Position numbers and translations under genes: made by a program
Assembly (NCBI GenBank): GCA_004173235.1
Contig: SEAC01000030.1
Location: forward strand, 89,387 to 153,386
Length of the DNA stretch: 64,000 nt
Reading direction: 5' to 3'
DNA from: Chitinophagaceae bacterium
GTDB taxonomy: Bacteria; Bacteroidota; Bacteroidia; Chitinophagales; Chitinophagaceae
Part shown: piece by piece, positions 1-64,000 of the stretch
How the letters are laid out: each line of letters opens with the position of its first letter
Position numbering within the stretch: the stretch's first letter is position 1
The notes under the pieces: generated by a model
Database searches by the model: none
What the model was told of the DNA's origin: nothing
What the model saw: only the letters and a program-made list of their open reading frames with translations

Positions 1-3000
1 TAGAAGAAAGCAGTTTCGTTGAAGTTCTTTCTTGGATTTACGGGGCCCGATGTGGCCGCAGCAGGTTCCTCCGCCGCGACTGTGGTATCCGCCACCGAAT
101 AATTCGCGTCGGCTATCGCAATCCCGGAGGCTTTTCCTTGCAACGCTGCTTCTGCGTTTGCTGCTGTGGCCACGGGCGCGGACATCCTCTTACGCGCGTC
201 GCCTTTGCGGCCATCACGGCGCACACGCGGTGGCAACGCAGGGTAGGGACGATCAGTGAAGAGAAACGCGTCGGCGATCGGATAGGGAACATTGAGCATA
301 TCGGGACTGCGGTCGGCCGACATGGATTGCACGACACGAAAACCCCCATCGGAGGTGAAGCCGCGGCTGAAATAGCTTATTTGCCAAACGGCTGGAGGTG
401 CCCATTCGAAGGGAGCCAGCTGGTCGAGCGATGCATCATACATACCTGCAAGCAGCTCCGCGGCCACCTGCTCGCCTTTCGGCCCGCGAACGGTTACCCG
501 CCACTGTTCCTGGCTTCCCGGAAGTGTTTTGTCGCGGAACGTGGCCAGCGACACCTGCAGCTGTTTGTTGCTCCACGGAACTGCCACCGGAAGCACAACC
601 GTATAAATACGGTTGTCGCGGATGGTGTGATAAGCAACCTGCAGCCCGCCGCGATCTTCTTCCTTTATGCTGATGCCCTGCGTGGTGATGCCCGCGCGCG
701 CGTTGAGCCCGTCCACGCTTTGGGCGATGCTGTCGGCGCTCCGGCGTTGCAGCTGGCGCAACAGGTAGAGATCGGCAGATGATTGCAGCAGCGCTGTTAC
801 GGTTTCGCCGGGCTGGGCACTATTCTTGTCCAACGCAGCGGCGAAATACACCGGGCGGTTCAATTTGTCGCCCGCAAGCAGCTCCACCCGCTGCTGCAGG
901 CGCACCACGCGGCCGGCACTATCCGAAGTGAGCAACTCAAGCTCATAAAAACCTGCGGGAAGTCTGGATCCTCCCGGCAACATCAATTGGCCGTTGCGGA
1001 GGCTATCTGTCCAGGTAAGCACCGTGCCCGTGCGCGGCCACGTGGCGGGGTTGCCTTCATCGGCATACGGATCGTTGGGAAAGAAGTGTAGGAACGAATC
1101 GCGCGGCATCAGGTATTGGTCGGGCGCCTCCCAGAAGCGGTCGCGCAGCAGTCGCTGGTTGGGCTGTATGGAGTGAATGCGCACTTCGACCTTGCGTTGC
1201 TGCGCTTCGCCGTTGGCGTTCGTCAGGCGCACCGGGATGGCGCGGAAAGAATCTGCGGGCAGGCGTTCAGCAAGCGGCACCTGCAGGAACAGCGAAGTGT
1301 AGCCAGCGTGGATCGACTCGTTGGCACTGCGCGTTTCGCCGTTCAGGTCGGTGATGTCGGTGATGACCTGGAAGCTGAAGAGCGCATTGCTTGCCGAATC
1401 ATAATTGGGGTCGGGGCGCGCTGCAAACTTGATGGAGAAGCGTCCGGAGGCGTCGGTGAGCGTGGTGCCGTTGGTGATCTCCACCGGCGTTGACGCAGGG
1501 TACCACCACCTGTAGAAATACGGTATCTGTGGCGTGCGGATCACGCGGTAGCGCACCTGCGCGCCTTCAATGCTGTTGCCTGCATAGGCAAGGGCGCTGC
1601 CGGCCATCGTTACCGTGTCGCCCACACGGTAGGTGGCGCGCAGTGTGTCGAAGCGCACTTCGAATTTCGGACGCTTGTATTCTTCCACGGAGAAGGAGGC
1701 CATTCCATCCCAATCGGAGCTGGAAACCGTAAACCGGCCACCCAGGCCGCCTGCGGGGAGTGCGAACTTCGCCTGGAATGAACCGAATTCGTTGGTCTGA
1801 ACGGTTACGCGTCCCTGCTCCTTGTAATTCGCATCCCTCAGGATCACCTCTGCCGCCGCATTGCGCAACAGCTCCGGGCTGCCCTTCGATTCGAGCACGA
1901 TGCCTTTGAGATAGGCGGTCTGCCCCGGGCGATAGAGTCCGCGGTCGGTAAAAAAATAAACAGTGGGTCGCCGCGCGGAGGCCACCACGCGCCGCCTCGG
2001 AGAATAGTAGGAGGTGTTCTCGTCGGTCATGTTCAACCGGTCGGTGCCTGCGCGGATGTCGAGCTGGTAGTTGCCGTAGCGCTCGGTAGGGAATGATGCA
2101 CGCACCCTGCCTTCGGCTTTGGTGACATAGGTGCCCACCAGTGTGCGGAGGTAGCCGTTTGCGGCGCTATTGTATTGTTGTTCGTATAGGCGCACCTGCG
2201 CGCCCGAAACCGGTCGCCCGCTATCGCGGTGCACCACGAAAAATTCATCTCCGTTCTGGAGGTAAGCGAGGTTGGAAACATAGAAGGTTGCCGCAGTCGC
2301 AAAAGTTTGTTCTGTGCGGAACGTTGCATCGCTGCTGGCAAGCAGGAGGTAGCGGCCGGTAGGAAGCGCCGGCACTTTTCCTTCGGCACTGTGCGCCTGC
2401 TTATCGGTAGTTGCCGGTAGTGTTTGCTCCCAGCTGGTGAGCACAGGTTTCTGAAAAAGTTCCGCCCATTCGTCTTCGTCGAGGTACTCGATCCTTGCAG
2501 TATCGGCTATGGCAATCACCCGCAAGTAGATGCGGGAAAGGTTGCGCCATTTAACGAGGTAGCGAAACGGTTGTGCGGGCAGATTCACGCGCTCTAAGCG
2601 AAGATCCAGTACACTACCGTTGATGTCGCGTTGAAGATTTACGCTCATCGCGTAGTAGTGCGGGTAGCGTGCGCTATCGCCTGCCATCGGCTGGATCAGC
2701 TCGAGTGCCTTGATATGTGCGTACCGCCACGTGCTGTCCCTACCGGCAACGTAACTATTGGCCCGGTCGTGGTACCACGAGGCCAGTGCAAGGCGCGCAC
2801 CGCCGGCAGGGCGTGTGGCGGTTTCGCCTGCAATGCGCTGGCGAAGCGCCCGCACGTACAGGCTGTCTTTGTCGGGGCCGTCAAACTCTGCGTACGCAAA
2901 CTCGAGCCGCGTTTCGTCGGTGAAATCTTCCAGCGCCGCATCGTTGCGGGTTAAATGAAAGCGGGTAATGTCCTGCAACAGTCGCAAGCGCTTCAGCACG

Positions 3001-3722
3001 GGGTGTGTTCCGCTGTCGGCGACCGACCGTATAAATACGGGTGCGGGGTCGAATACCCAGGGAGCCGTAAGCGCATAGTCGCGCTCCGGGCGCGCTTCAT
3101 TGAGATTGGTGTTGGCGTAGATATCAAGCGCGCGGAATGCCACGAGGTCGTAGAGGGTAGGGCGGAGCCACGGTGCATTACCCCTGCGGAGTAGTGGCGA
3201 CCAGGTTTCGGTGGGTACTTGCTGCAGCACTGTCTTCGACGCAAGTGCCGCCTCCAGTTCGCGGTCGATGGACTGAAGCAACCGGTTGAGGCTCCAGGTC
3301 ATCAGGTCGGCGGAAGTGTCGTTGGCCACGGTGGTTCGCTCGCGCAGCGACCAGATGTTGCGGAGCAGGTAGTTGTAATACAGTTCGGCTTTGAGCGAAT
3401 GCGCAACGGCGGCAGCCGCGCCGCGAAGTCCGGATGTTTCCTGCTCCAGCTCGCGGATGCTGAGTGCGGCATTGTCTTCGCGGTTCTGGCTGCGCAGCAC
3501 GCCGCGGTAGTAGATGGCGCGAATGAGCTGCGGCTCGTTGCCCTGCCCGCGCGCTGCAGTATACACGGCATTCGCCCGCGTAAGCGCGGTGGCAGGACGA
3601 CCGACCTTATCCACGAGGCTGTCGATGGTCTTCCATTCGCGGTCGTACCAGGTTTTCGTTTGCGCGCCGGCGTGGTTGAGCAGGCTGAAGAGGGACAGCA
3701 GCGCGAGGAGAAGGCGTTTCAT
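1..3722 (-). CDS. Alpha-2-macroglobulin family protein, N-terminal part (runs off the left window edge)
   Basis: Continuous minus-strand frame from ATG at 3722 (MKRLLLALLSLFSLLNHAGAQ signal peptide) to the edge without a stop, hence absent from the ORF track. Near the edge it reads ...SGPVNRKKFNETAFF, resembling the NETAFFxP motif of bacterial alpha-2-macroglobulins. Confidence 0.8.
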   Translation of the reverse strand, partial: MKRLLLALLSLFSLLNHAGAQTKTWYDREWKTIDSLVDKVGRPATALTRANAVYTAARGQGNEPQLIRAIYYRGVLRSQNREDNAALSIRELEQETSGLRGAAAAVAHSLKAELYYNYLLRNIWSLRERTTVANDTSADLMTWSLNRLLQSIDRELEAALASKTVLQQVPTETWSPLLRRGNAPWLRPTLYDLVAFRALDIYANTNLNEARPERDYALTAPWVFDPAPVFIRSVADSGTHPVLKRLRLLQDITRFHLTRNDAALEDFTDETRLEFAYAEFDGPDKDSLYVRALRQRIAGETATRPAGGARLALASWYHDRANSYVAGRDSTWRYAHIKALELIQPMAGDSARYPHYYAMSVNLQRDINGSVLDLRLERVNLPAQPFRYLVKWRNLSRIYLRVIAIADTARIEYLDEDEWAELFQKPVLTSWEQTLPATTDKQAHSAEGKVPALPTGRYLLLASSDATFRTEQTFATAATFYVSNLAYLQNGDEFFVVHRDSGRPVSGAQVRLYEQQYNSAANGYLRTLVGTYVTKAEGRVRASFPTERYGNYQLDIRAGTDRLNMTDENTSYYSPRRRVVASARRPTVYFFTDRGLYRPGQTAYLKGIVLESKGSPELLRNAAAEVILRDANYKEQGRVTVQTNEFGSFQAKFALPAGGLGGRFTVSSSDWDGMASFSVEEYKRPKFEVRFDTLRATYRVGDTVTMAGSALAYAGNSIEGAQVRYRVIRTPQIPYFYRWWYPASTPVEITNGTTLTDASGRFSIKFAARPDPNYDSASNALFSFQVITDITDLNGETRSANESIHAGYTSLFLQVPLAERLPADSFRAIPVRLTNANGEAQQRKVEVRIHSIQPNQRLLRDRFWEAPDQYLMPRDSFLHFFPNDPYADEGNPATWPRTGTVLTWTDSLRNGQLMLPGGSRLPAGFYELELLTSDSAGRVVRLQQRVELLAGDKLNRPVYFAAALDKNSAQPGETVTALLQSSADLYLLRQLQRRSADSIAQSVDGLNARAGITTQGISIKEEDRGGLQVAYHTIRDNRIYTVVLPVAVPWSNKQLQVSLATFRDKTLPGSQEQWRVTVRGPKGEQVAAELLAGMYDASLDQLAPFEWAPPAVWQISYFSRGFTSDGGFRVVQSMSADRSPDMLNVPYPIADAFLFTDRPYPALPPRVRRDGRKGDARKRMSAPVATAANAEAALQGKASGIAIADANYSVADTTVAAEEPAAATSGPVNPRKNFNETAFF

Positions 3723-3862
3723 ACAGTTGCGGTTTGCGTGCTGTGAATATAGAACCGTTCTGCTGCATGGCGGTGGTGCGAACTGCTTTAACTTTTGTTT
3801 AGAAGGCGCCTGTAAACCTCAGCTTCATAAAAGCAATCTATCTTGCAAGGAGACTATTTTTT

Positions 3863-4711
3863 ATGAGAACAACATTTACCCTCTTCCTCGCACTGTTAGT
3901 ATCGACATCTTTCGCGCGGCCTTTTTATCCCTACTACGATGAAGGCCGTCTGACGATCACCTTCGCCGGGCTCACCAACCTCGTAGTGCAGGTAGACAAC
4001 CGCTATTACGCGCCTACCGACAACGTGATCTCGCTGGAGCATGTACCCGCTGGCCGCCATACGGTGCGCGTGTATCAGCCCCGCAACAACAACCGCGGCA
4101 ACGTTCTTTACACCGCGCAGGTCCAGATCAAGTCGTACATCCACACCGATCTAATGTTCAACCGCTTCGGCCGCGCGTACATAGATGAACGCCGTGTCAA
4201 CGGAATCGTGAACAACGACTATTCGCAATGGGGCAATGGCAATTACGGCGACAGCCAGGGCTGGACGGATGCGGACTGGAACAACGGCAACTGGGGCAAC
4301 GGCGGCGGATACTCCGGCGGATGGGGCAACGGCGGCAACAACAACGGTAATGGCAATGGCGGCGGCGGCAATAACAACGGCGGTGGCTACGGCAACGGCG
4401 GTTACAACAATGGCAGCTATGGTGCTATGAATGCAAATTCCTTCACCGCACTTTTGCAGCAATTGCGCAACGAGAACTTCGACAACACGAAGATGACCAT
4501 TGCCAGGGACGCTCTTTCGAGCAACCGCGTGTCGGTAGCGCAGGTGAAGCAGCTGATGCAGCAATTCACCTTCGACAGCGACCGCCTGGAACTGGCCAAG
4601 GCAGCATATCCCCGTTGCACCGACAAGAACAATTACTTCCAGCTGAGCGATGCCTTCGAGTTTTCGAGCAGCAAGGAATCGCTATCCACCTGGGTGCGCA
4701 ACCAGCACTAA
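3863..4711 (+). CDS. DUF4476 domain-containing secreted protein with Asn/Gly-rich linker
   Basis: Signal peptide; C-terminal FTALLQQLRNENFDNTKMTIARDALSSNRVSVAQVKQLMQQFTFDSDRLELAKAAYPRCTDKNNYFQL is DUF4476-like; N/G/W/Y-rich middle. Confidence 0.8.
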   Translation: MRTTFTLFLALLVSTSFARPFYPYYDEGRLTITFAGLTNLVVQVDNRYYAPTDNVISLEHVPAGRHTVRVYQPRNNNRGNVLYTAQVQIKSYIHTDLMFNRFGRAYIDERRVNGIVNNDYSQWGNGNYGDSQGWTDADWNNGNWGNGGGYSGGWGNGGNNNGNGNGGGGNNNGGGYGNGGYNNGSYGAMNANSFTALLQQLRNENFDNTKMTIARDALSSNRVSVAQVKQLMQQFTFDSDRLELAKAAYPRCTDKNNYFQLSDAFEFSSSKESLSTWVRNQH

Positions 4712-4750
4712 TCAGGCAACCGCAACCTTTGAATGACCCATCCAAAACAA

Positions 4751-4776
4751 AAACCCCGGCCTTGTGACCGGGGTTT
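4751..4776. terminator. Bidirectional intrinsic terminator
   Basis: aaaccccgg-ccttgtga-ccggggttt between convergent genes. Confidence 0.85.
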
Positions 4777-4796
4777 TCTTTATGCGTTGGATGGGG

Positions 4797-5672
4797 TTAT
4801 TTGCCGATAACGGAAGCCATCGTCTTGCCGATATCTGCCGGGCTCGACACCACGTGGATGCCACACTCTTCCATGATCTTCATCTTGGCAGCAGCCGTGT
4901 CTTCGGCTCCGCCTACGATGGCGCCGGCGTGGCCCATGCGGCGTCCGGGAGGTGCGGTCTGTCCGGCGATAAAGCCTACAACCGGCTTCTTGTTGTTCGT
5001 GCTCTGGATGTAGCGTGCTGCTTCTGCTTCCATGCCGCCGCCGATCTCGCCGATCATCACGATGGCGTCGGTTTCGGGGTCGTTCATGAAGAGTTCAACG
5101 GCTTCCTTGGTGGTAGTGCCGATGATGGGGTCGCCGCCAATGCCCACGGCTGTAGAAATACCGAGGCCAGCCTTCGCAATCTGGTCGGCAGCTTCGTAGG
5201 TGAGGGTGCCCGATTTGGACACGATGCCGATGCGGCCTTTCTTGAATACGAAGCCCGGCATGATGCCCACCTTGCATTCGTCGGCCGTGATCACGCCGGG
5301 GCAGTTGGGCCCAATGAGACGGGTGTTGGTTCCCTGGAGCACGCTCTTCACTTTCACCATATCCTGCACGGGAATGCCTTCGGTGATGCATACCACGAGG
5401 GCAACGCCCGCTTCAGCAGCTTCCATGATGGCGTCGGCAGCAAATGCCGGCGGCACGAAGATGATGGATACGTTGGCACCCGTTTCCTTCACGCAGTCGG
5501 CCACGGTGTTGAACACGCGGCGGTCGAGGTGGTCGCTGCCGCCCTTGCCAGGGGTAACGCCGCCAACCACGTTGGTGCCATACTCGATCATCTGCGAGGC
5601 GTGGAAAGTGCCTTCCGTACCTGTGAAGCCCTGCACGAGGACTTTGGATTCCTTATTGACAAGAATGCTCAT
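4797..5672 (-). CDS. sucD: Succinyl-CoA ligase (ADP-forming) subunit alpha
   Basis: [45 protein letters not shown]...; [20 protein letters not shown]; phosphohistidine region GHAGAIVGG. Confidence 0.96.
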
Positions 5673-5773
5673 AGCGCGTTTTAAAAGTTGGGCAAAAGTA
5701 AGGCAAAGAACGCTGAACTGGGTAGTGCGAAGCCGGAACTTTCCGGGAAGCCTGGCACCGGGCGGGAACGCAT

Positions 5774-5806
5774 GAAAAGGCCCGCGTTGGCAACGCGGGC
5801 CTTTTC
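5774..5806. terminator. Intrinsic terminator
   Basis: Perfect inverted repeat gaaaaggcccgcgttg / caacgcgggccttttc downstream of the 5822-6334 gene. Confidence 0.8.
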
Positions 5807-5821
5807 GAACGCATTTTTTTA

Positions 5822-6334
5822 TCAGTTGTTGGTCATATACTTACGCTGGCCGGCGTAAAGGATCACGAAAACGATCGCGATGATAGCGGCGAAGGCACCG
5901 AACACCATCGTGGCCAGATTGAAGCCCATCAGGATGAACATAACGGGAATGGGAACGATCTCGCCGATGGCGTAGAGGCTGAAGCCCTGCTTCTTCAGTT
6001 TGCGCATCTGCAGCGCACCTACGAGGCAAAGCGTGGTGAAGAGGAACGTGAGGCCCACGTTGATGTACTTGAATTGCTCGCCGCGCTGCGCCATCTCCAT
6101 CGACGCATCCAGCCACCTGCCGAGGAAACCGTCGCCGACCTTGTCGCGGCCTTCGCGGATCTTGTCGATCTGCTCCTGCGGGTTCTTGTTCATTGCCAGT
6201 CCCCACAGCGTGCCGATGTAACTCCAGGCACAGCCGATGAACGTGAGGATGGTCAGGACATTGAGCGTGCTCGGCAGTTCTTTCGGCCGATGGTCGCGAA
6301 GAATGTCGGATTGCTGGTTGGGGTATTGTTCCAT
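5822..6334 (-). CDS. Hypothetical multi-pass membrane protein
   Basis: ORF; likely start [34 protein letters not shown] at 6334; several hydrophobic helices. Confidence 0.7.
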
Positions 6335-6372
6335 AAACAGTTTTTGGTGGGGGAAATTAGGGAAAATGTAGG

Positions 6373-6404
6373 AATGTGCTAATGGGGTAATGTGCTGATG
6401 GGGT
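6373..6404. repeat. Tandem 16-bp repeat (aatgtgctRatggggt x2)
   Basis: aatgtgctaatggggt followed by aatgtgctgatggggt. Confidence 0.85.
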
Positions 6405-6410
6405 AATGCT

Positions 6411-6459
6411 AAACCACAAACCACAAACCTCAAACTTTAAACTGCAAACTGAAAACTGT
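6411..6459. repeat. Heptad array H1 (AAACNNN x7)
   Basis: aaaccac|aaaccac|aaacctc|aaacttt|aaactgc|aaactga|aaactgt. Confidence 0.9.
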
Positions 6460-6465
6460 AAAGCC

Positions 6466-7311
6466 TCACTCCTCCGGCGGCGGCACCAGCTCCGGCGCAT
6501 CGTGCGCCGTAAGTTCCTCCATGTTGCGGTCGTTGGAGATCTTGCCGGTCTCTTCGAGCTGGCGCATGTCTTTGGCATCGCGGAGGAATTCGGAGGCGAA
6601 GATGAAGTCGTTGAGGCGCTGATTCTTGGAAAAGATGATCTCCTTGTTGTTGCCTTCCCACTCTTTGTGGCCCTGGTACATATACACGATATGATCGCCG
6701 ATCTCCATCACCGAGTTCATGTCGTGCGTATTGATGACGGTGGTGATGTTGTACTCTTCGGTGATCTCCTTGATCAGTTGGTCGATGAGGCCGGAGGTCT
6801 GCGGATCGAGGCCCGAGTTGGGCTCATCCACAAACAGGTATTTGGGGTTGAGCACGATGGCGCGGGCGATGCCTACGCGTTTCATCATACCGCCCGAAAG
6901 TTCGGCGGGGAATTTTTTGTTGGCGCCTTTCAGGTTTACTCGGTCCAGCACTTCGTTCACACGCTCCCTTTTTTCGCGCTGCGATTTGTGCGTGAACATG
7001 TCGAGCGGGAAGATGATGTTCTCTTCAACGGTCATCGAGCTGAAGAGGGCGGAACCCTGGAAGAGCATGCCGATCTCCTTCCGGATCTCTTTCTTCTGCT
7101 TCACATCCATCGCCGTAAAGTCCTGCCCGCCATAGAGAATCTGGCCTGCATCCGGGTGGAAGAGGCCCACCATGCATTTCATCAGCACCGTTTTGCCTGA
7201 CCCCGACGAGCCGATGATGAGGTTGCACTTGCCGGCCTCCATCGTCACGTTGGCGTCGTTGATCACCGTCTTGCCGGCGAAGCCTTTGCGTAGGTTTTTT
7301 ACTTCGATCAT
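6466..7311 (-). CDS. ABC transporter ATP-binding protein, MlaF-like
   Basis: Walker A GSSGSGKT, signature LSGGMMKRVGIARA, Walker B YLFVDEP; paired with MlaE-like permease. Confidence 0.9.
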   Translation of the reverse strand: MIEVKNLRKGFAGKTVINDANVTMEAGKCNLIIGSSGSGKTVLMKCMVGLFHPDAGQILYGGQDFTAMDVKQKKEIRKEIGMLFQGSALFSSMTVEENIIFPLDMFTHKSQREKRERVNEVLDRVNLKGANKKFPAELSGGMMKRVGIARAIVLNPKYLFVDEPNSGLDPQTSGLIDQLIKEITEEYNITTVINTHDMNSVMEIGDHIVYMYQGHKEWEGNNKEIIFSKNQRLNDFIFASEFLRDAKDMRQLEETGKISNDRNMEELTAHDAPELVPPPEE

Positions 7312-8054
7312 GTTTGAAGGAGTAGTGCAGCGAGGATATAGTCGGCAAACAGCACGGCCACGCAGGTGACCACCACCGATTTGGTGGAAGCACGCCCGAT
7401 TTCGAGCGCACCGCCGCTGACGTGGTAGCCAAAGTAGGCCGGGATGCTGGCGATGAGAAACGAAAAGGTATAGGCCTTACTGAGGGCGAAGAATACGTTG
7501 TACGGGATGAACGCCATGTGCAGGCCGCGGTCGTAGGTGGTGGCATCGATGATGCCGGACGCTACGGAAGCCACGCGGCCGCCCCAGATGCCGAGCACGG
7601 CGGCCATCACGATAAGCATCGGGATCATCACCAGCGAAGCCACGATCTTCGGCAACACGAGGTAAGCCTTCGTATTGATGCCCATGATCTCAAGGGCGTC
7701 GATCTGCTCGCTCACGCGCATGTTGCCCAGCTCGCCGGCGATCTTGGATCCAACCACACCGGCCAGCACGATACACACGAGCGTCGGAGCGAACTCCAGG
7801 ATCACCGTGTCGCGCACGATCTGCGGGATCGTTTCCGGTGGAATGAGCGGGTTGGTGAGCTGATAGGCCGTTTGCACCGCCGACACGGCACCCATGAACA
7901 CCGAGATGATCACCACGATGCCGAGCGAGCCGATGCCGATCTCCGAGCACTGGTGCATGAACTCCTTCCAATACATCTTGAAATTCTCCGGTTTGGAGAA
8001 CATACCGCGGATCATCAGGATGTACCGGCCTATGTCTGTAAAGAATTTCGTCAT
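7308..8054 (-). CDS. MlaE-family ABC transporter permease
   Basis: VVGSKIAGELGNMRVSEQIDALEIMGINTKAYLVLPKIVA is the MlaE family core; overlaps the ATPase gene by 4 nt. Confidence 0.92.
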   Translation of the reverse strand: MTKFFTDIGRYILMIRGMFSKPENFKMYWKEFMHQCSEIGIGSLGIVVIISVFMGAVSAVQTAYQLTNPLIPPETIPQIVRDTVILEFAPTLVCIVLAGVVGSKIAGELGNMRVSEQIDALEIMGINTKAYLVLPKIVASLVMIPMLIVMAAVLGIWGGRVASVASGIIDATTYDRGLHMAFIPYNVFFALSKAYTFSFLIASIPAYFGYHVSGGALEIGRASTKSVVVTCVAVLFADYILAALLLQT

Positions 8055-8088
8055 TGGTTCCTTTAGTTCACTCTGTCCTTAGTTCGTC

Positions 8089-8151
8089 GTGAGCCGTCAG
8101 CCGTCAGGCGTGAGGAAGGATGCGCTCACGTTCACGGTTCACGCCTCACGT
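8089..8151. repeat. Heptad array H2, two opposed halves
   Basis: gtgagcc|gtcagcc|gtcaggc|gtgagga then gctcacg|ttcacgg|ttcacgc|ctcacgt; the second half overlaps the maeB stop. Confidence 0.85.
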
Positions 8152-10478
8152 TTTTGCTTCAGCCGCTTCCACCAGGGCGAGCGACGGATGGCCTCCTCGT
8201 TCGCCTGCTGGTTCTTGATCTGCGCGTCCACCACTGCAATAGTAGCCATATTCACAATATTGCGAACCGAGCTTCCCAACTGCAGAATATGGACGGGCTT
8301 CTTCAACCCTAACAAAATCGGGCCAATGGCTTCCGAGCCGCCCAGCTCCTTGAGCAGGTTGTAGGCCACGTTGCCCGCGGCCAGGTTGGGGAAGATGAGG
8401 GTGTTCACCGATTTGTCCACCAACTCGCTGAACGGATAGTTCTCCTTCATGAGCTCGTTGTTGAAGGCCATCGAGGCCTGCATCTCGCCATCCACAATCA
8501 GCGTGGGGTCGGCGTTCTTGACGATTTCCCGTGCGCGCGCCACCGTATGCGCCTCTTCCGAATTCGAAGAGCCGAAGTTGGAATAGCTCAGCATCGCAAT
8601 GCGCGGCTGGATGTTGAAGTGGCGCACTTCCTGGGCCGTAAGGCGCACGATCTCCGCCAGCTCTTCCGCCGTGGGGTGAAAGTTCACCGTGGTGTCGGCA
8701 AGGAAGATCGGACCCTTCTTCGTGAGCATCAGGTACATGCCTGCGATCTTGGTCACATTCTCTTCGGTGCCGATGCACTGGATGGCCGGACGGATGGTGT
8801 CGGGATAATTTTTCGAAAGACCCGAGATCATGCAATCGGCGTCGCCGGTTTCCACCATCATGCAACCAAAGTAGTTGCGGTCCTTCATCACCTTCCTGCT
8901 TTCGTAGGCGTTGAAGCCTTTGCGTCCGCGCTTCTTGAAGAACAGCTCGCCATACTGGTTGCGCAGGTCCTCCATTTCGTCGGAGCGGGGGTCGTAGATG
9001 GGAAGGCCCTCCAGGTCGATGCCGTTGGCAAGCGCGATGGCGCGGATCTTTCCTTCGTCGCCAAGCAGAATCGGATAACCGATCCCTTCATCGATCACCG
9101 CGTGCGCGGCCTTGAGGATCTTCACATTGTCGGCTTCCGCAAATACAATCCGGCGCGGGTCGCGGCGCGCTTTCGAGTTGAGCACGCGCAGCACCTGGTT
9201 GTCGAGGCCGAGGCGCTTGTTGAGTTCCGCCCGGTAGGCATCCCAATCGTTGATGGGATGTTGCGCTACACCGCTTTCCATGGCCGCCTGCGCTACCGCC
9301 GGTGCCACTGTTGCCAGCAGGCGCGGGTCGAGGGGCTTTGGAATGATGTATTCAGGACCAAACGTGATGGTCTTTGTGTTGTAAGCGAGGTTGACGATAT
9401 CCGGCACCGGGCTTTGCGCCAGATCGGCAAGCGCCTTTACCGCCGCGAGTTTCATCGCTTCGTTGATGCCCGTTGCACGCACGTCGAGCGCCCCGCGGAA
9501 GATGTAGGGGAAGCCCAGTACGTTGTTGACCTGGTTCGGATAATCGGAGCGGCCCGTTGCCATGATGAGATCCTTACGGGCGTTCTTTGCCTCGTCCCAC
9601 GGAATTTCCGGGTCGGGGTTGGCCATCGCGAATACGATCGGGTTCTTCGCCATGCTTTTCACCATATTCGAGGTTACCACGTTGCCGATGCTGAGGCCCA
9701 CGAACACGTCGGCATTCTTCATCGCCATGTCGAGCGTAGTGCCCGGCTTCGCATTGGCGAAGGGCTTCTTGAAATCCTCGAGGTCGTCGCGCTGGCGGTG
9801 CAGTGCGCCCTTGATATCGAACACCTGGAAGTTTTCGGGTCGTGCACCGAGCGACACATACAGCTGGATGCAGGCCATTGCAGCCGCACCCGCACCGTTG
9901 ATCACGAAGCACACTTTATCGATCTTCTTCTTTTGAATTTGCAGCGCGTTGAGCAGGGCGGCAGCCGATATGATGGCAGTTCCGTGCTGGTCGTCGTGCA
10001 TGATCGGAATGGAGAGCTGCTCGCGCAACGCCTTTTCGATCACGAAGCACTCGGGTGCCTTGATGTCTTCGAGGTTGATGCCTCCGAAGGTGGGCTCCAG
10101 CGACCGAACGATCTGCACGAACTTGTCGGGGTCGGTTTCATTGATCTCGATGTCGAATACGTCGATGTCGGCGAAGATCTTGAAGAGTACGCCCTTCCCT
10201 TCCATAACCGGCTTGGAGGCTTCAGGACCGATGTCGCCGAGGCCCAGAACGGCGGTGCCGTTGGAAATAACGCCAACGAGGTTTCCCTTGGCCGTGTATT
10301 TATAGACGTTTTCTTTATGTGCGGCGATCTCCTTGCAGGGTTCTGCAACTCCGGGCGAATAGGCCAGCGAAAGGTCACGCTGGGTCTTCGCTTCCTTTGT
10401 AGGCACCACCTCGATCTTGCCGGGGCGGCCCTTGGCGTGGTATTCCAGCGCCTGTTGTTTTCGTAAGTCTTTGGCCAT
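8139..10478 (-). CDS. maeB: NADP-dependent malic enzyme with C-terminal phosphotransacetylase-like domain
   Basis: [28 protein letters not shown]-terminal PTA-like region. Start taken at [11 protein letters not shown] (10478). Confidence 0.93.
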
Positions 10479-10604
10479 AGTTAGTGAGCCGGCGGGCAGC
10501 CGAAGCCGCATCGTCCGCAACAGCACTGCAAAGAAAAGGCAATGCCGCCACAACGCCACACGGCACGCCCATTGCCCCCAAGCGCCCGCTCCTTATTTTC
10601 GACG

Positions 10605-12890
10605 ATGCAAATGACCGATATCGTGAACCGGGATGTGGCCAGCCTGTCTACGTGCGCATCCGAACCGATCCATATCCCGGGCGCCATCCAGCCGCATGGC
10701 GTTTTGTTTTCCCTCGACGCGCAAGGCATCGTGCGCTACTGCAGCGCCAACTGCGCTCTGTTCTTCGGCAAAGGTCCCGAAGCGCTGCTGCAGGAGCCCA
10801 TCGCCACACTCGACCACGAACTGGAAGCCTGGCTGAAGCCTGCGCTGAACGATGGCGCGGAAACCGGCCGGCCCCTGCACCTCGAACGCCAGGGCAGCCA
10901 CTGGGCAGTGTTCGGCTGCGTCAATGCCGATGGACATTTCGTGGTGGAATGCGAGCGTGCATCCGCCGACTTCGAAGAGCCCGAGCACCTGTTCGACCAG
11001 ACCACCCGCCTCGTGCAACACATAGAGCGTGCGCGCAACCTCCAGGAGCTTTGCCAGCGCATCGCCGAGCAAACGCGCGCGCTCACCGGTTACGACCGGG
11101 TGATGATCTATCGCTTCGATGAGCATTACAACGGGCAGGTGTATGCCGAAAGCAAGGCCGCCGGCCTCGAGCCCTTCCTCGACCTGCACTACCCGCACAC
11201 CGACATCCCGCCCCAGGCCCGCGAGTTGTACCTGCGCAACCTGATACGCATGATACCCGATGTGCGCTATGAACCCGTGGCTTTGCTCACCGTTGCCGGC
11301 AGTGAAGCGCCCCAGCCGCTCGACCTGAGTGATGCACGCCTCCGCAGCGTTTCGCCGCTGCACCTGCAATACCTGCAGAACATGGGCGTAGCTGCCACGC
11401 TCACGATTTCCATTTTGCTGGAAGGCAAGTTGTGGGGATTGATCGCTTGCCACCACCTCACGCCGAAACATATCAACCACCTTCAACGAAAGGCTGCACT
11501 GCTGCAAGGCCATTTTCTCAGCTCGCAGGTGAAGGTGCGCGAGGTGGCGGAAGAATACGCCGTTCATACCGTCGTTGAAGCACATCTGCAACAGTTGCTC
11601 AGCACGCTCAATACCGAAGGCGACTTCGGCCTCCGCTTTCAGAAGCTCACTTCCTTGCTGGGCGTTGCGGGCGCCACCGGCGCAGCAGTGCTGCACCAGG
11701 GCAGTATTTATACAAGCGGAAGCACACCCAACAACGATCGCACGCGCGCGCTGTTCAACTGGCTTGCCGCACGGCCCGGGCTGTCGTTCGTCACGGACCA
11801 CCTGCCGGAATTTTATCCCGAAGGCGCACGCATTGCCGGAGAGGCAGCAGGCATCCTCTATCATAAGCTCGGCGACGGAAAGAAAGACGCGATCATCTGG
11901 TTCCGGCAGGAGCAGGAGCGGAACATCAACTGGGCGGGCAATCCTTATGATGCCGTCAAGCGCGCAACCTTGGCCAACCAGCTCAGCCCACGTAGTTCGT
12001 TTGCGCTGTACCGTGAAGAAGTGCGCGGCTACAGCAGCTCGTGGCGCCCGTCTGAAGTGGAATCGGCAGGACGCTTTGCGTTTGCATTGCAAAACCAGTT
12101 TCACCTGGCCTACCTCCGCGCCGAGGAGGCAAGCCAGCGCGTGCTCAACGAGCAATTGATGAAAGCCAATCAGGAGCTCGCCAACATCAACTGGATCACC
12201 ACACACGACCTCAAAGAGCCGATCCGAAAGATCATGGTGTTCGCCTCCCGGCTCGTAAATCAGGAAGAACTTGCGTTGCCCGAGAACCTGCTTCATGCCG
12301 TGGATCGCATCCAACAATCGGCACAGCGGATGGGTCAGCTGGTGGAAGACCTGATGGCCTACCGGCTGGTAGACAGCCACGAGAAGAAAGTGGAGCCGGT
12401 TGACCTGAACGACATCATACGGGAGCTGGTGGAAGAATATGACGACGAGCTTTCGGAGCAATCGGCACGCGTGCTGGCCGACCAGTTGCCCAAGGTGCAC
12501 ATGATCCGCTTCCAGGCGCGGCAGCTCTTTGCCAACCTGCTGGGCAACTCGCTCAAGTTCTCGGATCGCTCGCGGCCGCTCGAGATCCACATCCGCTGCG
12601 CGCAGGTATTCGCGGGCTCGTTTCAGCATCCCACAAAAAAGAATACGGGCGACTTTTACCGCATCGAGTTCAGGGATAATGGCATCGGCTTCACACCCGA
12701 CCACAACAAACGCATCTTCGATATCTTCTACCGGCTGCATACTGCGTCCGACTACAAAGGCACCGGCATCGGCCTTGCTATCTGCAAGCGCATCGTTGAA
12801 AATCACGGCGGCTTCCTCGAAGCCAATGGTGTGCCCGGCGAAGGAGCATCGTTCACCTTGTACCTGCCGAAGGAGGATGTGCAGGCATAG
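10605..12890 (+). CDS. Bacteriophytochrome: PAS-GAF-PHY sensor histidine kinase
   Basis: CASEPIHIPGAIQPHG chromophore-Cys region, GAF DLHYPHTDIPPQARELYLRN and CHHLTPKHI, PHY tongue SPRSSFALYREEVRGYSSSW, H-box THDLKEPIRKI, ATPase GTGIGLAICKRIVENHGG. Confidence 0.93.
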   Translation: MQMTDIVNRDVASLSTCASEPIHIPGAIQPHGVLFSLDAQGIVRYCSANCALFFGKGPEALLQEPIATLDHELEAWLKPALNDGAETGRPLHLERQGSHWAVFGCVNADGHFVVECERASADFEEPEHLFDQTTRLVQHIERARNLQELCQRIAEQTRALTGYDRVMIYRFDEHYNGQVYAESKAAGLEPFLDLHYPHTDIPPQARELYLRNLIRMIPDVRYEPVALLTVAGSEAPQPLDLSDARLRSVSPLHLQYLQNMGVAATLTISILLEGKLWGLIACHHLTPKHINHLQRKAALLQGHFLSSQVKVREVAEEYAVHTVVEAHLQQLLSTLNTEGDFGLRFQKLTSLLGVAGATGAAVLHQGSIYTSGSTPNNDRTRALFNWLAARPGLSFVTDHLPEFYPEGARIAGEAAGILYHKLGDGKKDAIIWFRQEQERNINWAGNPYDAVKRATLANQLSPRSSFALYREEVRGYSSSWRPSEVESAGRFAFALQNQFHLAYLRAEEASQRVLNEQLMKANQELANINWITTHDLKEPIRKIMVFASRLVNQEELALPENLLHAVDRIQQSAQRMGQLVEDLMAYRLVDSHEKKVEPVDLNDIIRELVEEYDDELSEQSARVLADQLPKVHMIRFQARQLFANLLGNSLKFSDRSRPLEIHIRCAQVFAGSFQHPTKKNTGDFYRIEFRDNGIGFTPDHNKRIFDIFYRLHTASDYKGTGIGLAICKRIVENHGGFLEANGVPGEGASFTLYLPKEDVQA

Positions 12891-12973
12891 TTCGTAACGA
12901 TAAAAACAGCGTACGTCAAACAAAGTGGCGCGGGGTGGCAGGTGCGGGTATTTTCGGGCAACAACCGAAACTT

Positions 12974-13885
12974 ATGCAACGCGTTCTTACCATCGAAACA
13001 AAAAATCTGACGCATCGCTTTGCCGACAAGCAGGTAGTGCTGCACGACATCAGCCTGCAGGTGCCCAAGGGCTCCGTGTATGGATTTCTCGGCCCCAACG
13101 GCGCGGGCAAGACCACCACGCTTCGCCTGCTCCTGGGCTTGCTGCGCAGCCAGCAAGGCAGCATCCGCCTCTTCGGCCTCGATCCTGCAACGGATCGCAT
13201 GGCCATCCTTAAGCGCCTTGGCTCGCTCATCGAACAACCTTCTCTCTATGGCCATCTCACGGCCAAAGAAAACCTCGAAGTGTACCGGCGCATCTACGGT
13301 GCTTCGAAAGAACGTGTAGGAGCGGTGCTGGCGCTTGTAGACCTCGCTGCAACCGGTAAGAAGAAAGCGAAACAATTTTCATTGGGTATGAAGCAGCGGC
13401 TTTCCATTGCCATCGCGCTGCTGCATCGCCCCGAGCTGCTCATTCTCGACGAGCCCACCAACGGGCTTGATCCCAATGGCATCATCGAAACGCGCGAGTT
13501 GATCCGACGCCTCAACCGGGAAGAAGGCGTAACCATCATCGTATCGAGCCACATACTGGCGGAAGTGGAGAAGATGGCCACGCACGTGGGCATCATCCAC
13601 CGCGGGCGCTTGCGGTTCCAGGGCACGCTGACCGAATTACATGCCTTGCAGTCTGGCAAAAGCCAATTGTACCTGGAAACGTCCGACAACGAAGCGGCGC
13701 TGCATTTGCTGCAAGGCGAAGGTGCCGTGCGACAGAACGGCCACCTCGTTCTTCCGCTTGGTGCGAAGGAAGACATCGCCCGCATCGCCCGCACACTGGT
13801 GCACGGCGACATCGGTCTCTTCCGCCTCCAGCCGCAGCAGCAGGACCTCGAACAGCTGTTCATGGAGATAACGGCCGGAACGTGA
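12974..13885 (+). CDS. ABC transporter ATP-binding protein
   Basis: GFLGPNGAGKTTTLRLLLGL, FSLGMKQRLSIAIALL, LLILDEPTNGLDPNG; followed by an ABC-2-like permease. Confidence 0.92.
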   Translation: MQRVLTIETKNLTHRFADKQVVLHDISLQVPKGSVYGFLGPNGAGKTTTLRLLLGLLRSQQGSIRLFGLDPATDRMAILKRLGSLIEQPSLYGHLTAKENLEVYRRIYGASKERVGAVLALVDLAATGKKKAKQFSLGMKQRLSIAIALLHRPELLILDEPTNGLDPNGIIETRELIRRLNREEGVTIIVSSHILAEVEKMATHVGIIHRGRLRFQGTLTELHALQSGKSQLYLETSDNEAALHLLQGEGAVRQNGHLVLPLGAKEDIARIARTLVHGDIGLFRLQPQQQDLEQLFMEITAGT

Positions 13886-13930
13886 GCCGTTGGTCGTGAG
13901 CCGTCAGCCGTCAGCCGTGAGCTGTGAGCG
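13882..13930. repeat. Heptad array H3a (GTSAGCN x7)
   Basis: gtgagcc|gttggtc|gtgagcc|gtcagcc|gtcagcc|gtgagct|gtgagcg; contains the TGA stop of the ATPase gene. Confidence 0.88.
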
Positions 13931-13943
13931 ATGGCTGGTAGCA

Positions 13944-13971
13944 AAACCACAAACCACAAACCGCAAACTTC
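13944..13971 (+). repeat. Heptad array H3b (AAACNNN x4)
   Basis: aaaccac|aaaccac|aaaccgc|aaacttc in the leader of the 14014 gene. Confidence 0.88.
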
Positions 13972-14013
13972 CCCTCGCACGCAACAACAACTATAAACTG
14001 AAAACCTTCCCTC

Positions 14014-14790
14014 ATGTCCCTAGCGATTTCCTTTCAATCAGAGATCCTCAAGACGAAGCGCACTGCCGCTTTCTGGCTGAGCATATTGGGCGCGGCCTTC
14101 ATTCCCGCGATTTATTTCTTGGTGTATGTGCTGAAGCCCGAGAAGATCATTGCGAAGCTGCAGATGGGTGCGTGGGCGCTGCACTTTTTGCAAGGGTGGC
14201 AGGCGTTGAGTTCGTTCCTGTTCCCGATGTACGTGATTCTCATTTGCGCGCTGGTGCCGCAGCTTGAATTTCGCAACAACACCTGGAAGCAGGTATGGGC
14301 ATCGCCGCAAACCACCAGGAGCGTGTTCTTCGCGAAGTTCCTCTCCATCCAGGCGATGATCCTATTGTTCTTTGTTTCGTACAACCTCTTTATGATCCTC
14401 GTGGCCGTGTTGGCCAACACCATCCACAGCGGTTTCCCTTTCTTCGACCAGCCACTCGACTGGAAGGCATTGCTGCGCCTCAGTTTCAAGACGTACATAT
14501 CGGTGTTGAGCATCAGCAGCATTCAATACTGGCTGTCGCTTCGCTTCAAGAGTTTTGTTGCGCCCGTGGGGCTTGGTTTAGCGCTGCTGATCGGGGGCAT
14601 CATCGCCAACGGCTTCGGCTGGGAGCACACGGATAAGATACCATACGCCTATCCTACGCTCACGCTGATAGGGATGATGCGCGATGCGAAAACGCTGATG
14701 CTCCCGCACGAATGGTATGCATTGGGTTACACGGCATTCTTCCTCGCCCTCGGCTGGCTCGATCTGCACTTTCGGAAGGAGCGAGGCTGA
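14014..14790 (+). CDS. ABC transporter permease (ABC-2-like)
   Basis: Multiple TM helices; MSLAISFQSEILKTKRTAAFWLSILGAAFIPAIYFLVYV; downstream of the ATPase. Confidence 0.8.
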   Translation: MSLAISFQSEILKTKRTAAFWLSILGAAFIPAIYFLVYVLKPEKIIAKLQMGAWALHFLQGWQALSSFLFPMYVILICALVPQLEFRNNTWKQVWASPQTTRSVFFAKFLSIQAMILLFFVSYNLFMILVAVLANTIHSGFPFFDQPLDWKALLRLSFKTYISVLSISSIQYWLSLRFKSFVAPVGLGLALLIGGIIANGFGWEHTDKIPYAYPTLTLIGMMRDAKTLMLPHEWYALGYTAFFLALGWLDLHFRKERG

Positions 14791-14802
14791 TGATGTGAAA
14801 GC

Positions 14803-15318
14803 TCACCTGCCGGGCGCCACCATTTTGCGGTAGCTGGTAAGTACCAGTTTGCGGCTGAAGCGCTTGCCTTCTTTGGGCGCATACACCTGGATGTCGGCAA
14901 CGGCGGGCACCGGGTCGTTGGTAAAGGTCACCTTCACCTGGTATTGCGGCACCACTTCGTCGTCTTTGATCGTGTACAGCGTTCGGATGATGTAGGGTGC
15001 CGTTTTGGTGCCCACAATGTGGTAGTAGGAGCCAGGCACCTGGAATTTCTGGTAGAGGTCGGGGGAGAGGTAGCTCAGCAGTTCCTGGCGCAGCTGGGAC
15101 AGTTGCTCCTTTTGAAGCGAGGGCGCTATGGGGCTGCACGTGGTGCAGGTGTCGCTATAGCCGGAGAGGTACAGCCGGTCGAACGAGCTGCGGAAAGCGC
15201 CTGTGTAGGCGGACAGCCGCGCCACGGGCAGGTTGGTATAATAAAAGTCGTAATAGGTTTGCGCCGATCCAAACAGGGCAGCCTGCACCAGGATCAGGAT
15301 CATCCAAAGGCGTTTCAT
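14803..15318 (-). CDS. Hypothetical secreted protein
   Basis: Likely start MKRLWMILILVQAALFGSAQTYYDF (signal peptide). Confidence 0.65.
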   Translation of the reverse strand: MKRLWMILILVQAALFGSAQTYYDFYYTNLPVARLSAYTGAFRSSFDRLYLSGYSDTCTTCSPIAPSLQKEQLSQLRQELLSYLSPDLYQKFQVPGSYYHIVGTKTAPYIIRTLYTIKDDEVVPQYQVKVTFTNDPVPAVADIQVYAPKEGKRFSRKLVLTSYRKMVAPGR

Positions 15319-15368
15319 GACGGTTGGGGTTTGAGGAAGAGATGCCAATCCCATGCCAAGGGAGGGGG

Positions 15369-15469
15369 CGCACGGAATCCACGGAATACACGGAAGAAAA
15401 CATCCGCTATTGGTGGGATGACGCTTGGATAGGCGCACGGAATTCACGGAATGCACAGAAGAAAACATC
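15369..15469 (+). repeat. Left repeat pair of GxxExxY cassette 1
   Basis: cgcacggaatccacggaatacacggaagaaaacatc (15369-15404) and cgcacggaattcacggaatgcacagaagaaaacatc (15434-15469), 33/36 identical. Confidence 0.92.
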
Positions 15470-15558
15470 AATTTCTGGTGTTGAAAAAAGCAAGATTTGG
15501 TGAGCGCTTGCACTTCGTCGTTCGCAGCGTGTTAGGTTGCTTTGCAGGAAAGATCTGT

Positions 15559-15969
15559 ATGTTCAGAAACGAAACCAAGGCACAACGCGAGCTGAATGAC
15601 ATTTGTTACGAGGTGCGTGGGGCGCTATTCGAGGTGCATAAACACCTGGGCCCGGGCCTGCTTGAAAGCATCTACGAGGAAGCCAGCGTGATCGAACTGG
15701 TCAGCCGCCATCTGGCAGTGCAGCAGCAACTTCCCATTCAAGTTCATTACAAAGGTCAACTCCTGGGAACCAGGTTTCGCCTTGACCTGTTAGTCGAAGA
15801 TAGCGTACTACTTGAGCTCAAATCTGTAGAAGCATTGCATCCCGTTGACGCGAAAAAGACACTCAATTATCTCCGCTTGACCGATACGCGCATCGGCTTC
15901 CTGGTCAATTTTAATGTAGCCTTCCTTGAAGACCGTAAAAGCATCATCAGACTGCTAAACGGATTCTGA
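15559..15969 (+). CDS. GxxExxY family protein (PD-(D/E)XK nuclease superfamily)
   Basis: GPGLLESIYEEA motif; catalytic-like D...ELK (FRLDLLVEDSVLLELK); TLNYLRLTDTRIGFLVNFNV. Confidence 0.9.
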   Translation: MFRNETKAQRELNDICYEVRGALFEVHKHLGPGLLESIYEEASVIELVSRHLAVQQQLPIQVHYKGQLLGTRFRLDLLVEDSVLLELKSVEALHPVDAKKTLNYLRLTDTRIGFLVNFNVAFLEDRKSIIRLLNGF

Positions 15970-15997
15970 ACCGTTAATGCTAATGCTATCTCTCTCT

Positions 15998-16053
15998 TTC
16001 CGTGCTTTCCGTGTATTCCGTGCGCCCTTCCCTTTCCGTGCATTCCGCGTGCC
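15998..16053 (-). repeat. Right inverted repeats of GxxExxY cassette 1
   Basis: ttccgtgctttccgtgtattccgtgcgcc is the reverse complement of the left repeat core (26/29); a second, shorter copy follows. Confidence 0.88.
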
Positions 16054-17261
16054 TATTCCACTGCCTTTAGCTTACTCACCAACACAAACACCACCACCCC
16101 GAAACACCCGATCACGCTCAGGCTCACGCGGAGGCTCGACAGCGCCGAGATATAGCCGATGAGCGGCGGCCCGAGGAGGAAACCGAAGTAGCCCACGCTC
16201 GACACGATGGCGATAGCCAGGCCCGCGGCGGAGCCTTCGGCGCTGCGGCCGGCAACGCTGTATAGCGAGGGTATGACGGTGCTCACGCCGATGCCGACGA
16301 GCATGAAGCCGATGGATGCGGGAACGATGAACGGTAATGCCACCGCCAGCGCCATGCCGGCGGAGATGATCAGCCCGTTGGCGCGCAGGATGCGGCGGCG
16401 CCCCGCTCGGGCGATGACGTAATCGCCCAGGAAGCGGCCCGTGGCCATCATCACCATAAAGCTTGCGTAGCCGATGACGGCAAGGCGCGGCCCCGCGTGC
16501 ACCACATCGCGGAAATACACACCACTCCAGTCGAACATGCACCCTTCGGTGGCCATGCAGCAAAACGCGATCACGCCCAGCTGCAGCAGTGTGCCCGAAG
16601 GCTTGCGGAAGAAAGGCTTTCGCTCGGGTTTCACATTTGACTTTGCGCCCCGCACGAGGTGCGCGGCGTTCAGCGCCACGTTCGCCCATTGCAGCAAAAG
16701 GATCAGCAGGAAATGCCACAGCGGCGGCCAGTGCAGGTTGACCAGGCCAAGCCCCACGAGCGCACCGGCAAAGCCGGCAATGCTCCACGCACCGTGGAAG
16801 GAGGTCATGATCGGTTTCGGATAGAGCTTTTCGGTTTCAACACCCTGCGTGTTGACGGCGATGTTGGCGAGGTTGCCCGTGATGCCGAAGAAGAAAAGGC
16901 AAAGCGCCAGCTGCCAGGGAGCATGCACGAGGCCGATGAGCGATAGCGCTACCACGTAGAAGGGGGCGGCGGCGGTGAGCACGCGCTTGCTTCCGAAACG
17001 ATGAACGAGGCGGCCAGAGATCGGCATCGTCACCAGCTGGCCCAGCGGAAGTGCCAGCAAGAGCGTACCGAGGCCGGCATCGGAAAGCTGCAGGTGAGCC
17101 TTGATATCGGGGATGCGGCTTGCCCAGGAGGCAAAGGCAATGCCTTGTCCGAAGTAAAAGGCCGACACGGCCATTCGTGTCCGCCGGAGGCGGGCGGGAA
17201 TGAACCGGGGCATTTCGTTGACTGCGCCGGGTTGTACTTCCGGCACGCGGGAATCTTCCAT
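16053..17261 (-). CDS. MFS transporter
   Basis: 12-TM-like; GQGIAFASWASRIPDIKAHLQLSDAGLGTLLLALPLGQL. Confidence 0.82.
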   Translation of the reverse strand: MEDSRVPEVQPGAVNEMPRFIPARLRRTRMAVSAFYFGQGIAFASWASRIPDIKAHLQLSDAGLGTLLLALPLGQLVTMPISGRLVHRFGSKRVLTAAAPFYVVALSLIGLVHAPWQLALCLFFFGITGNLANIAVNTQGVETEKLYPKPIMTSFHGAWSIAGFAGALVGLGLVNLHWPPLWHFLLILLLQWANVALNAAHLVRGAKSNVKPERKPFFRKPSGTLLQLGVIAFCCMATEGCMFDWSGVYFRDVVHAGPRLAVIGYASFMVMMATGRFLGDYVIARAGRRRILRANGLIISAGMALAVALPFIVPASIGFMLVGIGVSTVIPSLYSVAGRSAEGSAAGLAIAIVSSVGYFGFLLGPPLIGYISALSSLRVSLSVIGCFGVVVFVLVSKLKAVE

Positions 17262-17359
17262 CGTTGGTGTTGCAAAGGTGGGGGATTGCCCGGCACACAC
17301 ACGCTTTTTTACCGTTGTCCGCGATGGCCACGATTCCAATTCTGCCATCTTTGCGATGA

Positions 17360-18190
17360 ATGTTCCTGCCGCGCCTGATCATCGAACTTGAATCGCTACT
17401 TTCTGGCCCGCTTCCTGCCGCGTTGCGCAGCTTCCTCGCGCGGCGCCCGCAGGGCACCGCGCTCGGGCACTTTCGCGCCTACCCACGTGCGCTCGTGCTG
17501 GCGCAGTACCGCGAACGCATCAACACAGGAACCGATCCGCTGCTACTGCCGGTTGGCAGGAATACCGACGGCGAGCTGCTCGTGCACCTGAAGGAGGAGA
17601 GTGTGTGGCTTGAATCGGAAGGCAAGCACACCAAAGTTGCAGACAATTTCACCGCATGGCTTAAAGCACAAAGGGCACTGCACAGGCAAGCCAACGACAA
17701 AAAGCTCGTGCGCGCAGCCCGCGCGGGCGATGTTGCGCGGGTCGAACGGCTGCTGCGCCGCGGCACGGATATCAATGAACAGGATGCTACAGGCAACACG
17801 CCGCTGATGGCGGCCCTGCTGGCCTGGCAGTATGAAGCATCTTCGTTACTACTAAAGCATCAACCCGACCTTTCAATCGCCGACGCTTCGGGACACACCG
17901 CGCTGATGTGGGCCGCATACCGCAACCAGCCCCTGCTGGTGCAACAAATGATCGCTCAAGGTGCTGATGTGCACGCACGCACGGCAAGCGGTGAAGGGTT
18001 GCTTTACTTTGCGGTGACGGGGCCACGCTCCGTTACAGAAGGTGGCGGTAAAGGTTCGAGGGAAGTTGTAGAAATACTGATAACAGCTGGTCTCCGGCTC
18101 ACCGAGCCCCAGTTGCCCGGCGATCGCCCGGTCGGGGATTTGGGGGTTGAAGCCGAAGAAGGCTTGCGTGCGTGGCTCGCGGGGCAATAA
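17360..18190 (+). CDS. Ankyrin-repeat protein with N-terminal domain of uncertain family
   Basis: GNTPLMAALLAWQYEASSLLLKHQPDLSIADASGHTALMWAAYRNQPLLVQQMIAQGADVHARTASGEGLLYFAV. Confidence 0.8.
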   Translation: MFLPRLIIELESLLSGPLPAALRSFLARRPQGTALGHFRAYPRALVLAQYRERINTGTDPLLLPVGRNTDGELLVHLKEESVWLESEGKHTKVADNFTAWLKAQRALHRQANDKKLVRAARAGDVARVERLLRRGTDINEQDATGNTPLMAALLAWQYEASSLLLKHQPDLSIADASGHTALMWAAYRNQPLLVQQMIAQGADVHARTASGEGLLYFAVTGPRSVTEGGGKGSREVVEILITAGLRLTEPQLPGDRPVGDLGVEAEEGLRAWLAGQ

Positions 18191-18233
18191 GCACGTTCTC
18201 CTGCATCCGTGTTTTGTGTGCATTCCTTGCGCA

Positions 18234-18680
18234 CTACTTACAGGGAATGCCCCCTTCCACGAGGTAGCTCCGCACCGGGTTGGTGCTGTCCAGCGTCACT
18301 TCATAACAGTCGCCTACCGAAAAGTGCTCCTCATAGTCGCTTTGCCAGGCTTCGTACACGATGCCTTTGTAGAGGTATTCGTAATGCACACGCCTTCCCT
18401 TGCGTGAGATCTCGAGCGCGCGCGCGCGGGCGTGGTCGCGGTGCTTTGCAATGGGATCGAGACGGGCATGCTCCTGCTGGCCATGGTAGTAGCCGATGAC
18501 CCATACCACGCCATATACGGCGAGCGCAAGGCTTACCGCAGGAAGGATCCAACGCTTCCAGTTGCGCGGCTTCTTTTTGATTTTACGGGCCGGTTTACGG
18601 GTAGCCGTTGCAGCTGCTCCGCGGCTTTTGATGGTACCAGCTTTTCTTGAAGGCTTTTTCCTGGGCACGGCTTCACTCAC
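18234..18680 (-). CDS. Hypothetical protein: basic N-terminus, one TM helix, GTG start
   Basis: GTGAGTGAAGCC start; RKPARKIKKKPRNWKRWILPAVSLALAVYGVVWVIGYYHG. Confidence 0.65.
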   Translation of the reverse strand: MSEAVPRKKPSRKAGTIKSRGAAATATRKPARKIKKKPRNWKRWILPAVSLALAVYGVVWVIGYYHGQQEHARLDPIAKHRDHARARALEISRKGRRVHYEYLYKGIVYEAWQSDYEEHFSVGDCYEVTLDSTNPVRSYLVEGGIPCK

Positions 18681-18709
18681 GATTCACGATGGACGAATGA
18701 CGATTCACG
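18675..18709. repeat. Heptad array H4 (NNNNACG x5)
   Basis: actcacg|attcacg|atggacg|aatgacg|attcacg; fills the gap between two genes and overlaps a GTG start. Confidence 0.82.
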
Positions 18710-18710
18710 C

Positions 18711-19886
18711 TTACCCTTCCGCTCCAAAAAGCGCCATCAGCGCCATCCCGGTCTCGATCGCGCTTTCGTCGATGTTGAAGTTGGGCGTATGCACGCCGGC
18801 CGTTATGCCGTTGGCTTTGTTGGCCGTGCCTAAACGGTAGAAGCAACCCGGTATCACCTGCGAATAATAGCCAAAGTCTTCAGCGCCCATACGCACTTCC
18901 GTTTCCTGCACGCGTTCAGCACCAAGAAATGCTTCGGCCCGCTTGCGCGCATCGGCACTCAATGCTTCATTATTATACACGGTCGGGTAGCCCACATCAA
19001 TGTGCACGTCGGCCTGCGCACCCATCGCTTCGGCAGTGCCGCTAACGATGCGGCGGATGATGTCGTGGGCTTTAAAGCGCCACTCTTCATCCATCGCGCG
19101 AAAAGTTCCCATCAACTTCACTTCCGATGGAATGACGTTGGTGGTATGGCCGCCATTGAATGCAGAGATGGTGAGCACGGAGGGCGACAGCGGGTGGTTG
19201 TTGCGGCTGATCACCTGCTGCAGCGCCACCACGATATGGCTCGCAACCAGGATCGTATCCACCGTCCAGTTGGGTGCCGCCGCGTGCCCGCCCGGTCCTT
19301 TGATGTTGATATATAATTCATCGGCCGATGCCATCACTTTGCCGCCGCGGAAGCTGACCAGGCCACACTCCATCTGCGGATGCACGTGCAGGCCATAGAT
19401 CCGCTCCGGTGCCGGGTTCTGCAGTGCACCTTCTTTTATGAGCAGCGACGCTCCACCCGGGTTGCGCTCTTCGCCCGGCTGGAACAGTAGTTTTACGGTT
19501 CCCGCCCAATGCTCTTTCGTTTCGGCAAGGATGCGCGCAGCTCCAAGAAGGCAGGTGGTATGCACATCGTGTCCGCAAGCATGCATCACGCCCGGCTTCG
19601 TCGATTTATACTCCACTTCGTTTTCTTCGGAGATGGGCAGCGCATCCATATCGGCACGAAGTGCAACAATGCGGCTGGAGGGATTTCTACCCTCGATGAT
19701 ACCAACAACGCCTGTTTGTGCAACGATGGTAAACGGAATGCCGAGTGCCGTCAGCTTTGCCTGGACATACTTTGATGTTTCAAACTCCTCGTAGCTCAGC
19801 TCGGGGTGTGCGTGCAGGTGGCGCCGCACTTGGATATACTCTGGTGAATAGCGCGAAGCAAGTTGCTTGATGGTGTCTTGCAGCAT
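18711..19886 (-). CDS. M20 family amidohydrolase
   Basis: HPELSYEEFETSKYV, ADMDALPISEENEVEYKST, MHACGHDVHTTCLLGAA. Confidence 0.93.
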   Translation of the reverse strand: MLQDTIKQLASRYSPEYIQVRRHLHAHPELSYEEFETSKYVQAKLTALGIPFTIVAQTGVVGIIEGRNPSSRIVALRADMDALPISEENEVEYKSTKPGVMHACGHDVHTTCLLGAARILAETKEHWAGTVKLLFQPGEERNPGGASLLIKEGALQNPAPERIYGLHVHPQMECGLVSFRGGKVMASADELYINIKGPGGHAAAPNWTVDTILVASHIVVALQQVISRNNHPLSPSVLTISAFNGGHTTNVIPSEVKLMGTFRAMDEEWRFKAHDIIRRIVSGTAEAMGAQADVHIDVGYPTVYNNEALSADARKRAEAFLGAERVQETEVRMGAEDFGYYSQVIPGCFYRLGTANKANGITAGVHTPNFNIDESAIETGMALMALFGAEG

Positions 19887-19906
19887 GGCGCAAAGATACG
19901 CGGCTC

Positions 19907-20332
19907 CTAATCTTCAATTTCTACCGTGTCCTTCTCGGCTTTCAATTCCACAACATCATTGATGATGAAAACACCCTTTGTAAAATGGCTGTTGAGCGAC
20001 TTGCGATAGGTTTCGGCTTCCGTGCGCGTTTTGAAGTTGCCCGCTTTCAGTTTGTAATAAGGACTTTGATAGGAGAGGTATGCTTTCAACTCGGGATAAA
20101 GCGTGTACACTTTCGACTTGGCGTCTATCGCCTCCTGCCGGTTGCTCGTGTTGACCACCAGCAGCCTGTAGCCCTGCGCCGTGCGCGAAGATGCCTTGCG
20201 CACAGCCACGTTGATCTGGCTCTGGCGCTTAGCGAGCAGGTCTACGCGGGGATCTTTGTGCACCACGACGCTGCCCTGGGCCGAAGCGGCAAAGGTGAAG
20301 AACAGTGCGGCGAAAAGGAAGAGGTACTTCAT
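19907..20332 (-). CDS. SPOR-like domain protein
   Basis: Signal peptide; YRLLVVNTSNRQEAIDAKSKVYTLYPELKAYLSYQSPYYKLKAGNFKTRTEAETYRKSL. Confidence 0.8.
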   Translation of the reverse strand: MKYLFLFAALFFTFAASAQGSVVVHKDPRVDLLAKRQSQINVAVRKASSRTAQGYRLLVVNTSNRQEAIDAKSKVYTLYPELKAYLSYQSPYYKLKAGNFKTRTEAETYRKSLNSHFTKGVFIINDVVELKAEKDTVEIED

Positions 20333-20449
20333 AACGGCGGAGGTAACAAGAATGATTCCAAAGATAGGGCCGTGCCGGGCGGAGAGAAAGAACGCCGATT
20401 TTTTATGATTTTTATGATGAACGCAGATGATCCATTGCGGGTCCTTCTC

Positions 20450-21118
20450 TCAATATCCTGCTCCTTCGCCACCACCTTCGCCTTTAACAATGGCAACGCC
20501 GGCGCTGCATCCCAGGCGCGTTGCGCCCGCATCCACGAGTTGTTGCGCAAACACGTGGTCGCGGATGCCGCCGGAAGCTTTGATCTGCATGCCTTCGGGC
20601 AACCCCGCGCGCATCATCCGTACCGCTTCGATCGTTGCGCCTTTCTCTGCGTAACCCGTCGACGTTTTCATGAAATCAATCGGGTAGTGGCGATAGAGAT
20701 CGATAACGCGGCGCAGTTCGTCTTCACTGAGGATGCCGCTCTCTACGATCACCTTCAGTTTTGCATGCTTCTTGGCAACGAGAATTGAAGCGATCTCGGT
20801 TTCGAGGTAAGCGATGTCGTTGCATTTAAGTGCCGCAAGGTGCATCACCAGGTCTATCTCGTCGGCACCATCTGCAACCGCCTGCTCCGTCTCGGCGATC
20901 TTGGCGTTGTAGTGGCTATACCCGAATGGGAAACCAACAACCGTTGCCACCTTAGGCGACTGGTCGCGCAGGCGGCGCGCCGCATCGGCAACATAGTAGG
21001 GAGGCACGCACACGGCGGCAAAGCCATACTCGATGGCTTCGGAACAAACCTTTTCGATGTCGGCGAGCGTGCAGGTAGGCTTCAGTATCGTGTGGTCGAT
21101 GTATTGGGCTAGTGACAT
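20450..21118 (-). CDS. deoC: Deoxyribose-phosphate aldolase
   Basis: IDHTILKPTCTLADIEKVCSEA; VVGFPFGY; DFMKTSTGYAEKGAT; IKASGGIRD. Confidence 0.95.
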   Translation of the reverse strand: MSLAQYIDHTILKPTCTLADIEKVCSEAIEYGFAAVCVPPYYVADAARRLRDQSPKVATVVGFPFGYSHYNAKIAETEQAVADGADEIDLVMHLAALKCNDIAYLETEIASILVAKKHAKLKVIVESGILSEDELRRVIDLYRHYPIDFMKTSTGYAEKGATIEAVRMMRAGLPEGMQIKASGGIRDHVFAQQLVDAGATRLGCSAGVAIVKGEGGGEGAGY

Positions 21119-21125
21119 AGATGAA

Positions 21126-21153
21126 GTTTACAGTTTGGAGTTTGCGGTTTGGA
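21126..21153 (-). repeat. Heptad array H5 (AAACNNN-type in deoC sense orientation)
   Basis: gtttaca|gtttgga|gtttgcg|gtttgga, 7 nt upstream of the deoC start. Confidence 0.85.
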
Positions 21154-21292
21154 GTTCCGCGATGCAGTATTGCTCCCTACGGCCTTCGTTCGCAATGAAG
21201 CATAGCATCGCCTTCAACAATTATCGCCTCAGTTGCCTTATTTTTAAAGCCCTGCTGCCAACGGGCACAAATTAAATCAAAACACCCTTCAT

Positions 21293-24200
21293 ATGAGAAA
21301 ACGAACCCTGCTGGCCGCCCTGCTGGCCGCGGCCGGCGGCATTCACGCGCAAGAGACCTTCCCGGTTGCGGGCATCGCTGATCCACGGCCGGAACACTAT
21401 GCGCTCACACACGCTACTATCTACAAGGATGCAACAACGGTTCTCACCGATGCGATGCTTGTGGTGAAAGATGGGCGCATCGTTTCGGTAGGCACCGCCA
21501 ACACACCTCCGGCCGGCGCAGTGGTGATCGATTGCAAAGGCAAATTCCTTTACCCGTCGTTCATCGACCTGTTCAGCGACTACGGTCTGCCAACCGTGCA
21601 GCGCCCCGCCGGCAACTTCGATTTCTTTGCACGCGCGCAATACAGCTCCAACACGAAAGGCGCCTACGGCTGGAACCAGGCGGTGCATCCCGAGCAGGAG
21701 GCATACCGCCAGTTTGCCGTCAACGATGCTGCCGCCAAACCCCTGCGCGACCTGGGTTTTGGCGCCGTGCTCACGCATAGCAAAGACGGCATCGCGCGGG
21801 GTACGGGCGCATTCGTTTCGTTGAAGACAGATAAGGAGCATTCCGTGCTGCTGCGCGAGCGGGCCTCGGCACACTACTCCTTCAGCAAAGGTTCGTCCAC
21901 GCAGGCCTATCCTTCATCGCTCATGGGCTCCATCGCCCTCCTTCGCCAAACCTATCTCGACGCACAATGGTATCGCTCGAAGCCGGCGAAGGAAGGCGTT
22001 AACCTGAGCCTGCAAGCCTGGAACGATCAGCAGGCATTGCCGCAGATCTTCGATGCCGGCGACAAATGGAACGACATCCGTGCCGACCGCGTTGGCGATG
22101 AATTCGGCGTTCAATATATCATCAAAGGTGGTGGCAACGAATACCAGCGCATTCGCGAGATCGCCACTACGAAAGCAACCTACATCCTCACATTGAATTT
22201 CCCGCAAGCCCAGGACGTGGAAGATCCGAACGATGCGCGCTTCGTATCGCTCGCCGACCTGAAACACTGGGAGCTTGCTGCAACCAACCCCGCGGCATTC
22301 GAAAAAGCAGGCATTCCTTTTTGCCTCAGCGCCGCTGACCTGCGCGATCCGAAAGGCTTCTGGACAGCGTTGCGCACGGCACTCAATTACGGCCTCAGTG
22401 AAACGGCCGCACTCAATGCGCTCACGAAAACACCGGCACAGGCACTCGGTGTGTACGACCAGGTAGGTTCGCTCGAAGCGGGTAAGTGGGCCAACTTCAT
22501 CGTTACGTCCGGGTCGCCGTTTGCCGAGCGCACGGTGTTGTATCAAAACTGGGTGCAAGGTACCAAATACAGTGTGCGCGACGATGCCTGGACCGATCGG
22601 CGCGGCAACTATCGAGTGCTGGTGAACAGCGCCTCGGGGCAGCAGGAATACACCCTGCAGTTTCGCGAAAACAACAGCGCATCGCTCATTGGCCGCGACA
22701 CAACAACATCCCGTTTTTATTATGATGGCCGCCAGGTACGTATCAACGTCGCGCCCGAGCGCCAGCCCGGAAGCACCCTTTCGCTGAGCGGCATCGTGAA
22801 CGAAGACAACTGGAGCGGCACCGGTGTGGATGCGCAGGGCAACCGCATCACCTGGTCGGCTACGTATCAAAGTCCGTTGCCCACACGTGCCGACAGCGCC
22901 CGTTCGAAACGCCCGCAGGGAAGATTGGGTGCCGTCACCTATCCGTTCCTGCCTTTTGGTTGGACAGATAGCACGAAGCCGAAGCAGGAGATCCTCCTCA
23001 TTCGTAATACTACGGTATGGACCTCCGAAGATGCCGGTGTGCTCACCAATACCGACGTGCTGCTTGCCGGTGGCAAGATCGCAGGCATCGGCAAAAACCT
23101 TCCGGCAGTGCCCGGTGCGCGCGTCATTGACGGCAGCGGCAAGCACCTTACCGCGGGCATCATCGACGAGCACTCGCACATTGCTACGGCTTCCATCAAC
23201 GAAGGCGGCCAAAGCGTCACTTCTGAAGTGCGCATAGGCGACAACATGCAACCCGATGACATCAACATATATCGTCAACTGAGTGGCGGCGTCACAACCT
23301 CGCACATTCTGCACGGCTCTGCCAACACGATCGGTGGACAAACGCAGCTGATCAAACTGCGTTGGGGTGCCGACGACGAAGGACTGAAGTTCGCGGGCGC
23401 GGATCCCTTCATCAAGTTCGCGCTGGGCGAAAACGTGAAGCGTTCGGTGGCAACGGTCAACACCGGTTCCAACAACAACCGCTACCCCGACACGCGCATG
23501 GGTGTGGAGCAGGTGCTTACAGATGCCTTCACACGTGCCCGCGCATACGAGCGTGCGTGGAAGGTGTTCAACACGGCGAAGAAAAAAGGCGCAGTGCCGC
23601 CCCGCCGCGACCTGGAGCTCGAGGCGCTCGTGGAGATCCTGAACAACCAGCGCTTCATCACCTGCCACAGCTACGTGCAAAGCGAGATCAACGCTTCGAT
23701 GAAAGTAGCGGAGCGCCTGGGGTATAAATACAATACGTTCACGCACATTCTTGAAGGATACAAAGTGGCCGACAAAATGAAGGCACACGGTGCCAATGCA
23801 TCCACCTTCTCCGACTGGTGGAACTACAAAGTGGAAGTGATCGATGCGATTCCCTACAACGCATCGCTGATGCAGCGCATGGGGCTCAACGTTGCCATCA
23901 ATTCCGACGATGCCGAGATGGCTCGGCGCCTCAATCAGGAAGCCGCGAAGAGTGTGAAGTATGGCGGCATGAGCGAGCCCGACGCGCTGAAGATGGTTAC
24001 GATCAACCCCGCAAAAATGCTGCACATCGATCGTCAAACCGGCTCAATCAGGATCGGGAAGGATGCGGATGTTGTGTTGTGGAGCGACAACCCGCTGAGT
24101 ATCTACGCCCGCGCACTTTATACCATCGTTGATGGTACCATCTACTTCGATCGCGAGCAGGATGCAGTACAGCGCCGCGCAGTGACCGAAGAGCGCGCAC

Positions 24201-24364
24201 GCATCATTCGTAAGATGAACAGCGAGAAGCGCAGCGGCGCGCCGGTGCAGCCCGCACAACCGAGCTACTATCACCTACTCAGTTGCGGCGATCACAACCA
24301 CAGCCACGGCATCCTCGCCATCGACGATCAGGTAGGCGCAGATGGCGCTGTTTCAAACGACTAA
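21293..24364 (+). CDS. Large amidohydrolase-family protein with two amidohydrolase-like regions
   Basis: N-terminal VTDAMLVVKDGRIVSVGTAN...; C-terminal LTAGIIDEHSHIAT, NSDDAEMARRLNQEAAKSVKYGGMSEPDALKMVTINPAKMLHI. Confidence 0.88.
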   Translation: MRKRTLLAALLAAAGGIHAQETFPVAGIADPRPEHYALTHATIYKDATTVLTDAMLVVKDGRIVSVGTANTPPAGAVVIDCKGKFLYPSFIDLFSDYGLPTVQRPAGNFDFFARAQYSSNTKGAYGWNQAVHPEQEAYRQFAVNDAAAKPLRDLGFGAVLTHSKDGIARGTGAFVSLKTDKEHSVLLRERASAHYSFSKGSSTQAYPSSLMGSIALLRQTYLDAQWYRSKPAKEGVNLSLQAWNDQQALPQIFDAGDKWNDIRADRVGDEFGVQYIIKGGGNEYQRIREIATTKATYILTLNFPQAQDVEDPNDARFVSLADLKHWELAATNPAAFEKAGIPFCLSAADLRDPKGFWTALRTALNYGLSETAALNALTKTPAQALGVYDQVGSLEAGKWANFIVTSGSPFAERTVLYQNWVQGTKYSVRDDAWTDRRGNYRVLVNSASGQQEYTLQFRENNSASLIGRDTTTSRFYYDGRQVRINVAPERQPGSTLSLSGIVNEDNWSGTGVDAQGNRITWSATYQSPLPTRADSARSKRPQGRLGAVTYPFLPFGWTDSTKPKQEILLIRNTTVWTSEDAGVLTNTDVLLAGGKIAGIGKNLPAVPGARVIDGSGKHLTAGIIDEHSHIATASINEGGQSVTSEVRIGDNMQPDDINIYRQLSGGVTTSHILHGSANTIGGQTQLIKLRWGADDEGLKFAGADPFIKFALGENVKRSVATVNTGSNNNRYPDTRMGVEQVLTDAFTRARAYERAWKVFNTAKKKGAVPPRRDLELEALVEILNNQRFITCHSYVQSEINASMKVAERLGYKYNTFTHILEGYKVADKMKAHGANASTFSDWWNYKVEVIDAIPYNASLMQRMGLNVAINSDDAEMARRLNQEAAKSVKYGGMSEPDALKMVTINPAKMLHIDRQTGSIRIGKDADVVLWSDNPLSIYARALYTIVDGTIYFDREQDAVQRRAVTEERARIIRKMNSEKRSGAPVQPAQPSYYHLLSCGDHNHSHGILAIDDQVGADGAVSND

Positions 24365-24374
24365 TTACAACAAC

Positions 24375-25670
24375 ATGAAAAGACTCATCATAATCATAGC
24401 GGCCGGCTTGCTGGCAGCACCGGGCTTTGCGCAAGAGAATGTTTATCCCGTTGCGCCGCAAAAAGGAATGTTCCTCATCGAGGACGTCACCGTGCATGTA
24501 GGCAACGGGCAGGTGCTGGAGCACAGCGCCGTACTTGTGGAGAATGGAAAGATCAGGCAGGTTGGCGGACGCATCGCCGTCCCTGCCGGAACCAATACGA
24601 TTCAGGGCGGAAGCCGGCACCTCTATCCTGGCCTTATTCTTTCCAACTCGAACCTCGGGCTCGTGGAAGTAAATTCGGTACGCGCAAGCAGCGACGTGCA
24701 GGAGATCGGCGACAACAATGCGAGCGTGCATGCGCTTGTGGCCTACAACACCGATTCAAAAGTGATCAACACGCTGCGCCCCAACGGGATACTGCTGGCG
24801 CACGTGGTGCCGCAGGGCGGATGGATCTCCGGCAATTCGTCGGTAGTGCAACTCGACGCCTGGAACTGGGAAGATGCGGCATACAAAACCGACAACGGCA
24901 TTTTCATCACGATGCCCGCCCTCATCGCCCGCCCGCGGCGTGGCGGTGGCGCGCCCGGAGCCGCTCCGGAAGCCGACCCGGTGAAGCAGGGACTCGGGCA
25001 GGTGGATGCCATGAAGCAATTCTTTCGTGGTGCGAAGGCGTATACCGCTGCCCATGAGGAAACGAACCTCGGTTTTGAATCGGTGCAGGGCCTCTTCAAT
25101 AAATCGAAGAAGCTGTTCGTGCGCGCCAACACGGTTCGACAGATGCTGGTAGCGCTCGACTTCGTGCGCGAGTTTGGGTTTGATGTGGTGGTCGTTGGTG
25201 GCGCAGATGCGTGGCAGATCGCCGACCTGCTGAAACAGAACAACGTCGCTGTTATCCTCAACCAGATGCACAGCCTGCCCACACTCGACGATGATGACGT
25301 GGACCAGCCCTATAAGACACCTGCTCAATTGCAGAAGGCCGGCGTGCTCTTTGCGATCAACGATGAAGACGGACAAACGCGTGGGCGTAATCTTCCTTTC
25401 AATGCCGGAACTGCCGTGGCATACGGCCTAACAAAGGAAGAGGCCCTGAGCGCCATCACGCTCAACGCGGCACGCATCCTCGGCATCGCACAGCAAACGG
25501 GGTCCATCGAAGTGGGTAAGGATGCCAACTTCGTTTTGTGCACGGGCGACATTCTCGACATGCGCGGTAATGTTCTTACTCATGCTTTCATTCAGGGCCG
25601 CGAGGTGCCGCTGGTGAGCAAGCAAACGCAGCTTTACGAACGCTACAAGGCGAAATATGGGTTGGAATAA
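24375..25670 (+). CDS. Amidohydrolase-family protein
   Basis: Signal peptide MKRLIIIIAAGLLAAPGFAQE; C-terminal AVAYGLTKEEALSAITLNAARILGIAQQTGSIEVGKDANFVL. Confidence 0.85.
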   Translation: MKRLIIIIAAGLLAAPGFAQENVYPVAPQKGMFLIEDVTVHVGNGQVLEHSAVLVENGKIRQVGGRIAVPAGTNTIQGGSRHLYPGLILSNSNLGLVEVNSVRASSDVQEIGDNNASVHALVAYNTDSKVINTLRPNGILLAHVVPQGGWISGNSSVVQLDAWNWEDAAYKTDNGIFITMPALIARPRRGGGAPGAAPEADPVKQGLGQVDAMKQFFRGAKAYTAAHEETNLGFESVQGLFNKSKKLFVRANTVRQMLVALDFVREFGFDVVVVGGADAWQIADLLKQNNVAVILNQMHSLPTLDDDDVDQPYKTPAQLQKAGVLFAINDEDGQTRGRNLPFNAGTAVAYGLTKEEALSAITLNAARILGIAQQTGSIEVGKDANFVLCTGDILDMRGNVLTHAFIQGREVPLVSKQTQLYERYKAKYGLE

Positions 25671-25689
25671 TGAGGAATGCTTAACTCGT

Positions 25690-26427
25690 TCATATCCCTA
25701 ATACCTCCTTCAACTTCGCATACCCGCTGCGGCTCACCGGCACGCGCTTGCCCGACTTCAACAAGGCAAGGTGGCTGTCTTTTTCATAAGGTTCGATGCG
25801 CGTGATCTCCTGCACGTTGGCCACGAAGGAGCGGTGCACCCGAACGAATTGAGCAGCAGGCAGCGTTTGCTCGTAATGCCCGAGCGTTTTGTTTTTAAGG
25901 TGTGCGCCATCGGCCGTGTGGATCTTTACATAGTCATCCGCTGCTTCCAGGTAATGGATATCGCTCCATGGAATGATGCGGATCTTACCGCCCGTTTTTA
26001 CCACAATGCGTCCTGCCTGCCCGCCATCTGTGCCGCCATCGAGCAATGCGGCCACCGACTTTTGTTGCTGCGTACGGCTGTTGTTGTCGAGCGCCTTTTC
26101 CATTGCTTTCGCAAACCGCTCGGGGCTGAAAGGCTTCAGCAGGTAATCAACGGCATGCGCCTCGAAAGCTTGCAGCGCGTACTCGTCAAACGCCGTCGTG
26201 AAGATCACGGCCGGCCGCTGGTCGAGGAGTTCGAGCAGCTCAAAACCATTGATCTTCGGCATTTGTATGTCGAGGAATAGGAGGTCGGGTTGGAGTTGCT
26301 GCACGGCTTTCACGCCTTCGAACCCATTGTCGCATTCACCAGCGATCGCTACCTGCGGGTAAGCCTGCAGGCACTCACGCACAAAGGCGCGTGCAAGGGG
26401 TTCGTCGTCTATGATGAGTGCTTTCAT
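25690..26427 (-). CDS. LytTR-family response regulator
   Basis: REC domain MKALIIDDEPLARAFVRE, LLFLDIQMPKINGFELL; LytTR ADDYVKIHTADGAHLKNKTLGHYEQTLPAAQFVRVHRSFVANV. Confidence 0.95.
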   Translation of the reverse strand: MKALIIDDEPLARAFVRECLQAYPQVAIAGECDNGFEGVKAVQQLQPDLLFLDIQMPKINGFELLELLDQRPAVIFTTAFDEYALQAFEAHAVDYLLKPFSPERFAKAMEKALDNNSRTQQQKSVAALLDGGTDGGQAGRIVVKTGGKIRIIPWSDIHYLEAADDYVKIHTADGAHLKNKTLGHYEQTLPAAQFVRVHRSFVANVQEITRIEPYEKDSHLALLKSGKRVPVSRSGYAKLKEVLGI

Positions 26428-27449
26428 GGCTGTGGAATTTTGATCCGTGTACAAAAGATGTTGTCCTGCACTTCGGTTTGCAACAGGTCGTTGCGGGCGA
26501 AGAGCAAGTAAAGGCGGCGTTGCACCGAGCTGAGCCCGAAGCCTGTCCCTTTGCGCGCAGCGCTCGTTTCGGGGTCGAAGGGATTGCATACTTCAATGAG
26601 CAGGCTGCCTTCCGATTGGCGGGCGTGCACGCGGATGGTAATGTCGTCGGTGGTGTCGTAAAGACCGAACTTGATGGCGTTCTCCACCAGGGGTTGTAGT
26701 AGTAATACGGGAATGGCGAGCCCGGTGCTTTCGTTGATCACTTCTGTTTGCAGCCGGTGGCCAAAGCGCACCTTTTCGATTTCGAGGTACAGCGAGAGGT
26801 GCGCCAGCTCCTCTTCGAAAGGTACCCATTGCCTTTGGTCCTGCTTGAGCGTGCCGCGCAGAAATTCGGACAACTGCTGCACCATCCTGCGCGCATTGCC
26901 CGGGTTGATCCCGATAAGGCTGTTGATGGAGTTGAGGCTGTTGAACAGGAAGTGCGGCTGGAGTTGCTGGCGAAGGTTGTTCAGTTCCGCATCGCGCGAC
27001 AGGGCTTCCGCTTCGCTGCGCCGCCGCTCCATCTCCTGGCGGTCTTGCAGCGTATACCACAACACGCTGAGCAGCGCCATGAAGCTCGTTATGAGCAGGC
27101 CGAAGGCGGCGCGGAAAGGCAGCGAATCGTAAAACAATTGCACGAACGAGGAGGAAACAAAAAGCGGAAGAAACCAGCGCACCAGCAATAGCCAAATGAC
27201 GGTGATCATTGCGCAAAACGCGAGCAGGTGCGCCGCCTTGCTCCGTTCGGGTATGTAGTACCGCAACTTCAGATCGATAAGCCAGCAAAGCGCGGCGAGC
27301 ATCGTGGTGCTCAGTACCGCATCGATAATTGCCGTAAGTCCGTCGACGCCAAAGTGCAGCTCGATCATAAAATGAAACTGCGCGATGGCCCACCAGCCAA
27401 TGCCGGACAGCACGCGGGAACGAACGGATTTATAAAGGGAAACTGGCAA
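26424..27449 (-). CDS. LytS-type sensor histidine kinase (start uncertain; TTG 27449 or GTG 27413)
   Basis: LNNLRQQLQPHFLFNSLNSINSLI, LLLQPLVENAIKFGL; about 4 TM helices; overlaps the response regulator start. Confidence 0.88.
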   Translation of the reverse strand: MPVSLYKSVRSRVLSGIGWWAIAQFHFMIELHFGVDGLTAIIDAVLSTTMLAALCWLIDLKLRYYIPERSKAAHLLAFCAMITVIWLLLVRWFLPLFVSSSFVQLFYDSLPFRAAFGLLITSFMALLSVLWYTLQDRQEMERRRSEAEALSRDAELNNLRQQLQPHFLFNSLNSINSLIGINPGNARRMVQQLSEFLRGTLKQDQRQWVPFEEELAHLSLYLEIEKVRFGHRLQTEVINESTGLAIPVLLLQPLVENAIKFGLYDTTDDITIRVHARQSEGSLLIEVCNPFDPETSAARKGTGFGLSSVQRRLYLLFARNDLLQTEVQDNIFCTRIKIPQP

Positions 27450-27801
27450 AGCTGGAATCGGTTTGTTCGGCGCGCGCGCGGATGCAGTGCGCCTTGTAGT
27501 GAACGAAATTAACGTAGGCGGAGGCATCATCCGTTTCGCGCACCTGCGAATACAATTCAGCGCCATCCAGCTGCGCATGCAGCGGGTACAACTCCGGTAT
27601 GTTTACGAAGGTCCAGGCTACGAGTTGCGCGTCCTGGTTGCGGAAGCGTTCCTCGCCGGCGAGTCCGATCTCCGTGGCGCGCTCCAGCGCTTCGGCTTCG
27701 GTGGATGCCTGGAGCAGCCGCAGCTGCTCGTCAAACTGCGCCTGGTGCTGTCCGTCGCCGCAGGTAATGCGGTATACGATTTTTGCTAGGAACCATTGCA
27801 T
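27430..27801 (-). CDS. DUF4288-like protein
   Basis: MQWFLAKIVYRITCGDGQHQAQFDEQLRLLQASTEAEALERATEIG... Confidence 0.7.
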   Translation of the reverse strand: MQWFLAKIVYRITCGDGQHQAQFDEQLRLLQASTEAEALERATEIGLAGEERFRNQDAQLVAWTFVNIPELYPLHAQLDGAELYSQVRETDDASAYVNFVHYKAHCIRARAEQTDSSFASFPL

Positions 27802-27832
27802 GGGGGGAGGTTTTGGGTTCTGTGGTTCGGGA

Positions 27833-28654
27833 TCAGAAGCTGCGGATCTCTACGCCGCCGAAGACGCAGGTGCCGTCGAGGAGGATGCGTTTGTGCGGGG
27901 CGGGGCTGGTGGCCGGCGGGCGCTTGTCGTCTACACCGCCAAACACCGCTACGATGTCGCTTTGCACTTCCCAGTCGGGGGGGATGATGAGTTTGGTGCC
28001 GCCAAAAACGTTGGTGCAATCGATGCGCACGGGCTGCGAGAAGTCGGCCTGCGTGAGGTTGATCTCCGCGCCGCCCATAAAGGTGACGATCTCACCGCCG
28101 CGGAACTCCTTGCTGAGCACGTTCTTTTTTACGCCACCAAAAACGGCGGTGATGTCAATGCGCTCTGTAGCTCCTAGGGGTTCCGCACTGCCGGGTAGCA
28201 CCGGGGCCGAAGCATCGGCTTCAGCAACCGGCGCGGAAGCGAAAGGGCCGGCGCCCTCCTCCGGGAAGCGGTTGCGGCGCGGTTTCAGGATGAATACAAG
28301 GCCCAGGAAAATGAGTACGGCCGGCCCTATGTAGGGGCGCACAAACGTGAAGTCGTTGAATTCGCCGAGCAGGTTGAGCACGCCGATGCCGATGGGAATG
28401 ATCCAGCCAAACCCATGGAAGCGGTGACGCGCGCCTACCCATAGGCCGATACCGATAAGGAGTACGGGCCAGGTAAACAACCAGCCGGGGAATAATACAC
28501 CTGCCTGGCGTGCGAGGAGCAACCCGCCAACGATAAGAAGGAAAAGCCCGGTCCACACGCGGCCACCCTTGTGGCGCTGTGCGCGGCGGTCCCAGCGGGC
28601 CTCCCAGCGCTGCTGCATGTATTCAGCCTTATTGCGAAAGTCTCTTTGGTCCAT
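27833..28654 (-). CDS. LiaF/LiaI-like (cell-wall-active antibiotic response) membrane protein
   Basis: TM region GRVWTGLFLLIVGGLLLARQAGVLFPGWLFTWPVLLIGIGLWVG; C-terminal ITAVFGGVKKNV, FMGGAEINL, TNVFGGTKLIIP, VAVFGGVDD. Confidence 0.88.
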   Translation of the reverse strand: MDQRDFRNKAEYMQQRWEARWDRRAQRHKGGRVWTGLFLLIVGGLLLARQAGVLFPGWLFTWPVLLIGIGLWVGARHRFHGFGWIIPIGIGVLNLLGEFNDFTFVRPYIGPAVLIFLGLVFILKPRRNRFPEEGAGPFASAPVAEADASAPVLPGSAEPLGATERIDITAVFGGVKKNVLSKEFRGGEIVTFMGGAEINLTQADFSQPVRIDCTNVFGGTKLIIPPDWEVQSDIVAVFGGVDDKRPPATSPAPHKRILLDGTCVFGGVEIRSF

Positions 28655-28814
28655 GATGATTTCTTTTCAGCAAAGAAAGCAGGCGTGGACGCTGTGGGCA
28701 AGACGCAATAGGGGAGCAGCACCTTTTTTACCGGTAAGCTGCGGGAAGGAACCGGTGAATGGGGCTTGCTTCGTCGATCGAGCATCGTTAAGAGTGATCG
28801 CGAAGTGCTGGAAG

Positions 28815-29378
28815 TCAATCGAGCGTATCGATCCGGCGCACGGAAGCACCGAAGCGCTCCTCGAGGTAGCGGCCCAGCCGGTCGGCGGTCTGCTCCCTGG
28901 TCTCACCGTCCCGCTCTTCAAACGTATCCAGTGCGCGTGCCACGGCATTGAGCAGCAGGTCGTAGCGCTCGAAGCTTTCGCGCAGCACGGCCTCGTCGCC
29001 GGTTTCCCAGTAGCGGCTTTCGTCCGACAATTCGAACTCGCTGAAGTATTCCTTCGAAAGCCACCGAAAAAGATCGATAACGGCTTTGTGCGCATCGGCG
29101 CCGGCGTATTGCGTTTTTACGATGATGCCTTTTACGGCTTCATCAGGTTCCAGTTTCAAGGCAACGTACCGGAAGTCAGTGAGCAATCCGTCTGCATCGA
29201 AGGTGAGGCTGAGTGGCTCGCTGCCATCGGGCGCAAAGAACAGGCCTTCCGCACCGGGTTGGTTGAAGCGCTTGTGTTCCCATTCCAATTCGCAGCAGAT
29301 GTATTCGACCGCACTGAAAAGTTGCGGCAGGAGGGCGCGATCTTTAATGCGTCCCTGGTAATAGATGGAAAGGCCCAT
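28815..29378 (-). CDS. Hypothetical protein
   Basis: Likely start MGLSIYYQGRIKDRALLPQLFSAVEYICCELEWEHKRF. Confidence 0.65.
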   Translation of the reverse strand: MGLSIYYQGRIKDRALLPQLFSAVEYICCELEWEHKRFNQPGAEGLFFAPDGSEPLSLTFDADGLLTDFRYVALKLEPDEAVKGIIVKTQYAGADAHKAVIDLFRWLSKEYFSEFELSDESRYWETGDEAVLRESFERYDLLLNAVARALDTFEERDGETREQTADRLGRYLEERFGASVRRIDTLD

Positions 29379-29458
29379 GGTGATTGTTTTTCCAAAACTC
29401 CCACAGCCTGCAGCCGCCACCAAGGGATTTCCCCCACTGTTAAATGGGTTTTTTCCCA

Positions 29459-30460
29459 CTAATCCGTGGCCGCTTCCTCGGGGATGCGGTGCCGGCTGTA
29501 CTTGCCGCGGTATTGCACCGGCGACAGGCCCGTGAACTTTCTGAAGATGGTGCGGAAGGCTTTTGGATCGTTATAACCCACGTCGTACATCACCTCGTTC
29601 ACGTTGTCGCGCGTGGATTCCAGGCGGTACTTGGCGGCTTCGATCTTTACGCGTTGAATGTATTCGGCGATCGTATTGGCAGTTGCCTTTTTAAAGCGTC
29701 GTTCGAGGTTGCGCCGGCCGATGGCAAAGCGCACCGCCAGGTCGTCCACACTCAGCTTGTCGGCATAGTGTTGTTCGATGAAATCCTGCGCATCGCGTAT
29801 GGGTGCGTCCTCGTGATTTTTTTGTCCTTTGAAAACAATGAACGGTGACTGGCTTTCGCGATCCATGTCGATCATGAACACCTTCGCCGTCTGGATGGCG
29901 ATGGCGCGGCCGGCGTATTTTTCAATCAGATAAAGCAGCAGGTTGGTGAACGTAAGTGCGCCGCCGCTGGTGCAGATGCCACCTTCATCGGTAAGGATCT
30001 TGTCGGGGAGCAGCAGCACTTCGGGGAAGCGCTCACGAAAGGCCGCGGCAGCGCTCCAGTGCGTGGTGCACGGCTTGCCCTTTAGCAAACCGGTTTGCGC
30101 CAGCAGGAAGGAGCCGAGGCAGAACGAAGCAATGCAGGCTCCCTCCGCGTGTTGCTTTTTCAGCCAGGGCACCCACGCTTCGTTGCGCTCGAGCGCCGCT
30201 GCCAGGTCGCCGCCCTGCAAGGCCGGAATGAGTATGAGGTCGCTGTGCCTGATCTCCGACACGAGTGCGTGTGGATGCACCACGAACAAACCTTTGCGCA
30301 GCCCGGTATGGGAAGTAAGTCCCACCAGCTGCACGTTGAAGAGCGGCGCTTTCCCTTCGGCACGCAGGAAGTTGTTCACTTCGGTGAGGATCTGGTAGCT
30401 GGCTTCGATATGGGTGAGGCTGCAATCGCCCTCGGGTATAAGTATCGATACGTGGAGCAT
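29459..30460 (-). CDS. GlxA-type AraC-family regulator (DJ-1/PfpI-like N-terminus)
   Basis: IASFCLGSFLLAQTGLLKGKPCTTHWSAAAAF; C-terminal RRNLERRFKKATANTIAEYIQRVKIEAAKYRLESTRDNVNEVMYDVGYNDPKAFRTIFRKFTGLSP. Confidence 0.95.
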   Translation of the reverse strand: MLHVSILIPEGDCSLTHIEASYQILTEVNNFLRAEGKAPLFNVQLVGLTSHTGLRKGLFVVHPHALVSEIRHSDLILIPALQGGDLAAALERNEAWVPWLKKQHAEGACIASFCLGSFLLAQTGLLKGKPCTTHWSAAAAFRERFPEVLLLPDKILTDEGGICTSGGALTFTNLLLYLIEKYAGRAIAIQTAKVFMIDMDRESQSPFIVFKGQKNHEDAPIRDAQDFIEQHYADKLSVDDLAVRFAIGRRNLERRFKKATANTIAEYIQRVKIEAAKYRLESTRDNVNEVMYDVGYNDPKAFRTIFRKFTGLSPVQYRGKYSRHRIPEEAATD

Positions 30461-30579
30461 GGTGGGATGGTTATGGCCTCAGCCCGTAAGTGCAGTGCCG
30501 TGCCTGTTTGCACCGGCTGCCGATGCGGTGGTTGTTGCCGGAAATTACCGCTTTTTCGGACAGTCTTTGCAGGGCGACG

Positions 30580-30655
30580 TTTTTGTTCCTCCGAGCGTCG
30601 CGCTTTTTGTCCCTCCGAGCGTCGCGTTTTTTGTCCCTCCGAGCGAAGCGAGGAG
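30580..30655 (+). repeat. GIY-YIG cassette left repeats: three 23-24-bp units ending in a GNA-type palindrome
   Basis: tttttgttcctccgagcgtcgcg / ctttttgtccctccgagcgtcgcg / ttttttgtccctccgagcgaagcg + aggag; palindrome ctccgagcgaagcgaggag at 30637-30655. Confidence 0.92.
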
Positions 30656-30985
30656 TCACCGCAGCAGCCACCCTGGTGGTGGTGGCCATGTATTGAAGAA
30701 GCGTGTATTGAGAAATGCCCATTCAGGGTTTTGCCGATTGATCAAAGCCACCTTTTTCGGCCGCGACCATCCCTTTATTTCCTTCTCACGCTGTATAGCA
30801 TTGAGGATGTAGGGGGTTTCTTCATAATATAGAAGGTAATGTGTGTTATATCTGGCCGTGAAATTCGATAGCCCATTGTAATGCTCCAGCAATCGGGCCT
30901 GCAGGTTGTTCGTAACGCCAGTATATAGCACCGTACGGTGGACGTTGGTAACGATGTAGGTGAAATAGCTTCGTTTACGCGGCAT
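30656..30985 (-). CDS. GIY-YIG nuclease family protein
   Basis: MPRKRSYFTYIVTNVHRTVLYTGVTNNLQARLLEHYNG...LNAIQREKEIKGWSRPKKVALINRQNPEW. Confidence 0.92.
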   Translation of the reverse strand: MPRKRSYFTYIVTNVHRTVLYTGVTNNLQARLLEHYNGLSNFTARYNTHYLLYYEETPYILNAIQREKEIKGWSRPKKVALINRQNPEWAFLNTRFFNTWPPPPGWLLR

Positions 30986-31057
30986 CGCCCGAAGCTACCA
31001 ACAGTCGTGAAGCTATCCATGGGAAAAAGAACAGGATTTGGTGGTGTTTTTCCCAGA

Positions 31058-31076
31058 CTCCTCGCTGCGCTCGGAG
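31058..31076 (-). repeat. GIY-YIG cassette right palindrome (inverted copy)
   Basis: ctcctcgctgcgctcggag; reverse complement ctccgagcgcagcgaggag matches the left palindrome 18/19. Confidence 0.92.
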
Positions 31077-31080
31077 TAAC

Positions 31081-31105
31081 AAAAGCCCCGCGGAGCGGGG
31101 CTTTT
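31081..31105. terminator. Bidirectional intrinsic terminator
   Basis: aaaagccccgc-gga-gcggggctttt perfect 11-bp stem. Confidence 0.9.
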
Positions 31106-31141
31106 GTGCGATCACTTTTGTGCTGCATATGGCGGCGAAAC

Positions 31142-31190
31142 GCACATCAGACATCAGACATCCGACATCCGACATCCGACATCAGACATC
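31142..31190. repeat. Heptad array H6 (RGACATC-type x7)
   Basis: gcacatc|agacatc|agacatc|cgacatc|cgacatc|cgacatc|agacatc; overlaps the last secA codons and stop. Confidence 0.92.
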
Positions 31191-34100
31191 GTCCTTCCCG
31201 TGGCAGTTCTTGTATTTCTTTCCGCTACCGCAAGGGCAAGGATCGTTGCGGCCCACTTTCGGGCCTACGCGCACGGGCTCCTGCTTCACCTGCACGTCGT
31301 CGTGCGTGGGATCGAAGTAGTCCTGCTCGTTGGCGGCATAGTCCTGGCCGCGTGCATCGATCTCTGCTTTGTTCTCCTGCAGCTGGCTCATATCGGTCGG
31401 CATCGGACGGCCTTCCAGGATGCGCTCCTGCGCCACGTCGCCATCGCGCGAAGGAAGCTGCGCGTGGCAGAGGAACGAAACGATCTCGCGGTTCATACCC
31501 GTGCTCATCTGGCGGAAGAGGTTGAAGGCTTCCACCTTATATACTACCAGCGGATCTTTCTGTTCGAGGTATACCGTCTGCACGCTTTGCTTCAGGTCGT
31601 CCATTGCACGCAGGTGCTCTTTCCACGAGTCGTCGATGATGGCGAGCGTGATGTTGCGCTCCATCGTATCGGTAAGGTAGCGGCCTTTCGATTCCAGCAC
31701 CTTACCCGTTTGCATGTAGATGGTCATTTCCTTGCGGCCATCGCGGAAGGGCACCTGCACCATGGCCTGCGCCATGTGCGCCCCCTGCTGGCGAAGCATG
31801 CCTTCAAACACTTCCGTTGCCTCCTGCTGCATCAGCACTTTGTGCGCATCGTAAGCAGCCACGGCTTCGTTGTACAGCTGCTCGGCAAGCGCATGCACGC
31901 TGCCCGACTTGAACGTGTCTTCGTCGATCGCCGTTTCGGTAGCGAAGTTGATGATGCAGGCTGCGCGGAATCCTTCGAAGTCTTCGTTCTCGCGGTAGGT
32001 AGCAACGAGGTCTTCTGCAACCGACATGAACGCGTTGTCAATGTCGAGCGCGAGGCGGTCGCCGAAGAGGGCGTGGTTGCGGCGCTCATACACGGCGTTG
32101 CGCTGCATGTTCATCACGTCATCATACTCCAGCAGTCGCTTGCGGATGCCGAAGTTGTTTTCTTCCACCTTGCGCTGCGCGCGCTCGATGGACTTGGTGA
32201 TCATCGAATGCTGGATCACTTCGCCTTCCTTGTATCCAAAGCGGTCCATCAGCCCGGCGATGCGCTCCGATCCGAACATGCGCATCAGGTCGTCTTCGAG
32301 GGCTACGAAGAATTGCGATGTACCCGGGTCGCCCTGGCGGCCGGCGCGGCCGCGCAACTGGCGGTCCACACGGCGGCTTTCGTGGCGCTCCGTACCAATG
32401 ATGGCCAGGCCACCGGCTTCTTTCACGCCTGGTCCGAGCTTGATGTCGGTACCCCGACCTGCCATGTTGGTGGCGATCGTTACGGCGCCGGCAAAGCCCG
32501 CTTCGGCAACGATCTGTGCTTCGCGTGCGTGCTGCTTGGCGTTGAGCACGTTGTGGGGGATGTTATTTGCTTTCAGCGTACGGCTAAGCAGCTCGGAGAT
32601 CTCCACCGAGGTGGTACCCACCAGCACCGGGCGGCCTGCTTCGCGCAGCTTCATCACTTCTTCGATAACGGCGCCGAATTTTTCGCGCTTTGTTTTGTAT
32701 ACGAGGTCCTGCGAGTCTTTCCTCGAAATCGGGATATTCGTGGGGATCGTTACTACATCGAGCTTGTAGATGCTCCAGAATTCGCCCGCTTCCGTTTCGG
32801 CCGTACCGGTCATGCCGGCCAGCTTGTGGTACATACGGAAGTAGTTCTGCAGCGTGATGGTGGCGTAGGTCTGCGTGGCGTCTTCGATCTTCACGCCTTC
32901 CTTTGCTTCGATCGCCTGGTGGAGGCCGTCGGAGTAGCGGCGGCCTTCCATGATACGGCCGGTCTGCTCGTCCACGAGTTTCACCTGGCGGTCTTCCGTT
33001 ACGATGTATTCTACGTCGTTGTCGAAGAGGGTGTAGGCCTTGAGCAGCTGCTGCACCGTGTGGATGCGGTCGCTCTTGGCGCTGTAGTCGTTGTAGAGGG
33101 TCTCTTTTTCCTGCAGCTTTTCTTCGGGCGTGCGGTCGCTGCTGTCGATCTCGGCGGCGCGCAGGTTGATGTCGGGCAGGATGAAGAATTCAGGGTCTTC
33201 GCCGGCACGCGTGATGGTGGCGAGGCCTTTGTCGGTGAGGTCTACCGACTTCTGCTTTTCGTCGATGGAGAACAGCAGTTCTTCATCTGCGATGTGCATG
33301 TGGCGTTGCTGGTCGCCGATGTAGTAGTTCTCGGCTTTCTGGAGTTTTACGCGGATGCCGGGTTCGCTGAGGTATTTGATCAGCGGGCCATACTTCGGAA
33401 GGCCGCGGTATGCGCGGTAGAGGTAGAGGCCGCCACCTGCTTTCGGATCGTCGTCGTCGGCAGCGATGCGCTTTTTCGCTTCGTTGAGGAAGCCGCGCAC
33501 GAGGCGCTCCTGTGCTTCCACCAGCGAAGCCACGCGGGGCTTCAGCGTAAGGAATTCCTGCTGGTCGCCTTTGGGCACGGGGCCCGAGATGATGAGCGGC
33601 GTACGCGCATCGTCAATCAGCACGGAGTCCACTTCATCCACCATCGCAAAGTGGTGCTTGCGTTGCACCATCTCTTCGGGGCTGTGCACCATGTTGTCGC
33701 GCAGGTAGTCGAAGCCGAATTCGTTGTTGGTGCCGTAGGTGATATCCGCCATATAGGCTTTGCGGCGCGCTTCGGAGTTGGGCTGGTGTTTGTCGATGCA
33801 ATCCACGCGCAGGCCAAGCCATTCGAAGATGGGGCCGTTCCATTCGGAGTCGCGGCGTGCGAGGTAGTCGTTCACCGTCACCACGTGCACGCCTTCGCCG
33901 GCGAGCGCGTTGATGTAGGAGGGGAGTGTAGATACGAGGGTTTTACCTTCACCGGTGGCCATCTCGGCGATCTTGCCGGAGTGGAGCACGGCACCACCAA
34001 TCAGCTGCACGTCGTAGTGCACCATGTTCCAGGTAACCGTTCCGCCTGCGGCCGTCCAGGTGTTGGAAAAGATGGATTTGTCGCCTTCGATGCGGATGTA

Positions 34101-34538
34101 GTTCTTTCCTTCTGCGGCCAGCGCGCGGTCGAGGTCGGTGGCGGTGGATACGAGCTCGGCGTTTTCCTTGAAGCGGCGGGCTGTTTCCTTCACCACGGCA
34201 AAAGCCTCGGCGGTGATCTCTTTGAGCACCTCTTCGATCTTCTGGTCGCGTTCTTTTTTGAGCTTGTCTACGTCCTGGTAGATGGCGTCTTTGCCGGCCA
34301 GGTCGCTGTGGGGGAGGGCCTCGGCTTCGGCATTGGTGGCCGCGATGCGGGCGTCAATGTCGGTGAGGTGCTCGGCGATGCGGGCGCGGAAGGCGGCCGT
34401 TTTGCCACGGAGGTCGTCGTTGGAAAGCGAAGCGAAAGCCTGGAATTGCTCCTGGATCTTGCCCACGATGGGCTGAATGGCCTTCACGTCTTTTTCCGAC
34501 TTGCTGCCACCAAAGATTTTCGAAAGGAAACCGATCAT
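31182..34538 (-). CDS. secA: Preprotein translocase subunit SecA
   Basis: MATGEGKTLVSTLPSYINAL, LRGRAGRQGDPGTSQFFVALEDDLMRMF, C-terminal metal-binding RNDPCPCGSGKKYKNCHG. Confidence 0.98.
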   Translation of the reverse strand: MIGFLSKIFGGSKSEKDVKAIQPIVGKIQEQFQAFASLSNDDLRGKTAAFRARIAEHLTDIDARIAATNAEAEALPHSDLAGKDAIYQDVDKLKKERDQKIEEVLKEITAEAFAVVKETARRFKENAELVSTATDLDRALAAEGKNYIRIEGDKSIFSNTWTAAGGTVTWNMVHYDVQLIGGAVLHSGKIAEMATGEGKTLVSTLPSYINALAGEGVHVVTVNDYLARRDSEWNGPIFEWLGLRVDCIDKHQPNSEARRKAYMADITYGTNNEFGFDYLRDNMVHSPEEMVQRKHHFAMVDEVDSVLIDDARTPLIISGPVPKGDQQEFLTLKPRVASLVEAQERLVRGFLNEAKKRIAADDDDPKAGGGLYLYRAYRGLPKYGPLIKYLSEPGIRVKLQKAENYYIGDQQRHMHIADEELLFSIDEKQKSVDLTDKGLATITRAGEDPEFFILPDINLRAAEIDSSDRTPEEKLQEKETLYNDYSAKSDRIHTVQQLLKAYTLFDNDVEYIVTEDRQVKLVDEQTGRIMEGRRYSDGLHQAIEAKEGVKIEDATQTYATITLQNYFRMYHKLAGMTGTAETEAGEFWSIYKLDVVTIPTNIPISRKDSQDLVYKTKREKFGAVIEEVMKLREAGRPVLVGTTSVEISELLSRTLKANNIPHNVLNAKQHAREAQIVAEAGFAGAVTIATNMAGRGTDIKLGPGVKEAGGLAIIGTERHESRRVDRQLRGRAGRQGDPGTSQFFVALEDDLMRMFGSERIAGLMDRFGYKEGEVIQHSMITKSIERAQRKVEENNFGIRKRLLEYDDVMNMQRNAVYERRNHALFGDRLALDIDNAFMSVAEDLVATYRENEDFEGFRAACIINFATETAIDEDTFKSGSVHALAEQLYNEAVAAYDAHKVLMQQEATEVFEGMLRQQGAHMAQAMVQVPFRDGRKEMTIYMQTGKVLESKGRYLTDTMERNITLAIIDDSWKEHLRAMDDLKQSVQTVYLEQKDPLVVYKVEAFNLFRQMSTGMNREIVSFLCHAQLPSRDGDVAQERILEGRPMPTDMSQLQENKAEIDARGQDYAANEQDYFDPTHDDVQVKQEPVRVGPKVGRNDPCPCGSGKKYKNCHGKDDV

Positions 34539-35033
34539 AATAACGTTTCTAAGTTTTATTGGTTGCGATCCGCCGCCAAAGCGGCCGGGAACGCCTGTCC
34601 GGTCAAAAAGGGTGCTAATGGGCTTTTGAGGCCAATTTGACAGGGCGCCAAAGATAGCCTTTTTTGCCTTGGAAAGCGGTGCGGAAGGGGGTAAAACCGA
34701 AGGTGGGCGCACCTATTTTAACCAAAGTGGCGGGTGTGGGATGCGAGGCCGGCTCACCTACCGGGCATCGCCTATCTGGCGGGGGTGTGAAAACCGGGCT
34801 GGCAGAATGACGCGATTGCCTGTAAAGGAGGGGTTGAAGAGGTTCAGCGACCGCAGTGCGATAACGCCCCACGCGACACTGCTTCTTACCCTCGTTGCGG
34901 CTTGCCGCGCCCGCCGCATCACGACTGCCTGCTCTGCTGCCACCCTGCCGCGCACAGCGCCTCGCCCCGTTGTAGGGGCACAGAGCCACCGCGCGCCTGC
35001 CGCGGGGTACCCCACTACCTCTATGCTGCCCTC

Positions 35034-35091
35034 CCGCGCCCGGCGCGGCGCCCCTTTGTAGCCCTAAGCGAGCGCGCCGCGCCGGGCGCGG
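35034..35091. repeat. Perfect 18-bp GC-only inverted repeat (22-bp spacer)
   Basis: ccgcgcccggcgcggcgc (35034-35051) and gcgccgcgccgggcgcgg (35074-35091). Confidence 0.9.
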
Positions 35092-35192
35092 CTCAACTGA
35101 TGAGTGAAAATCAATGCGTTAGAAAAAAAGGGCCCGCACGGCATAAAATCGCGCAATAAGCAGTTAACTTAAAGGGACTAAAACCAATAACG

Positions 35193-35936
35193 ATGCTGCA
35201 AAAAATCTCCTTCCTCCGCCTGCGCAATGCAGAACTGCTCCAGCTTCTTTCCCAGATTCTCGTACTGCTTACCACCGCTAATATCGGTGGTGCGATAGGC
35301 CCGCTGGCAGAACGCCTCGGTGCCGTCACCAAAGAGCTCGACGCCCTGCACAAGTCAGACCCGTCCTCGCTCATCACCGAAGAATTGGTGGAGATCGATG
35401 AAACCCGCGACGACCTCTACACCGGCCTGCTTGGGCACTGCCGCAACCTGGAGTATCACAACGACGAGCGCATTGCTGCCGACGGCCGGGCGCTGCGGGC
35501 TGCTCTGAATCCTTATGGTGATTCGGAAACGGTAACGAAACAAGGTTACGCTGCGGAGAGCACCGATATAGACTCCGCGCTGGCCGACATTACGCGGCCC
35601 GAACTGGCCGATGCGGTGGCGCGGACGGGCGCGGCGCTGTGGACGGTGCCGCTGGCCGCCGCCAACCAACTGTTCAAGCAGCGCTTCCTGGATCGCACCG
35701 AAGAAAAGGTGTCGAAAGAACTTGCGTTCACCATGAAAAAGAAACGCGAGGAAGCAGCAAAGGTTTACGACGAACTGGTGCGGAAAATCAATGCGGTGAA
35801 CGAGCTGGAAGGAGGCGAGCCGATAAAAGCCCTCATCGAAAAGATCATGATGCTCACCAAAGAGTACCGGCTGATGGTGCGCCAGCGCGTTGGACGCGCC
35901 GAGGCGGCTTCTGCCCCTGCCGCTCCCAATGCCTGA
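35193..35936 (+). CDS. DUF6261-like hypothetical protein
   Basis: MLQKISFLRLRNAELLQLLSQILVLL...; helical protein; family call from recall. Confidence 0.6.
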   Translation: MLQKISFLRLRNAELLQLLSQILVLLTTANIGGAIGPLAERLGAVTKELDALHKSDPSSLITEELVEIDETRDDLYTGLLGHCRNLEYHNDERIAADGRALRAALNPYGDSETVTKQGYAAESTDIDSALADITRPELADAVARTGAALWTVPLAAANQLFKQRFLDRTEEKVSKELAFTMKKKREEAAKVYDELVRKINAVNELEGGEPIKALIEKIMMLTKEYRLMVRQRVGRAEAASAPAAPNA

Positions 35937-35954
35937 TGTTGCACAAATTTCTTT

Positions 35955-35978
35955 AGAGCCGCCCCGCCGGGCGGCTCT
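35955..35978 (+). terminator. Intrinsic terminator
   Basis: agagccgccc-cgcc-gggcggctct followed by ttgtttct. Confidence 0.8.
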
Positions 35979-36087
35979 TTGTTTCTGCATGAAAGATGGA
36001 ATTCCGGGCTCGTTGCCCTACTTTTGCACCGCTTTCGCCACCCCCCGAACGCTTCGGGGAAGGGCGGGGCGCCGGTTTGAAGCTTCA

Positions 36088-36122
36088 AAACGACAAACCA
36101 CCAACTACAAACCACAAACTTC
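36088..36122 (+). repeat. Heptad array H7 (AAACNNN x5)
   Basis: aaacgac|aaaccac|caactac|aaaccac|aaacttc, ending 3 nt before the atpG ATG. Confidence 0.88.
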
Positions 36123-36125
36123 GAA

Positions 36126-37001
36126 ATGGCAGGCCAACTTAAGGAAGTACGCAACCGGATCAAATCGGTTCAGAGCACCCAGCAGATCACGAAGGCAATG
36201 AAAATGGTGAGCGCCGCCAAGCTGCGCCGCGCGCAGGACGCCATCCAGCAGATGCGCCCCTATGCCCGCAAGCTGCAGGAAATGCTCTCCAACATCGTGA
36301 GCAACACCGAGGTGGAAGGCGGCAACGCCCTCGCCCAGGAGCGCCCCGTTGAGCGCGTGCTCATCTTCGCCATCACCTCCGATCGCGGTCTGGCAGGCGC
36401 CTACAACGCCAACGTCATCAAGATGGTAAAGCAACTGATCCGCGAAAAATACGAGGGCAAGCAGGTCACCATCTGGAGCATGGGCAAGAAGGGCTACGAG
36501 CACTTCGCCAAGAACGGCTACACCGTGAGCGACCGCTTCAAAGACACGTTCCTGAACCTTTCCTTTGAAGGCGTGCAGGCCGCAGCGCAGGCCGCCATCC
36601 AGGGCTACCTGGCCCGCGAGTTCGATGCTGTTGAAGTAGTGTATAGCGAGTTCAAGAATGCCGCTACGCAGCGCTTTGCTACCGAGCAGTTCCTCCCCAT
36701 CCAGAAGTCGCAGAAGACCGAAGGCAGCACCGCCGCCCGCGCCGATTTCATCTTCGATCCGAATAAAGAAGAACTGATTGCCGAATTGATGCCGAAGATC
36801 CTGAACACACAGCTGTTCAAGGCTGTTCTGGATGCACATGCTTCCGAGCATGGCGCCCGCATGACGGCCATGGACAAGGCTTCGGAGAATGCCAACGAGC
36901 TGCTGAAGAACCTGAAGATCTCGTACAACCGAGCCCGCCAGGCTGCCATCACCACCGAGCTTACGGAGATCGTGTCGGGTGCGGCAGCGCTTCAGGGATA
37001 A
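36126..37001 (+). CDS. atpG: F0F1 ATP synthase subunit gamma
   Basis: MAGQLKEVRNRIKSVQSTQQITKAMKMVSAAKLRRAQ; ITSDRGLAGAYNANV; C-terminal YNRARQAAITTELTEIVSGAAAL. Confidence 0.97.
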   Translation: MAGQLKEVRNRIKSVQSTQQITKAMKMVSAAKLRRAQDAIQQMRPYARKLQEMLSNIVSNTEVEGGNALAQERPVERVLIFAITSDRGLAGAYNANVIKMVKQLIREKYEGKQVTIWSMGKKGYEHFAKNGYTVSDRFKDTFLNLSFEGVQAAAQAAIQGYLAREFDAVEVVYSEFKNAATQRFATEQFLPIQKSQKTEGSTAARADFIFDPNKEELIAELMPKILNTQLFKAVLDAHASEHGARMTAMDKASENANELLKNLKISYNRARQAAITTELTEIVSGAAALQG

Positions 37002-37020
37002 CAGCGCAAGCGCTGTTGAT

Positions 37021-37134
37021 CACGAAAGACACAAAGGCGCGAAGTAGTAACGAATATTGAAAGGGAAGTTCGCTTCCCTTTTTTCATTTCGGAGGCATTG
37101 CACCTTTGCGTCTTAGCGTCTTTGCGTCTTAGCG
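37021..37134. repeat. Inverted pair of 8-bp-period repeats without a gene (candidate empty cassette)
   Basis: Left cacgaaagacacaaaggcgcgaag (37021-37044); right tttgcgtc|ttagcgtc|tttgcgtc|ttagcg (37105-37134), opposite polarity. Confidence 0.75.
37061..37080 (+). terminator. Intrinsic terminator of atpG
   Basis: aagggaag-ttcg-cttccctt followed by tttt. Confidence 0.85.
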
Positions 37135-37136
37135 TT

Positions 37137-37158
37137 AAAAGGCCGCCCGCGGCCTTTT
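37137..37158. terminator. Intrinsic terminator
   Basis: aaaaggccg-cccg-cggcctttt. Confidence 0.8.
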
Positions 37159-37166
37159 GACCATAC

Positions 37167-37208
37167 TTCGTTATTCCCTGTTCCTTGCCCGATATTCGAT
37201 ATTCCTTC
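37167..37208. repeat. Heptad array H8 (TTCNNNN x6)
   Basis: ttcgtta|ttccctg|ttccttg|cccgata|ttcgata|ttccttc. Confidence 0.82.
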
Positions 37209-37251
37209 CACACGGGGCCCGCAGGGCTTTTTTTGTACATTCGCCTTCCTT

Positions 37252-38220
37252 ATGGAGATATCTAGCCTTATTCCGCATATCGAGTCGTTGATCTTTGCTT
37301 CCGACAAGCCGCTTACGCCGGCCGAGCTCACCGAGCTGATCAACCAGGCCTTCGGGTTCATGGAAGACAAGGTGCTGGAAGAACAGGTGGATGCCGCGCT
37401 TGAAGGCATCGTGGAGAAATACAACTCCGAGTTTTATCCGTTCGAAGTGCGCCAGAGCGGCGGAGGCTGGCAGTTTCTTACCAAGAAAGAATTCCATAAA
37501 ACCGTAGCGCAGCTCAATGGCGAGAAGTTCCTCAAACGCCTGTCGGCAGCGGCGCTCGAAACACTGGCCATCATCGCCTATAAGCAGCCCATTACGAAGG
37601 GCGAGATCGAATCCATCCGCGGCGTTTCGTCCGATTACAGCGTGCAGAAGCTGCTGGAAAAGGAACTGATCATCATCTCCGGCCGCAACGAAAAACTTCC
37701 CGGCCACCCGCTGATCTACGCCACTTCGAAAAGCTTCATGGATTATTTCGGCATCAACTCGGCCGACGACCTGCCGAAGATCCGCGAAGTGCTTGCCGAC
37801 CAGATGGTGCAGGGCACGCTCGTCAACCCCGAAGACTTCCAGACCTCGGGCCTGCTGGTGACCGACGACGGCGAACTCGTGGAAGAGCAGGATGAGACCG
37901 GTGCCACTCCAGACTCCGCTCCGGTGCAGAACGTCGTCAATGGCGAAGCGCAGGAGGAGCCTTCCGAAGAAGCTTCCGTTGAAGCGACGCCCGATGACCT
38001 GCAGGCCGATCTTTCTGATGAGAACGGCGACGAGGAAGAACTTTCCGAGACGGACTTCCCCGAGGAAGAACAGCAGGAAATCCGCATTGAAGAAACCAGC
38101 GACGAAGTGGAATTCACCCCTGACGAGCTCGACGAGAGCGCCGGCGACAGCGCCCGCGGCGAGGATGGGGATACGGATGACGACGCACCCTCTGATAGCG
38201 TGAAGCCGGATCAAGCATAG
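37252..38220 (+). CDS. scpB: SMC-Scp complex subunit ScpB with long acidic C-terminal tail
   Basis: LSAAALETLAIIAYKQPITKGEIESIRGVSSDYSVQKLLEKELI; acidic D/E/S-rich tail. Confidence 0.93.
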   Translation: MEISSLIPHIESLIFASDKPLTPAELTELINQAFGFMEDKVLEEQVDAALEGIVEKYNSEFYPFEVRQSGGGWQFLTKKEFHKTVAQLNGEKFLKRLSAAALETLAIIAYKQPITKGEIESIRGVSSDYSVQKLLEKELIIISGRNEKLPGHPLIYATSKSFMDYFGINSADDLPKIREVLADQMVQGTLVNPEDFQTSGLLVTDDGELVEEQDETGATPDSAPVQNVVNGEAQEEPSEEASVEATPDDLQADLSDENGDEEELSETDFPEEEQQEIRIEETSDEVEFTPDELDESAGDSARGEDGDTDDDAPSDSVKPDQA

Positions 38221-38242
38221 GCCTTCGGCCCTTCTAAACCAT

Positions 38243-38278
38243 AACCGCGAAGAGAAGAAGAAAAGAAGGTTGCGCGGA
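38243..38278 (-). repeat. Left inverted repeat of GxxExxY cassette 2
   Basis: aaccgcgaagagaagaagaaaagaaggttgcgcgga; reverse complement matches the right-side units. Confidence 0.85.
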
Positions 38279-38297
38279 GAAGGGGAAAGGTTACCAT

Positions 38298-38705
38298 TTA
38301 TTTTTCATGGGCATTCTGGAAGTGCCAGTTGTTTACGACCCTGCGCATTCCTTCCTTCATGAGAACGACGTTGAAGTTGAGTAGGAAGCCAAGCCGACGA
38401 TCGAACAACTTCAAATACGTAAGCGTCTGTGCAAGATGAATCGGTGCCAGCGCTTCGGCCGCTTTGATTTCTACCGGCACCAGGTCATTGATGAGGACAT
38501 CCATTGCATAAGTTTTGCCCAGGTCAACGCCCTTGTAATAATAGCGAACCGGAACTTCCAATTGCACCTTGTAGCCACGCAGCTCCATCTCCCGCGCAAA
38601 GGCGAGCTTGTAGGCAGATTCCAGCAGCCCCGGTCCGAGTGCCCTGTGCACGGTAATGGCAGCATCGACAATGTCGGCTGCAATCTTTTCGATGTTCGTC
38701 TCCAT
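38298..38705 (-). CDS. GxxExxY family protein (PD-(D/E)XK nuclease superfamily)
   Basis: GPGLLESAYKLAF; catalytic-like D...EIK (YAMDVLINDLVPVEIK); TLTYLKLFDRRLGFLLNFNV. Likely start METNIEK (38705); ORF open to 38744. Confidence 0.92.
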   Translation of the reverse strand: METNIEKIAADIVDAAITVHRALGPGLLESAYKLAFAREMELRGYKVQLEVPVRYYYKGVDLGKTYAMDVLINDLVPVEIKAAEALAPIHLAQTLTYLKLFDRRLGFLLNFNVVLMKEGMRRVVNNWHFQNAHEK

Positions 38706-38801
38706 TGTTTTTACAAACCTACCTTTCCTTGCACTGGCCGCCATGGGATTATCACCATCCTTAACCTGTTTTTTCCTGACTGAATCCTGTTGATTTCACC
38801 A

Positions 38802-38980
38802 GGTTCTTCGCGTATTCTTGTTTTCTTCTTCTCTTCGCGGTTCCGATCTTCTTTTCCAGGTAATCCTTCGCGTAATCCTTTTTTTCTTCTTCTCTTCGCG
38901 GTGCTTGCCTTCTTTCCCGGGTAATGCTTAGCGTAATACTTTTTTTCTTCTTCTCTTCGCGGTTCCCTTCCCTCTTTCCC
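38802..38980 (+). repeat. Right tandem array of cassette 2 (three units of about 57-61 bp)
   Basis: Each unit contains ...ttttcttcttctcttcgcggt...; starts at about 38802, 38859 and 38920. Confidence 0.9.
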
Positions 38981-38984
38981 CGCT

Positions 38985-38992
38985 TACTTTTG
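38985..38992 (+). promoter_or_regulatory. Candidate -7 element of lysA
   Basis: TACTTTTG (TAnnTTTG), 7 nt before ATG at 39000. Confidence 0.55.
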
Positions 38993-38999
38993 TACTTCT

Positions 39000-40211
39000 A
39001 TGTCCCAATCCCTTTCCCGCCAGCAACTTCTTTCCGCTGCCGAGCAGTTCGGCACGCCGCTCTACGTGTACCACGCGGAGAAGATCAAGGAGCAATACGA
39101 AACGCTTTCCGGAGCATTCACGCAGGTGAAAGCACGCTTCTTTTACGCTTGCAAGGCGCTTACCAACATCAACATCCTTCGCTACGTCAACGGGCTCGGG
39201 GCTGGGCTCGATTGCGTATCCATTTACGAAGTGCAGCTGGGACTCAAGGCAGGCTTCACGCCCGACCGCATCCTCTTTACGCCCAACTGTGTTGACTTCG
39301 ACGAGATCGACGCGGGACGCGCCTTGGGCGTCACCATCAACATTGATAACATCTCCATCCTCGAGCAGTTCGGCAACCGATACGGCAGTTCCTATCCCAT
39401 CTGCATCCGCATCAACCCGCACATCATGGGAGGCGGAAACTACAAGATCTCCACGGGCCACATCGATTCGAAATTCGGAATCTCGGTGCACCAGCTGCGC
39501 CATATCGAACGCGTCATCAAATCGACCAACCTCAACGTAAAGGGGCTGCACATGCACACGGGCTCCGACATCAAAGACATCAACGTGTTCCTCGCAGGAC
39601 TGGAAGTGATGTTCGGCATCGCCGATCATTTCCCGCAGCTCGATTTCATCGACCTCGGCTCTGGCTTCAAGGTGCCTTACCACGAAGACGATGTGCGCAC
39701 CGACGTGGTGGCGCTCGGCGAAAAAGTGGCCGAGGCCTTTGCGCAGCACAAGGCGGAGACCGGCCGCGATCTCGAAGTGTGGTTTGAGCCCGGTAAGTTC
39801 CTCGTGAGCGAGGCCGGTTACTTCGTGGTGAAGTGCAACGTGGTGAAGCAAACGACAGCGACGGTATTCGTGGGTGTCAACAGCGGCTTCAACCACCTCA
39901 TTCGCCCGATGATGTACGAGGCCTATCACCGCATCGGCAACCTAAGCAACCCCGATGGCGCTTCCCGTATTTATACGGTTGTGGGCAACATCTGCGAAAC
40001 CGACACGTTCGCCTGGGACCGCACGCTGCCCGAGGTGCGCGAGGGCGACCTGCTGGTATTTTATAATGCCGGCGCCTATGGCTTCGAGATGGCTTCCAAC
40101 TTCAATTCGCGCCTCAAGCCTGCCGAAGTGCTGGTCGAGAACGGCGAGGCGCGCCTCATCCGCCGCCGCGATGTGTTCGAAGACCTTTTGCGCAACCAGG
40201 TGGAGGGATGA
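39000..40211 (+). CDS. lysA: Diaminopimelate decarboxylase
   Basis: FYACKALTNINILRYVNGLGAGLDCVSIYEVQLGLKAGF; GGGNYKISTGHIDSKFGI; GAYGFEMASNFNSRLKPAEVLV. Confidence 0.95.
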   Translation: MSQSLSRQQLLSAAEQFGTPLYVYHAEKIKEQYETLSGAFTQVKARFFYACKALTNINILRYVNGLGAGLDCVSIYEVQLGLKAGFTPDRILFTPNCVDFDEIDAGRALGVTINIDNISILEQFGNRYGSSYPICIRINPHIMGGGNYKISTGHIDSKFGISVHQLRHIERVIKSTNLNVKGLHMHTGSDIKDINVFLAGLEVMFGIADHFPQLDFIDLGSGFKVPYHEDDVRTDVVALGEKVAEAFAQHKAETGRDLEVWFEPGKFLVSEAGYFVVKCNVVKQTTATVFVGVNSGFNHLIRPMMYEAYHRIGNLSNPDGASRIYTVVGNICETDTFAWDRTLPEVREGDLLVFYNAGAYGFEMASNFNSRLKPAEVLVENGEARLIRRRDVFEDLLRNQVEG

Positions 40212-40264
40212 GTAATGAGTAATGAGTAATGAGTAATGAGTGATGAGTGGTGAGTGATGAGTAG
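40209..40264. repeat. Heptad array H9 (TGAGTRN x8)
   Basis: tgagtaa x4, tgagtga, tgagtgg, tgagtga, tgagtag; the first TGA is the lysA stop codon. Confidence 0.95.
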
Positions 40265-40281
40265 ACCGGACTCGTAAGAGA

Positions 40282-40311
40282 AAGCCCCCTCGCCTTTGGC
40301 AGAGGGGGCTT
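40282..40311. terminator. Intrinsic terminator between convergent genes
   Basis: aagccccct...agggggctt. Confidence 0.85.
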
Positions 40312-40326
40312 CTTGCAACAGCCAAC

Positions 40327-40368
40327 TTCGATATTCTTTATTCGCTGTTCATTATTCGATATTCTTCA
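40327..40368. repeat. Heptad array H10 (TTCNNNN x6)
   Basis: ttcgata|ttcttta|ttcgctg|ttcatta|ttcgata|ttcttca; the last unit contains the stop of the minus-strand gene. Confidence 0.88.
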
Positions 40369-41247
40369 GCTTGCTTTCACGGTAACCGTTGTGGTGGTTT
40401 CAGCAGTCAGCGGAATGGTCATTCCCTGTGCTTCTACGGCGCCTTCGGTTTTGCTCGTGCTGCTGATCAACTTCACCACACCGCTTTTGCGGTCGAACGT
40501 GATGGTGCCCGTGCCTTTGTCGGTGGTGTTGATAGAAGCATCGTTGCCCATGATCTGCATTGTTTTTTCAACGCGGGTTTCCGACGTGAAGGCAACCACT
40601 ACCTCGTCTGCGCTGATCGATTTTACGGTGTAGGTTTTCTTCATGCGCATTCCGTCTTTGCCGGTGGAATCGCTCCAGGTATCACCAACGCCTACTTCGC
40701 GGTTGGCGGGGATCACGGAAAACAGCGTGGGGTCACCGGCCTTGGGAGTGGCAACGTTGGCGCCCATCTGCTCGGCCATCATTTCGGCCATTCCGCCCTG
40801 CTCTTCGTCTTTTTTCTTGGCTGCGGCGTTGTCATCGTCCAGGCGAACGGAAGCAACCTTGCCGGCAGCATCGATCGTCATCGTGTATTTATTCTTGAGC
40901 ACCTTCTTGTCGATGATCTGTCCCATCTCACCCTTCAGGTCTTCAGGCTTTTCCGAATCGAAGCTCTGAGCCTGGCCGCCGCCTTCGGCGCTGAACTTGA
41001 ATTGTTTCACCTTGTGCTCGATAGTGGCACCGGTTGCGCTGGCATCCTGCACGTCGTATACCTCCAGGCTGCTGCTGCTCATCGACGATTCCATCGTCTG
41101 GCCCATCAGCTCCTGGGTGGCGTTACGCTTGGTTTCAGTCGCCACTTCCAGCTTCTGGCCTTTCTGGAGCCCGATCTTGCCGGTTACTTTTTGTGCAAAG
41201 CCGCTCAAGCTGAAGGCAAGTGCGCCAAAGAGGAATAACTTTTTCAT
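40366..41247 (-). CDS. DUF6263-like secreted protein
   Basis: Signal peptide MKKLFLFGALAFSLSGFAQ; GDPTLFSVIPANREVGVGDTWSDS; family call from recall. Confidence 0.65.
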   Translation of the reverse strand: MKKLFLFGALAFSLSGFAQKVTGKIGLQKGQKLEVATETKRNATQELMGQTMESSMSSSSLEVYDVQDASATGATIEHKVKQFKFSAEGGGQAQSFDSEKPEDLKGEMGQIIDKKVLKNKYTMTIDAAGKVASVRLDDDNAAAKKKDEEQGGMAEMMAEQMGANVATPKAGDPTLFSVIPANREVGVGDTWSDSTGKDGMRMKKTYTVKSISADEVVVAFTSETRVEKTMQIMGNDASINTTDKGTGTITFDRKSGVVKLISSTSKTEGAVEAQGMTIPLTAETTTTVTVKAS

Positions 41248-41403
41248 TGTCTGGGGTTATTTGGGGTTTGTGTGAACGAAGATTCAAATATAAGAGCATG
41301 ATAGACGACCAATTACACGAAAAGGTTCGCCGGCGTCACGAAAAGGGCGCTTTCGCACGACGAAGCAGTGCGCGCAACCGGCATTTCGGTAATTTGGGGT
41401 CTT

Positions 41404-41895
41404 ATGGGAATGCGTCTACTGATCGCCCTGCTGCTCATTTGTACGATGCCCGTGCTTGCAAACGACAGCACGCGCCTGTATCATCCTTCGGCAAATGCCC
41501 GCAAAGACCTTGCAGCCGCCCGGGCGCAGGCAAAGGCTCAAAAAAAGCACGTGTTGATCCAGGTGGGCGGCAACTGGTGCGTCTGGTGTTACCGCTTCAA
41601 CGCTTTTACCAGTGCCGACACCACCATCCGCGCGCTGCTCCGCGACAACTACGTTGTGTATCATCTGAACTACAGCAAGGAGAACAAGAACCTCGACCTG
41701 CTTGCGGAACTTGGCTACCCGCAGCGTTTCGGCTTCCCGGTGCTGCTTGTGCTCGATGCCGACGGCAAGCGGCTTCACACGCAGGACAGCGGCCAGCTGG
41801 AAAAAGGCAACGGCTACGACCGCGAAAAGGTCATTTCCTTCCTCCGCGGCTGGTCGCCCGCAGCCTTCGATCCGGTATTCTACAAAGAGGAGTAG
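41404..41895 (+). CDS. Thioredoxin-fold secreted protein
   Basis: Signal peptide; KKHVLIQVGGNWCVWCYRFNAF (CVWC); FGFPVLLVLDADGKRLHTQDSG. Confidence 0.88.
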   Translation: MGMRLLIALLLICTMPVLANDSTRLYHPSANARKDLAAARAQAKAQKKHVLIQVGGNWCVWCYRFNAFTSADTTIRALLRDNYVVYHLNYSKENKNLDLLAELGYPQRFGFPVLLVLDADGKRLHTQDSGQLEKGNGYDREKVISFLRGWSPAAFDPVFYKEE

Positions 41896-41945
41896 CCTCA
41901 ACCTCCCAAAACCTCCCAAAACCTTCCAAACCCTCCGAAACTTCC
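41896..41945 (+). repeat. Tandem 10-bp repeat (CCTCCCAAAA-type)
   Basis: cctcccaaaa|cctcccaaaa|ccttccaaac|cctccgaaac between two genes. Confidence 0.85.
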
Positions 41946-41949
41946 ATCG

Positions 41950-42441
41950 ATGCCCTCCTTTCAAACCCTGGTGCAAAGCAAAACGCGGTTCAACCTGTTC
42001 CTGCTTACCCGACTGCCGGCGGCCTACTTTTCGGGCCTGCGTATGCGCTTCTGCACCGATGCCGAATGCGTGGTGGACGTGCCCTTCCGATGGTTCACGC
42101 AAAACCCTTTTCGCTCCACGTACTTCGCCTGTCTGTCGATGGCTGCCGAGTTGAGCACGGGCGCACTCTGCATGCAGTATATCTACGGTACGCACACGCC
42201 GGTTTCGATGCTCATCACCGCCAACACGGGCCGGTATTTTAAGAAGGCCACCGGCATCACGCGCTTCACGTGCAGCGAGGGCGCCGCCATCAAACGCACG
42301 ATCGACGCAGCATTACAGGGTGGTGCGCCGCAGGAATTTACCGCTACCAGCATCGGTCGCAACGAGGCCGGTGAAATCGTGGCCGAATTTTCGTTCACCT
42401 GGTCATTCAAAGCAAAAACCGCTAAAGCAAACGCCATATGA
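41950..42441 (+). CDS. DUF4442-like (hotdog-fold) protein
   Basis: RFNLFLLTRLPAAYFSGLRMRFCTDAECVVDVPFRWFTQNPFRSTYFACLSMAAELSTGALCM. Confidence 0.75.
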   Translation: MPSFQTLVQSKTRFNLFLLTRLPAAYFSGLRMRFCTDAECVVDVPFRWFTQNPFRSTYFACLSMAAELSTGALCMQYIYGTHTPVSMLITANTGRYFKKATGITRFTCSEGAAIKRTIDAALQGGAPQEFTATSIGRNEAGEIVAEFSFTWSFKAKTAKANAI

Positions 42442-43841
42442 AGATTTCCTTTCACGGTGCCGCGCGCACCGTCACCGGCTCCAAGCACCTGCTGACGCTC
42501 TCCAACGGAAAAAAGATCCTGCTCGACTGCGGCCTCTTCCAGGGCATGGGCCGCGATACCGACGCCATGAACCGCACCTGGGGATTTGATCCCGCCACCG
42601 TGGATGCACTTGTGCTGTCGCATGCGCATATCGATCACAGCGGCCTTATTCCCAAACTCGTGAAAGAAGGCTTCGCGGGCCGCATCTATTGCACCGACGC
42701 AACCGAGGCGCTCACCAACCTGCTGCTCGAAGATTCAGCCGAGATCCAGGAGAACGACGTGCGCGCACACAACAAAAGCAGCAAGGCACAGGGCCGGCCG
42801 CTGCTGGAGCCGCTCTATACGGTAGACGATGCGAAGAGCTGCCTCGGCCGCTTCGAGGCGCGGCCCTACAACGAATGGTTCACCGTGCTGGAAGGCGTGG
42901 AGTGCATGTTCACCGATGCGGGCCACATCCTGGGCTCCGCCTGCGTGCACCTGCGCATCCAGGAAAAGGGTCGTCCGTACCGCCTCACGTTCAGCGGCGA
43001 TGTAGGCCGCTACCGCGATGTGATCCTTCGGTCGCCCGCTCCGTTCGACCAGGCCGATTGCATCATCATGGAATCTACCTACGGCGACAAGCTTCACGAA
43101 AACGTTTCCACTTCGTTCGACCAGCTATTGCAGTGGATTACGCACACCTGTATCGAAAAAGGAGGCAAGCTCATTGTGCCGGCCTTCAGCCTGGGGCGCA
43201 CGCAGGAGATCCTGTATGCACTCAACCAGCTCGAGCTCGAGCGCAGGCTGCCTGCGGTGGATTATTTCGTGGATAGCCCGCTCAGCACCGACATCACCTC
43301 GGTGATCAAGCGCTTCCCGAAATATTTCAACAAGACGATTCAAAAGGTGATGCAAACCGACGATGACCCCTTTCAGTTTCGCGGGCTGCACTTTACAAAA
43401 ACGGTGGACGAGTCGAAGATGCTCAACTACCGCGATGCGCCCTGCGTCATCATTTCCGCTTCGGGGATGGCCGAAGCGGGCCGCGTGAAGCACCACATCA
43501 GCAACAACATCGAGAACTCGCGTAATACCATTTTGATGACGGGTTATTGCGAGCCGCACTCCTTAGGTGGCCGCCTGATGGCAGGGGAGAAGGAAGTGGG
43601 CATTTACGGAGTGCGCCACGAGGTGCATGCGGAGGTGGGCTCGATCCGCAGCATGAGCGCCCACGGCGATTATGAAGACCTGATGCAGTGGCTGCACGGC
43701 CAGGATCCGCGCTCGGTGCAAAAGTTCTTTCTCGTGCACGGCGAATATGAAGTGCAACAGGAGCTGAAGCGCCGCCTTGTGTCGAAAGGCTTCCTGGACG
43801 TGACGATTCCCGAGCGGCATTTCGAGATCGGCATCGCATAG
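42438..43841 (+). CDS. MBL-fold/beta-CASP metallohydrolase (RNA-processing type)
   Basis: LSHAHIDHSGLIPKLVKEGF; FTDAGHILGSA; beta-CASP IISASGMAEAGRVKHHI; SAHGDYEDLMQWL. Confidence 0.95.
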   Translation: MKISFHGAARTVTGSKHLLTLSNGKKILLDCGLFQGMGRDTDAMNRTWGFDPATVDALVLSHAHIDHSGLIPKLVKEGFAGRIYCTDATEALTNLLLEDSAEIQENDVRAHNKSSKAQGRPLLEPLYTVDDAKSCLGRFEARPYNEWFTVLEGVECMFTDAGHILGSACVHLRIQEKGRPYRLTFSGDVGRYRDVILRSPAPFDQADCIIMESTYGDKLHENVSTSFDQLLQWITHTCIEKGGKLIVPAFSLGRTQEILYALNQLELERRLPAVDYFVDSPLSTDITSVIKRFPKYFNKTIQKVMQTDDDPFQFRGLHFTKTVDESKMLNYRDAPCVIISASGMAEAGRVKHHISNNIENSRNTILMTGYCEPHSLGGRLMAGEKEVGIYGVRHEVHAEVGSIRSMSAHGDYEDLMQWLHGQDPRSVQKFFLVHGEYEVQQELKRRLVSKGFLDVTIPERHFEIGIA

Positions 43842-43998
43842 CGAAGCAAGCCGGTTGCATGCTGATGAAACTCAATATTGCAACGGGTTTGACGGCCCGC
43901 CGTCTCTTTAGTACATTCGAACCTGCACATCGATAACATCGGTTTGCTCAGAATCAATGCGATCCCTCGCCCCGGCGGGGGATTTTTTTCAAACTTTT

Positions 43999-44029
43999 TT
44001 TGGTGAAAAGTTGGACGCCCCTATCTTTG
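43999..44029 (+). promoter_or_regulatory. tRNA-Glu promoter (TTTG / 19 nt / TATCTTTG)
   Basis: TTTG 43999-44002 and TATCTTTG 44022-44029. Confidence 0.82.
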
Positions 44030-44063
44030 CACTCCCGAAAACAACGGGATAGTTCTTAAAAAT

Positions 44064-44135
44064 GCCGCGTTCGTCTAAGGGCTAGGACACCTCCCTTTCA
44101 CGGAGGCGATACGGGTTCGAATCCCGTACGCGGTA
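44064..44135 (+). tRNA. tRNA-Glu (anticodon TTC)
   Basis: Acceptor gccgcgt/acgcggt; anticodon arm cctcc-ctttcac-ggagg; T arm cgggttcgaatcccg. CCA not encoded. Confidence 0.95.
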
Positions 44136-44143
44136 CTAAGACG

Positions 44144-44176
44144 AAAAGAGCCCCTGCAATCTGCGGGGGCTCTTTT
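44144..44176 (+). terminator. tRNA-Glu terminator
   Basis: aaaagagcccctgca-atc-tgcgggggctctttt. Confidence 0.88.
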
Positions 44177-44260
44177 ATTGGGCGCCCTCCCACGCGCTCC
44201 TGCAACCACGCTACAATTTTCGTTTTGCGCCCTTCGGAAGCTCCGCGTTATTTTTGCACC

Positions 44261-44575
44261 GTGAAAGTTTTCGCGTTCCTGATGGCCTTCCTCGTTCTGA
44301 CGCTGAGCATGATGCCCTGCGCCGACGCGGCCGTTCATGGCACGGGCGAATCTTCCGTTTCAGCGTTGCAAGCTGCAGAGGGGCATCATGATGAGTCGTC
44401 AGACACCTGTCCTCCGTTTTGCCAGTGTTCCTGCTGCGCCGGGGCCTTCGTGAACCATGTTGCCCCAGCGGTGGCCGACATCACAGAAGTTCCTTCCATC
44501 CTCCGCTTCCCCCACACACCAGCATCGGTCTACGACCGATCGTTGCCTGTGTGGCAGCCCCCGCAATTAGGATAG
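44261..44575 (+). CDS. Small secreted Cys/His-rich protein (DUF6660-like) upstream of a Cus-type efflux system
   Basis: GTG start; signal peptide MKVFAFLMAFLVLTLSMMPCADA; HHDESSDTCPPFCQCSCCAG; family call from recall. Confidence 0.7.
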   Translation: MKVFAFLMAFLVLTLSMMPCADAAVHGTGESSVSALQAAEGHHDESSDTCPPFCQCSCCAGAFVNHVAPAVADITEVPSILRFPHTPASVYDRSLPVWQPPQLG

Positions 44576-44645
44576 TCTTTCTCCCCACTCGCTGTGCCCG
44601 TACAATGAACGGGACCATTTCTTATTCCCAAGAAGGCTAATTCCT

Positions 44646-47600
44646 ATGCTTAATAAGATCATTCTATTCAGCATACGGCACAAGATTGTCGTAGGCATCG
44701 CTACACTATTACTGATCGTTTGGGGCGTTTGGAGCGCGTCGAGGCTTGCCATCGATGCGGTGCCCGATATCACCAACAACCAGGTGCAGGTGATCACAAA
44801 TGCCCCCACGCTTGCTAGCCAGGAGGTGGAGCAATTCGTTACTTACCCCATCGAGCAGGCGCTGGCCAACATCCCCGACCTGGTGGAGATCCGCTCCATT
44901 TCGCGGTTTGGCCTGTCCGTTATTACCGTTGTATTCAAAGAACACGTCGACGTCTATTTCGCGCGCCAGCTGATCAACGAGAAGCTTAAAGAGGCCGAAG
45001 CACAGATTCCTGCCGGAATGGGTACTCCGGAACTTGCTCCCGTGAGCACCGGCCTCGGTGAGATCTATCAATACATGATCCATCCGAAGAAAGGAAGCGA
45101 ACACAAATACACGCCGATGGACCTGCGCACGATGCAGGACTGGATCGTTGCGCGCCAGCTGTATGGCACGCCCGGCGTGGCGGAAGTCAACAGCTTTGGC
45201 GGATTCGTGAAGCAATACGAAGTGGCCATCGATCCCAACCGGCTGAAGGCGCTGGACGTAAGCATTGCCGATGTGTTCGAGGCGCTGGAGCGGAACAACG
45301 AAAACACGGGAGGCGCCTATATTGACAGGAAGCCCAACGCCTATTTCATTCGCGGCGTGGGTTTGATTCATTCTTTGGAAGACGTGTCCCACATCGTGAT
45401 AAAGAACGACAATGGTGTTCCGGTGCTCGTAGGCGACGTGGCGAACGTGCGCTTCGGCAACGCGATCCGGTATGGAGCGATGACCCACAACGGCGAGCAT
45501 GAGGTTGTTGGCGGCATCGTAATGATGCTCAAAGGAAACAACAGTGCCGAAGTGGTGCGAAGGGTGAAGGAGCGAATGGAGACCATCAAAAAGTCGCTGC
45601 CTGCCGATGTGGAGATCGAGCCGTTCCTTGATCGTACTTCCCTCGTAAACCGCGCCATGTCCACCGTCGAACGCAACCTCGTGGAAGGCGCGCTCATCGT
45701 CATCTTCGTGCTGGTGCTTTTCCTCGGAAACCTGCGCGCAGGGCTGATCGTGGCATCTGCGATCCCGCTGGCGCTGCTGTTCGCCCTGGGCATGATGAAT
45801 GTCTTTGGCGTGTCGGCCAACCTCATGAGCCTTGGTGCGATAGATTTCGGGTTGATCGTTGACGGCGCGGTGATCATCGTGGAAGCCACCATGCATCACC
45901 TGGTTCTGCGAAAAGGTGCCGGGCGGCTCACGCAACGCCAGATGGACGACGAGGTTTTCGAGTCGGCATCCAAAATCCGTAACAGCGCAGCGTTTGGCGA
46001 GATCATCATCCTCATCGTGTACATTCCCATCCTCACGCTCGTAGGCATCGAAGGAAAGATGTTTCGCCCGATGGCGCAGACGGTTGCCTTTGCCATCCTC
46101 GGCGCCCTGCTGCTTTCGCTTACCTACATCCCGATGATGTGTGCGCTCTTCCTACCGAAAACGCTCGGCCACAAACGCAACCTGGCTGACCGGATGATGG
46201 ATTTCTTTCAACGGTTATACGCGCCTGCATTGCGCTGGGCCATCCGTGCGAAGTATTGGATCGTAGGACTGTCCGTTGCAGCTATGGCCCTTGCCATCCT
46301 GTTCTTCTCTCGCCTCGGTGGAGAGTTCATTCCGCAGCTGCAGGAAGGCGATTACGCGTTCCATTGCATCCTGCCGCAAGGATCGTCGCTCACACAAAGC
46401 GTTGAGACCTCCATGCAGGCTTCGCGCATCCTGCGCTCTTTCCCGGAGGTAAAAGAAGTGGTTGCCAAAACAGGCAGCGCGGAGGTGCCCACCGACCCGA
46501 TGCCGCCGGAAGCTTCCGACCTGATCGTAGTGCTGAAGGATGTGAAGGAATGGAAAACCACGAAGGACTACAACGAGCTGGCGCAACTGATGCTGGAAAA
46601 GCTGGAAGACATTCCCGGTGTGTTCTTTGAAGTGAACCAACCCATCCAGATGCGCTTCAATGAATTGATGACGGGCGTGCGCCAGGATGTAGCCATCAAG
46701 ATCTTCGGTGAAAATATCGATTCGCTGGCCGCACTGGCGCCGCGCATTGCCAGCGTGGTGAGTTCGGTGCCCGGCGCCACCGAGCCGCAGATTGAACGGA
46801 CCGCCGGCCTTCCGCAGATCACCGTTACCTACGATCGCCGCCGCATTGCCAGCTATGGGCTCAACATTGCTGATGTGAACCGCACCATCACTGCCGCTTT
46901 TGCGGGCGGTACCGCGGGTGTCGTGTTTGAAAACGAACGCAAGTTCGACCTGGTGGTTCGGCTCGACAGCACGCACCGCAATTCAATCGAAGACGTTTCC
47001 GGCCTGTTCATTCCAACACCGGCCGGGGCGCAGATCCCATTGAGCCAGGTAGCCGCAGTTGCTGTCAAAGAGGGGCCAGCCCAGATCAGCCGCGAAGACG
47101 CGAAGCGACGTTTGGTTGTGGGCTTCAATGTGGAAGGGCGCGATGTGCAATCGGTGGTGAAAGACATCCAGGCAAAACTGGGTGGCAGCATGATATTGCC
47201 CACAGGCTATTACCTCACCTACGGCGGCACGTTTGAGAACCTCGAGCAAGCCTCTGCGCGATTGCGCATAGCCGTTCCCGTTGCCCTGCTCCTCATCTTC
47301 GCCTTGCTTTATTTTACTTTTCACTCGCTCAGGCAGGCGGCTCTGATCTTTACCGCCATACCGATGGCTGCCATTGGCGGTGTCTTCGCGCTCGTGCTTC
47401 GCGGCATGCCGTTCAGCATCTCGGCGGGAGTGGGCTTCATCGCGCTGTTTGGCGTGGCCGTACTCAACGGCATCGTGCTGGTAGGCACGTTCAACCAACT
47501 GCAGACGGACGGTATGAACAACGTGCTCGCACGGGTGATCGTGGGAACGAAGATCCGCTTGCGGCCAGTGCTGATGACCGCGATGGTGGCGTCGCTCGGA

Positions 47601-48962
47601 TTTCTGCCGATGGCGCTTTCCAAAGGTGCAGGCGCAGAAGTGCAAAAGCCTTTGGCTTCCGTGGTGATCGGAGGGCTCGTGACCGCAACCTTACTGACGC
47701 TGTTCCTGCTTCCGCTCCTCTACATCATCTTTTCGAAAGCAAGGTCCATCCGCGGCGTTTCTGCAGCGAAAACGACGATGCTGATCCTCGCGTTGTTCCT
47801 CTCGCCCGCACTCTTCGCGCAGGCCGGGCATATCTCGTTTCAGCAAGCCTACGACACGGCGCTCCGGAACAACCTGCAGCTTCGTTCTTCCGACCTGCAG
47901 ATCGAACGCGCGCGCGCGCTGGCCGGCCCTGCATTTGCGATCCCACGCACGGGCGTGTTCGTGGAGAATGAAGACATCACTCCCGCAGACGGCAAAGGGA
48001 TCCTCAAGATCGGCCTGGCGCAAAACCTCGAGTGGCCCGGGCTGTACAAAGCGCAGCGCAACCTGCTGCAACAGCAGGTGGGCGCCGCGGAAGCCGCAAG
48101 GCAGGTGCGCGCGCTGGAGATCCGCCGCGACCTGCAATTGGTATACTATGCCCTTTGGTACCTGCAAAGCAAACAGGTGCTCTGGCAGCGGCTCGACAGC
48201 ATCTATTCGTCGTTTGCCCGTGCGGCTTCGCTGCGGGTGCGAACAGGGGAAAGCGCGGGCCTCGACTCCTTGTCTGCGTCGGCGCGCGCGCGCGAGATCC
48301 ATGTGCAGCTCGGGTTGCTTCAGCGGGATATTGCATCGGGCCAGGAAGCACTCAAGCGGGTGCTGAATACATCTGCCGCATTTCTTCCGCCTTCGTCTCC
48401 GGTTGAAAAAGTAACGGTGCCCGATTTGCCCGACTCGCTGGATGCGCATCCTTCGCTCGAAATGCAGGCGCAAAACATTCATATCGCCGAAGCCGAATGG
48501 AACCTGCAGCGCCAAAGCAATAAACCCAACTTCGAAAGCCGCTTTTTCACGCAGCGCCTCTACGGAATTTCCAACCCGTATTCAGGTTTTTCGGTGACGG
48601 TTGGCGTGCCCATATTCGGACGCGGTGCCTACCGCAGCAAAGTGCGCGCAGCGCAGGTGGAGCGACAGTACCAGGAATCCGTTCTGAACTACGATCGCGT
48701 TGCGCTTACAACCGCCTACAAGGCAGCCCTGCAACAACTGCGGAAAGACCAGGAGCTGCTTCGCTACTACGAAGAGTCCGGGCTGCAGCAGTCGGAAGCA
48801 ATCATCAAGGCGGCAAACCTGGCCTACCGCGGTGGCGAGATCAGCCTTACCGATCTGTTCCAATACCTCTCCCAGGCCATCGACATTCAGAAAGCCTATC
48901 TCGACATCCTGAATGGTTACAACCAGTCGGCCATCCAGATTAACTACTACTTAAATCGTTGA
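44646..48962 (+). CDS. CusA/CzcA heavy-metal RND pump fused to a C-terminal TolC-like outer-membrane domain
   Basis: N-terminal RND ([36 protein letters not shown]); C-terminal [33 protein letters not shown]... outer-membrane efflux protein. Confidence 0.95.
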   Translation: [1438 protein letters not shown]

Positions 48963-48967
48963 TCGAT

Positions 48968-50161
48968 ATGAAAAATGTATTGTTCGCTTTAATGAGCATA
49001 GTGCTGCTGGCCGGCTGCGGCGGCAAGCAGGCCGAACCGGCAAAGGAAGCGGAAGCGCACCATGACGAAGCTCCTTCCAACTTTGTGTCGCTTACGGATG
49101 CGCAGATGAAGACGGTGGAGATCCAGCTGGGGACGATTGATAGGAAGAACCTCACCACCTCGATCAGCGCGAACGGCATGCTTTCCGTGCCCAACCACAA
49201 CAAGGCCTTTGTTACGGCTTTGCACAGCGGTGTGGTGCGCACGCTCACTATCCAGCCCGGCGACTTTGTTCAGAAGGGACAAGCCATCGCCACCATCGTC
49301 AACCCCGAGATCGTGGAGCTGCAGCGATCGCTCATAACCGTGAATGCGGAGATCAGCATGGCGGAGATCGAGGAGCGCAGGCAGCGAGAGCTGGTGGAAG
49401 GCCAGGCCGCGCCGCTGAAGAACCTGCAGATGGCTCAAACCAGATTGAAAACACTGCGCGCCGAGCGGGCAGCGGTGCAAAAGCATCTTTCGGTGCTGGG
49501 CGTTCGCGAAGGTGGCACACTCACCTCAACCCTGCGCGTAGTGGCTCCCATCAGTGGCACCGTTAGTACGGTGCAGGCTCAGATCGGTTCTAATGTAGAT
49601 GCGTCCACGCCCATCGCCGAGATCGTGAACAACGCGCAGCTTCACCTCGACCTGTTCGTTTACGAGAAAGACCTCCCGCGACTGCACAAGAACCAGGTGA
49701 TCCACTTCACGCTCACCAACAGCCCGGGCACCGAGTACGATGCGCAGATCTATTCCATCGGTACGGCGTTCGCAAGAGCATCCAAAACGATACCAGTGCA
49801 TGCGATCGTAAAAGGCGACAAGACCGGGCTGATCGAAGGCATGAACATCACTGCACTCATCAGCATCGGGACCGCAGTGTTGCCTGCGGTACCAACCGAA
49901 GCGATCGTTTCTTTCGGTGGACAGGATTACATCTTCGTAAAAACGGACGCTGCACCAGTGGATGTGCACTCCAAAGAGAACGCGCATCCCGAAACGACCG
50001 GTGCGACCTTCGAGCGCATCCAGGTGATCAAGGGCGCGTCGGACGTAGGCTACACCGAGATCAGGCCCGTGAAACCCGTTCCGGAAGGTGCGCGGATCAT
50101 CACCAAGGGCGCGTTCTTTGTGCTTGCCAGGATGACCAACGCGGGCGAGCACGAGCACTAA
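48968..50161 (+). CDS. RND efflux periplasmic adaptor (CusB-like)
   Basis: Lipoprotein signal LLAGCGG; VRTLTIQPGDFVQKGQAIATIVNPEIVELQRS; VVAPISGTVSTVQAQIGSNVDASTPIAEIVN. Confidence 0.93.
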   Translation: MKNVLFALMSIVLLAGCGGKQAEPAKEAEAHHDEAPSNFVSLTDAQMKTVEIQLGTIDRKNLTTSISANGMLSVPNHNKAFVTALHSGVVRTLTIQPGDFVQKGQAIATIVNPEIVELQRSLITVNAEISMAEIEERRQRELVEGQAAPLKNLQMAQTRLKTLRAERAAVQKHLSVLGVREGGTLTSTLRVVAPISGTVSTVQAQIGSNVDASTPIAEIVNNAQLHLDLFVYEKDLPRLHKNQVIHFTLTNSPGTEYDAQIYSIGTAFARASKTIPVHAIVKGDKTGLIEGMNITALISIGTAVLPAVPTEAIVSFGGQDYIFVKTDAAPVDVHSKENAHPETTGATFERIQVIKGASDVGYTEIRPVKPVPEGARIITKGAFFVLARMTNAGEHEH

Positions 50162-50199
50162 ACGAAAAGCGATACTTATTCCCGTTTGTTCTGTGTGCA

Positions 50200-50733
50200 T
50201 CAAAATATCGCGCGCTCGAGCAAGGCAACGTTCAGGTTGCGGTGCTGCTCCGGCAGGGCGGCATCGTTACCCGTGCGATGTCGCTCCACGAATGCGAATC
50301 CGTAGCCTTCATAGTATGCAATGAGCCTTTCATTGTCTGCCCACGTATCCATCCGCAAATAGCGCAGTCCTTTCTCCGCTGCATGCACGCAGGCCCATTC
50401 CAGCACGCGCTCAAAAAGGCGGCCGCCGCGCGTTTGCGGATGCACCACCACGCGGTGCAGGTAAAGCGCATCACAACGCTCGCGCTCCCGCCAGATCAGC
50501 TCGTCGGTGTAGCAGATGCAAAAGACCACTGTGATCGTTCCTTCGTTTCTGATCACGTACAACAACCCGCGGTCGAGGTCTTGTTGGATAAAGCGCTCGT
50601 CTATCCGGTCCCATCCGATGAAGCCGTTGCGTTTTTGATAATCAATGGCAGCGTCGTATAGCTGCATGATGACCGGAAGATCGGCCTGCGTGCCACGCGC
50701 GACCGTCCAGCCCGTTCCCGTATTTGTTTGCAT
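50200..50733 (-). CDS. GNAT family N-acetyltransferase
   Basis: LYLHRVVVHPQTRGGRLFERVLEWACVHAAEKGLRYLRMDTWADNERLIAYYEGYGF. Confidence 0.9.
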   Translation of the reverse strand: MQTNTGTGWTVARGTQADLPVIMQLYDAAIDYQKRNGFIGWDRIDERFIQQDLDRGLLYVIRNEGTITVVFCICYTDELIWRERERCDALYLHRVVVHPQTRGGRLFERVLEWACVHAAEKGLRYLRMDTWADNERLIAYYEGYGFAFVERHRTGNDAALPEQHRNLNVALLERAIF

Positions 50734-50735
50734 GC

Positions 50736-52208
50736 TTAGGAAGTTGTTTGAGCCAGCTTGCTTTTGCGGGCTCCGTAGAAGAAATAAACGGCGATGCCTG
50801 CGATGCTCCAAACAACGAAGCGCACCCAGGTGGCGCCATCGAGGCTGAACATCAGCAGCAGGTTGAATACGACGCCCAGCGTGGCAACCAGCCCAACGTA
50901 GCGCACGCGGAAAGGCCGGTGCAGGTGGGGCGCTTTCCTGCGCAACAGCAGCACCGCCGCACAGATCATGGCGAATGCGAACAGCGTTCCTATACTCGTC
51001 ATCTTGGTTGCTTTTTCGATGGGTGTTACTGCTGCGATCACTGCTGCAACAAATCCCACAAGGAGCGTGCTTTTCCAGGGTGTTTTGTAACGCGCATGCA
51101 CCGAGCCGAACATGCCGTTCGGTAGCAAGCCATCCTTGGCCATGTTCAAAAAGATGCGCGTTTGCGACAACAACATCACGAGCATCACCGACACCAGTCC
51201 AATGACTGCAGCAATGGTGATGAGCAAGGATGCCCATGGCAGCCCAATACGCTCGAAGGCGGAAGCCACCGGCGCGCCGAGGTCGAGGGTTTTGTAGGGC
51301 ACCATGCCCGTGAGCACGAGCGATACCAGGATGTAAAGCAAGGTGCAAATGCCCAGCGAGGCCATGATGGCAAAGGGAATGTCCTTCGTGGGATTAACCG
51401 CCTCCTGCGCCTGCGTAGACACGGCATCGAAACCGATGAAGGCGAAGAAAACGATGCCCGCGGCGGTGAACACGCCGGGCAGTCCGTAGTGGCTCGTGCC
51501 CGTGGCATCAACGGTTCGTTTCGGTACGAAGGGGTGCCAGTTGGCGGGCGTAAGGTAGAAGGCACCTACGGCTACGACGAAGAGCACCGCGCACACCTTG
51601 ATCGCTACGATAAGGTTGTTGGTGCGCGCCGATTCGCGGATGCCGCGAAAGAGCACCCATGTTACCAACAGCACCACCAGCAGCGCGGGGAGGTTGATGG
51701 CGAAAACCGGCGCTTCGATTCCCAGGCGCAACGCTTCCTCGCGTGCCGACACCGGATCGTTGACAAGCCACAACGGAATGTTGTGCACGCCTGCCATGTG
51801 CAGCAGTTTTACAAAGTACTTCGACCAGCTGACCGCAACAGTAGTGGCACCCATCATATACTCCAGTATCAGGTTCCACCCGATGAACCAGGCGAAGAGT
51901 TCGCCTACCGTTCCATACGAGTATGCGTATGCCGAGCCGGATACAGGAAGAATGGATGCGAATTCGGCATAGCAGAAGGCGGCGAAGAGGCAGCCGATGC
52001 CGGCGAGCAAAAAGGAGAGCGCGAGTGCCGGACCAGCGTACAGGTTGGCGGCCACGCCGGTGAGCACAAAGATGCCGCCACCGATGACGGCGCCGACGCC
52101 GATCGCGGTAAGGGCCCATTTGCCCAGCGAGCGATGCAGCTCCGAACTTTCGATGTCGCGGGTGTACGCGGCGAGTGGTTTGTTGCGGAAGTAGCGGGAA
52201 GCGTTCAT
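50736..52208 (-). CDS. APC-family amino acid permease
   Basis: IGVGAVIGGGIFVLTGVAANLYAGPALALSFLLAGIGCLFAAFCYAEFASILPVSGSAYAYSYGTVGELFAWFIGWNLILEY. Confidence 0.93.
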   Translation of the reverse strand: MNASRYFRNKPLAAYTRDIESSELHRSLGKWALTAIGVGAVIGGGIFVLTGVAANLYAGPALALSFLLAGIGCLFAAFCYAEFASILPVSGSAYAYSYGTVGELFAWFIGWNLILEYMMGATTVAVSWSKYFVKLLHMAGVHNIPLWLVNDPVSAREEALRLGIEAPVFAINLPALLVVLLVTWVLFRGIRESARTNNLIVAIKVCAVLFVVAVGAFYLTPANWHPFVPKRTVDATGTSHYGLPGVFTAAGIVFFAFIGFDAVSTQAQEAVNPTKDIPFAIMASLGICTLLYILVSLVLTGMVPYKTLDLGAPVASAFERIGLPWASLLITIAAVIGLVSVMLVMLLSQTRIFLNMAKDGLLPNGMFGSVHARYKTPWKSTLLVGFVAAVIAAVTPIEKATKMTSIGTLFAFAMICAAVLLLRRKAPHLHRPFRVRYVGLVATLGVVFNLLLMFSLDGATWVRFVVWSIAGIAVYFFYGARKSKLAQTTS

Positions 52209-52228
52209 AAGCGTCTTGTTGGTTTGGT

Positions 52229-52726
52229 TCAAGCCTGTGGTTTCAGTTGCGGACGCAGTGCGGCCACGCGGTCTTCAAACACGGTGGGTACGTTCAACGG
52301 GGCTTCTATTTGTTGCAGGAAGTCGAGCAGGTTGGAGCGATGCGGCTGGCTTTTGCCGCTGCGGATGTTGAAATGCACGAGCGTAGTCCAAAGCACCGCT
52401 TTGAGGGTGGTCTTGTCGGGGTCGTACATGAGCGCTTCCACCAACAGGCTTTTACCGGTCACCGAGAGGAGGCGCGTCTTGATGGTGACCACTTCGAGCG
52501 GAAGGGCAGGGGCGAGGTAGGCTACCTGGGTTTGCGCTGCCACCCATCCGAGTCCCTCGTTGCGGGCCAGCTCGTAGGGGTCGAAGCCGTAGCATTCCAG
52601 CAGCTGGTCTTCGCGGGCGTTGATCATGTAGTCGATATAGCGCGCGTTGTTAAGGTGGTTGAAGGGGTCGCAATCGGCAAAGCGGATCTTGACGTAACTC
52701 TCCGGCTCTTTTTCATAATACTTCAT
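52229..52726 (-). CDS. Acyl-CoA thioesterase-like (hotdog fold)
   Basis: VKIRFADCDPFNHLNNARYIDYMINAREDQL. Confidence 0.9.
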   Translation of the reverse strand: MKYYEKEPESYVKIRFADCDPFNHLNNARYIDYMINAREDQLLECYGFDPYELARNEGLGWVAAQTQVAYLAPALPLEVVTIKTRLLSVTGKSLLVEALMYDPDKTTLKAVLWTTLVHFNIRSGKSQPHRSNLLDFLQQIEAPLNVPTVFEDRVAALRPQLKPQA

Positions 52727-52746
52727 AAAGGGATGTTCTTTAAAAA

Positions 52747-52760
52747 ATACCGATCGGTAT
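52747..52760. promoter_or_regulatory. Candidate TetR operator, upstream of the thioesterase gene
   Basis: Perfect palindrome ATACCGATCGGTAT. Confidence 0.75.
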
Positions 52761-52779
52761 ATTTATGGGTAAAAAAATA

Positions 52780-53370
52780 TCAGGTGCCCAGCGACCGGAT
52801 GTAGTTTTCGAGGAAGTCCATGGCCTGGCCCAGCTCCTGCGAGCGGTCGGTCACCTTCGCCTGCATCACGGCTCCTTCGATCAGCGACATGAGCAGCACG
52901 GCCACCAGTGCCGGCTCGGCATCCTCCCGGATCTCGCCGCGTTCGATGCCGCGTTTTACCTGGTTTTCCACCGATTGCTTCCAGAAGCGCAAGGCATCGG
53001 CCGCGCGCTTCTTCAGCGCCGGGTGCGTGTCATCGGCGTCGGTGGATGTATTCAGGATAGGGCAACCGGTTTTAAGAAAAGGAATTTTTAAAAAGTTGCG
53101 GTACATCCGCGGGTACACCAGCAGTCGCTCGATCGAGTGCTCCTGCGCCAGGATCCGTTCCTTTACATAAGCCGTCACGTTCCCGAAGTTGTAGTCGAAC
53201 GCCGCCAGCGCCACTTCATCCTTGTTGCGGAAGTTGCCATAGATGCTGCCCTTCGTCAGCCCCGTGGCCTCGGTAAGGTCTGTCATCGACGTACCCACAT
53301 ACCCCTTCGCATTAAATATCGAAGCGGTCTTCTCAATGATGAACTGTCGCGTTTTCTCAGCCTTATTCAT
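52780..53370 (-). CDS. TetR-family transcriptional regulator
   Basis: KTRQFIIEKTASIFNAKGYVGTSMTDLTEATGLTKGSIYGNFRNKDEVALAAF helix-turn-helix. Confidence 0.95.
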   Translation of the reverse strand: MNKAEKTRQFIIEKTASIFNAKGYVGTSMTDLTEATGLTKGSIYGNFRNKDEVALAAFDYNFGNVTAYVKERILAQEHSIERLLVYPRMYRNFLKIPFLKTGCPILNTSTDADDTHPALKKRAADALRFWKQSVENQVKRGIERGEIREDAEPALVAVLLMSLIEGAVMQAKVTDRSQELGQAMDFLENYIRSLGT

Positions 53371-53386
53371 ATTCCCGCCGTAAATA

Positions 53387-53402
53387 TATACCAATCGGTA
53401 TA
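53387..53402. promoter_or_regulatory. Candidate TetR operator, upstream of tetR
   Basis: TATACCAATCGGTATA; matches the 52747 site at 13 of 14 shared positions. Confidence 0.75.
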
Positions 53403-53415
53403 ATCAAAAATTTAT

Positions 53416-53480
53416 TTTTCTTCCTCTTGTCCCTCTCGTTCTCTTGTTCTCTCTTTCTCTTGTTCTCTCTGTTCTCCTCC
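53416..53480. repeat. C/T-rich tandem repeat (TCTCTTGT/TCTCTCTT)
   Basis: ttctcttgttctctctttctcttgttctctctgttctcc upstream of gapA. Confidence 0.8.
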
Positions 53481-53554
53481 CAACTGTACTCCTCTCATTT
53501 CCGGCAATTCAATACCTTCGCGGCGCATTAATCATCTAAAAAACCGCTTAGAAT

Positions 53555-54565
53555 ATGTCAGTAAAAGTTGCCATCAACGGCTTTGGACGGATCGGACGCC
53601 TGGTATTCCGCCAGATTCACAATATGGAAGGAATTGACGTCGTGGCCATCAACGACCTCACCAGCCCCGCCGTGCTGGCGCACCTGCTCAAGTACGATTC
53701 GGCACAGGGCCGCTTCAACCAGGATGTGAAGGCGACCGACAACGCCATCGTGGTGAACGGTCACGAAGTGAAGATCTACGCACAGAAAGACCCGGCACAA
53801 ATTCCCTGGGGCCAGCACGATGTAGACGTTGTGATCGAGTCGACCGGCTTCTTTACCGATAAGGCGAAGGCCGAAGCGCACATCACGGCAGGTGCCAAGC
53901 GCGTGGTCATTTCCGCACCCGCCACCGGCGACCTGAAGACGGTTGTGTTCAACGTGAACCACCAGATCCTCGACGGTTCCGAGACCATCATCTCCTGCGC
54001 TTCCTGCACCACCAATTGCCTTGCGCCGATGGCGAAAGTGCTCAACGATAGCTACGGCATCCTGTCGGGCATCATGACCACCATCCACGCCTACACCAAC
54101 GACCAGAATACGCTCGACGCCCCGCACCCGAAAGGCGACCTGCGCCGCGCACGCGCTGCGGCCCAGAACATTGTTCCCAACAGCACCGGCGCAGCCAAGG
54201 CCATCGGCCTCGTTCTCCCCGAGCTGAAAGGCAAGCTGGACGGCACCGCACAGCGAGTGCCCACCATCACCGGTTCGCTCACCGAACTGGTAACGGTGCT
54301 TGGCAAAAAAACAACGGTGGAAGAGATCAACGCTGCCATGAAAGCCGCTGCCAACGACAGCTTTGGTTACACGGAAGACGAGATCACCTCTACGGATATC
54401 ATCGGCATCCACTTCGGATCGCTGTTCGACGGCACGCAAACGAAAGTGATCACCAACGGCGATGTGCAGCTGGTGAAGACCGTGAGCTGGTACGACAACG
54501 AAATGAGCTACGTGTCGCAGCTGGTGCGCACGGTGAAGCATTTTGCCGGACTCATCTCCAAATAA
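53555..54565 (+). CDS. gap: Glyceraldehyde-3-phosphate dehydrogenase, type I
   Basis: [53 protein letters not shown]. Confidence 0.97.
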
Positions 54566-54579
54566 GACAAGCAGCTAGC

Positions 54580-54604
54580 AAGCCCCGGCATCACGCCGGG
54601 GCTT
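54580..54604 (+). terminator. Intrinsic terminator of gap
   Basis: aagccccggc-atcac-gccggggctt followed by ttt. Confidence 0.88.
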
Positions 54605-54649
54605 TTTGTTGCGCCCTACCTTACATTTGACCGCACAAACAACCCCGTT

Positions 54650-55843
54650 ATGGCTCCATTCGCAGACTACGATTTTTCGGGCCGCAAAGCCCTTGTTCGC
54701 GTCGACTTCAACGTGCCGCTCGATGCAGCATTCAACATCACCGACGACAACCGCATCCGCGCAACGCTTCCTACGATTCAGAAGATCCTGAAGGACGGCG
54801 GCTCGGTGATCCTGATGTCGCACCTCGGTCGCCCGAAGGAAGGCCCTACGGAAAAATATTCGCTGAAGCACGTCGTGAAGCACCTTTCGGAACTGCTTGG
54901 AACGGAAGTGCAGTTTGCCGACGACTGCATTGGCGCCGACGCGGCGAAAAAGGCTGCCGCCCTGCAACCGGGCCAGGTGCTGCTGCTCGAGAACCTGCGT
55001 TTTTATACAGAAGAAGAGAAGGGCGACAAAGCTTTTGCGGAGAAACTGGCGAAGCTGGGCGATGTATACGTCAACGATGCATTTGGAACGGCGCACCGGG
55101 CGCATGCTTCCACCGCGGTGATCGCACAGTTTTTCGAAAAGGGAAACCGACTCTTCGGCAACGTGATGGAAAGCGAAGTGAAAAGCGCGGAAAAAGTGCT
55201 GCACAACAGCGAAAAACCTTTCACTGCCATCATCGGCGGAGCAAAGGTATCGGATAAGATCCTGATCATTGAAAACCTGCTGGAGCGTGCTACCGACATC
55301 ATCATCGGTGGCGGCATGGCCTATACTTTTTTCAAGGCGATGGACGGCCGCATCGGAACCTCGCTCTGCGAAGACGACCGCCTCGACATGGCGCGCGACC
55401 TCCTCAAAAAGGCCGAGGAAAAAGGCGTTACGATTCACCTGCCTTCCGACTCGATCATTGCGGACCGCTTTGCCGCGGATGCGGACATTTCGTCGGCACT
55501 CAGCACCAACATCCCCGATGGCTGGATGGGACTGGACATCGGCCCGCTGGCGTCCGATATGTTCACCAAGGTGATCCACGACTCGCGCACCATCCTCTGG
55601 AATGGCCCGATGGGTGTGTTCGAGATGGAGAAGTTCCAGCACGGCACCAAATGCGTGGCCAAGGCCGTTGCCGAAGCAACGGCGAGCGGCGCCTTCACAC
55701 TTGTGGGCGGCGGCGACTCTGTGGCGGCAGTCAACCAGTTTGGCTACCACGACAAAGTGAGCTACGTATCCACCGGCGGCGGCGCCATGCTCGAATACTT
55801 CGAAGGGAAGGAACTGCCGGGTATTGCGGCCGTGAAAGCGTAA
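54650..55843 (+). CDS. pgk: Phosphoglycerate kinase
   Basis: [64 protein letters not shown]. Confidence 0.97.
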
Positions 55844-56024
55844 CCCTTCGGCTGCGCAGGGTGCCAGCTCGATTTCGATAAAGCTGGCAAATTAAACAGT
55901 GTGCAGGGTGTTTCGAATGCGTGTCCTGACAGGCTGGCCGCACTTTACTGCCATGGTGAGCGCAGCCGATCCATGGTGCGCATTTTGATGGTATGACATA
56001 ACTTTAAACAACAAACGAAAAACA

Positions 56025-56729
56025 ATGAAGACTTCAACCCTGGTTCTGGTGGTCATTTTGGGCATAGTGCTCGTACTCGGCGGATGCGTCGGATGCGGAG
56101 CCATCGGCTTTCAGAAACGCACGGTAGGCCTGGAAGAAAATGTACGCGGCCAATGGGGCAATGTGCAGACGCAATACCAGCGCCGCGCCGACCTCATCCC
56201 GAACCTGGTAAATACGGTAAAAGGCGAAGCCAACTTCGAGCGCGGAACCCTCAACGACGTGATCAACGCCCGTGCGAAGGCCACTTCGATGCAGATCAGC
56301 CCCGAAAACCTCACCCCGGAGAACATCCAGCGCTTCCAGCAGGCGCAGGCGCAACTCTCGGGCGCACTCAGCCGCCTCCTGGTGGTTTCGGAGAACTACC
56401 CGAACCTCCGCGCCAACGATGCCTTCCGCAACCTGCAAACGCAGCTGGAAGGAACGGAGAACCGCATCGCCGTAGCCCGCAAGGATTACAACGACGCCGT
56501 GCAGCAATACAACACGTCGATCCGCACCTTCCCCAACAACATTTATTCGGGTTGGTTTGGATTCAGCCAGAAAGGCTACTTCGAGGCTGACCCGGGCGCT
56601 AAGAATGCTCCCACGGTGAACTTCGACAACAACAGCGGAACGGCTCCCTCGGGAACTGCACCGGCAGCGAACAATTCAACGGCCCCGGCACCCGGCACCA
56701 ACACCGAGCCACAACCGCAAAACAAATAA
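56025..56729 (+). CDS. LemA family protein
   Basis: QWGNVQTQYQRRADLIPNLVNTVKGEANFERGTLNDVINARAKATS; GWFGFSQKGYFEADPGA. Confidence 0.94.
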   Translation: MKTSTLVLVVILGIVLVLGGCVGCGAIGFQKRTVGLEENVRGQWGNVQTQYQRRADLIPNLVNTVKGEANFERGTLNDVINARAKATSMQISPENLTPENIQRFQQAQAQLSGALSRLLVVSENYPNLRANDAFRNLQTQLEGTENRIAVARKDYNDAVQQYNTSIRTFPNNIYSGWFGFSQKGYFEADPGAKNAPTVNFDNNSGTAPSGTAPAANNSTAPAPGTNTEPQPQNK

Positions 56730-56731
56730 GC

Positions 56732-57199
56732 ATGGGAATCTTCTCCCGCTTTTTCGGCCGGAAGGAAGACTTCTTCACCGACGAACAGAAGGCGCAGCTC
56801 GTGCAGGCCATCCAGTCTGCCGAGCGGCGCACTTCCGGTGAGGTGCGCGTTTTCATCGAAAGCCGCTGCTCCTACCTCGATGCGGTTGACCGGGCCAGGG
56901 AAGTTTTTACGGAGCTGGAAATGCAGCAGACCGACCTGCGCAACGCTACACTCGTGTACGTTGCGGTGAAAGACCGGCAGGCAGCGGTTTTTGGCGATGC
57001 GGGCATCCACGAAAAGGTGGGCGCGGCCTACTGGGAGCAAACCATCGCGGGCATGCTGCAGGAGTTTCGCTCCGAACACCTTGCCGATGGCATCTGCGTG
57101 GGCATTACGCGCCTCGGTGAAGCGCTCCAGTCCTATTTCCCCTACGACTCCGACACCGACAAGAACGAACTACCGGACGACATCGTGTTCGGAAAATAG
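56732..57199 (+). CDS. TPM domain protein
   Basis: LVQAIQSAERRTSGEVRVFIESRCSYLDAVDRAREVFTELEMQQTDLRNATLVYVAVKDRQAAVFGDAGIHEKVG; follows lemA. Confidence 0.85.
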   Translation: MGIFSRFFGRKEDFFTDEQKAQLVQAIQSAERRTSGEVRVFIESRCSYLDAVDRAREVFTELEMQQTDLRNATLVYVAVKDRQAAVFGDAGIHEKVGAAYWEQTIAGMLQEFRSEHLADGICVGITRLGEALQSYFPYDSDTDKNELPDDIVFGK

Positions 57200-57202
57200 C
57201 CC

Positions 57203-58030
57203 ATGAAAAAGTTCCTGCTATCTCTTGCCCTTTTGCTGGCCGTGCTGCTGGGCTTTGGCCAAAGCGTGGAAAAATTCGTACGCGAAAAATACCCACCGCA
57301 AACGCCGCCCCGGCTGGTCAACGATTTTGCAGCCATCCTCACGCCCGACCAGAAGGCGGCGCTCGAGGAAAAGCTGCTGCGGTACGCCGACAGCACTACC
57401 TCGCAGATCGCCATTATCACCGTCCCCTCGCTCGACGACCTTCCCGAAGAGGAAGTGGCGCTCGAATTCCTGCGGCAGTGGGGCGTGGGTATCAAGGGTA
57501 AGGACAACGGCATCGTTCTTCTCGCTTCGATGAACGACCGGAAGATCCGCATTGAAGTGGGCTACGGCCTCGAAGGAGCGATCCCCGACATCACGGCCAA
57601 GAACATCATCGAGAACGACATCATCCCGGCCTTCCGCTCGGGCAATTACTACCGCGGCTTCGACGACGCAAGTACGTCGCTGTTCAAAGCGGCTACCGGC
57701 GAGTATAAAGCGCCCGAGGGCTACTCCTCGCGCGAGCAGGGCGACCCCGGCTACAGCGGCGGCCACGACCGTGGACGCACCAGCATCTTTTCCATCATCT
57801 TCGGCATCATCGTCATCATCGTCATTTCGCGTATGTGCGGAGGTGGTGGCGGAGGCGGCTACATGTCGCGGCGCGGGTACCGCGGAACCGGTGGCGGCTT
57901 CTTCTTCCCCGGCTCTTTTGGAGGTGGCGGTGGTGGCGGCTTTGGTGGATTCGGTGGCGGCGGAGGCGGAGGCTTTGGCGGTTTCGGCGGCGGCGGCGGA
58001 GGCGGCGGCGGAGCCAGCGGTGGCTGGTAG
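57203..58030 (+). CDS. TPM domain protein with Gly-rich C-terminus
   Basis: Signal peptide; VNDFAAILTPDQKAALEEKLLRYADSTTSQIAIITVPSLDDLPEEEVALEFLRQWGVGIKGKDNGIVLL; GGGGG tail. Confidence 0.92.
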   Translation: MKKFLLSLALLLAVLLGFGQSVEKFVREKYPPQTPPRLVNDFAAILTPDQKAALEEKLLRYADSTTSQIAIITVPSLDDLPEEEVALEFLRQWGVGIKGKDNGIVLLASMNDRKIRIEVGYGLEGAIPDITAKNIIENDIIPAFRSGNYYRGFDDASTSLFKAATGEYKAPEGYSSREQGDPGYSGGHDRGRTSIFSIIFGIIVIIVISRMCGGGGGGGYMSRRGYRGTGGGFFFPGSFGGGGGGGFGGFGGGGGGGFGGFGGGGGGGGGASGGW

Positions 58031-58059
58031 CGCTACCGATCCTTCTTCACACATCTTTG

Positions 58060-58082
58060 AAAGGCGCAGTTTCTGCGCCTTT
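58060..58082 (+). terminator. Intrinsic terminator
   Basis: aaaggcgcag-ttt-ctgcgccttt followed by tttt. Confidence 0.85.
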
Positions 58083-58161
58083 TTTTGCTTTGCTTTGGCA
58101 ACGTTTGCGTAGTCCGTGGCTGGCAGGAAGCCCGGGAGGCGTATTTTTAAGCAAAGAAAAA

Positions 58162-58563
58162 ATGATGAAAAAATACCTACTCCTTCTTTGCTGTGCAGCC
58201 GGATTGACGCTTGGCGCTTCGGCACAGGCGTCTTCGACCGATGCCCCCATAACAAAGGAAGAAAAAGCGCGGATGAAAGAAAAGCAGGAAGCTGATCTGA
58301 CCGAAGCCTTCAAATATGCAGGCCTCTCCGACGCACAGATCACGGCCGTGCGAGAAGCGCTCGACGCGGCAGGCAAGGCAAGCAAAGACCTCAAAGCCAA
58401 CACCGCCCTTACCGAGGAGCAGAAACTGGAAGCGAAGAACAAGATCAACGCCGACAAGAACGTGCGGCTGAAGGAGATCATGGGCGCCGATGCCTACAGC
58501 AAGTGGAACGATATCCGCAAGCAGCAAAAGACGCGCGCTGGGCAAACCGGATCTGCAGGTTGA
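58162..58563 (+). CDS. Hypothetical secreted protein
   Basis: Signal peptide MMKKYLLLLCCAAGLTLGASAQ; helical charged mature region. Confidence 0.7.
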   Translation: MMKKYLLLLCCAAGLTLGASAQASSTDAPITKEEKARMKEKQEADLTEAFKYAGLSDAQITAVREALDAAGKASKDLKANTALTEEQKLEAKNKINADKNVRLKEIMGADAYSKWNDIRKQQKTRAGQTGSAG

Positions 58564-58588
58564 TCAGCTACCGATGGACAAATAAAAA

Positions 58589-58621
58589 GAGAGAGGCTTT
58601 CCGCAAGGGAAGCCTCTCTCT
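58589..58621. terminator. Intrinsic terminator between convergent genes
   Basis: gagagaggctttcc...gggaagcctctctc. Confidence 0.82.
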
Positions 58622-58649
58622 TTAATCAACCGGAAATCAATAATCCTGC

Positions 58650-61127
58650 TTAAAATCCTTTCTTCGTCAGTTTCTCTTCTACGTAGTCGGCCAGCTCTTT
58701 GCGGCCCGCGGTGGTTTGCGCCTTTTGGATCGATTGCAGTTGCTGGCTGATGAACATCTGCACCTGGTCGCGGAAGTTTTCAGGCACCTGCGCAATGAAC
58801 TTCGTCATCGCATCCACACCACGACGGAAGAGGGCGGGATCGCTGATGCGGCCCAGCTGCTCGGCAAGCGGCGAAATGGCTTCAAACTTGGCCTGGCTCA
58901 GCGCCATTCCCTCAAAGTTCGAGATGAGCATATTGGCAGCCGACTCATCGCCGGCGTTGAGGAGGATGCGTGTGGCAACCGAAGCGATCTTGCCTTTGAG
59001 CGGCACCTTCGAAACCTTGCGGGCTTCTGCCAGTGCGGCAACGCTGTCGATCTTGGCCAGCGCCTCGAGGGCATTGCCGGAAACGGTGTACGAAGAATCG
59101 CTCACCGCCGTGCGGAACAGGTTGGCGTACGTGGCTTTTTTATAGTCGCCGAGTTTGCTGATTGCAACGGCCTTTACACTGCGTCTGGGGTCGGATGCAG
59201 CGAGGCGGGCGATGGCCGCTTCCGCCGCGGTCTTCACGTTCTCTTTTTTCAGATCAACGCGTGAAGCTGCATAGGAGCGGAGCCCATCGAAGCGGTCGTT
59301 GAGCGCAGAAAGCAACAGGTCCATGCCCTTGGCCTCATCCTGGCGGCGCGCGGCATACTCGATGGCTTCGCGGCGGGCGAGGTAGGTGCCACCGTATTTA
59401 TACTGGTGCACGTATTCGTCGAGTGTCTTGTTCTCGGTCTTCGCAGCCAGCAACACACGGTCGCCGTCGAAGTTCACCAGGTCGGGGCGTGCAGTGGCGG
59501 CAAATCTGAAGGTATCAGCCTTGCTATCCACCCAAATGTTGTGACGCGTGCGATTGGCGCCGTTGTAGATGTCGATAGTTGTGGGCAGCACAAATACCTT
59601 GTCGCCCGACTGCTTCTGCTGCACGATCACGCGCACCATTTTGCTGGCCTCGTCGTAGCTATAGTTGATGTCGAGGCGCGGGTGGCCGCTGCCATAGTAC
59701 CACTGGTTCCAGAACCAGTTAAGGTCTTTGCCGGTAACTTCTTCAAACGCAAGACGCAGTTGCTGTGCTTCGGCGGCTTTGAATTTGTTGGTGGTGAGGT
59801 AAACGTTGAGGGCTTTAAAGAAAGCGCTGTCGCCAACGAAGTTGCGGAGCATGTGCAGGATGCGGCCGCCTTTGTTGTAGCTCACGGCATCAAACATATC
59901 TTCCTTGTCGTTGTAATGGAAGCGCACCAGATCTTTCTTGTCGCTGCCGCTCATCAGGTAGCCCTGCATGTCGGTATAGTTGTGCGCATCGGCCGCATCC
60001 TTCCCGTATTTATACTCACTCCACAAGTATTCCGAGTAGTTGGCGAACGACTCGTTGAGCGTGAGGTTGCTCCAGCTTTCGGCGGTTACATAATCGCCAA
60101 ACCACTGGTGAAACAGCTCGTGGGCGATGGTGCCTTCCCAGCCGTTGCCATCAGTAAGCTCGCGCGCGTCCTGCTGTGCCGACTCCTGGTGCAGCGTGGC
60201 AGTAGTGTTCTCCATCGCTCCGCTCACATAGTCGCGGCCCACGATCTGCGCGTATTTAGACCAGGGGAAATCCACTCCGGTGATGCGGCTGAAGAAGGCC
60301 ATCATTTCGGGCGTGTTGCCGAAGATGCGGCGCGCAACAGATGCATACTCTTTCTCTACGAAGTAGCTTACTTCCTTGCCTTTGTATTTGTCTTTGGTAA
60401 CGGAGAACTCACCGATGCCCATGAAGAAAAGGTAGGGCGCGTGCGGCAGGTCCATCTTCCAATGATCCGTACGCGTGCCGTCGGCATTTTTCGTTTGCTT
60501 CACCAGCAGGCCGTTGCTCAGCGTCACATATTTGGCAGGCACCGTCATCAGTATTTCTTCGGTCGTTTTCTGGTTGGGCCGGTCGATGGTGGGCACCCAC
60601 ACGGATGTTGCTTCCGTTTCGCCCTGCGTCCACACCTGGGTGGGCTTGCCAGCTTCTTCACCGCGCGGGTTGATGAAGTACAGTCCCTTTGCATCGGTGA
60701 TGGCGGCGGATCCTTTTGCCTGGTATTCGTCGGGCTTCGCCGTGTAGTCGATATATATGGTATACGTCTCGTTGTTGCGGAAACTGCGTCCGAGGTGGAT
60801 GTTCAGTTGTTCGCCGTCGTACTCGTAGCGCAGCTTGCTGTTGCTTCCGCCTTTCACGAGCGACACCTCGCGAACGTCCATTCCCTTGGCATCGAGACGC
60901 AGCGAATCGGTGGCGTAGAAATGGGGGCGCAGCGTGATCCAGGCCTTGCCTTTGAGTTGCGACTTGCTGAAGTCGAAGCGGGCGTCGAGCTTGGTGTGCA
61001 CCAGGTCGTTGATCTTTTCAGTGGTGGCCCGGTAAGGCGTTGTGGCAACAGCGGGCGCTGCCGTACCCTGGGCAAAGGCACCTGCGCCGGTCAGGCAAAG
61101 AGCACCTGCGAGAAAAAGCAATTTCAT
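58650..61127 (-). CDS. M1 family metallopeptidase
   Basis: HELFHQWFGDYVTAESWSNLTLNESFANYSEYLW (HExxH...E zinc site). Confidence 0.95.
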   Translation of the reverse strand: MKLLFLAGALCLTGAGAFAQGTAAPAVATTPYRATTEKINDLVHTKLDARFDFSKSQLKGKAWITLRPHFYATDSLRLDAKGMDVREVSLVKGGSNSKLRYEYDGEQLNIHLGRSFRNNETYTIYIDYTAKPDEYQAKGSAAITDAKGLYFINPRGEEAGKPTQVWTQGETEATSVWVPTIDRPNQKTTEEILMTVPAKYVTLSNGLLVKQTKNADGTRTDHWKMDLPHAPYLFFMGIGEFSVTKDKYKGKEVSYFVEKEYASVARRIFGNTPEMMAFFSRITGVDFPWSKYAQIVGRDYVSGAMENTTATLHQESAQQDARELTDGNGWEGTIAHELFHQWFGDYVTAESWSNLTLNESFANYSEYLWSEYKYGKDAADAHNYTDMQGYLMSGSDKKDLVRFHYNDKEDMFDAVSYNKGGRILHMLRNFVGDSAFFKALNVYLTTNKFKAAEAQQLRLAFEEVTGKDLNWFWNQWYYGSGHPRLDINYSYDEASKMVRVIVQQKQSGDKVFVLPTTIDIYNGANRTRHNIWVDSKADTFRFAATARPDLVNFDGDRVLLAAKTENKTLDEYVHQYKYGGTYLARREAIEYAARRQDEAKGMDLLLSALNDRFDGLRSYAASRVDLKKENVKTAAEAAIARLAASDPRRSVKAVAISKLGDYKKATYANLFRTAVSDSSYTVSGNALEALAKIDSVAALAEARKVSKVPLKGKIASVATRILLNAGDESAANMLISNFEGMALSQAKFEAISPLAEQLGRISDPALFRRGVDAMTKFIAQVPENFRDQVQMFISQQLQSIQKAQTTAGRKELADYVEEKLTKKGF

Positions 61128-61262
61128 ATTACGAGTTTGATGAGTGTTGCAAATCTAATGGCTTAATGAGCCCGGTACGCTAAATTCTACCAGTGCGCCG
61201 TTCGCCGGTATGAACGGGCATTTGATTGGCATCGCCCGCCAAAAACAGTATTTTTGGGGAAC

Positions 61263-62594
61263 ATGAAAAGAATCGGACTGTTCTGCGTGCTTCTCCTGAT
61301 GGGCCTTGTGGCGGGCGCGCAAAAAGTATATTTCATTTACGTGCAGAGCGATAACGGCGCTCCCTTTTATGTTCGCCTCGGCGAAAAAGTGAGTTCTTCC
61401 ACTGCCACCGGTTATGTCATCGTTGCAAACCTCCGCGACAGCAGCTACGTTCTGCAGGTGGGTTTCCCGGGCTCGACCGCGGAGAGCCGCTTCGCGGTTT
61501 CGCTCAAGGGCGAGGACAAGGGGTATGTGCTGAAGCAGGTGGGTGGCACCTGGAACCTGTTCGACCTGCAGGAACTGACGCTCACCAGGGCGCTTGCCGC
61601 TGTTGGCCCTTCCGAAGAAGAAAGCCGCACGCTGCTTGCGCAGGCCGACCCCTTTACGCGCCGCCTTGTGCAGGCTTCGGATGATCTTACCCTCTTGAAT
61701 TCCGGTCCTTCACCATCCGCACCTTCCGTTGCCGTGGAGCAAATTCCGCCCGCGCCCATGCCCGCCAGGCCAGAGCCTGAGGTGGTGCAGGTTGAAGTGA
61801 AGCCAACCGCCGTGGATACGGTGCGTGCCCGGCCCATTGCCGACACGACTGCTCCAGTTGCCGTGTCCGCGCCGCCGGCGGAAGCCGAAGCGCCGTATCG
61901 CCGCTCGCAGGTAACGCGTCGTTCCGAGAGCTCCACTACGGAGGGTTTCGGTCTTGTGTTCGTCGACAACCTCGGCGAGCAGAACGATACCATCCGGTTG
62001 CTTATTCCGAACCCGAAATTCGTACCAGCCGCTGCTGCCGCACCCGATAGCACCCGCGCGCCGCAGGCCGGGCGTGTTGCCGCCGCGCCGGTAGCCGATT
62101 CAGTACCCGCCATTGCGGCCGATCGGGTTGTGACTCCGGCAGACAGCACCCGTGCTCCTGCCCAGGCTGCGCTCCCCGTTGCGGCGCCTTCTGCACCGGC
62201 GGAAGTAACGCCCACGGCAGCTGTGAAAGTTGATCCGGTTGCTGCGCCAAAGCCGGCAGGCCGCCCGCGCGATTGGGCGATCGGCAATGCCACCTGTGCA
62301 GCGCAGGCGGAGCAAAAGGACTTTTTCAAGCTCCGCAAGAATATGGCGGCCTCGGAAGACGAAGGCGCCATGGTGACCACGGCGCGAAAGGAATTCAGGA
62401 AGCGCTGTTACTCGGTGGCGCAGGTAAAGCTGCTGGGTACCTTGTTTCTTACCGACCTCGGGCGCTACAACTTTTTCGAGGCGGCCTGGGGCCATGTAGC
62501 CGATCAGCCGAATTTCCCAGAGCTGGAAGGCGAGCTGAAGGATGCCTACCTGGTCAACCGTCTTTATGAGCTCACTCGTCCCACCGTTCAATAA
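61263..62594 (+). CDS. Secreted protein with DUF4476-like C-terminus and Pro/Ala-rich linker
   Basis: Signal peptide MKRIGLFCVLLLMGLVAGAQ; C-terminal CYSVAQVKLLGTLFLTDLGRYNFFEAAWGHVADQPNFPEL resembles the 3863 gene. Confidence 0.65.
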   Translation: MKRIGLFCVLLLMGLVAGAQKVYFIYVQSDNGAPFYVRLGEKVSSSTATGYVIVANLRDSSYVLQVGFPGSTAESRFAVSLKGEDKGYVLKQVGGTWNLFDLQELTLTRALAAVGPSEEESRTLLAQADPFTRRLVQASDDLTLLNSGPSPSAPSVAVEQIPPAPMPARPEPEVVQVEVKPTAVDTVRARPIADTTAPVAVSAPPAEAEAPYRRSQVTRRSESSTTEGFGLVFVDNLGEQNDTIRLLIPNPKFVPAAAAAPDSTRAPQAGRVAAAPVADSVPAIAADRVVTPADSTRAPAQAALPVAAPSAPAEVTPTAAVKVDPVAAPKPAGRPRDWAIGNATCAAQAEQKDFFKLRKNMAASEDEGAMVTTARKEFRKRCYSVAQVKLLGTLFLTDLGRYNFFEAAWGHVADQPNFPELEGELKDAYLVNRLYELTRPTVQ

Positions 62595-62595
62595 T

Positions 62596-63336
62596 ATGGC
62601 CCGTTACTTTCTCGAGGTTGCCTACAAAGGCACGCGCTACAGTGGGTTCCAGGTTCAGGAGAACGCGCTTACCATCCAATCGGAACTGGAAAAGGCCATC
62701 GCGCTGGTGCAGCGGCACCCGGTTGCGCTCACGGGCTCGTCACGCACGGATGCGGGTGTGCATGCGCTGCAGAACTATTTTCATTTTGATTGCGCTACTT
62801 CGCTGCACCCGCAATTGTCGTACAAGCTCAATGCGATCCTTCCCGGCGATATCGTGGTAAAGTCGCTTCAGGCGATGGGGGATGAGGCTCATTCGAGGTT
62901 TGATGCGATTGCGCGGGAATATGAATACCGGCTGTACCGGGAGAAGAATCCCTTCCTGCAGGAGACAGCGCTTTACTATCCGTATGCCCTCGACCGCGAG
63001 GCGCTGGCGGAGACGGCTGCTTATATAAAGGAGCAGACGAACTTCTGGGCATTTTCGAAGACGAACACGCAGGTGAAGAACTTCCGTTGCCAGATCCGCG
63101 TTTCGGAGTGGGTCGACAAGGGAGAGGAGCTGGCTTACCACGTGGAGGGAAACCGCTTCCTGCGCGGGATGGTGCGGCTGCTGACGGGCACGCAAATGAA
63201 AGTGGCCCGTGGGAAGCTGGGTATGGATGCCTTCCGGAAGCTGTTTACGGAGGAGGCTAAATGCGGTATTTCCATTGCGGCGCGCGGTCTGTATCTGTTG
63301 CGGGTAAAATACCCTGAAGATTATTTCCCGCACTGA
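62596..63336 (+). CDS. truA: tRNA pseudouridine(38-40) synthase
   Basis: MARYFLEVAYKGTRYSGFQVQENALTIQSELEKAIALV; GSSRTDAGVHALQNYFHFD; FLRGMVRLLTGTQMKVARGK. Confidence 0.95.
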   Translation: MARYFLEVAYKGTRYSGFQVQENALTIQSELEKAIALVQRHPVALTGSSRTDAGVHALQNYFHFDCATSLHPQLSYKLNAILPGDIVVKSLQAMGDEAHSRFDAIAREYEYRLYREKNPFLQETALYYPYALDREALAETAAYIKEQTNFWAFSKTNTQVKNFRCQIRVSEWVDKGEELAYHVEGNRFLRGMVRLLTGTQMKVARGKLGMDAFRKLFTEEAKCGISIAARGLYLLRVKYPEDYFPH

Positions 63337-63377
63337 CACTCGGTTTCACGGGTATTTGCCCCTTTTGAAGCACAATC

Positions 63378-63410
63378 TTTTGGAGGCCACGGCTGGGGTC
63401 CCTATCTTTG
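63378..63410 (+). promoter_or_regulatory. rRNA-type promoter P1 (TTTTG / 20 nt / TATCTTTG)
   Basis: TTTTG 63378-63382; TATCTTTG 63403-63410. Confidence 0.8.
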
Positions 63411-63492
63411 CGTCCGCTTTTTGAAACAACGGTTGGCTACTTTTTTCTGCTTCATTCCGGGACGATCTATTGGAAGAATTATTCAAAAAAGA

Positions 63493-63525
63493 TTTGGAAC
63501 GGAGGCCCTGGAAACCGTATCTTTG
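63493..63525 (+). promoter_or_regulatory. rRNA-type promoter P2 (TTTG / 21 nt / TATCTTTG)
   Basis: TTTG 63493-63496; TATCTTTG 63518-63525; followed by TGCTCTTTAA at 63549-63558. Confidence 0.82.
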
Positions 63526-63614
63526 CCGTCCGCTTCGAAAGAACGGTTTGCTCTTTAAATAGTTGGTTTTCAAAACGTTAAAGCGATTTTCTGAAAAGAA
63601 ATTTTCGAAAAAAG

Positions 63615-63646
63615 TTTGGTGGTGATGAGGAAGGCTACTATCTTTG
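63615..63646 (+). promoter_or_regulatory. rRNA-type promoter P3 (TTTG / 20 nt / TATCTTTG)
   Basis: TTTG 63615-63618; TATCTTTG 63639-63646; followed by AGTTCTTAAAAAT at 63672-63684. Confidence 0.82.
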
Positions 63647-63706
63647 CACTCCGCTTCTGAAAAAGAGGCACAGTTCTTAAAAATTACGGCCGGTTTTGAA
63701 AATAAA

Positions 63707-63738
63707 TTTGGCTGAAACGAAAAAGGCTCTTACTTTTG
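63707..63738 (+). promoter_or_regulatory. rRNA-type promoter P4 (TTTG / 20 nt / TACTTTTG)
   Basis: TTTG 63707-63710; TACTTTTG 63731-63738; followed by GGTTCTTTAG near 63778. Confidence 0.82.
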
Positions 63739-64000
63739 CACTCCGCTTCGAAAAACGGGGCGGTGCAAAACGAAAGGGTTCTTTAGAAAACGATGGGTGA
63801 GACGCTTAAGAGTTAGGCGGTCTGCGGTTCGAAACCGGGTCATCTGCAAAACAATTTGGAAGTAGCGATACGGAAGGATTGAAGTTCTTTGAAAGAAAGG
63901 GAAGCAACAGCACTAATGGAAATTAGGTGCTAAAATTTTATAGGTAAGGTTGAATCAAGTTTACAAAGATTCGACAAATGACTCGACAATTTTCGGAATG
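63739..64000 (+). other. Putative rRNA operon leader (16S not in window)
   Basis: Non-coding A/T-rich stretch downstream of four promoters with boxA-like AGTTCTTTGAAAG at 63883-63895; 16S would lie beyond the edge. Confidence 0.6.

Follow-up and report, generated by a model that had tools for sequence, protein, structure and literature searches.

A GIY-YIG nuclease gene between inverted tandem-GA hairpins, a probable low-copy member of the Ssn family

What is a small nuclease gene doing between two inverted copies of a palindrome? The question is raised by one locus in the window analyzed here, by which we mean the whole 64-kb stretch of DNA. A first-pass annotation had proposed that a REP-like element is paired there with a GIY-YIG enzyme, in analogy to REP/RAYT, and this pairing is supported by the concentration of hairpins at homologous genes, the kept G..A loop, and the conserved tandem GA. 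The unit is probably an Ssn-type REP-associated nuclease gene, with a predicted enzyme that recognizes and nicks its own flanking repeat in single-stranded form; we infer the binding, the cleavage, the choice of strand, and the role from comparisons of sequence.

The nuclease gene and its palindromes

The nuclease ORF (30656 to 30985, minus strand) encodes a COG2827/Ssn-like protein of 109 aa in which GIY-YIG is the sole Pfam domain (PF01541, 6.5e-15); nothing of an HUH tyrosine transposase was found in it. The catalytic motif residues are intact, with the Y, Y-x-G, R, E, and N of the GIY-YIG domain all present, and Y9, Y20, G22, R30, H34, E66, and N85 are invariant in 24 homologues. The AlphaFold2 model (pLDDT 92.9) resembles UPF0213 BH0048, Slx1, and the UvrC N-domains, with a best Foldseek E-value of only 1.3e-3, and the PDB gave a single, marginal sequence match. 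Searches with the nuclease returned no match in PADLOC, only weak matches in PHROGs (best E, 0.002), and nothing above the cutoff in NCBIfam; none of the phage records searched carries a homologue.

The left complete palindromic element, TTTTTGTCC-CTCC-GA-GC-GAA-GC-GA-GGAG-TC, occupies 30628 to 30657 on the plus strand, and the right inverted element, TTTTGTTA-CTCC-GA-GC-GCA-GC-GA-GGAG-TC, occupies 31056 to 31084 on the minus strand. The 19-mer CTCCGAGCGNAGCGAGGAG matches without mismatch at 30637-30655 (plus strand, N = A) and at 31058-31076 (minus strand, N = C), and two such matches were reached in none of 100 shuffles; allowing up to three mismatches gave no further match in the 64 kb. The first-pass annotation was thus correct in placing inverted palindromes around one GIY-YIG ORF, identical except for the central base (A versus C), with the nuclease TGA abutting the left one. 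The inverted pair is longer than the 19-mer, extending over 29 nt (30629-30657 and 31056-31084, 90% complementary), and this 29-nt repeat is asymmetric, with a TTTTGT tag. Three 24-nt tandem units start at 30580, 30604, and 30628; the first two (30580 to 30627, plus strand) consist of the tag, the 5′ arm, and the loop, without the 3′ arm, and are the truncated units already described outside the left palindrome.

On the other side, secA precedes the nuclease ORF on the same strand. A perfect 13-bp inverted repeat with a 3-nt loop, ending in TTTTGT (31079 to 31107, no strand assigned), adjoins the right element and is a probable secA terminator; the TTTTGT of the right element doubles as the end of this terminator-like stem. 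In the source genome, the nuclease unit sits just past the apparent secA terminator. At the 3′ end of secA itself, GACATC[AC] units form a short tandem array (31148-31188; GACATCAGACATCCGACATCCGACATC), and one relative has a similar direct-repeat tract after secA.

The exact window palindrome occurs twice in its own genome, both times flanking the ORF, and is absent from all 248 same-order genomes searched. Hence this palindrome does not itself qualify as a high-copy REP, and the idea that it would be a dispersed repeat in its own genome did not hold. At three mismatches, that genome gave 8 further matches, compared to 4 for a reversed control pattern. Ordinary DNA folding gives the hairpin −2.5 to −3.8 kcal/mol (z about 0), which does not mark it as exceptionally stable, under parameters that may not credit GNA loops.

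Tagged hairpins at homologous genes

Given that no exact palindrome was found in the 248 same-order genomes, the association was tested by a motif-free comparison, in which each homologue was scored by the best inverted match of its two 300-bp flanks and compared to sham genes elsewhere in the same loci. In the same-order set, 40 of 61 homologues lay above the 99th percentile of the 183 shams, which reached a maximum of 28; the genes had a median of 32. Across phyla, this was the case for 44 of 78 named loci, with a Mann-Whitney P of 1.6e-25 that carries no correction for shared descent. The matching flank segments converge on one pattern, GTCA-NNNN-GA ... GA-NNNN-TCT.

Tagged hairpins (GTCA-stem-GA-stem-GNA-stem-GA-stem-TCT) were scanned for around 142 homologues from many phyla. 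Their density is 6.5/kb at less than 100 bp from the gene, 4.7/kb at 100 to 200 bp, and 0.3 to 0.4/kb beyond 1 kb; 117 of the 142 genes have a tagged hairpin within 400 bp, 77 of them on both sides. Elements near the genes also differ in kind: 330 of 428 have GA at both inner ends, versus 44 of 319 far ones. Within 400 bp, the tandem-GA type is found at 95 of the 142 homologues, leaving about one third without it, versus none of 19 UPF0213-type GIY-YIG genes of the same order. Both the gradient with distance and this comparison agree with the pairing of repeat and enzyme that the first-pass annotation had proposed. GA-type elements are present at 42 of 47 loci in Bacteroidota and 9 of 10 in Clostridia, and also at single or few homologues in Acidobacteriota, Nitrospinota, Omnitrophota, Planctomycetota, and other groups. 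None was seen at the few loci scanned from Verrucomicrobiota, Calditrichota, and Melainabacteria. Across 249 genomes of the order, gene and hairpin tend to be present together (odds ratio about 4.7, P about 2e-6, uncorrected for descent), and 12 genomes have at least two repeats but no GIY-YIG gene detected at E ≤ 1e-3. In many relatives, solitary repeats are dispersed away from the gene.

The composition of the elements was examined with the tag and the GA positions fixed and the arms free. Fully complementary 4-nt arms were found in 167 of 212 pairs, and since they are complementary across 19 arm types, the stem is kept by covariation. Arm type agrees loosely with the protein tree, requiring 47 changes compared to 64.7 ± 2.6 when shuffled. 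Among 111 triloops, 91 are GNA (N is A in 35, C in 32, T in 16, and G in 8), and 17 of 28 tetraloops are GNNA. The loop base thus varies while G..A is kept, the outcome looked for in the test that the first-pass annotation had proposed, and the tandem GA that it saw in the stem is conserved. Because the opposed G and A in the loop and the tandem GA are found on the tag strand only, we infer that the tag strand is likely the folded form.

The strict GTCA scan misses both window elements because their tags have diverged (GTCC and GTTA). The left copy reads GTCC-CTCC-GA-GCGAAGC-GA-GGAG-TCA and the right copy GTTA-CTCC-GA-GCGCAGC-GA-GGAG-TCT; since they deviate from GTCA...TCT at different places, both look like diverged, slightly decayed versions of a canonical element. 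Canonical elements, GTCATCCCGAGGAACGAGGGATCT, are carried by the nearest relative, the Pinibacter soli homologue (63% identity).

The Ssn family and the CGTC-tagged repeats

A tblastn search found a homologue in Neisseria gonorrhoeae, on a chromosome whose record is labeled a plasmid (38.8% identity over 78% of the query, E 1e-8); it may well be the published Ssn (Neisseria Ssn/NTS). The Ssn family (Nat Commun 2025) reportedly consists of GIY-YIG nucleases that cut ssDNA, but not dsDNA, site-specifically at repeats present in hundreds of copies in Neisseria. The window locus shares with it a single-domain GIY-YIG nuclease and a gene surrounded by repeats. It differs in having a hairpin with tandem GA, a GNA triloop, and 4- to 5-bp outer stems, and in that its exact repeat is private to its gene, with two copies rather than hundreds. 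With both homology to the Neisseria enzyme and enclosure by a cognate repeat, the window locus is most likely a low-copy, diverged member of the Ssn family. Given only two copies in the source genome, there is no REP population there for the enzyme to serve.

The first-pass annotation knew of no formal description of the principle. It has probably been described, because it fits the reported Ssn family; a literature search turned up no paper that links GIY-YIG enzymes to REPs. The tandem-GA/GNA hairpin class and the tie to CGTC REPs may be undescribed so far.

That tie rests on the flanks of homologues elsewhere. The Neisseria homologue sits amid many copies of CGTCATTCCC...GGGAATC, which fit dRS3, classed as CGTC-1 REPs by Di Nocera et al. 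(PMC3733652). CGTC REPs are defined there by CGTC (or TGTC/CCTC) at one end, an 8- to 9-bp stem that begins with AT pairs, a 4- to 5-nt loop, and a CCA-like tail, and in 2013 they were said to “apparently lack a dedicated transposase” (PMC3733652). Such repeats flank several alphaproteobacterial homologues, those of Azospirillum, Sinorhizobium, Rhizobium, Shinella, and Sphingobium. The link is not universal, since the flanks of the homologues in Novosphingobium (L268) and Rhizobium tumorigenes (L269) showed no convincing CGTC repeat. The window element resembles the CGTC-tagged REPs, including dRS3, in its asymmetric, partly GTC-type tag, short palindromic stem, and short tail. The tag reads TGTC followed by C on the left and TGTT followed by A on the right. 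The element differs from the CGTC-tagged REPs in its 4- to 5-bp, GA-interrupted stem, its triloop, its TCA/TCT tail, and its copy number, two exact copies in place of many.

The source genome also holds a second COG2827-like GIY-YIG gene (C14:132575-132844), which has a different private palindrome, ATCCCGGCGGCAAGCGCCGGGATGACG, CGTC-tagged (ATCCCGGCG type). The core of this palindrome occurs in 11 copies, 6 of them within about 1 kb of the gene. The paralogue lies inside an array of CGTC-tagged palindromes (C14:131981-133767), with 195-bp spacing on one side. For a third homologue (C10:169783), the inverted flanks were not significant in the flank comparison.

Alternative readings and predicted activity

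The layout also recalls REP/RAYT (TnpA-REP, an HUH tyrosine transposase), with one enzyme gene between inverted hairpin repeats and solitary repeats in relatives; the window enzyme, however, has a GIY-YIG rather than an HUH fold, and its repeat has no GTAG tag. UPF0213/YhbQ, the UvrC N-domain, and Slx1 share the nuclease fold, whereas the UPF0213-type genes of the order have no flanking hairpins.

One can envision that the gene and its inverted repeats form an autonomous, IS-like mobile element, with the repeats as ends and the GIY-YIG enzyme as transposase. Besides the inverted ends and the solitary repeats elsewhere, as in REP/RAYT, gain and loss at conserved sites would be in keeping with this. 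On plasmid AZO_p3 of Azospirillum lipoferum 4B (L263, 1300-2000), sufB and sufC are separated by the gene and, on either side of it, a pair of CGTC REPs; the corresponding gap is gene-free and about 90 to 130 bp long in A. ramasamyi, A. oryzae, and strain B510. Comparable presence and absence of gene and repeats is seen at gltA-lpxB in Sinorhizobium. No GIY-YIG gene was found beside secA in any of 29 relatives (tblastn over about 1.5 kb of flanks), and the context of orthologs, followed via an AraC-type neighbor, showed no synteny. Against a mobile element, the empty Sinorhizobium site retains repeat sequence, the insert boundaries in the alignments are inexact, no target duplication was seen, and the orientation of the nearest repeat is only weakly biased (54:39 and 59:42). 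Moreover, we know of no transposition chemistry for a GIY-YIG nuclease alone. We consider this reading unlikely, and because the boundaries are not sharp, no transposition mechanism is claimed.

It seems more doubtful still that the hairpins are host elements of the REP or terminator type, found 3′ of genes in permissive DNA, where small horizontally acquired genes happen to land and the nuclease is unrelated. The right element does adjoin a terminator-like stem downstream of secA, and most REPs are located 3′ of genes (PMC3733652). However, the enrichment is local and specific, being absent from the UPF0213-type genes used as a control class, and two paralogues in the source genome each have a different palindrome. 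Finally, it is very improbable that the palindromes are autoregulatory binding sites of the nuclease or 3′ hairpins that stabilize its mRNA: the stop codon abuts the window element and lies within 5 nt of an element in 15 of 80 loci, but elements are found on both sides, clustered, and genome-wide away from the gene in many relatives, the GA and GNA features favor folding of tag-strand DNA, and the tag strand, occurring in both orientations, is not consistently the mRNA strand.

We therefore return to a nuclease paired with its own repeat. The recurrence of this pairing across many phyla suggests that the repeat may be a substrate of the enzyme in single-stranded form, as is reported for a known family of such nucleases. 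We propose that the 109-aa enzyme would recognize its flanking repeat when it is single stranded, as on the lagging strand during replication or in DNA taken up by transformation or conjugation. The tag strand would fold into a 4- to 5-bp stem, tandem sheared G·A pairs, a further 1 to 2 bp, and a GNA triloop, with GTC 5′ and TCT 3′, and the enzyme would nick this folded form at the tag or close to it. Its role might be to modulate exchange of ssDNA, to spread the repeats, or both.

A broader proposal, which we put forward tentatively and regard as possible rather than probable, is that Ssn-type nucleases are the missing enzyme of a CGTC/GTCA-tagged REP superfamily across bacteria, spreading the repeats via nicked, folded ssDNA in a second REP system independent of HUH enzymes, with a hairpin code of GTC tag, tandem sheared GA, GNA loop, and free stem. 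In the survey, one small family of nucleases goes together, in many phyla, with repeats of the CGTC kind and with their widespread tandem-GA/GNA variant; the window locus itself is one low-copy example. Should the compact hairpin rule hold, it would provide a set of ssDNA nucleases that differ in their sites and a way to ask how these repeats spread.

Two observations from the survey concern gene content. Genomes G009, G025, G036, and G085:C8 are among those with tandem or up to ten GIY-YIG paralogues. On plasmid p1 of Planktothrix agardhii (L271), a homologue with GA-type hairpins has a type IIL restriction enzyme gene on one side and the DISARM gene drmA on the other.

Follow-up and report, generated by a model that had tools for sequence, protein, structure and literature searches.

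GxxExxY nuclease genes with lineage-matched flanking repeats in Bacteroidota as candidates for a REP/RAYT-like selfish DNA family

We found that a GxxExxY nuclease gene of Flaviaesturariibacter lies between inverted repeat arms that also occur, mostly without the gene, as short intergenic elements. The nuclease and its repeats diverge together, gene-less copies are found in the matching genomes, orthologous cassettes occupy different loci, and the sites are polymorphic among sister species. We propose, with a probability of roughly 0.6, that the cassette represents the gene-bearing form within a dispersed intergenic family with inverted, non-identical ends, which would be spread by its PD-(D/E)XK nuclease acting on the arms. 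The best reading of the data is a two-part selfish system resembling REP/RAYT, in which a PD-(D/E)XK nuclease would stand where REP/RAYT has the Y1 transposase; both cleavage by the nuclease and mobility of the elements are predictions from sequence comparison.

The window, by which we mean the whole stretch of 64,000 nucleotides that was analysed, comes from contig 12 of a 3.76-Mb assembly (G000) of Flaviaesturariibacter (Bacteroidota), a genus that we take to belong to the Chitinophagaceae. The focal cassette lies in the gap, its presumed insertion site, between lysA (diaminopimelate decarboxylase) and a gene that we take to be scpB, which is conserved beside lysA in the congeners searched (Table 1). 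The conserved arm is 38 nt long and begins with ACCGCGAAGAGAAGAAGAAAA. TRF resolved the 5′ array of three arms as 2.7 copies with a period of 61 bp (38806-38966), and the inverted-repeat score of the flanks of the focal gene was 28. Dinucleotide shuffling, repeated 1000 times, gave no score above 16.8, and 28 was likewise not reached by any of the 1399 mismatched flank pairs. Among the 51 window genes with flanks, only the focal gene and that of a second cassette in the window (cassette 1) exceeded the threshold of 17.4. The three tandem units of about 60 bp on the 5′ side and the single inverted copy on the 3′ side, which an earlier sequence-only reading of the window had described, were thus recovered. 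Just upstream of scpB, at 37020-37135, a gene-less inverted pair of the CRCNRAG type, CACAAAGGCGCGAAG ... CTTTGCGTCTTAGCGTCTTTGCGTCTTAGCGT, surrounds a terminator-like hairpin, and this pair is similar to the repeats of the nuclease at locus L005.

Table 1. Window positions of the focal cassette, its host neighbours and cassette 1
Feature	Position	Strand	Remark
Host gene on one side, presumed scpB	37252..38220	+	name taken from established knowledge
3′ repeat arm, inverted, single	38244..38281	+	ACCGCGAAGAGAAGAAGAAAAGAAGGTTGCGCGGAGAA
Focal GxxExxY nuclease gene	38298..38705	-	Pfam and NCBIfam profiles
5′ repeat arm 1, end-1 type	38804..38841	-	ACCGCGAAGAGAAGAAGAAAACAAGAATACGCGAAGAA
5′ repeat arm 2, end-1 type	38865..38902	-	
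5′ repeat arm 3, end-1 type	38926..38963	-	
Host gene on other side, lysA (diaminopimelate decarboxylase)	39000..40211	+	
Cassette 1, 5′ repeats, two units	15367..15480	+	CACGGAATACACGGAA class
Cassette 1, GxxExxY gene	15559..15969	+	other clade
Cassette 1, 3′ inverted repeats	15993..16050	-	

The focal protein matched PF13366 (PDDEXK_3) in Pfam (1.3e-34, 119.4 bits against a curated cut-off of 22) and TIGR04256 in NCBIfam (2.8e-34, 118 bits against a curated cut-off of 35). It carries the D...EIK motif (MDVLINDLVPVEIK) noted earlier, while its length, given earlier as 136 aa, is corrected to 135 aa, with a METN... start at 38705 and the stop at 38298, or to 148 aa from a second possible start, an in-frame ATG upstream at 38744. 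By its D...(D/E)xK motif the protein is assigned to the PD-(D/E)XK nuclease superfamily, and it would be a putative DNA-cleaving enzyme. The catalytic D and ExK are invariant across the proteins of the focal cassette, its copy in the sister species G011 and cassette 1. Comparison of G000 with G011 showed purifying selection on the nuclease (dN 0.084, with dS saturated), and the copy in another sister species, G013, is frameshifted. The AlphaFold model of the protein, with a pLDDT of 40, was too poor for reading the fold, and a PDB sequence search with the protein returned no relative. A defence-system reading was not adopted, as PADLOC gave just a weak Cas4 match (E = 0.018).

Five GxxExxY genes are present in G000, with different flanking repeats at each. 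The earlier statement that the two window cassettes carry unrelated repeats stands in so far as they fall into separate classes, the repeat of cassette 1 belonging to the CACGGAA class and the focal one to a broad CRCNRAG class; yet the focal scheme is widespread, being common to many other GxxExxY cassettes. Two details that the sequence-only reading had offered as common to both cassettes were dropped as evidence. The 10-mer GAAGAAAACA is found in one of the three focal units, three homologous cassettes (L057, L106 and L107) lack it, and in about 6% of shuffles it is common to both cassettes by chance. The similar repeat-to-gene gaps (89 versus 96 bp) mean little, because across 72 loci with strong inverted repeats such gaps range from 18 to 207 nt (5-95%). 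At these 72 loci the 3′ arm mostly lies right next to the stop codon (at a median distance of 11 nt, and at most 13 nt in 38 of them), and the distance of the 5′ arm varies widely.

Outside the cassettes, the focal repeat forms a family of its own. At up to three mismatches it occurs 27 times in G000, as compared with once for the reversed pattern. A degenerate arm pattern was found 34, 25 and 52 times in G000, G011 and G013, respectively, all of Flaviaesturariibacter, and not once in 16 other congeners; reversed controls gave none. A nuclease more than 80% identical to the focal one is encoded by exactly the same three genomes, a genus-level co-occurrence that counts as about one evolutionary event because they are sister species. 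A scan of GTDB contigs placed the nearest relatives by protein in Flaviaesturariibacter flavus and F. aridisoli and returned no further species.

The gene-less copies are intergenic, 85-154 bp long (median 117), with their arms in inverted pairs, and 19 of the 33 enclose a GC-rich hairpin. Two types of end could be told apart, end 1 (ACCGCnAAG-AGAAnAAG-AAAAGAAG-nTGGTACGCTAAG) and end 2 (ACCGCnAAG-AAAAGAAG-wGAATAAG-CGTTTCGCGAAG), and one of each was present in 28 of 33 gene-less elements under a rule formulated after inspection. The usual order in the family runs from end 1 through the nuclease gene, where present, and the hairpin to end 2; the gene is missing from most copies. In a random-pairing test, which is independent of the end-type rule, the two arms within one element were less alike than random arms (19.1 versus 19.96 ± 0.23 of 25). 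The two end types and this lower likeness therefore point to a DNA element with distinct ends, one left and one right, rather than to a conserved RNA stem.

We then compared the sites among the sister species. The focal cassette and its orthologues occupy three different loci in G000, G011 and G013, and homology beyond the cassettes ends at the arms. At two of these three loci, sister species hold a gene-less family element. The scpB-lysA site carries such an element in G013 and a partial one or remnant in G011, and no such repeat in more distant congeners. At the G011 cassette site, the gene lies between arms that in G000 enclose a 49-bp loop; the flanks are 84% and 76% identical through both arms with only the gene extra, which in this site pair is placed between end 1 and the hairpin. 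The gene may have entered a resident element here, a direction of insertion that we infer from the occupied and gene-less sites. Such entry into a resident element is not general, because the G013 cassette site has no element in G000 and the cassette 1 site has no CACGGAA repeat in G011. Among nine gene-less sites of G000, three carry the element in both sisters too, and at least four are without it in one or both. Target-site duplications were unreadable, since the intergenic flanks of the sister species are too diverged.

Several other differences were seen at repeat-bearing loci. The L031 site has a gene-less element in opposite orientations in G011 (L278) and G013 (L281). Four copies on G011 contigs (L102-L105) were rejected as cases of recent transposition; they have kilobases of flank in common and lie at contig ends, and are therefore probably one region assembled several times. 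These assembly variants are not identical: beside a GxxExxY gene, L102 differs from L103 and L104 by 741 bp that lie between direct repeats of 44 nt (CTCCGTGCCCTCTGCGA...), which looks like recombination between repeat copies. Other dispersed repeats, CCTCACCCCCGGCCCCTCTCC... and CAAACCACAAACCACAAAC, replace or accompany the elements at L003:2425-2472 and, in G011, at the sites L021 and L010, and CAAACCACAAACCACAAAC has many matches in G013.

The association of nuclease and repeat extends far beyond the focal family. GxxExxY genes were found in 69 of 101 genomes searched, in 1-15 copies each, and 141 distinct loci of Bacteroidota were sampled from the genus, family and order. When the 5′ flank was compared with the reverse complement of the 3′ flank, 72 loci scored above the 99th percentile of the controls and 103 above the 95th percentile of mismatched flank controls, the latter level not being reached at 38 of the 141. 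Protein distance was correlated with the similarity of the proximal flanks (Mantel rho -0.28, 0 of 999 permutations, p = 0.001), and the value for distal flanks, 350-600 nt away, was near baseline (-0.04). Among non-syntenic pairs, similar repeats were seen in all nine at a protein distance below 0.3, in 46% at 0.3-0.6, in 19% at 0.6-1 and in less than 1% beyond 2. Class labels given to 82 loci by a rule based on sequence alone changed 5 times on the protein tree, as compared with a mean of 28 (minimum 21) for shuffled labels. Applied to distal flanks, this rule labelled just 4 of 141. Since it was drawn up after the arms had been seen, the Mantel test gives the cleaner result.

When the arms were set beside the maximum-likelihood protein tree, blocks became visible: one with AACGCAGATTTT..GATT and TCTGAACCnnGATT arms together, one of CACAGATGACACGGAT arms, one of CACGGAATACACGGAA arms formed by cassette 1 together with its homologue in G013, and a large part of the CRCNRAG type that contains the focal clade. 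Loci of distant clades within one genome did not have similar repeats, and host composition is therefore no explanation. These results bear out the earlier proposal that each nuclease lineage has a repeat type of its own while the architecture is held in common, and the co-segregation of protein clades and repeat clades, named with that proposal as its check, was positive in the 141 loci.

Arms of other clades were searched for in 400-kb samples from which the cassettes had been excluded. Those of the G016, G017 and G014 nucleases gave 29 matches in 10 own-genome cells (family by genome), as compared with 9 in 20 foreign cells, and those of G000 and G013 gave 3 in 24 cells; several of the other-clade matches are complete gene-less inverted pairs. 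ACCGC arms were present near none of 14 Y1/RAYT genes, none of 10 S23-type genes and none of the four other GxxExxY genes of G000, so that RAYT was ruled out as the mover of these arms. The classical Y1 RAYT genes (L291-L304; 3, 4 and 7 copies in G000, G011 and G013, respectively) have GC-rich palindromes of their own, and two unrelated repeat/enzyme systems therefore coexist. Seven loci of G000 (L093, L095, L096, L097, L098, L100 and L101) hold S23-type four-helix-bundle genes (PF05635) within inverted repeats of 7-8-nt period (TCGTGAATCGTCAATCGTGAAT, ATCTGATGTCTGATGTC, GGTGATGGGGTAATGGGG, AATATTCAATAATCAATATTCAA), possibly a parallel system; these genes were ruled out as carriers of the ACCGC arms, because their repeats differ.

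We propose that the PD-(D/E)XK nuclease may recognise its cassette's own repeats, that is, the arrays of ~8-bp units at the ends of its family, and would cut DNA at those arrays. Repair or re-joining at another family member or at a new site would then follow. In this way either the gene could spread, by homing into an element that lacks it, or mobilisation in trans could spread the small element. Among the findings that count against a nuclease-driven reading is that G013 has the most arms (52) despite its frameshifted nuclease, next to the 38 loci with no flank inverted repeat above the control 95th percentile and the cassette sites at which a sister species has no element.

A broken nuclease beside the highest arm count is what might be expected if the gene were cargo, duplicated with its flanking repeats, and another enzyme or host terminator selection moved or kept the elements. 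Co-segregation would then reflect linkage, which alone predicts that neighbouring DNA diverges with the gene, and the GC-rich hairpins of the gene-less elements make use as host terminators plausible. We consider such a passenger role rather unlikely, given that no other enzyme was found beside the arms at any of the RAYT, S23-type and other GxxExxY loci, that flanks beyond 350 nt are without co-divergence, and that the gene-less copies in a genome correspond to the nuclease clades present there, both in the focal family and in families of three other genomes.

Action at the RNA level, through a transcript stem around the gene as in 23S rRNA intervening sequences, appears very improbable. The gene does sit in the loop of an inverted repeat, and S23-type genes, known from 23S intervening sequences, lie between inverted repeats here as well; but arms of the same element are less complementary than random pairs and come in two end types, so that compensatory change between them is not seen, an Rfam scan of seven loci gave no match, and the sites are intergenic, outside rRNA. 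We give still less weight to the view that ordinary REP- or terminator-like intergenic repeats lie near the gene by coincidence. It would account for gene-less elements that are intergenic and often have a hairpin, but the controls refute it for the gene-repeat association: bracketed genes in the window were GxxExxY genes only, half of the sampled loci (72/141) exceeded the control 99th percentile, and repeat types are clade-specific. The nuclease-driven element remains our preferred reading.

The genomes that carry GxxExxY genes commonly contain intergenic repeats of short period as well, and the two are now tied together, lineage by lineage: the ACCGC arms are a concrete candidate substrate for the nuclease, and the nuclease is a candidate engine for the repeats. 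Our search covered the open-access literature, where two papers name GxxExxY and one names PF13366, and met no publication tying either of them to flanking repeats in the text available there. The lineage-matched repeats across 141 genes suggest a kind of selfish DNA family that had not been described before. More tentatively, and with odds that we would place slightly short of even, GxxExxY genes could be widespread autonomous selfish systems, each PD-(D/E)XK nuclease co-evolving with and spreading its own short, asymmetric-ended intergenic elements. If so, repeats of the CTCTGTGTCTCTGTGGTT, CTTTGCGTCTTTGCG and TCTGAACCNNGATT types, which are common in Bacteroidota, would be gene-less members of GxxExxY systems.

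The focal family resembles MITEs and their autonomous transposons in having one gene-bearing copy and more numerous short copies, with terminal inverted repeats common to both. It differs in that the cassette is without a known transposase or DDE/HUH domain and no target-site duplication was seen, the flanks being too diverged for reading. Homing endonucleases include PD-(D/E)XK enzymes, for example I-Ssp6803I; they likewise combine a small nuclease gene with occupied and unoccupied versions of a site in relatives, seen here at two of the three cassette sites, but here there is no intron or intein, and the putative target is a dispersed repeat family instead of one conserved gene. The 23S rRNA intervening sequences with S23-type proteins (PMC4990558) also have a small ORF between inverted repeats; they lie in rRNA, whereas the focal cassette is intergenic, encodes an unrelated protein and has no stem covariation. 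Compared with REP/REPIN-RAYT systems (REPtrons; PMC3116915, PMC2817692), the likeness is broader: repeats border the enzyme gene, inverted pairs are dispersed in intergenic regions, repeat types are particular to enzyme lineages, and a genome may hold several types. There the enzyme that defines the systems is a Y1 HUH transposase (PF01797) and the repeats are hairpins of 20-40 nt, whereas here a PF13366 protein of the PD-(D/E)XK family is accompanied by arrays of ~8-bp units with two end types. If our reading is true, GxxExxY cassettes would represent a second, independently evolved route to the REP/RAYT lifestyle.
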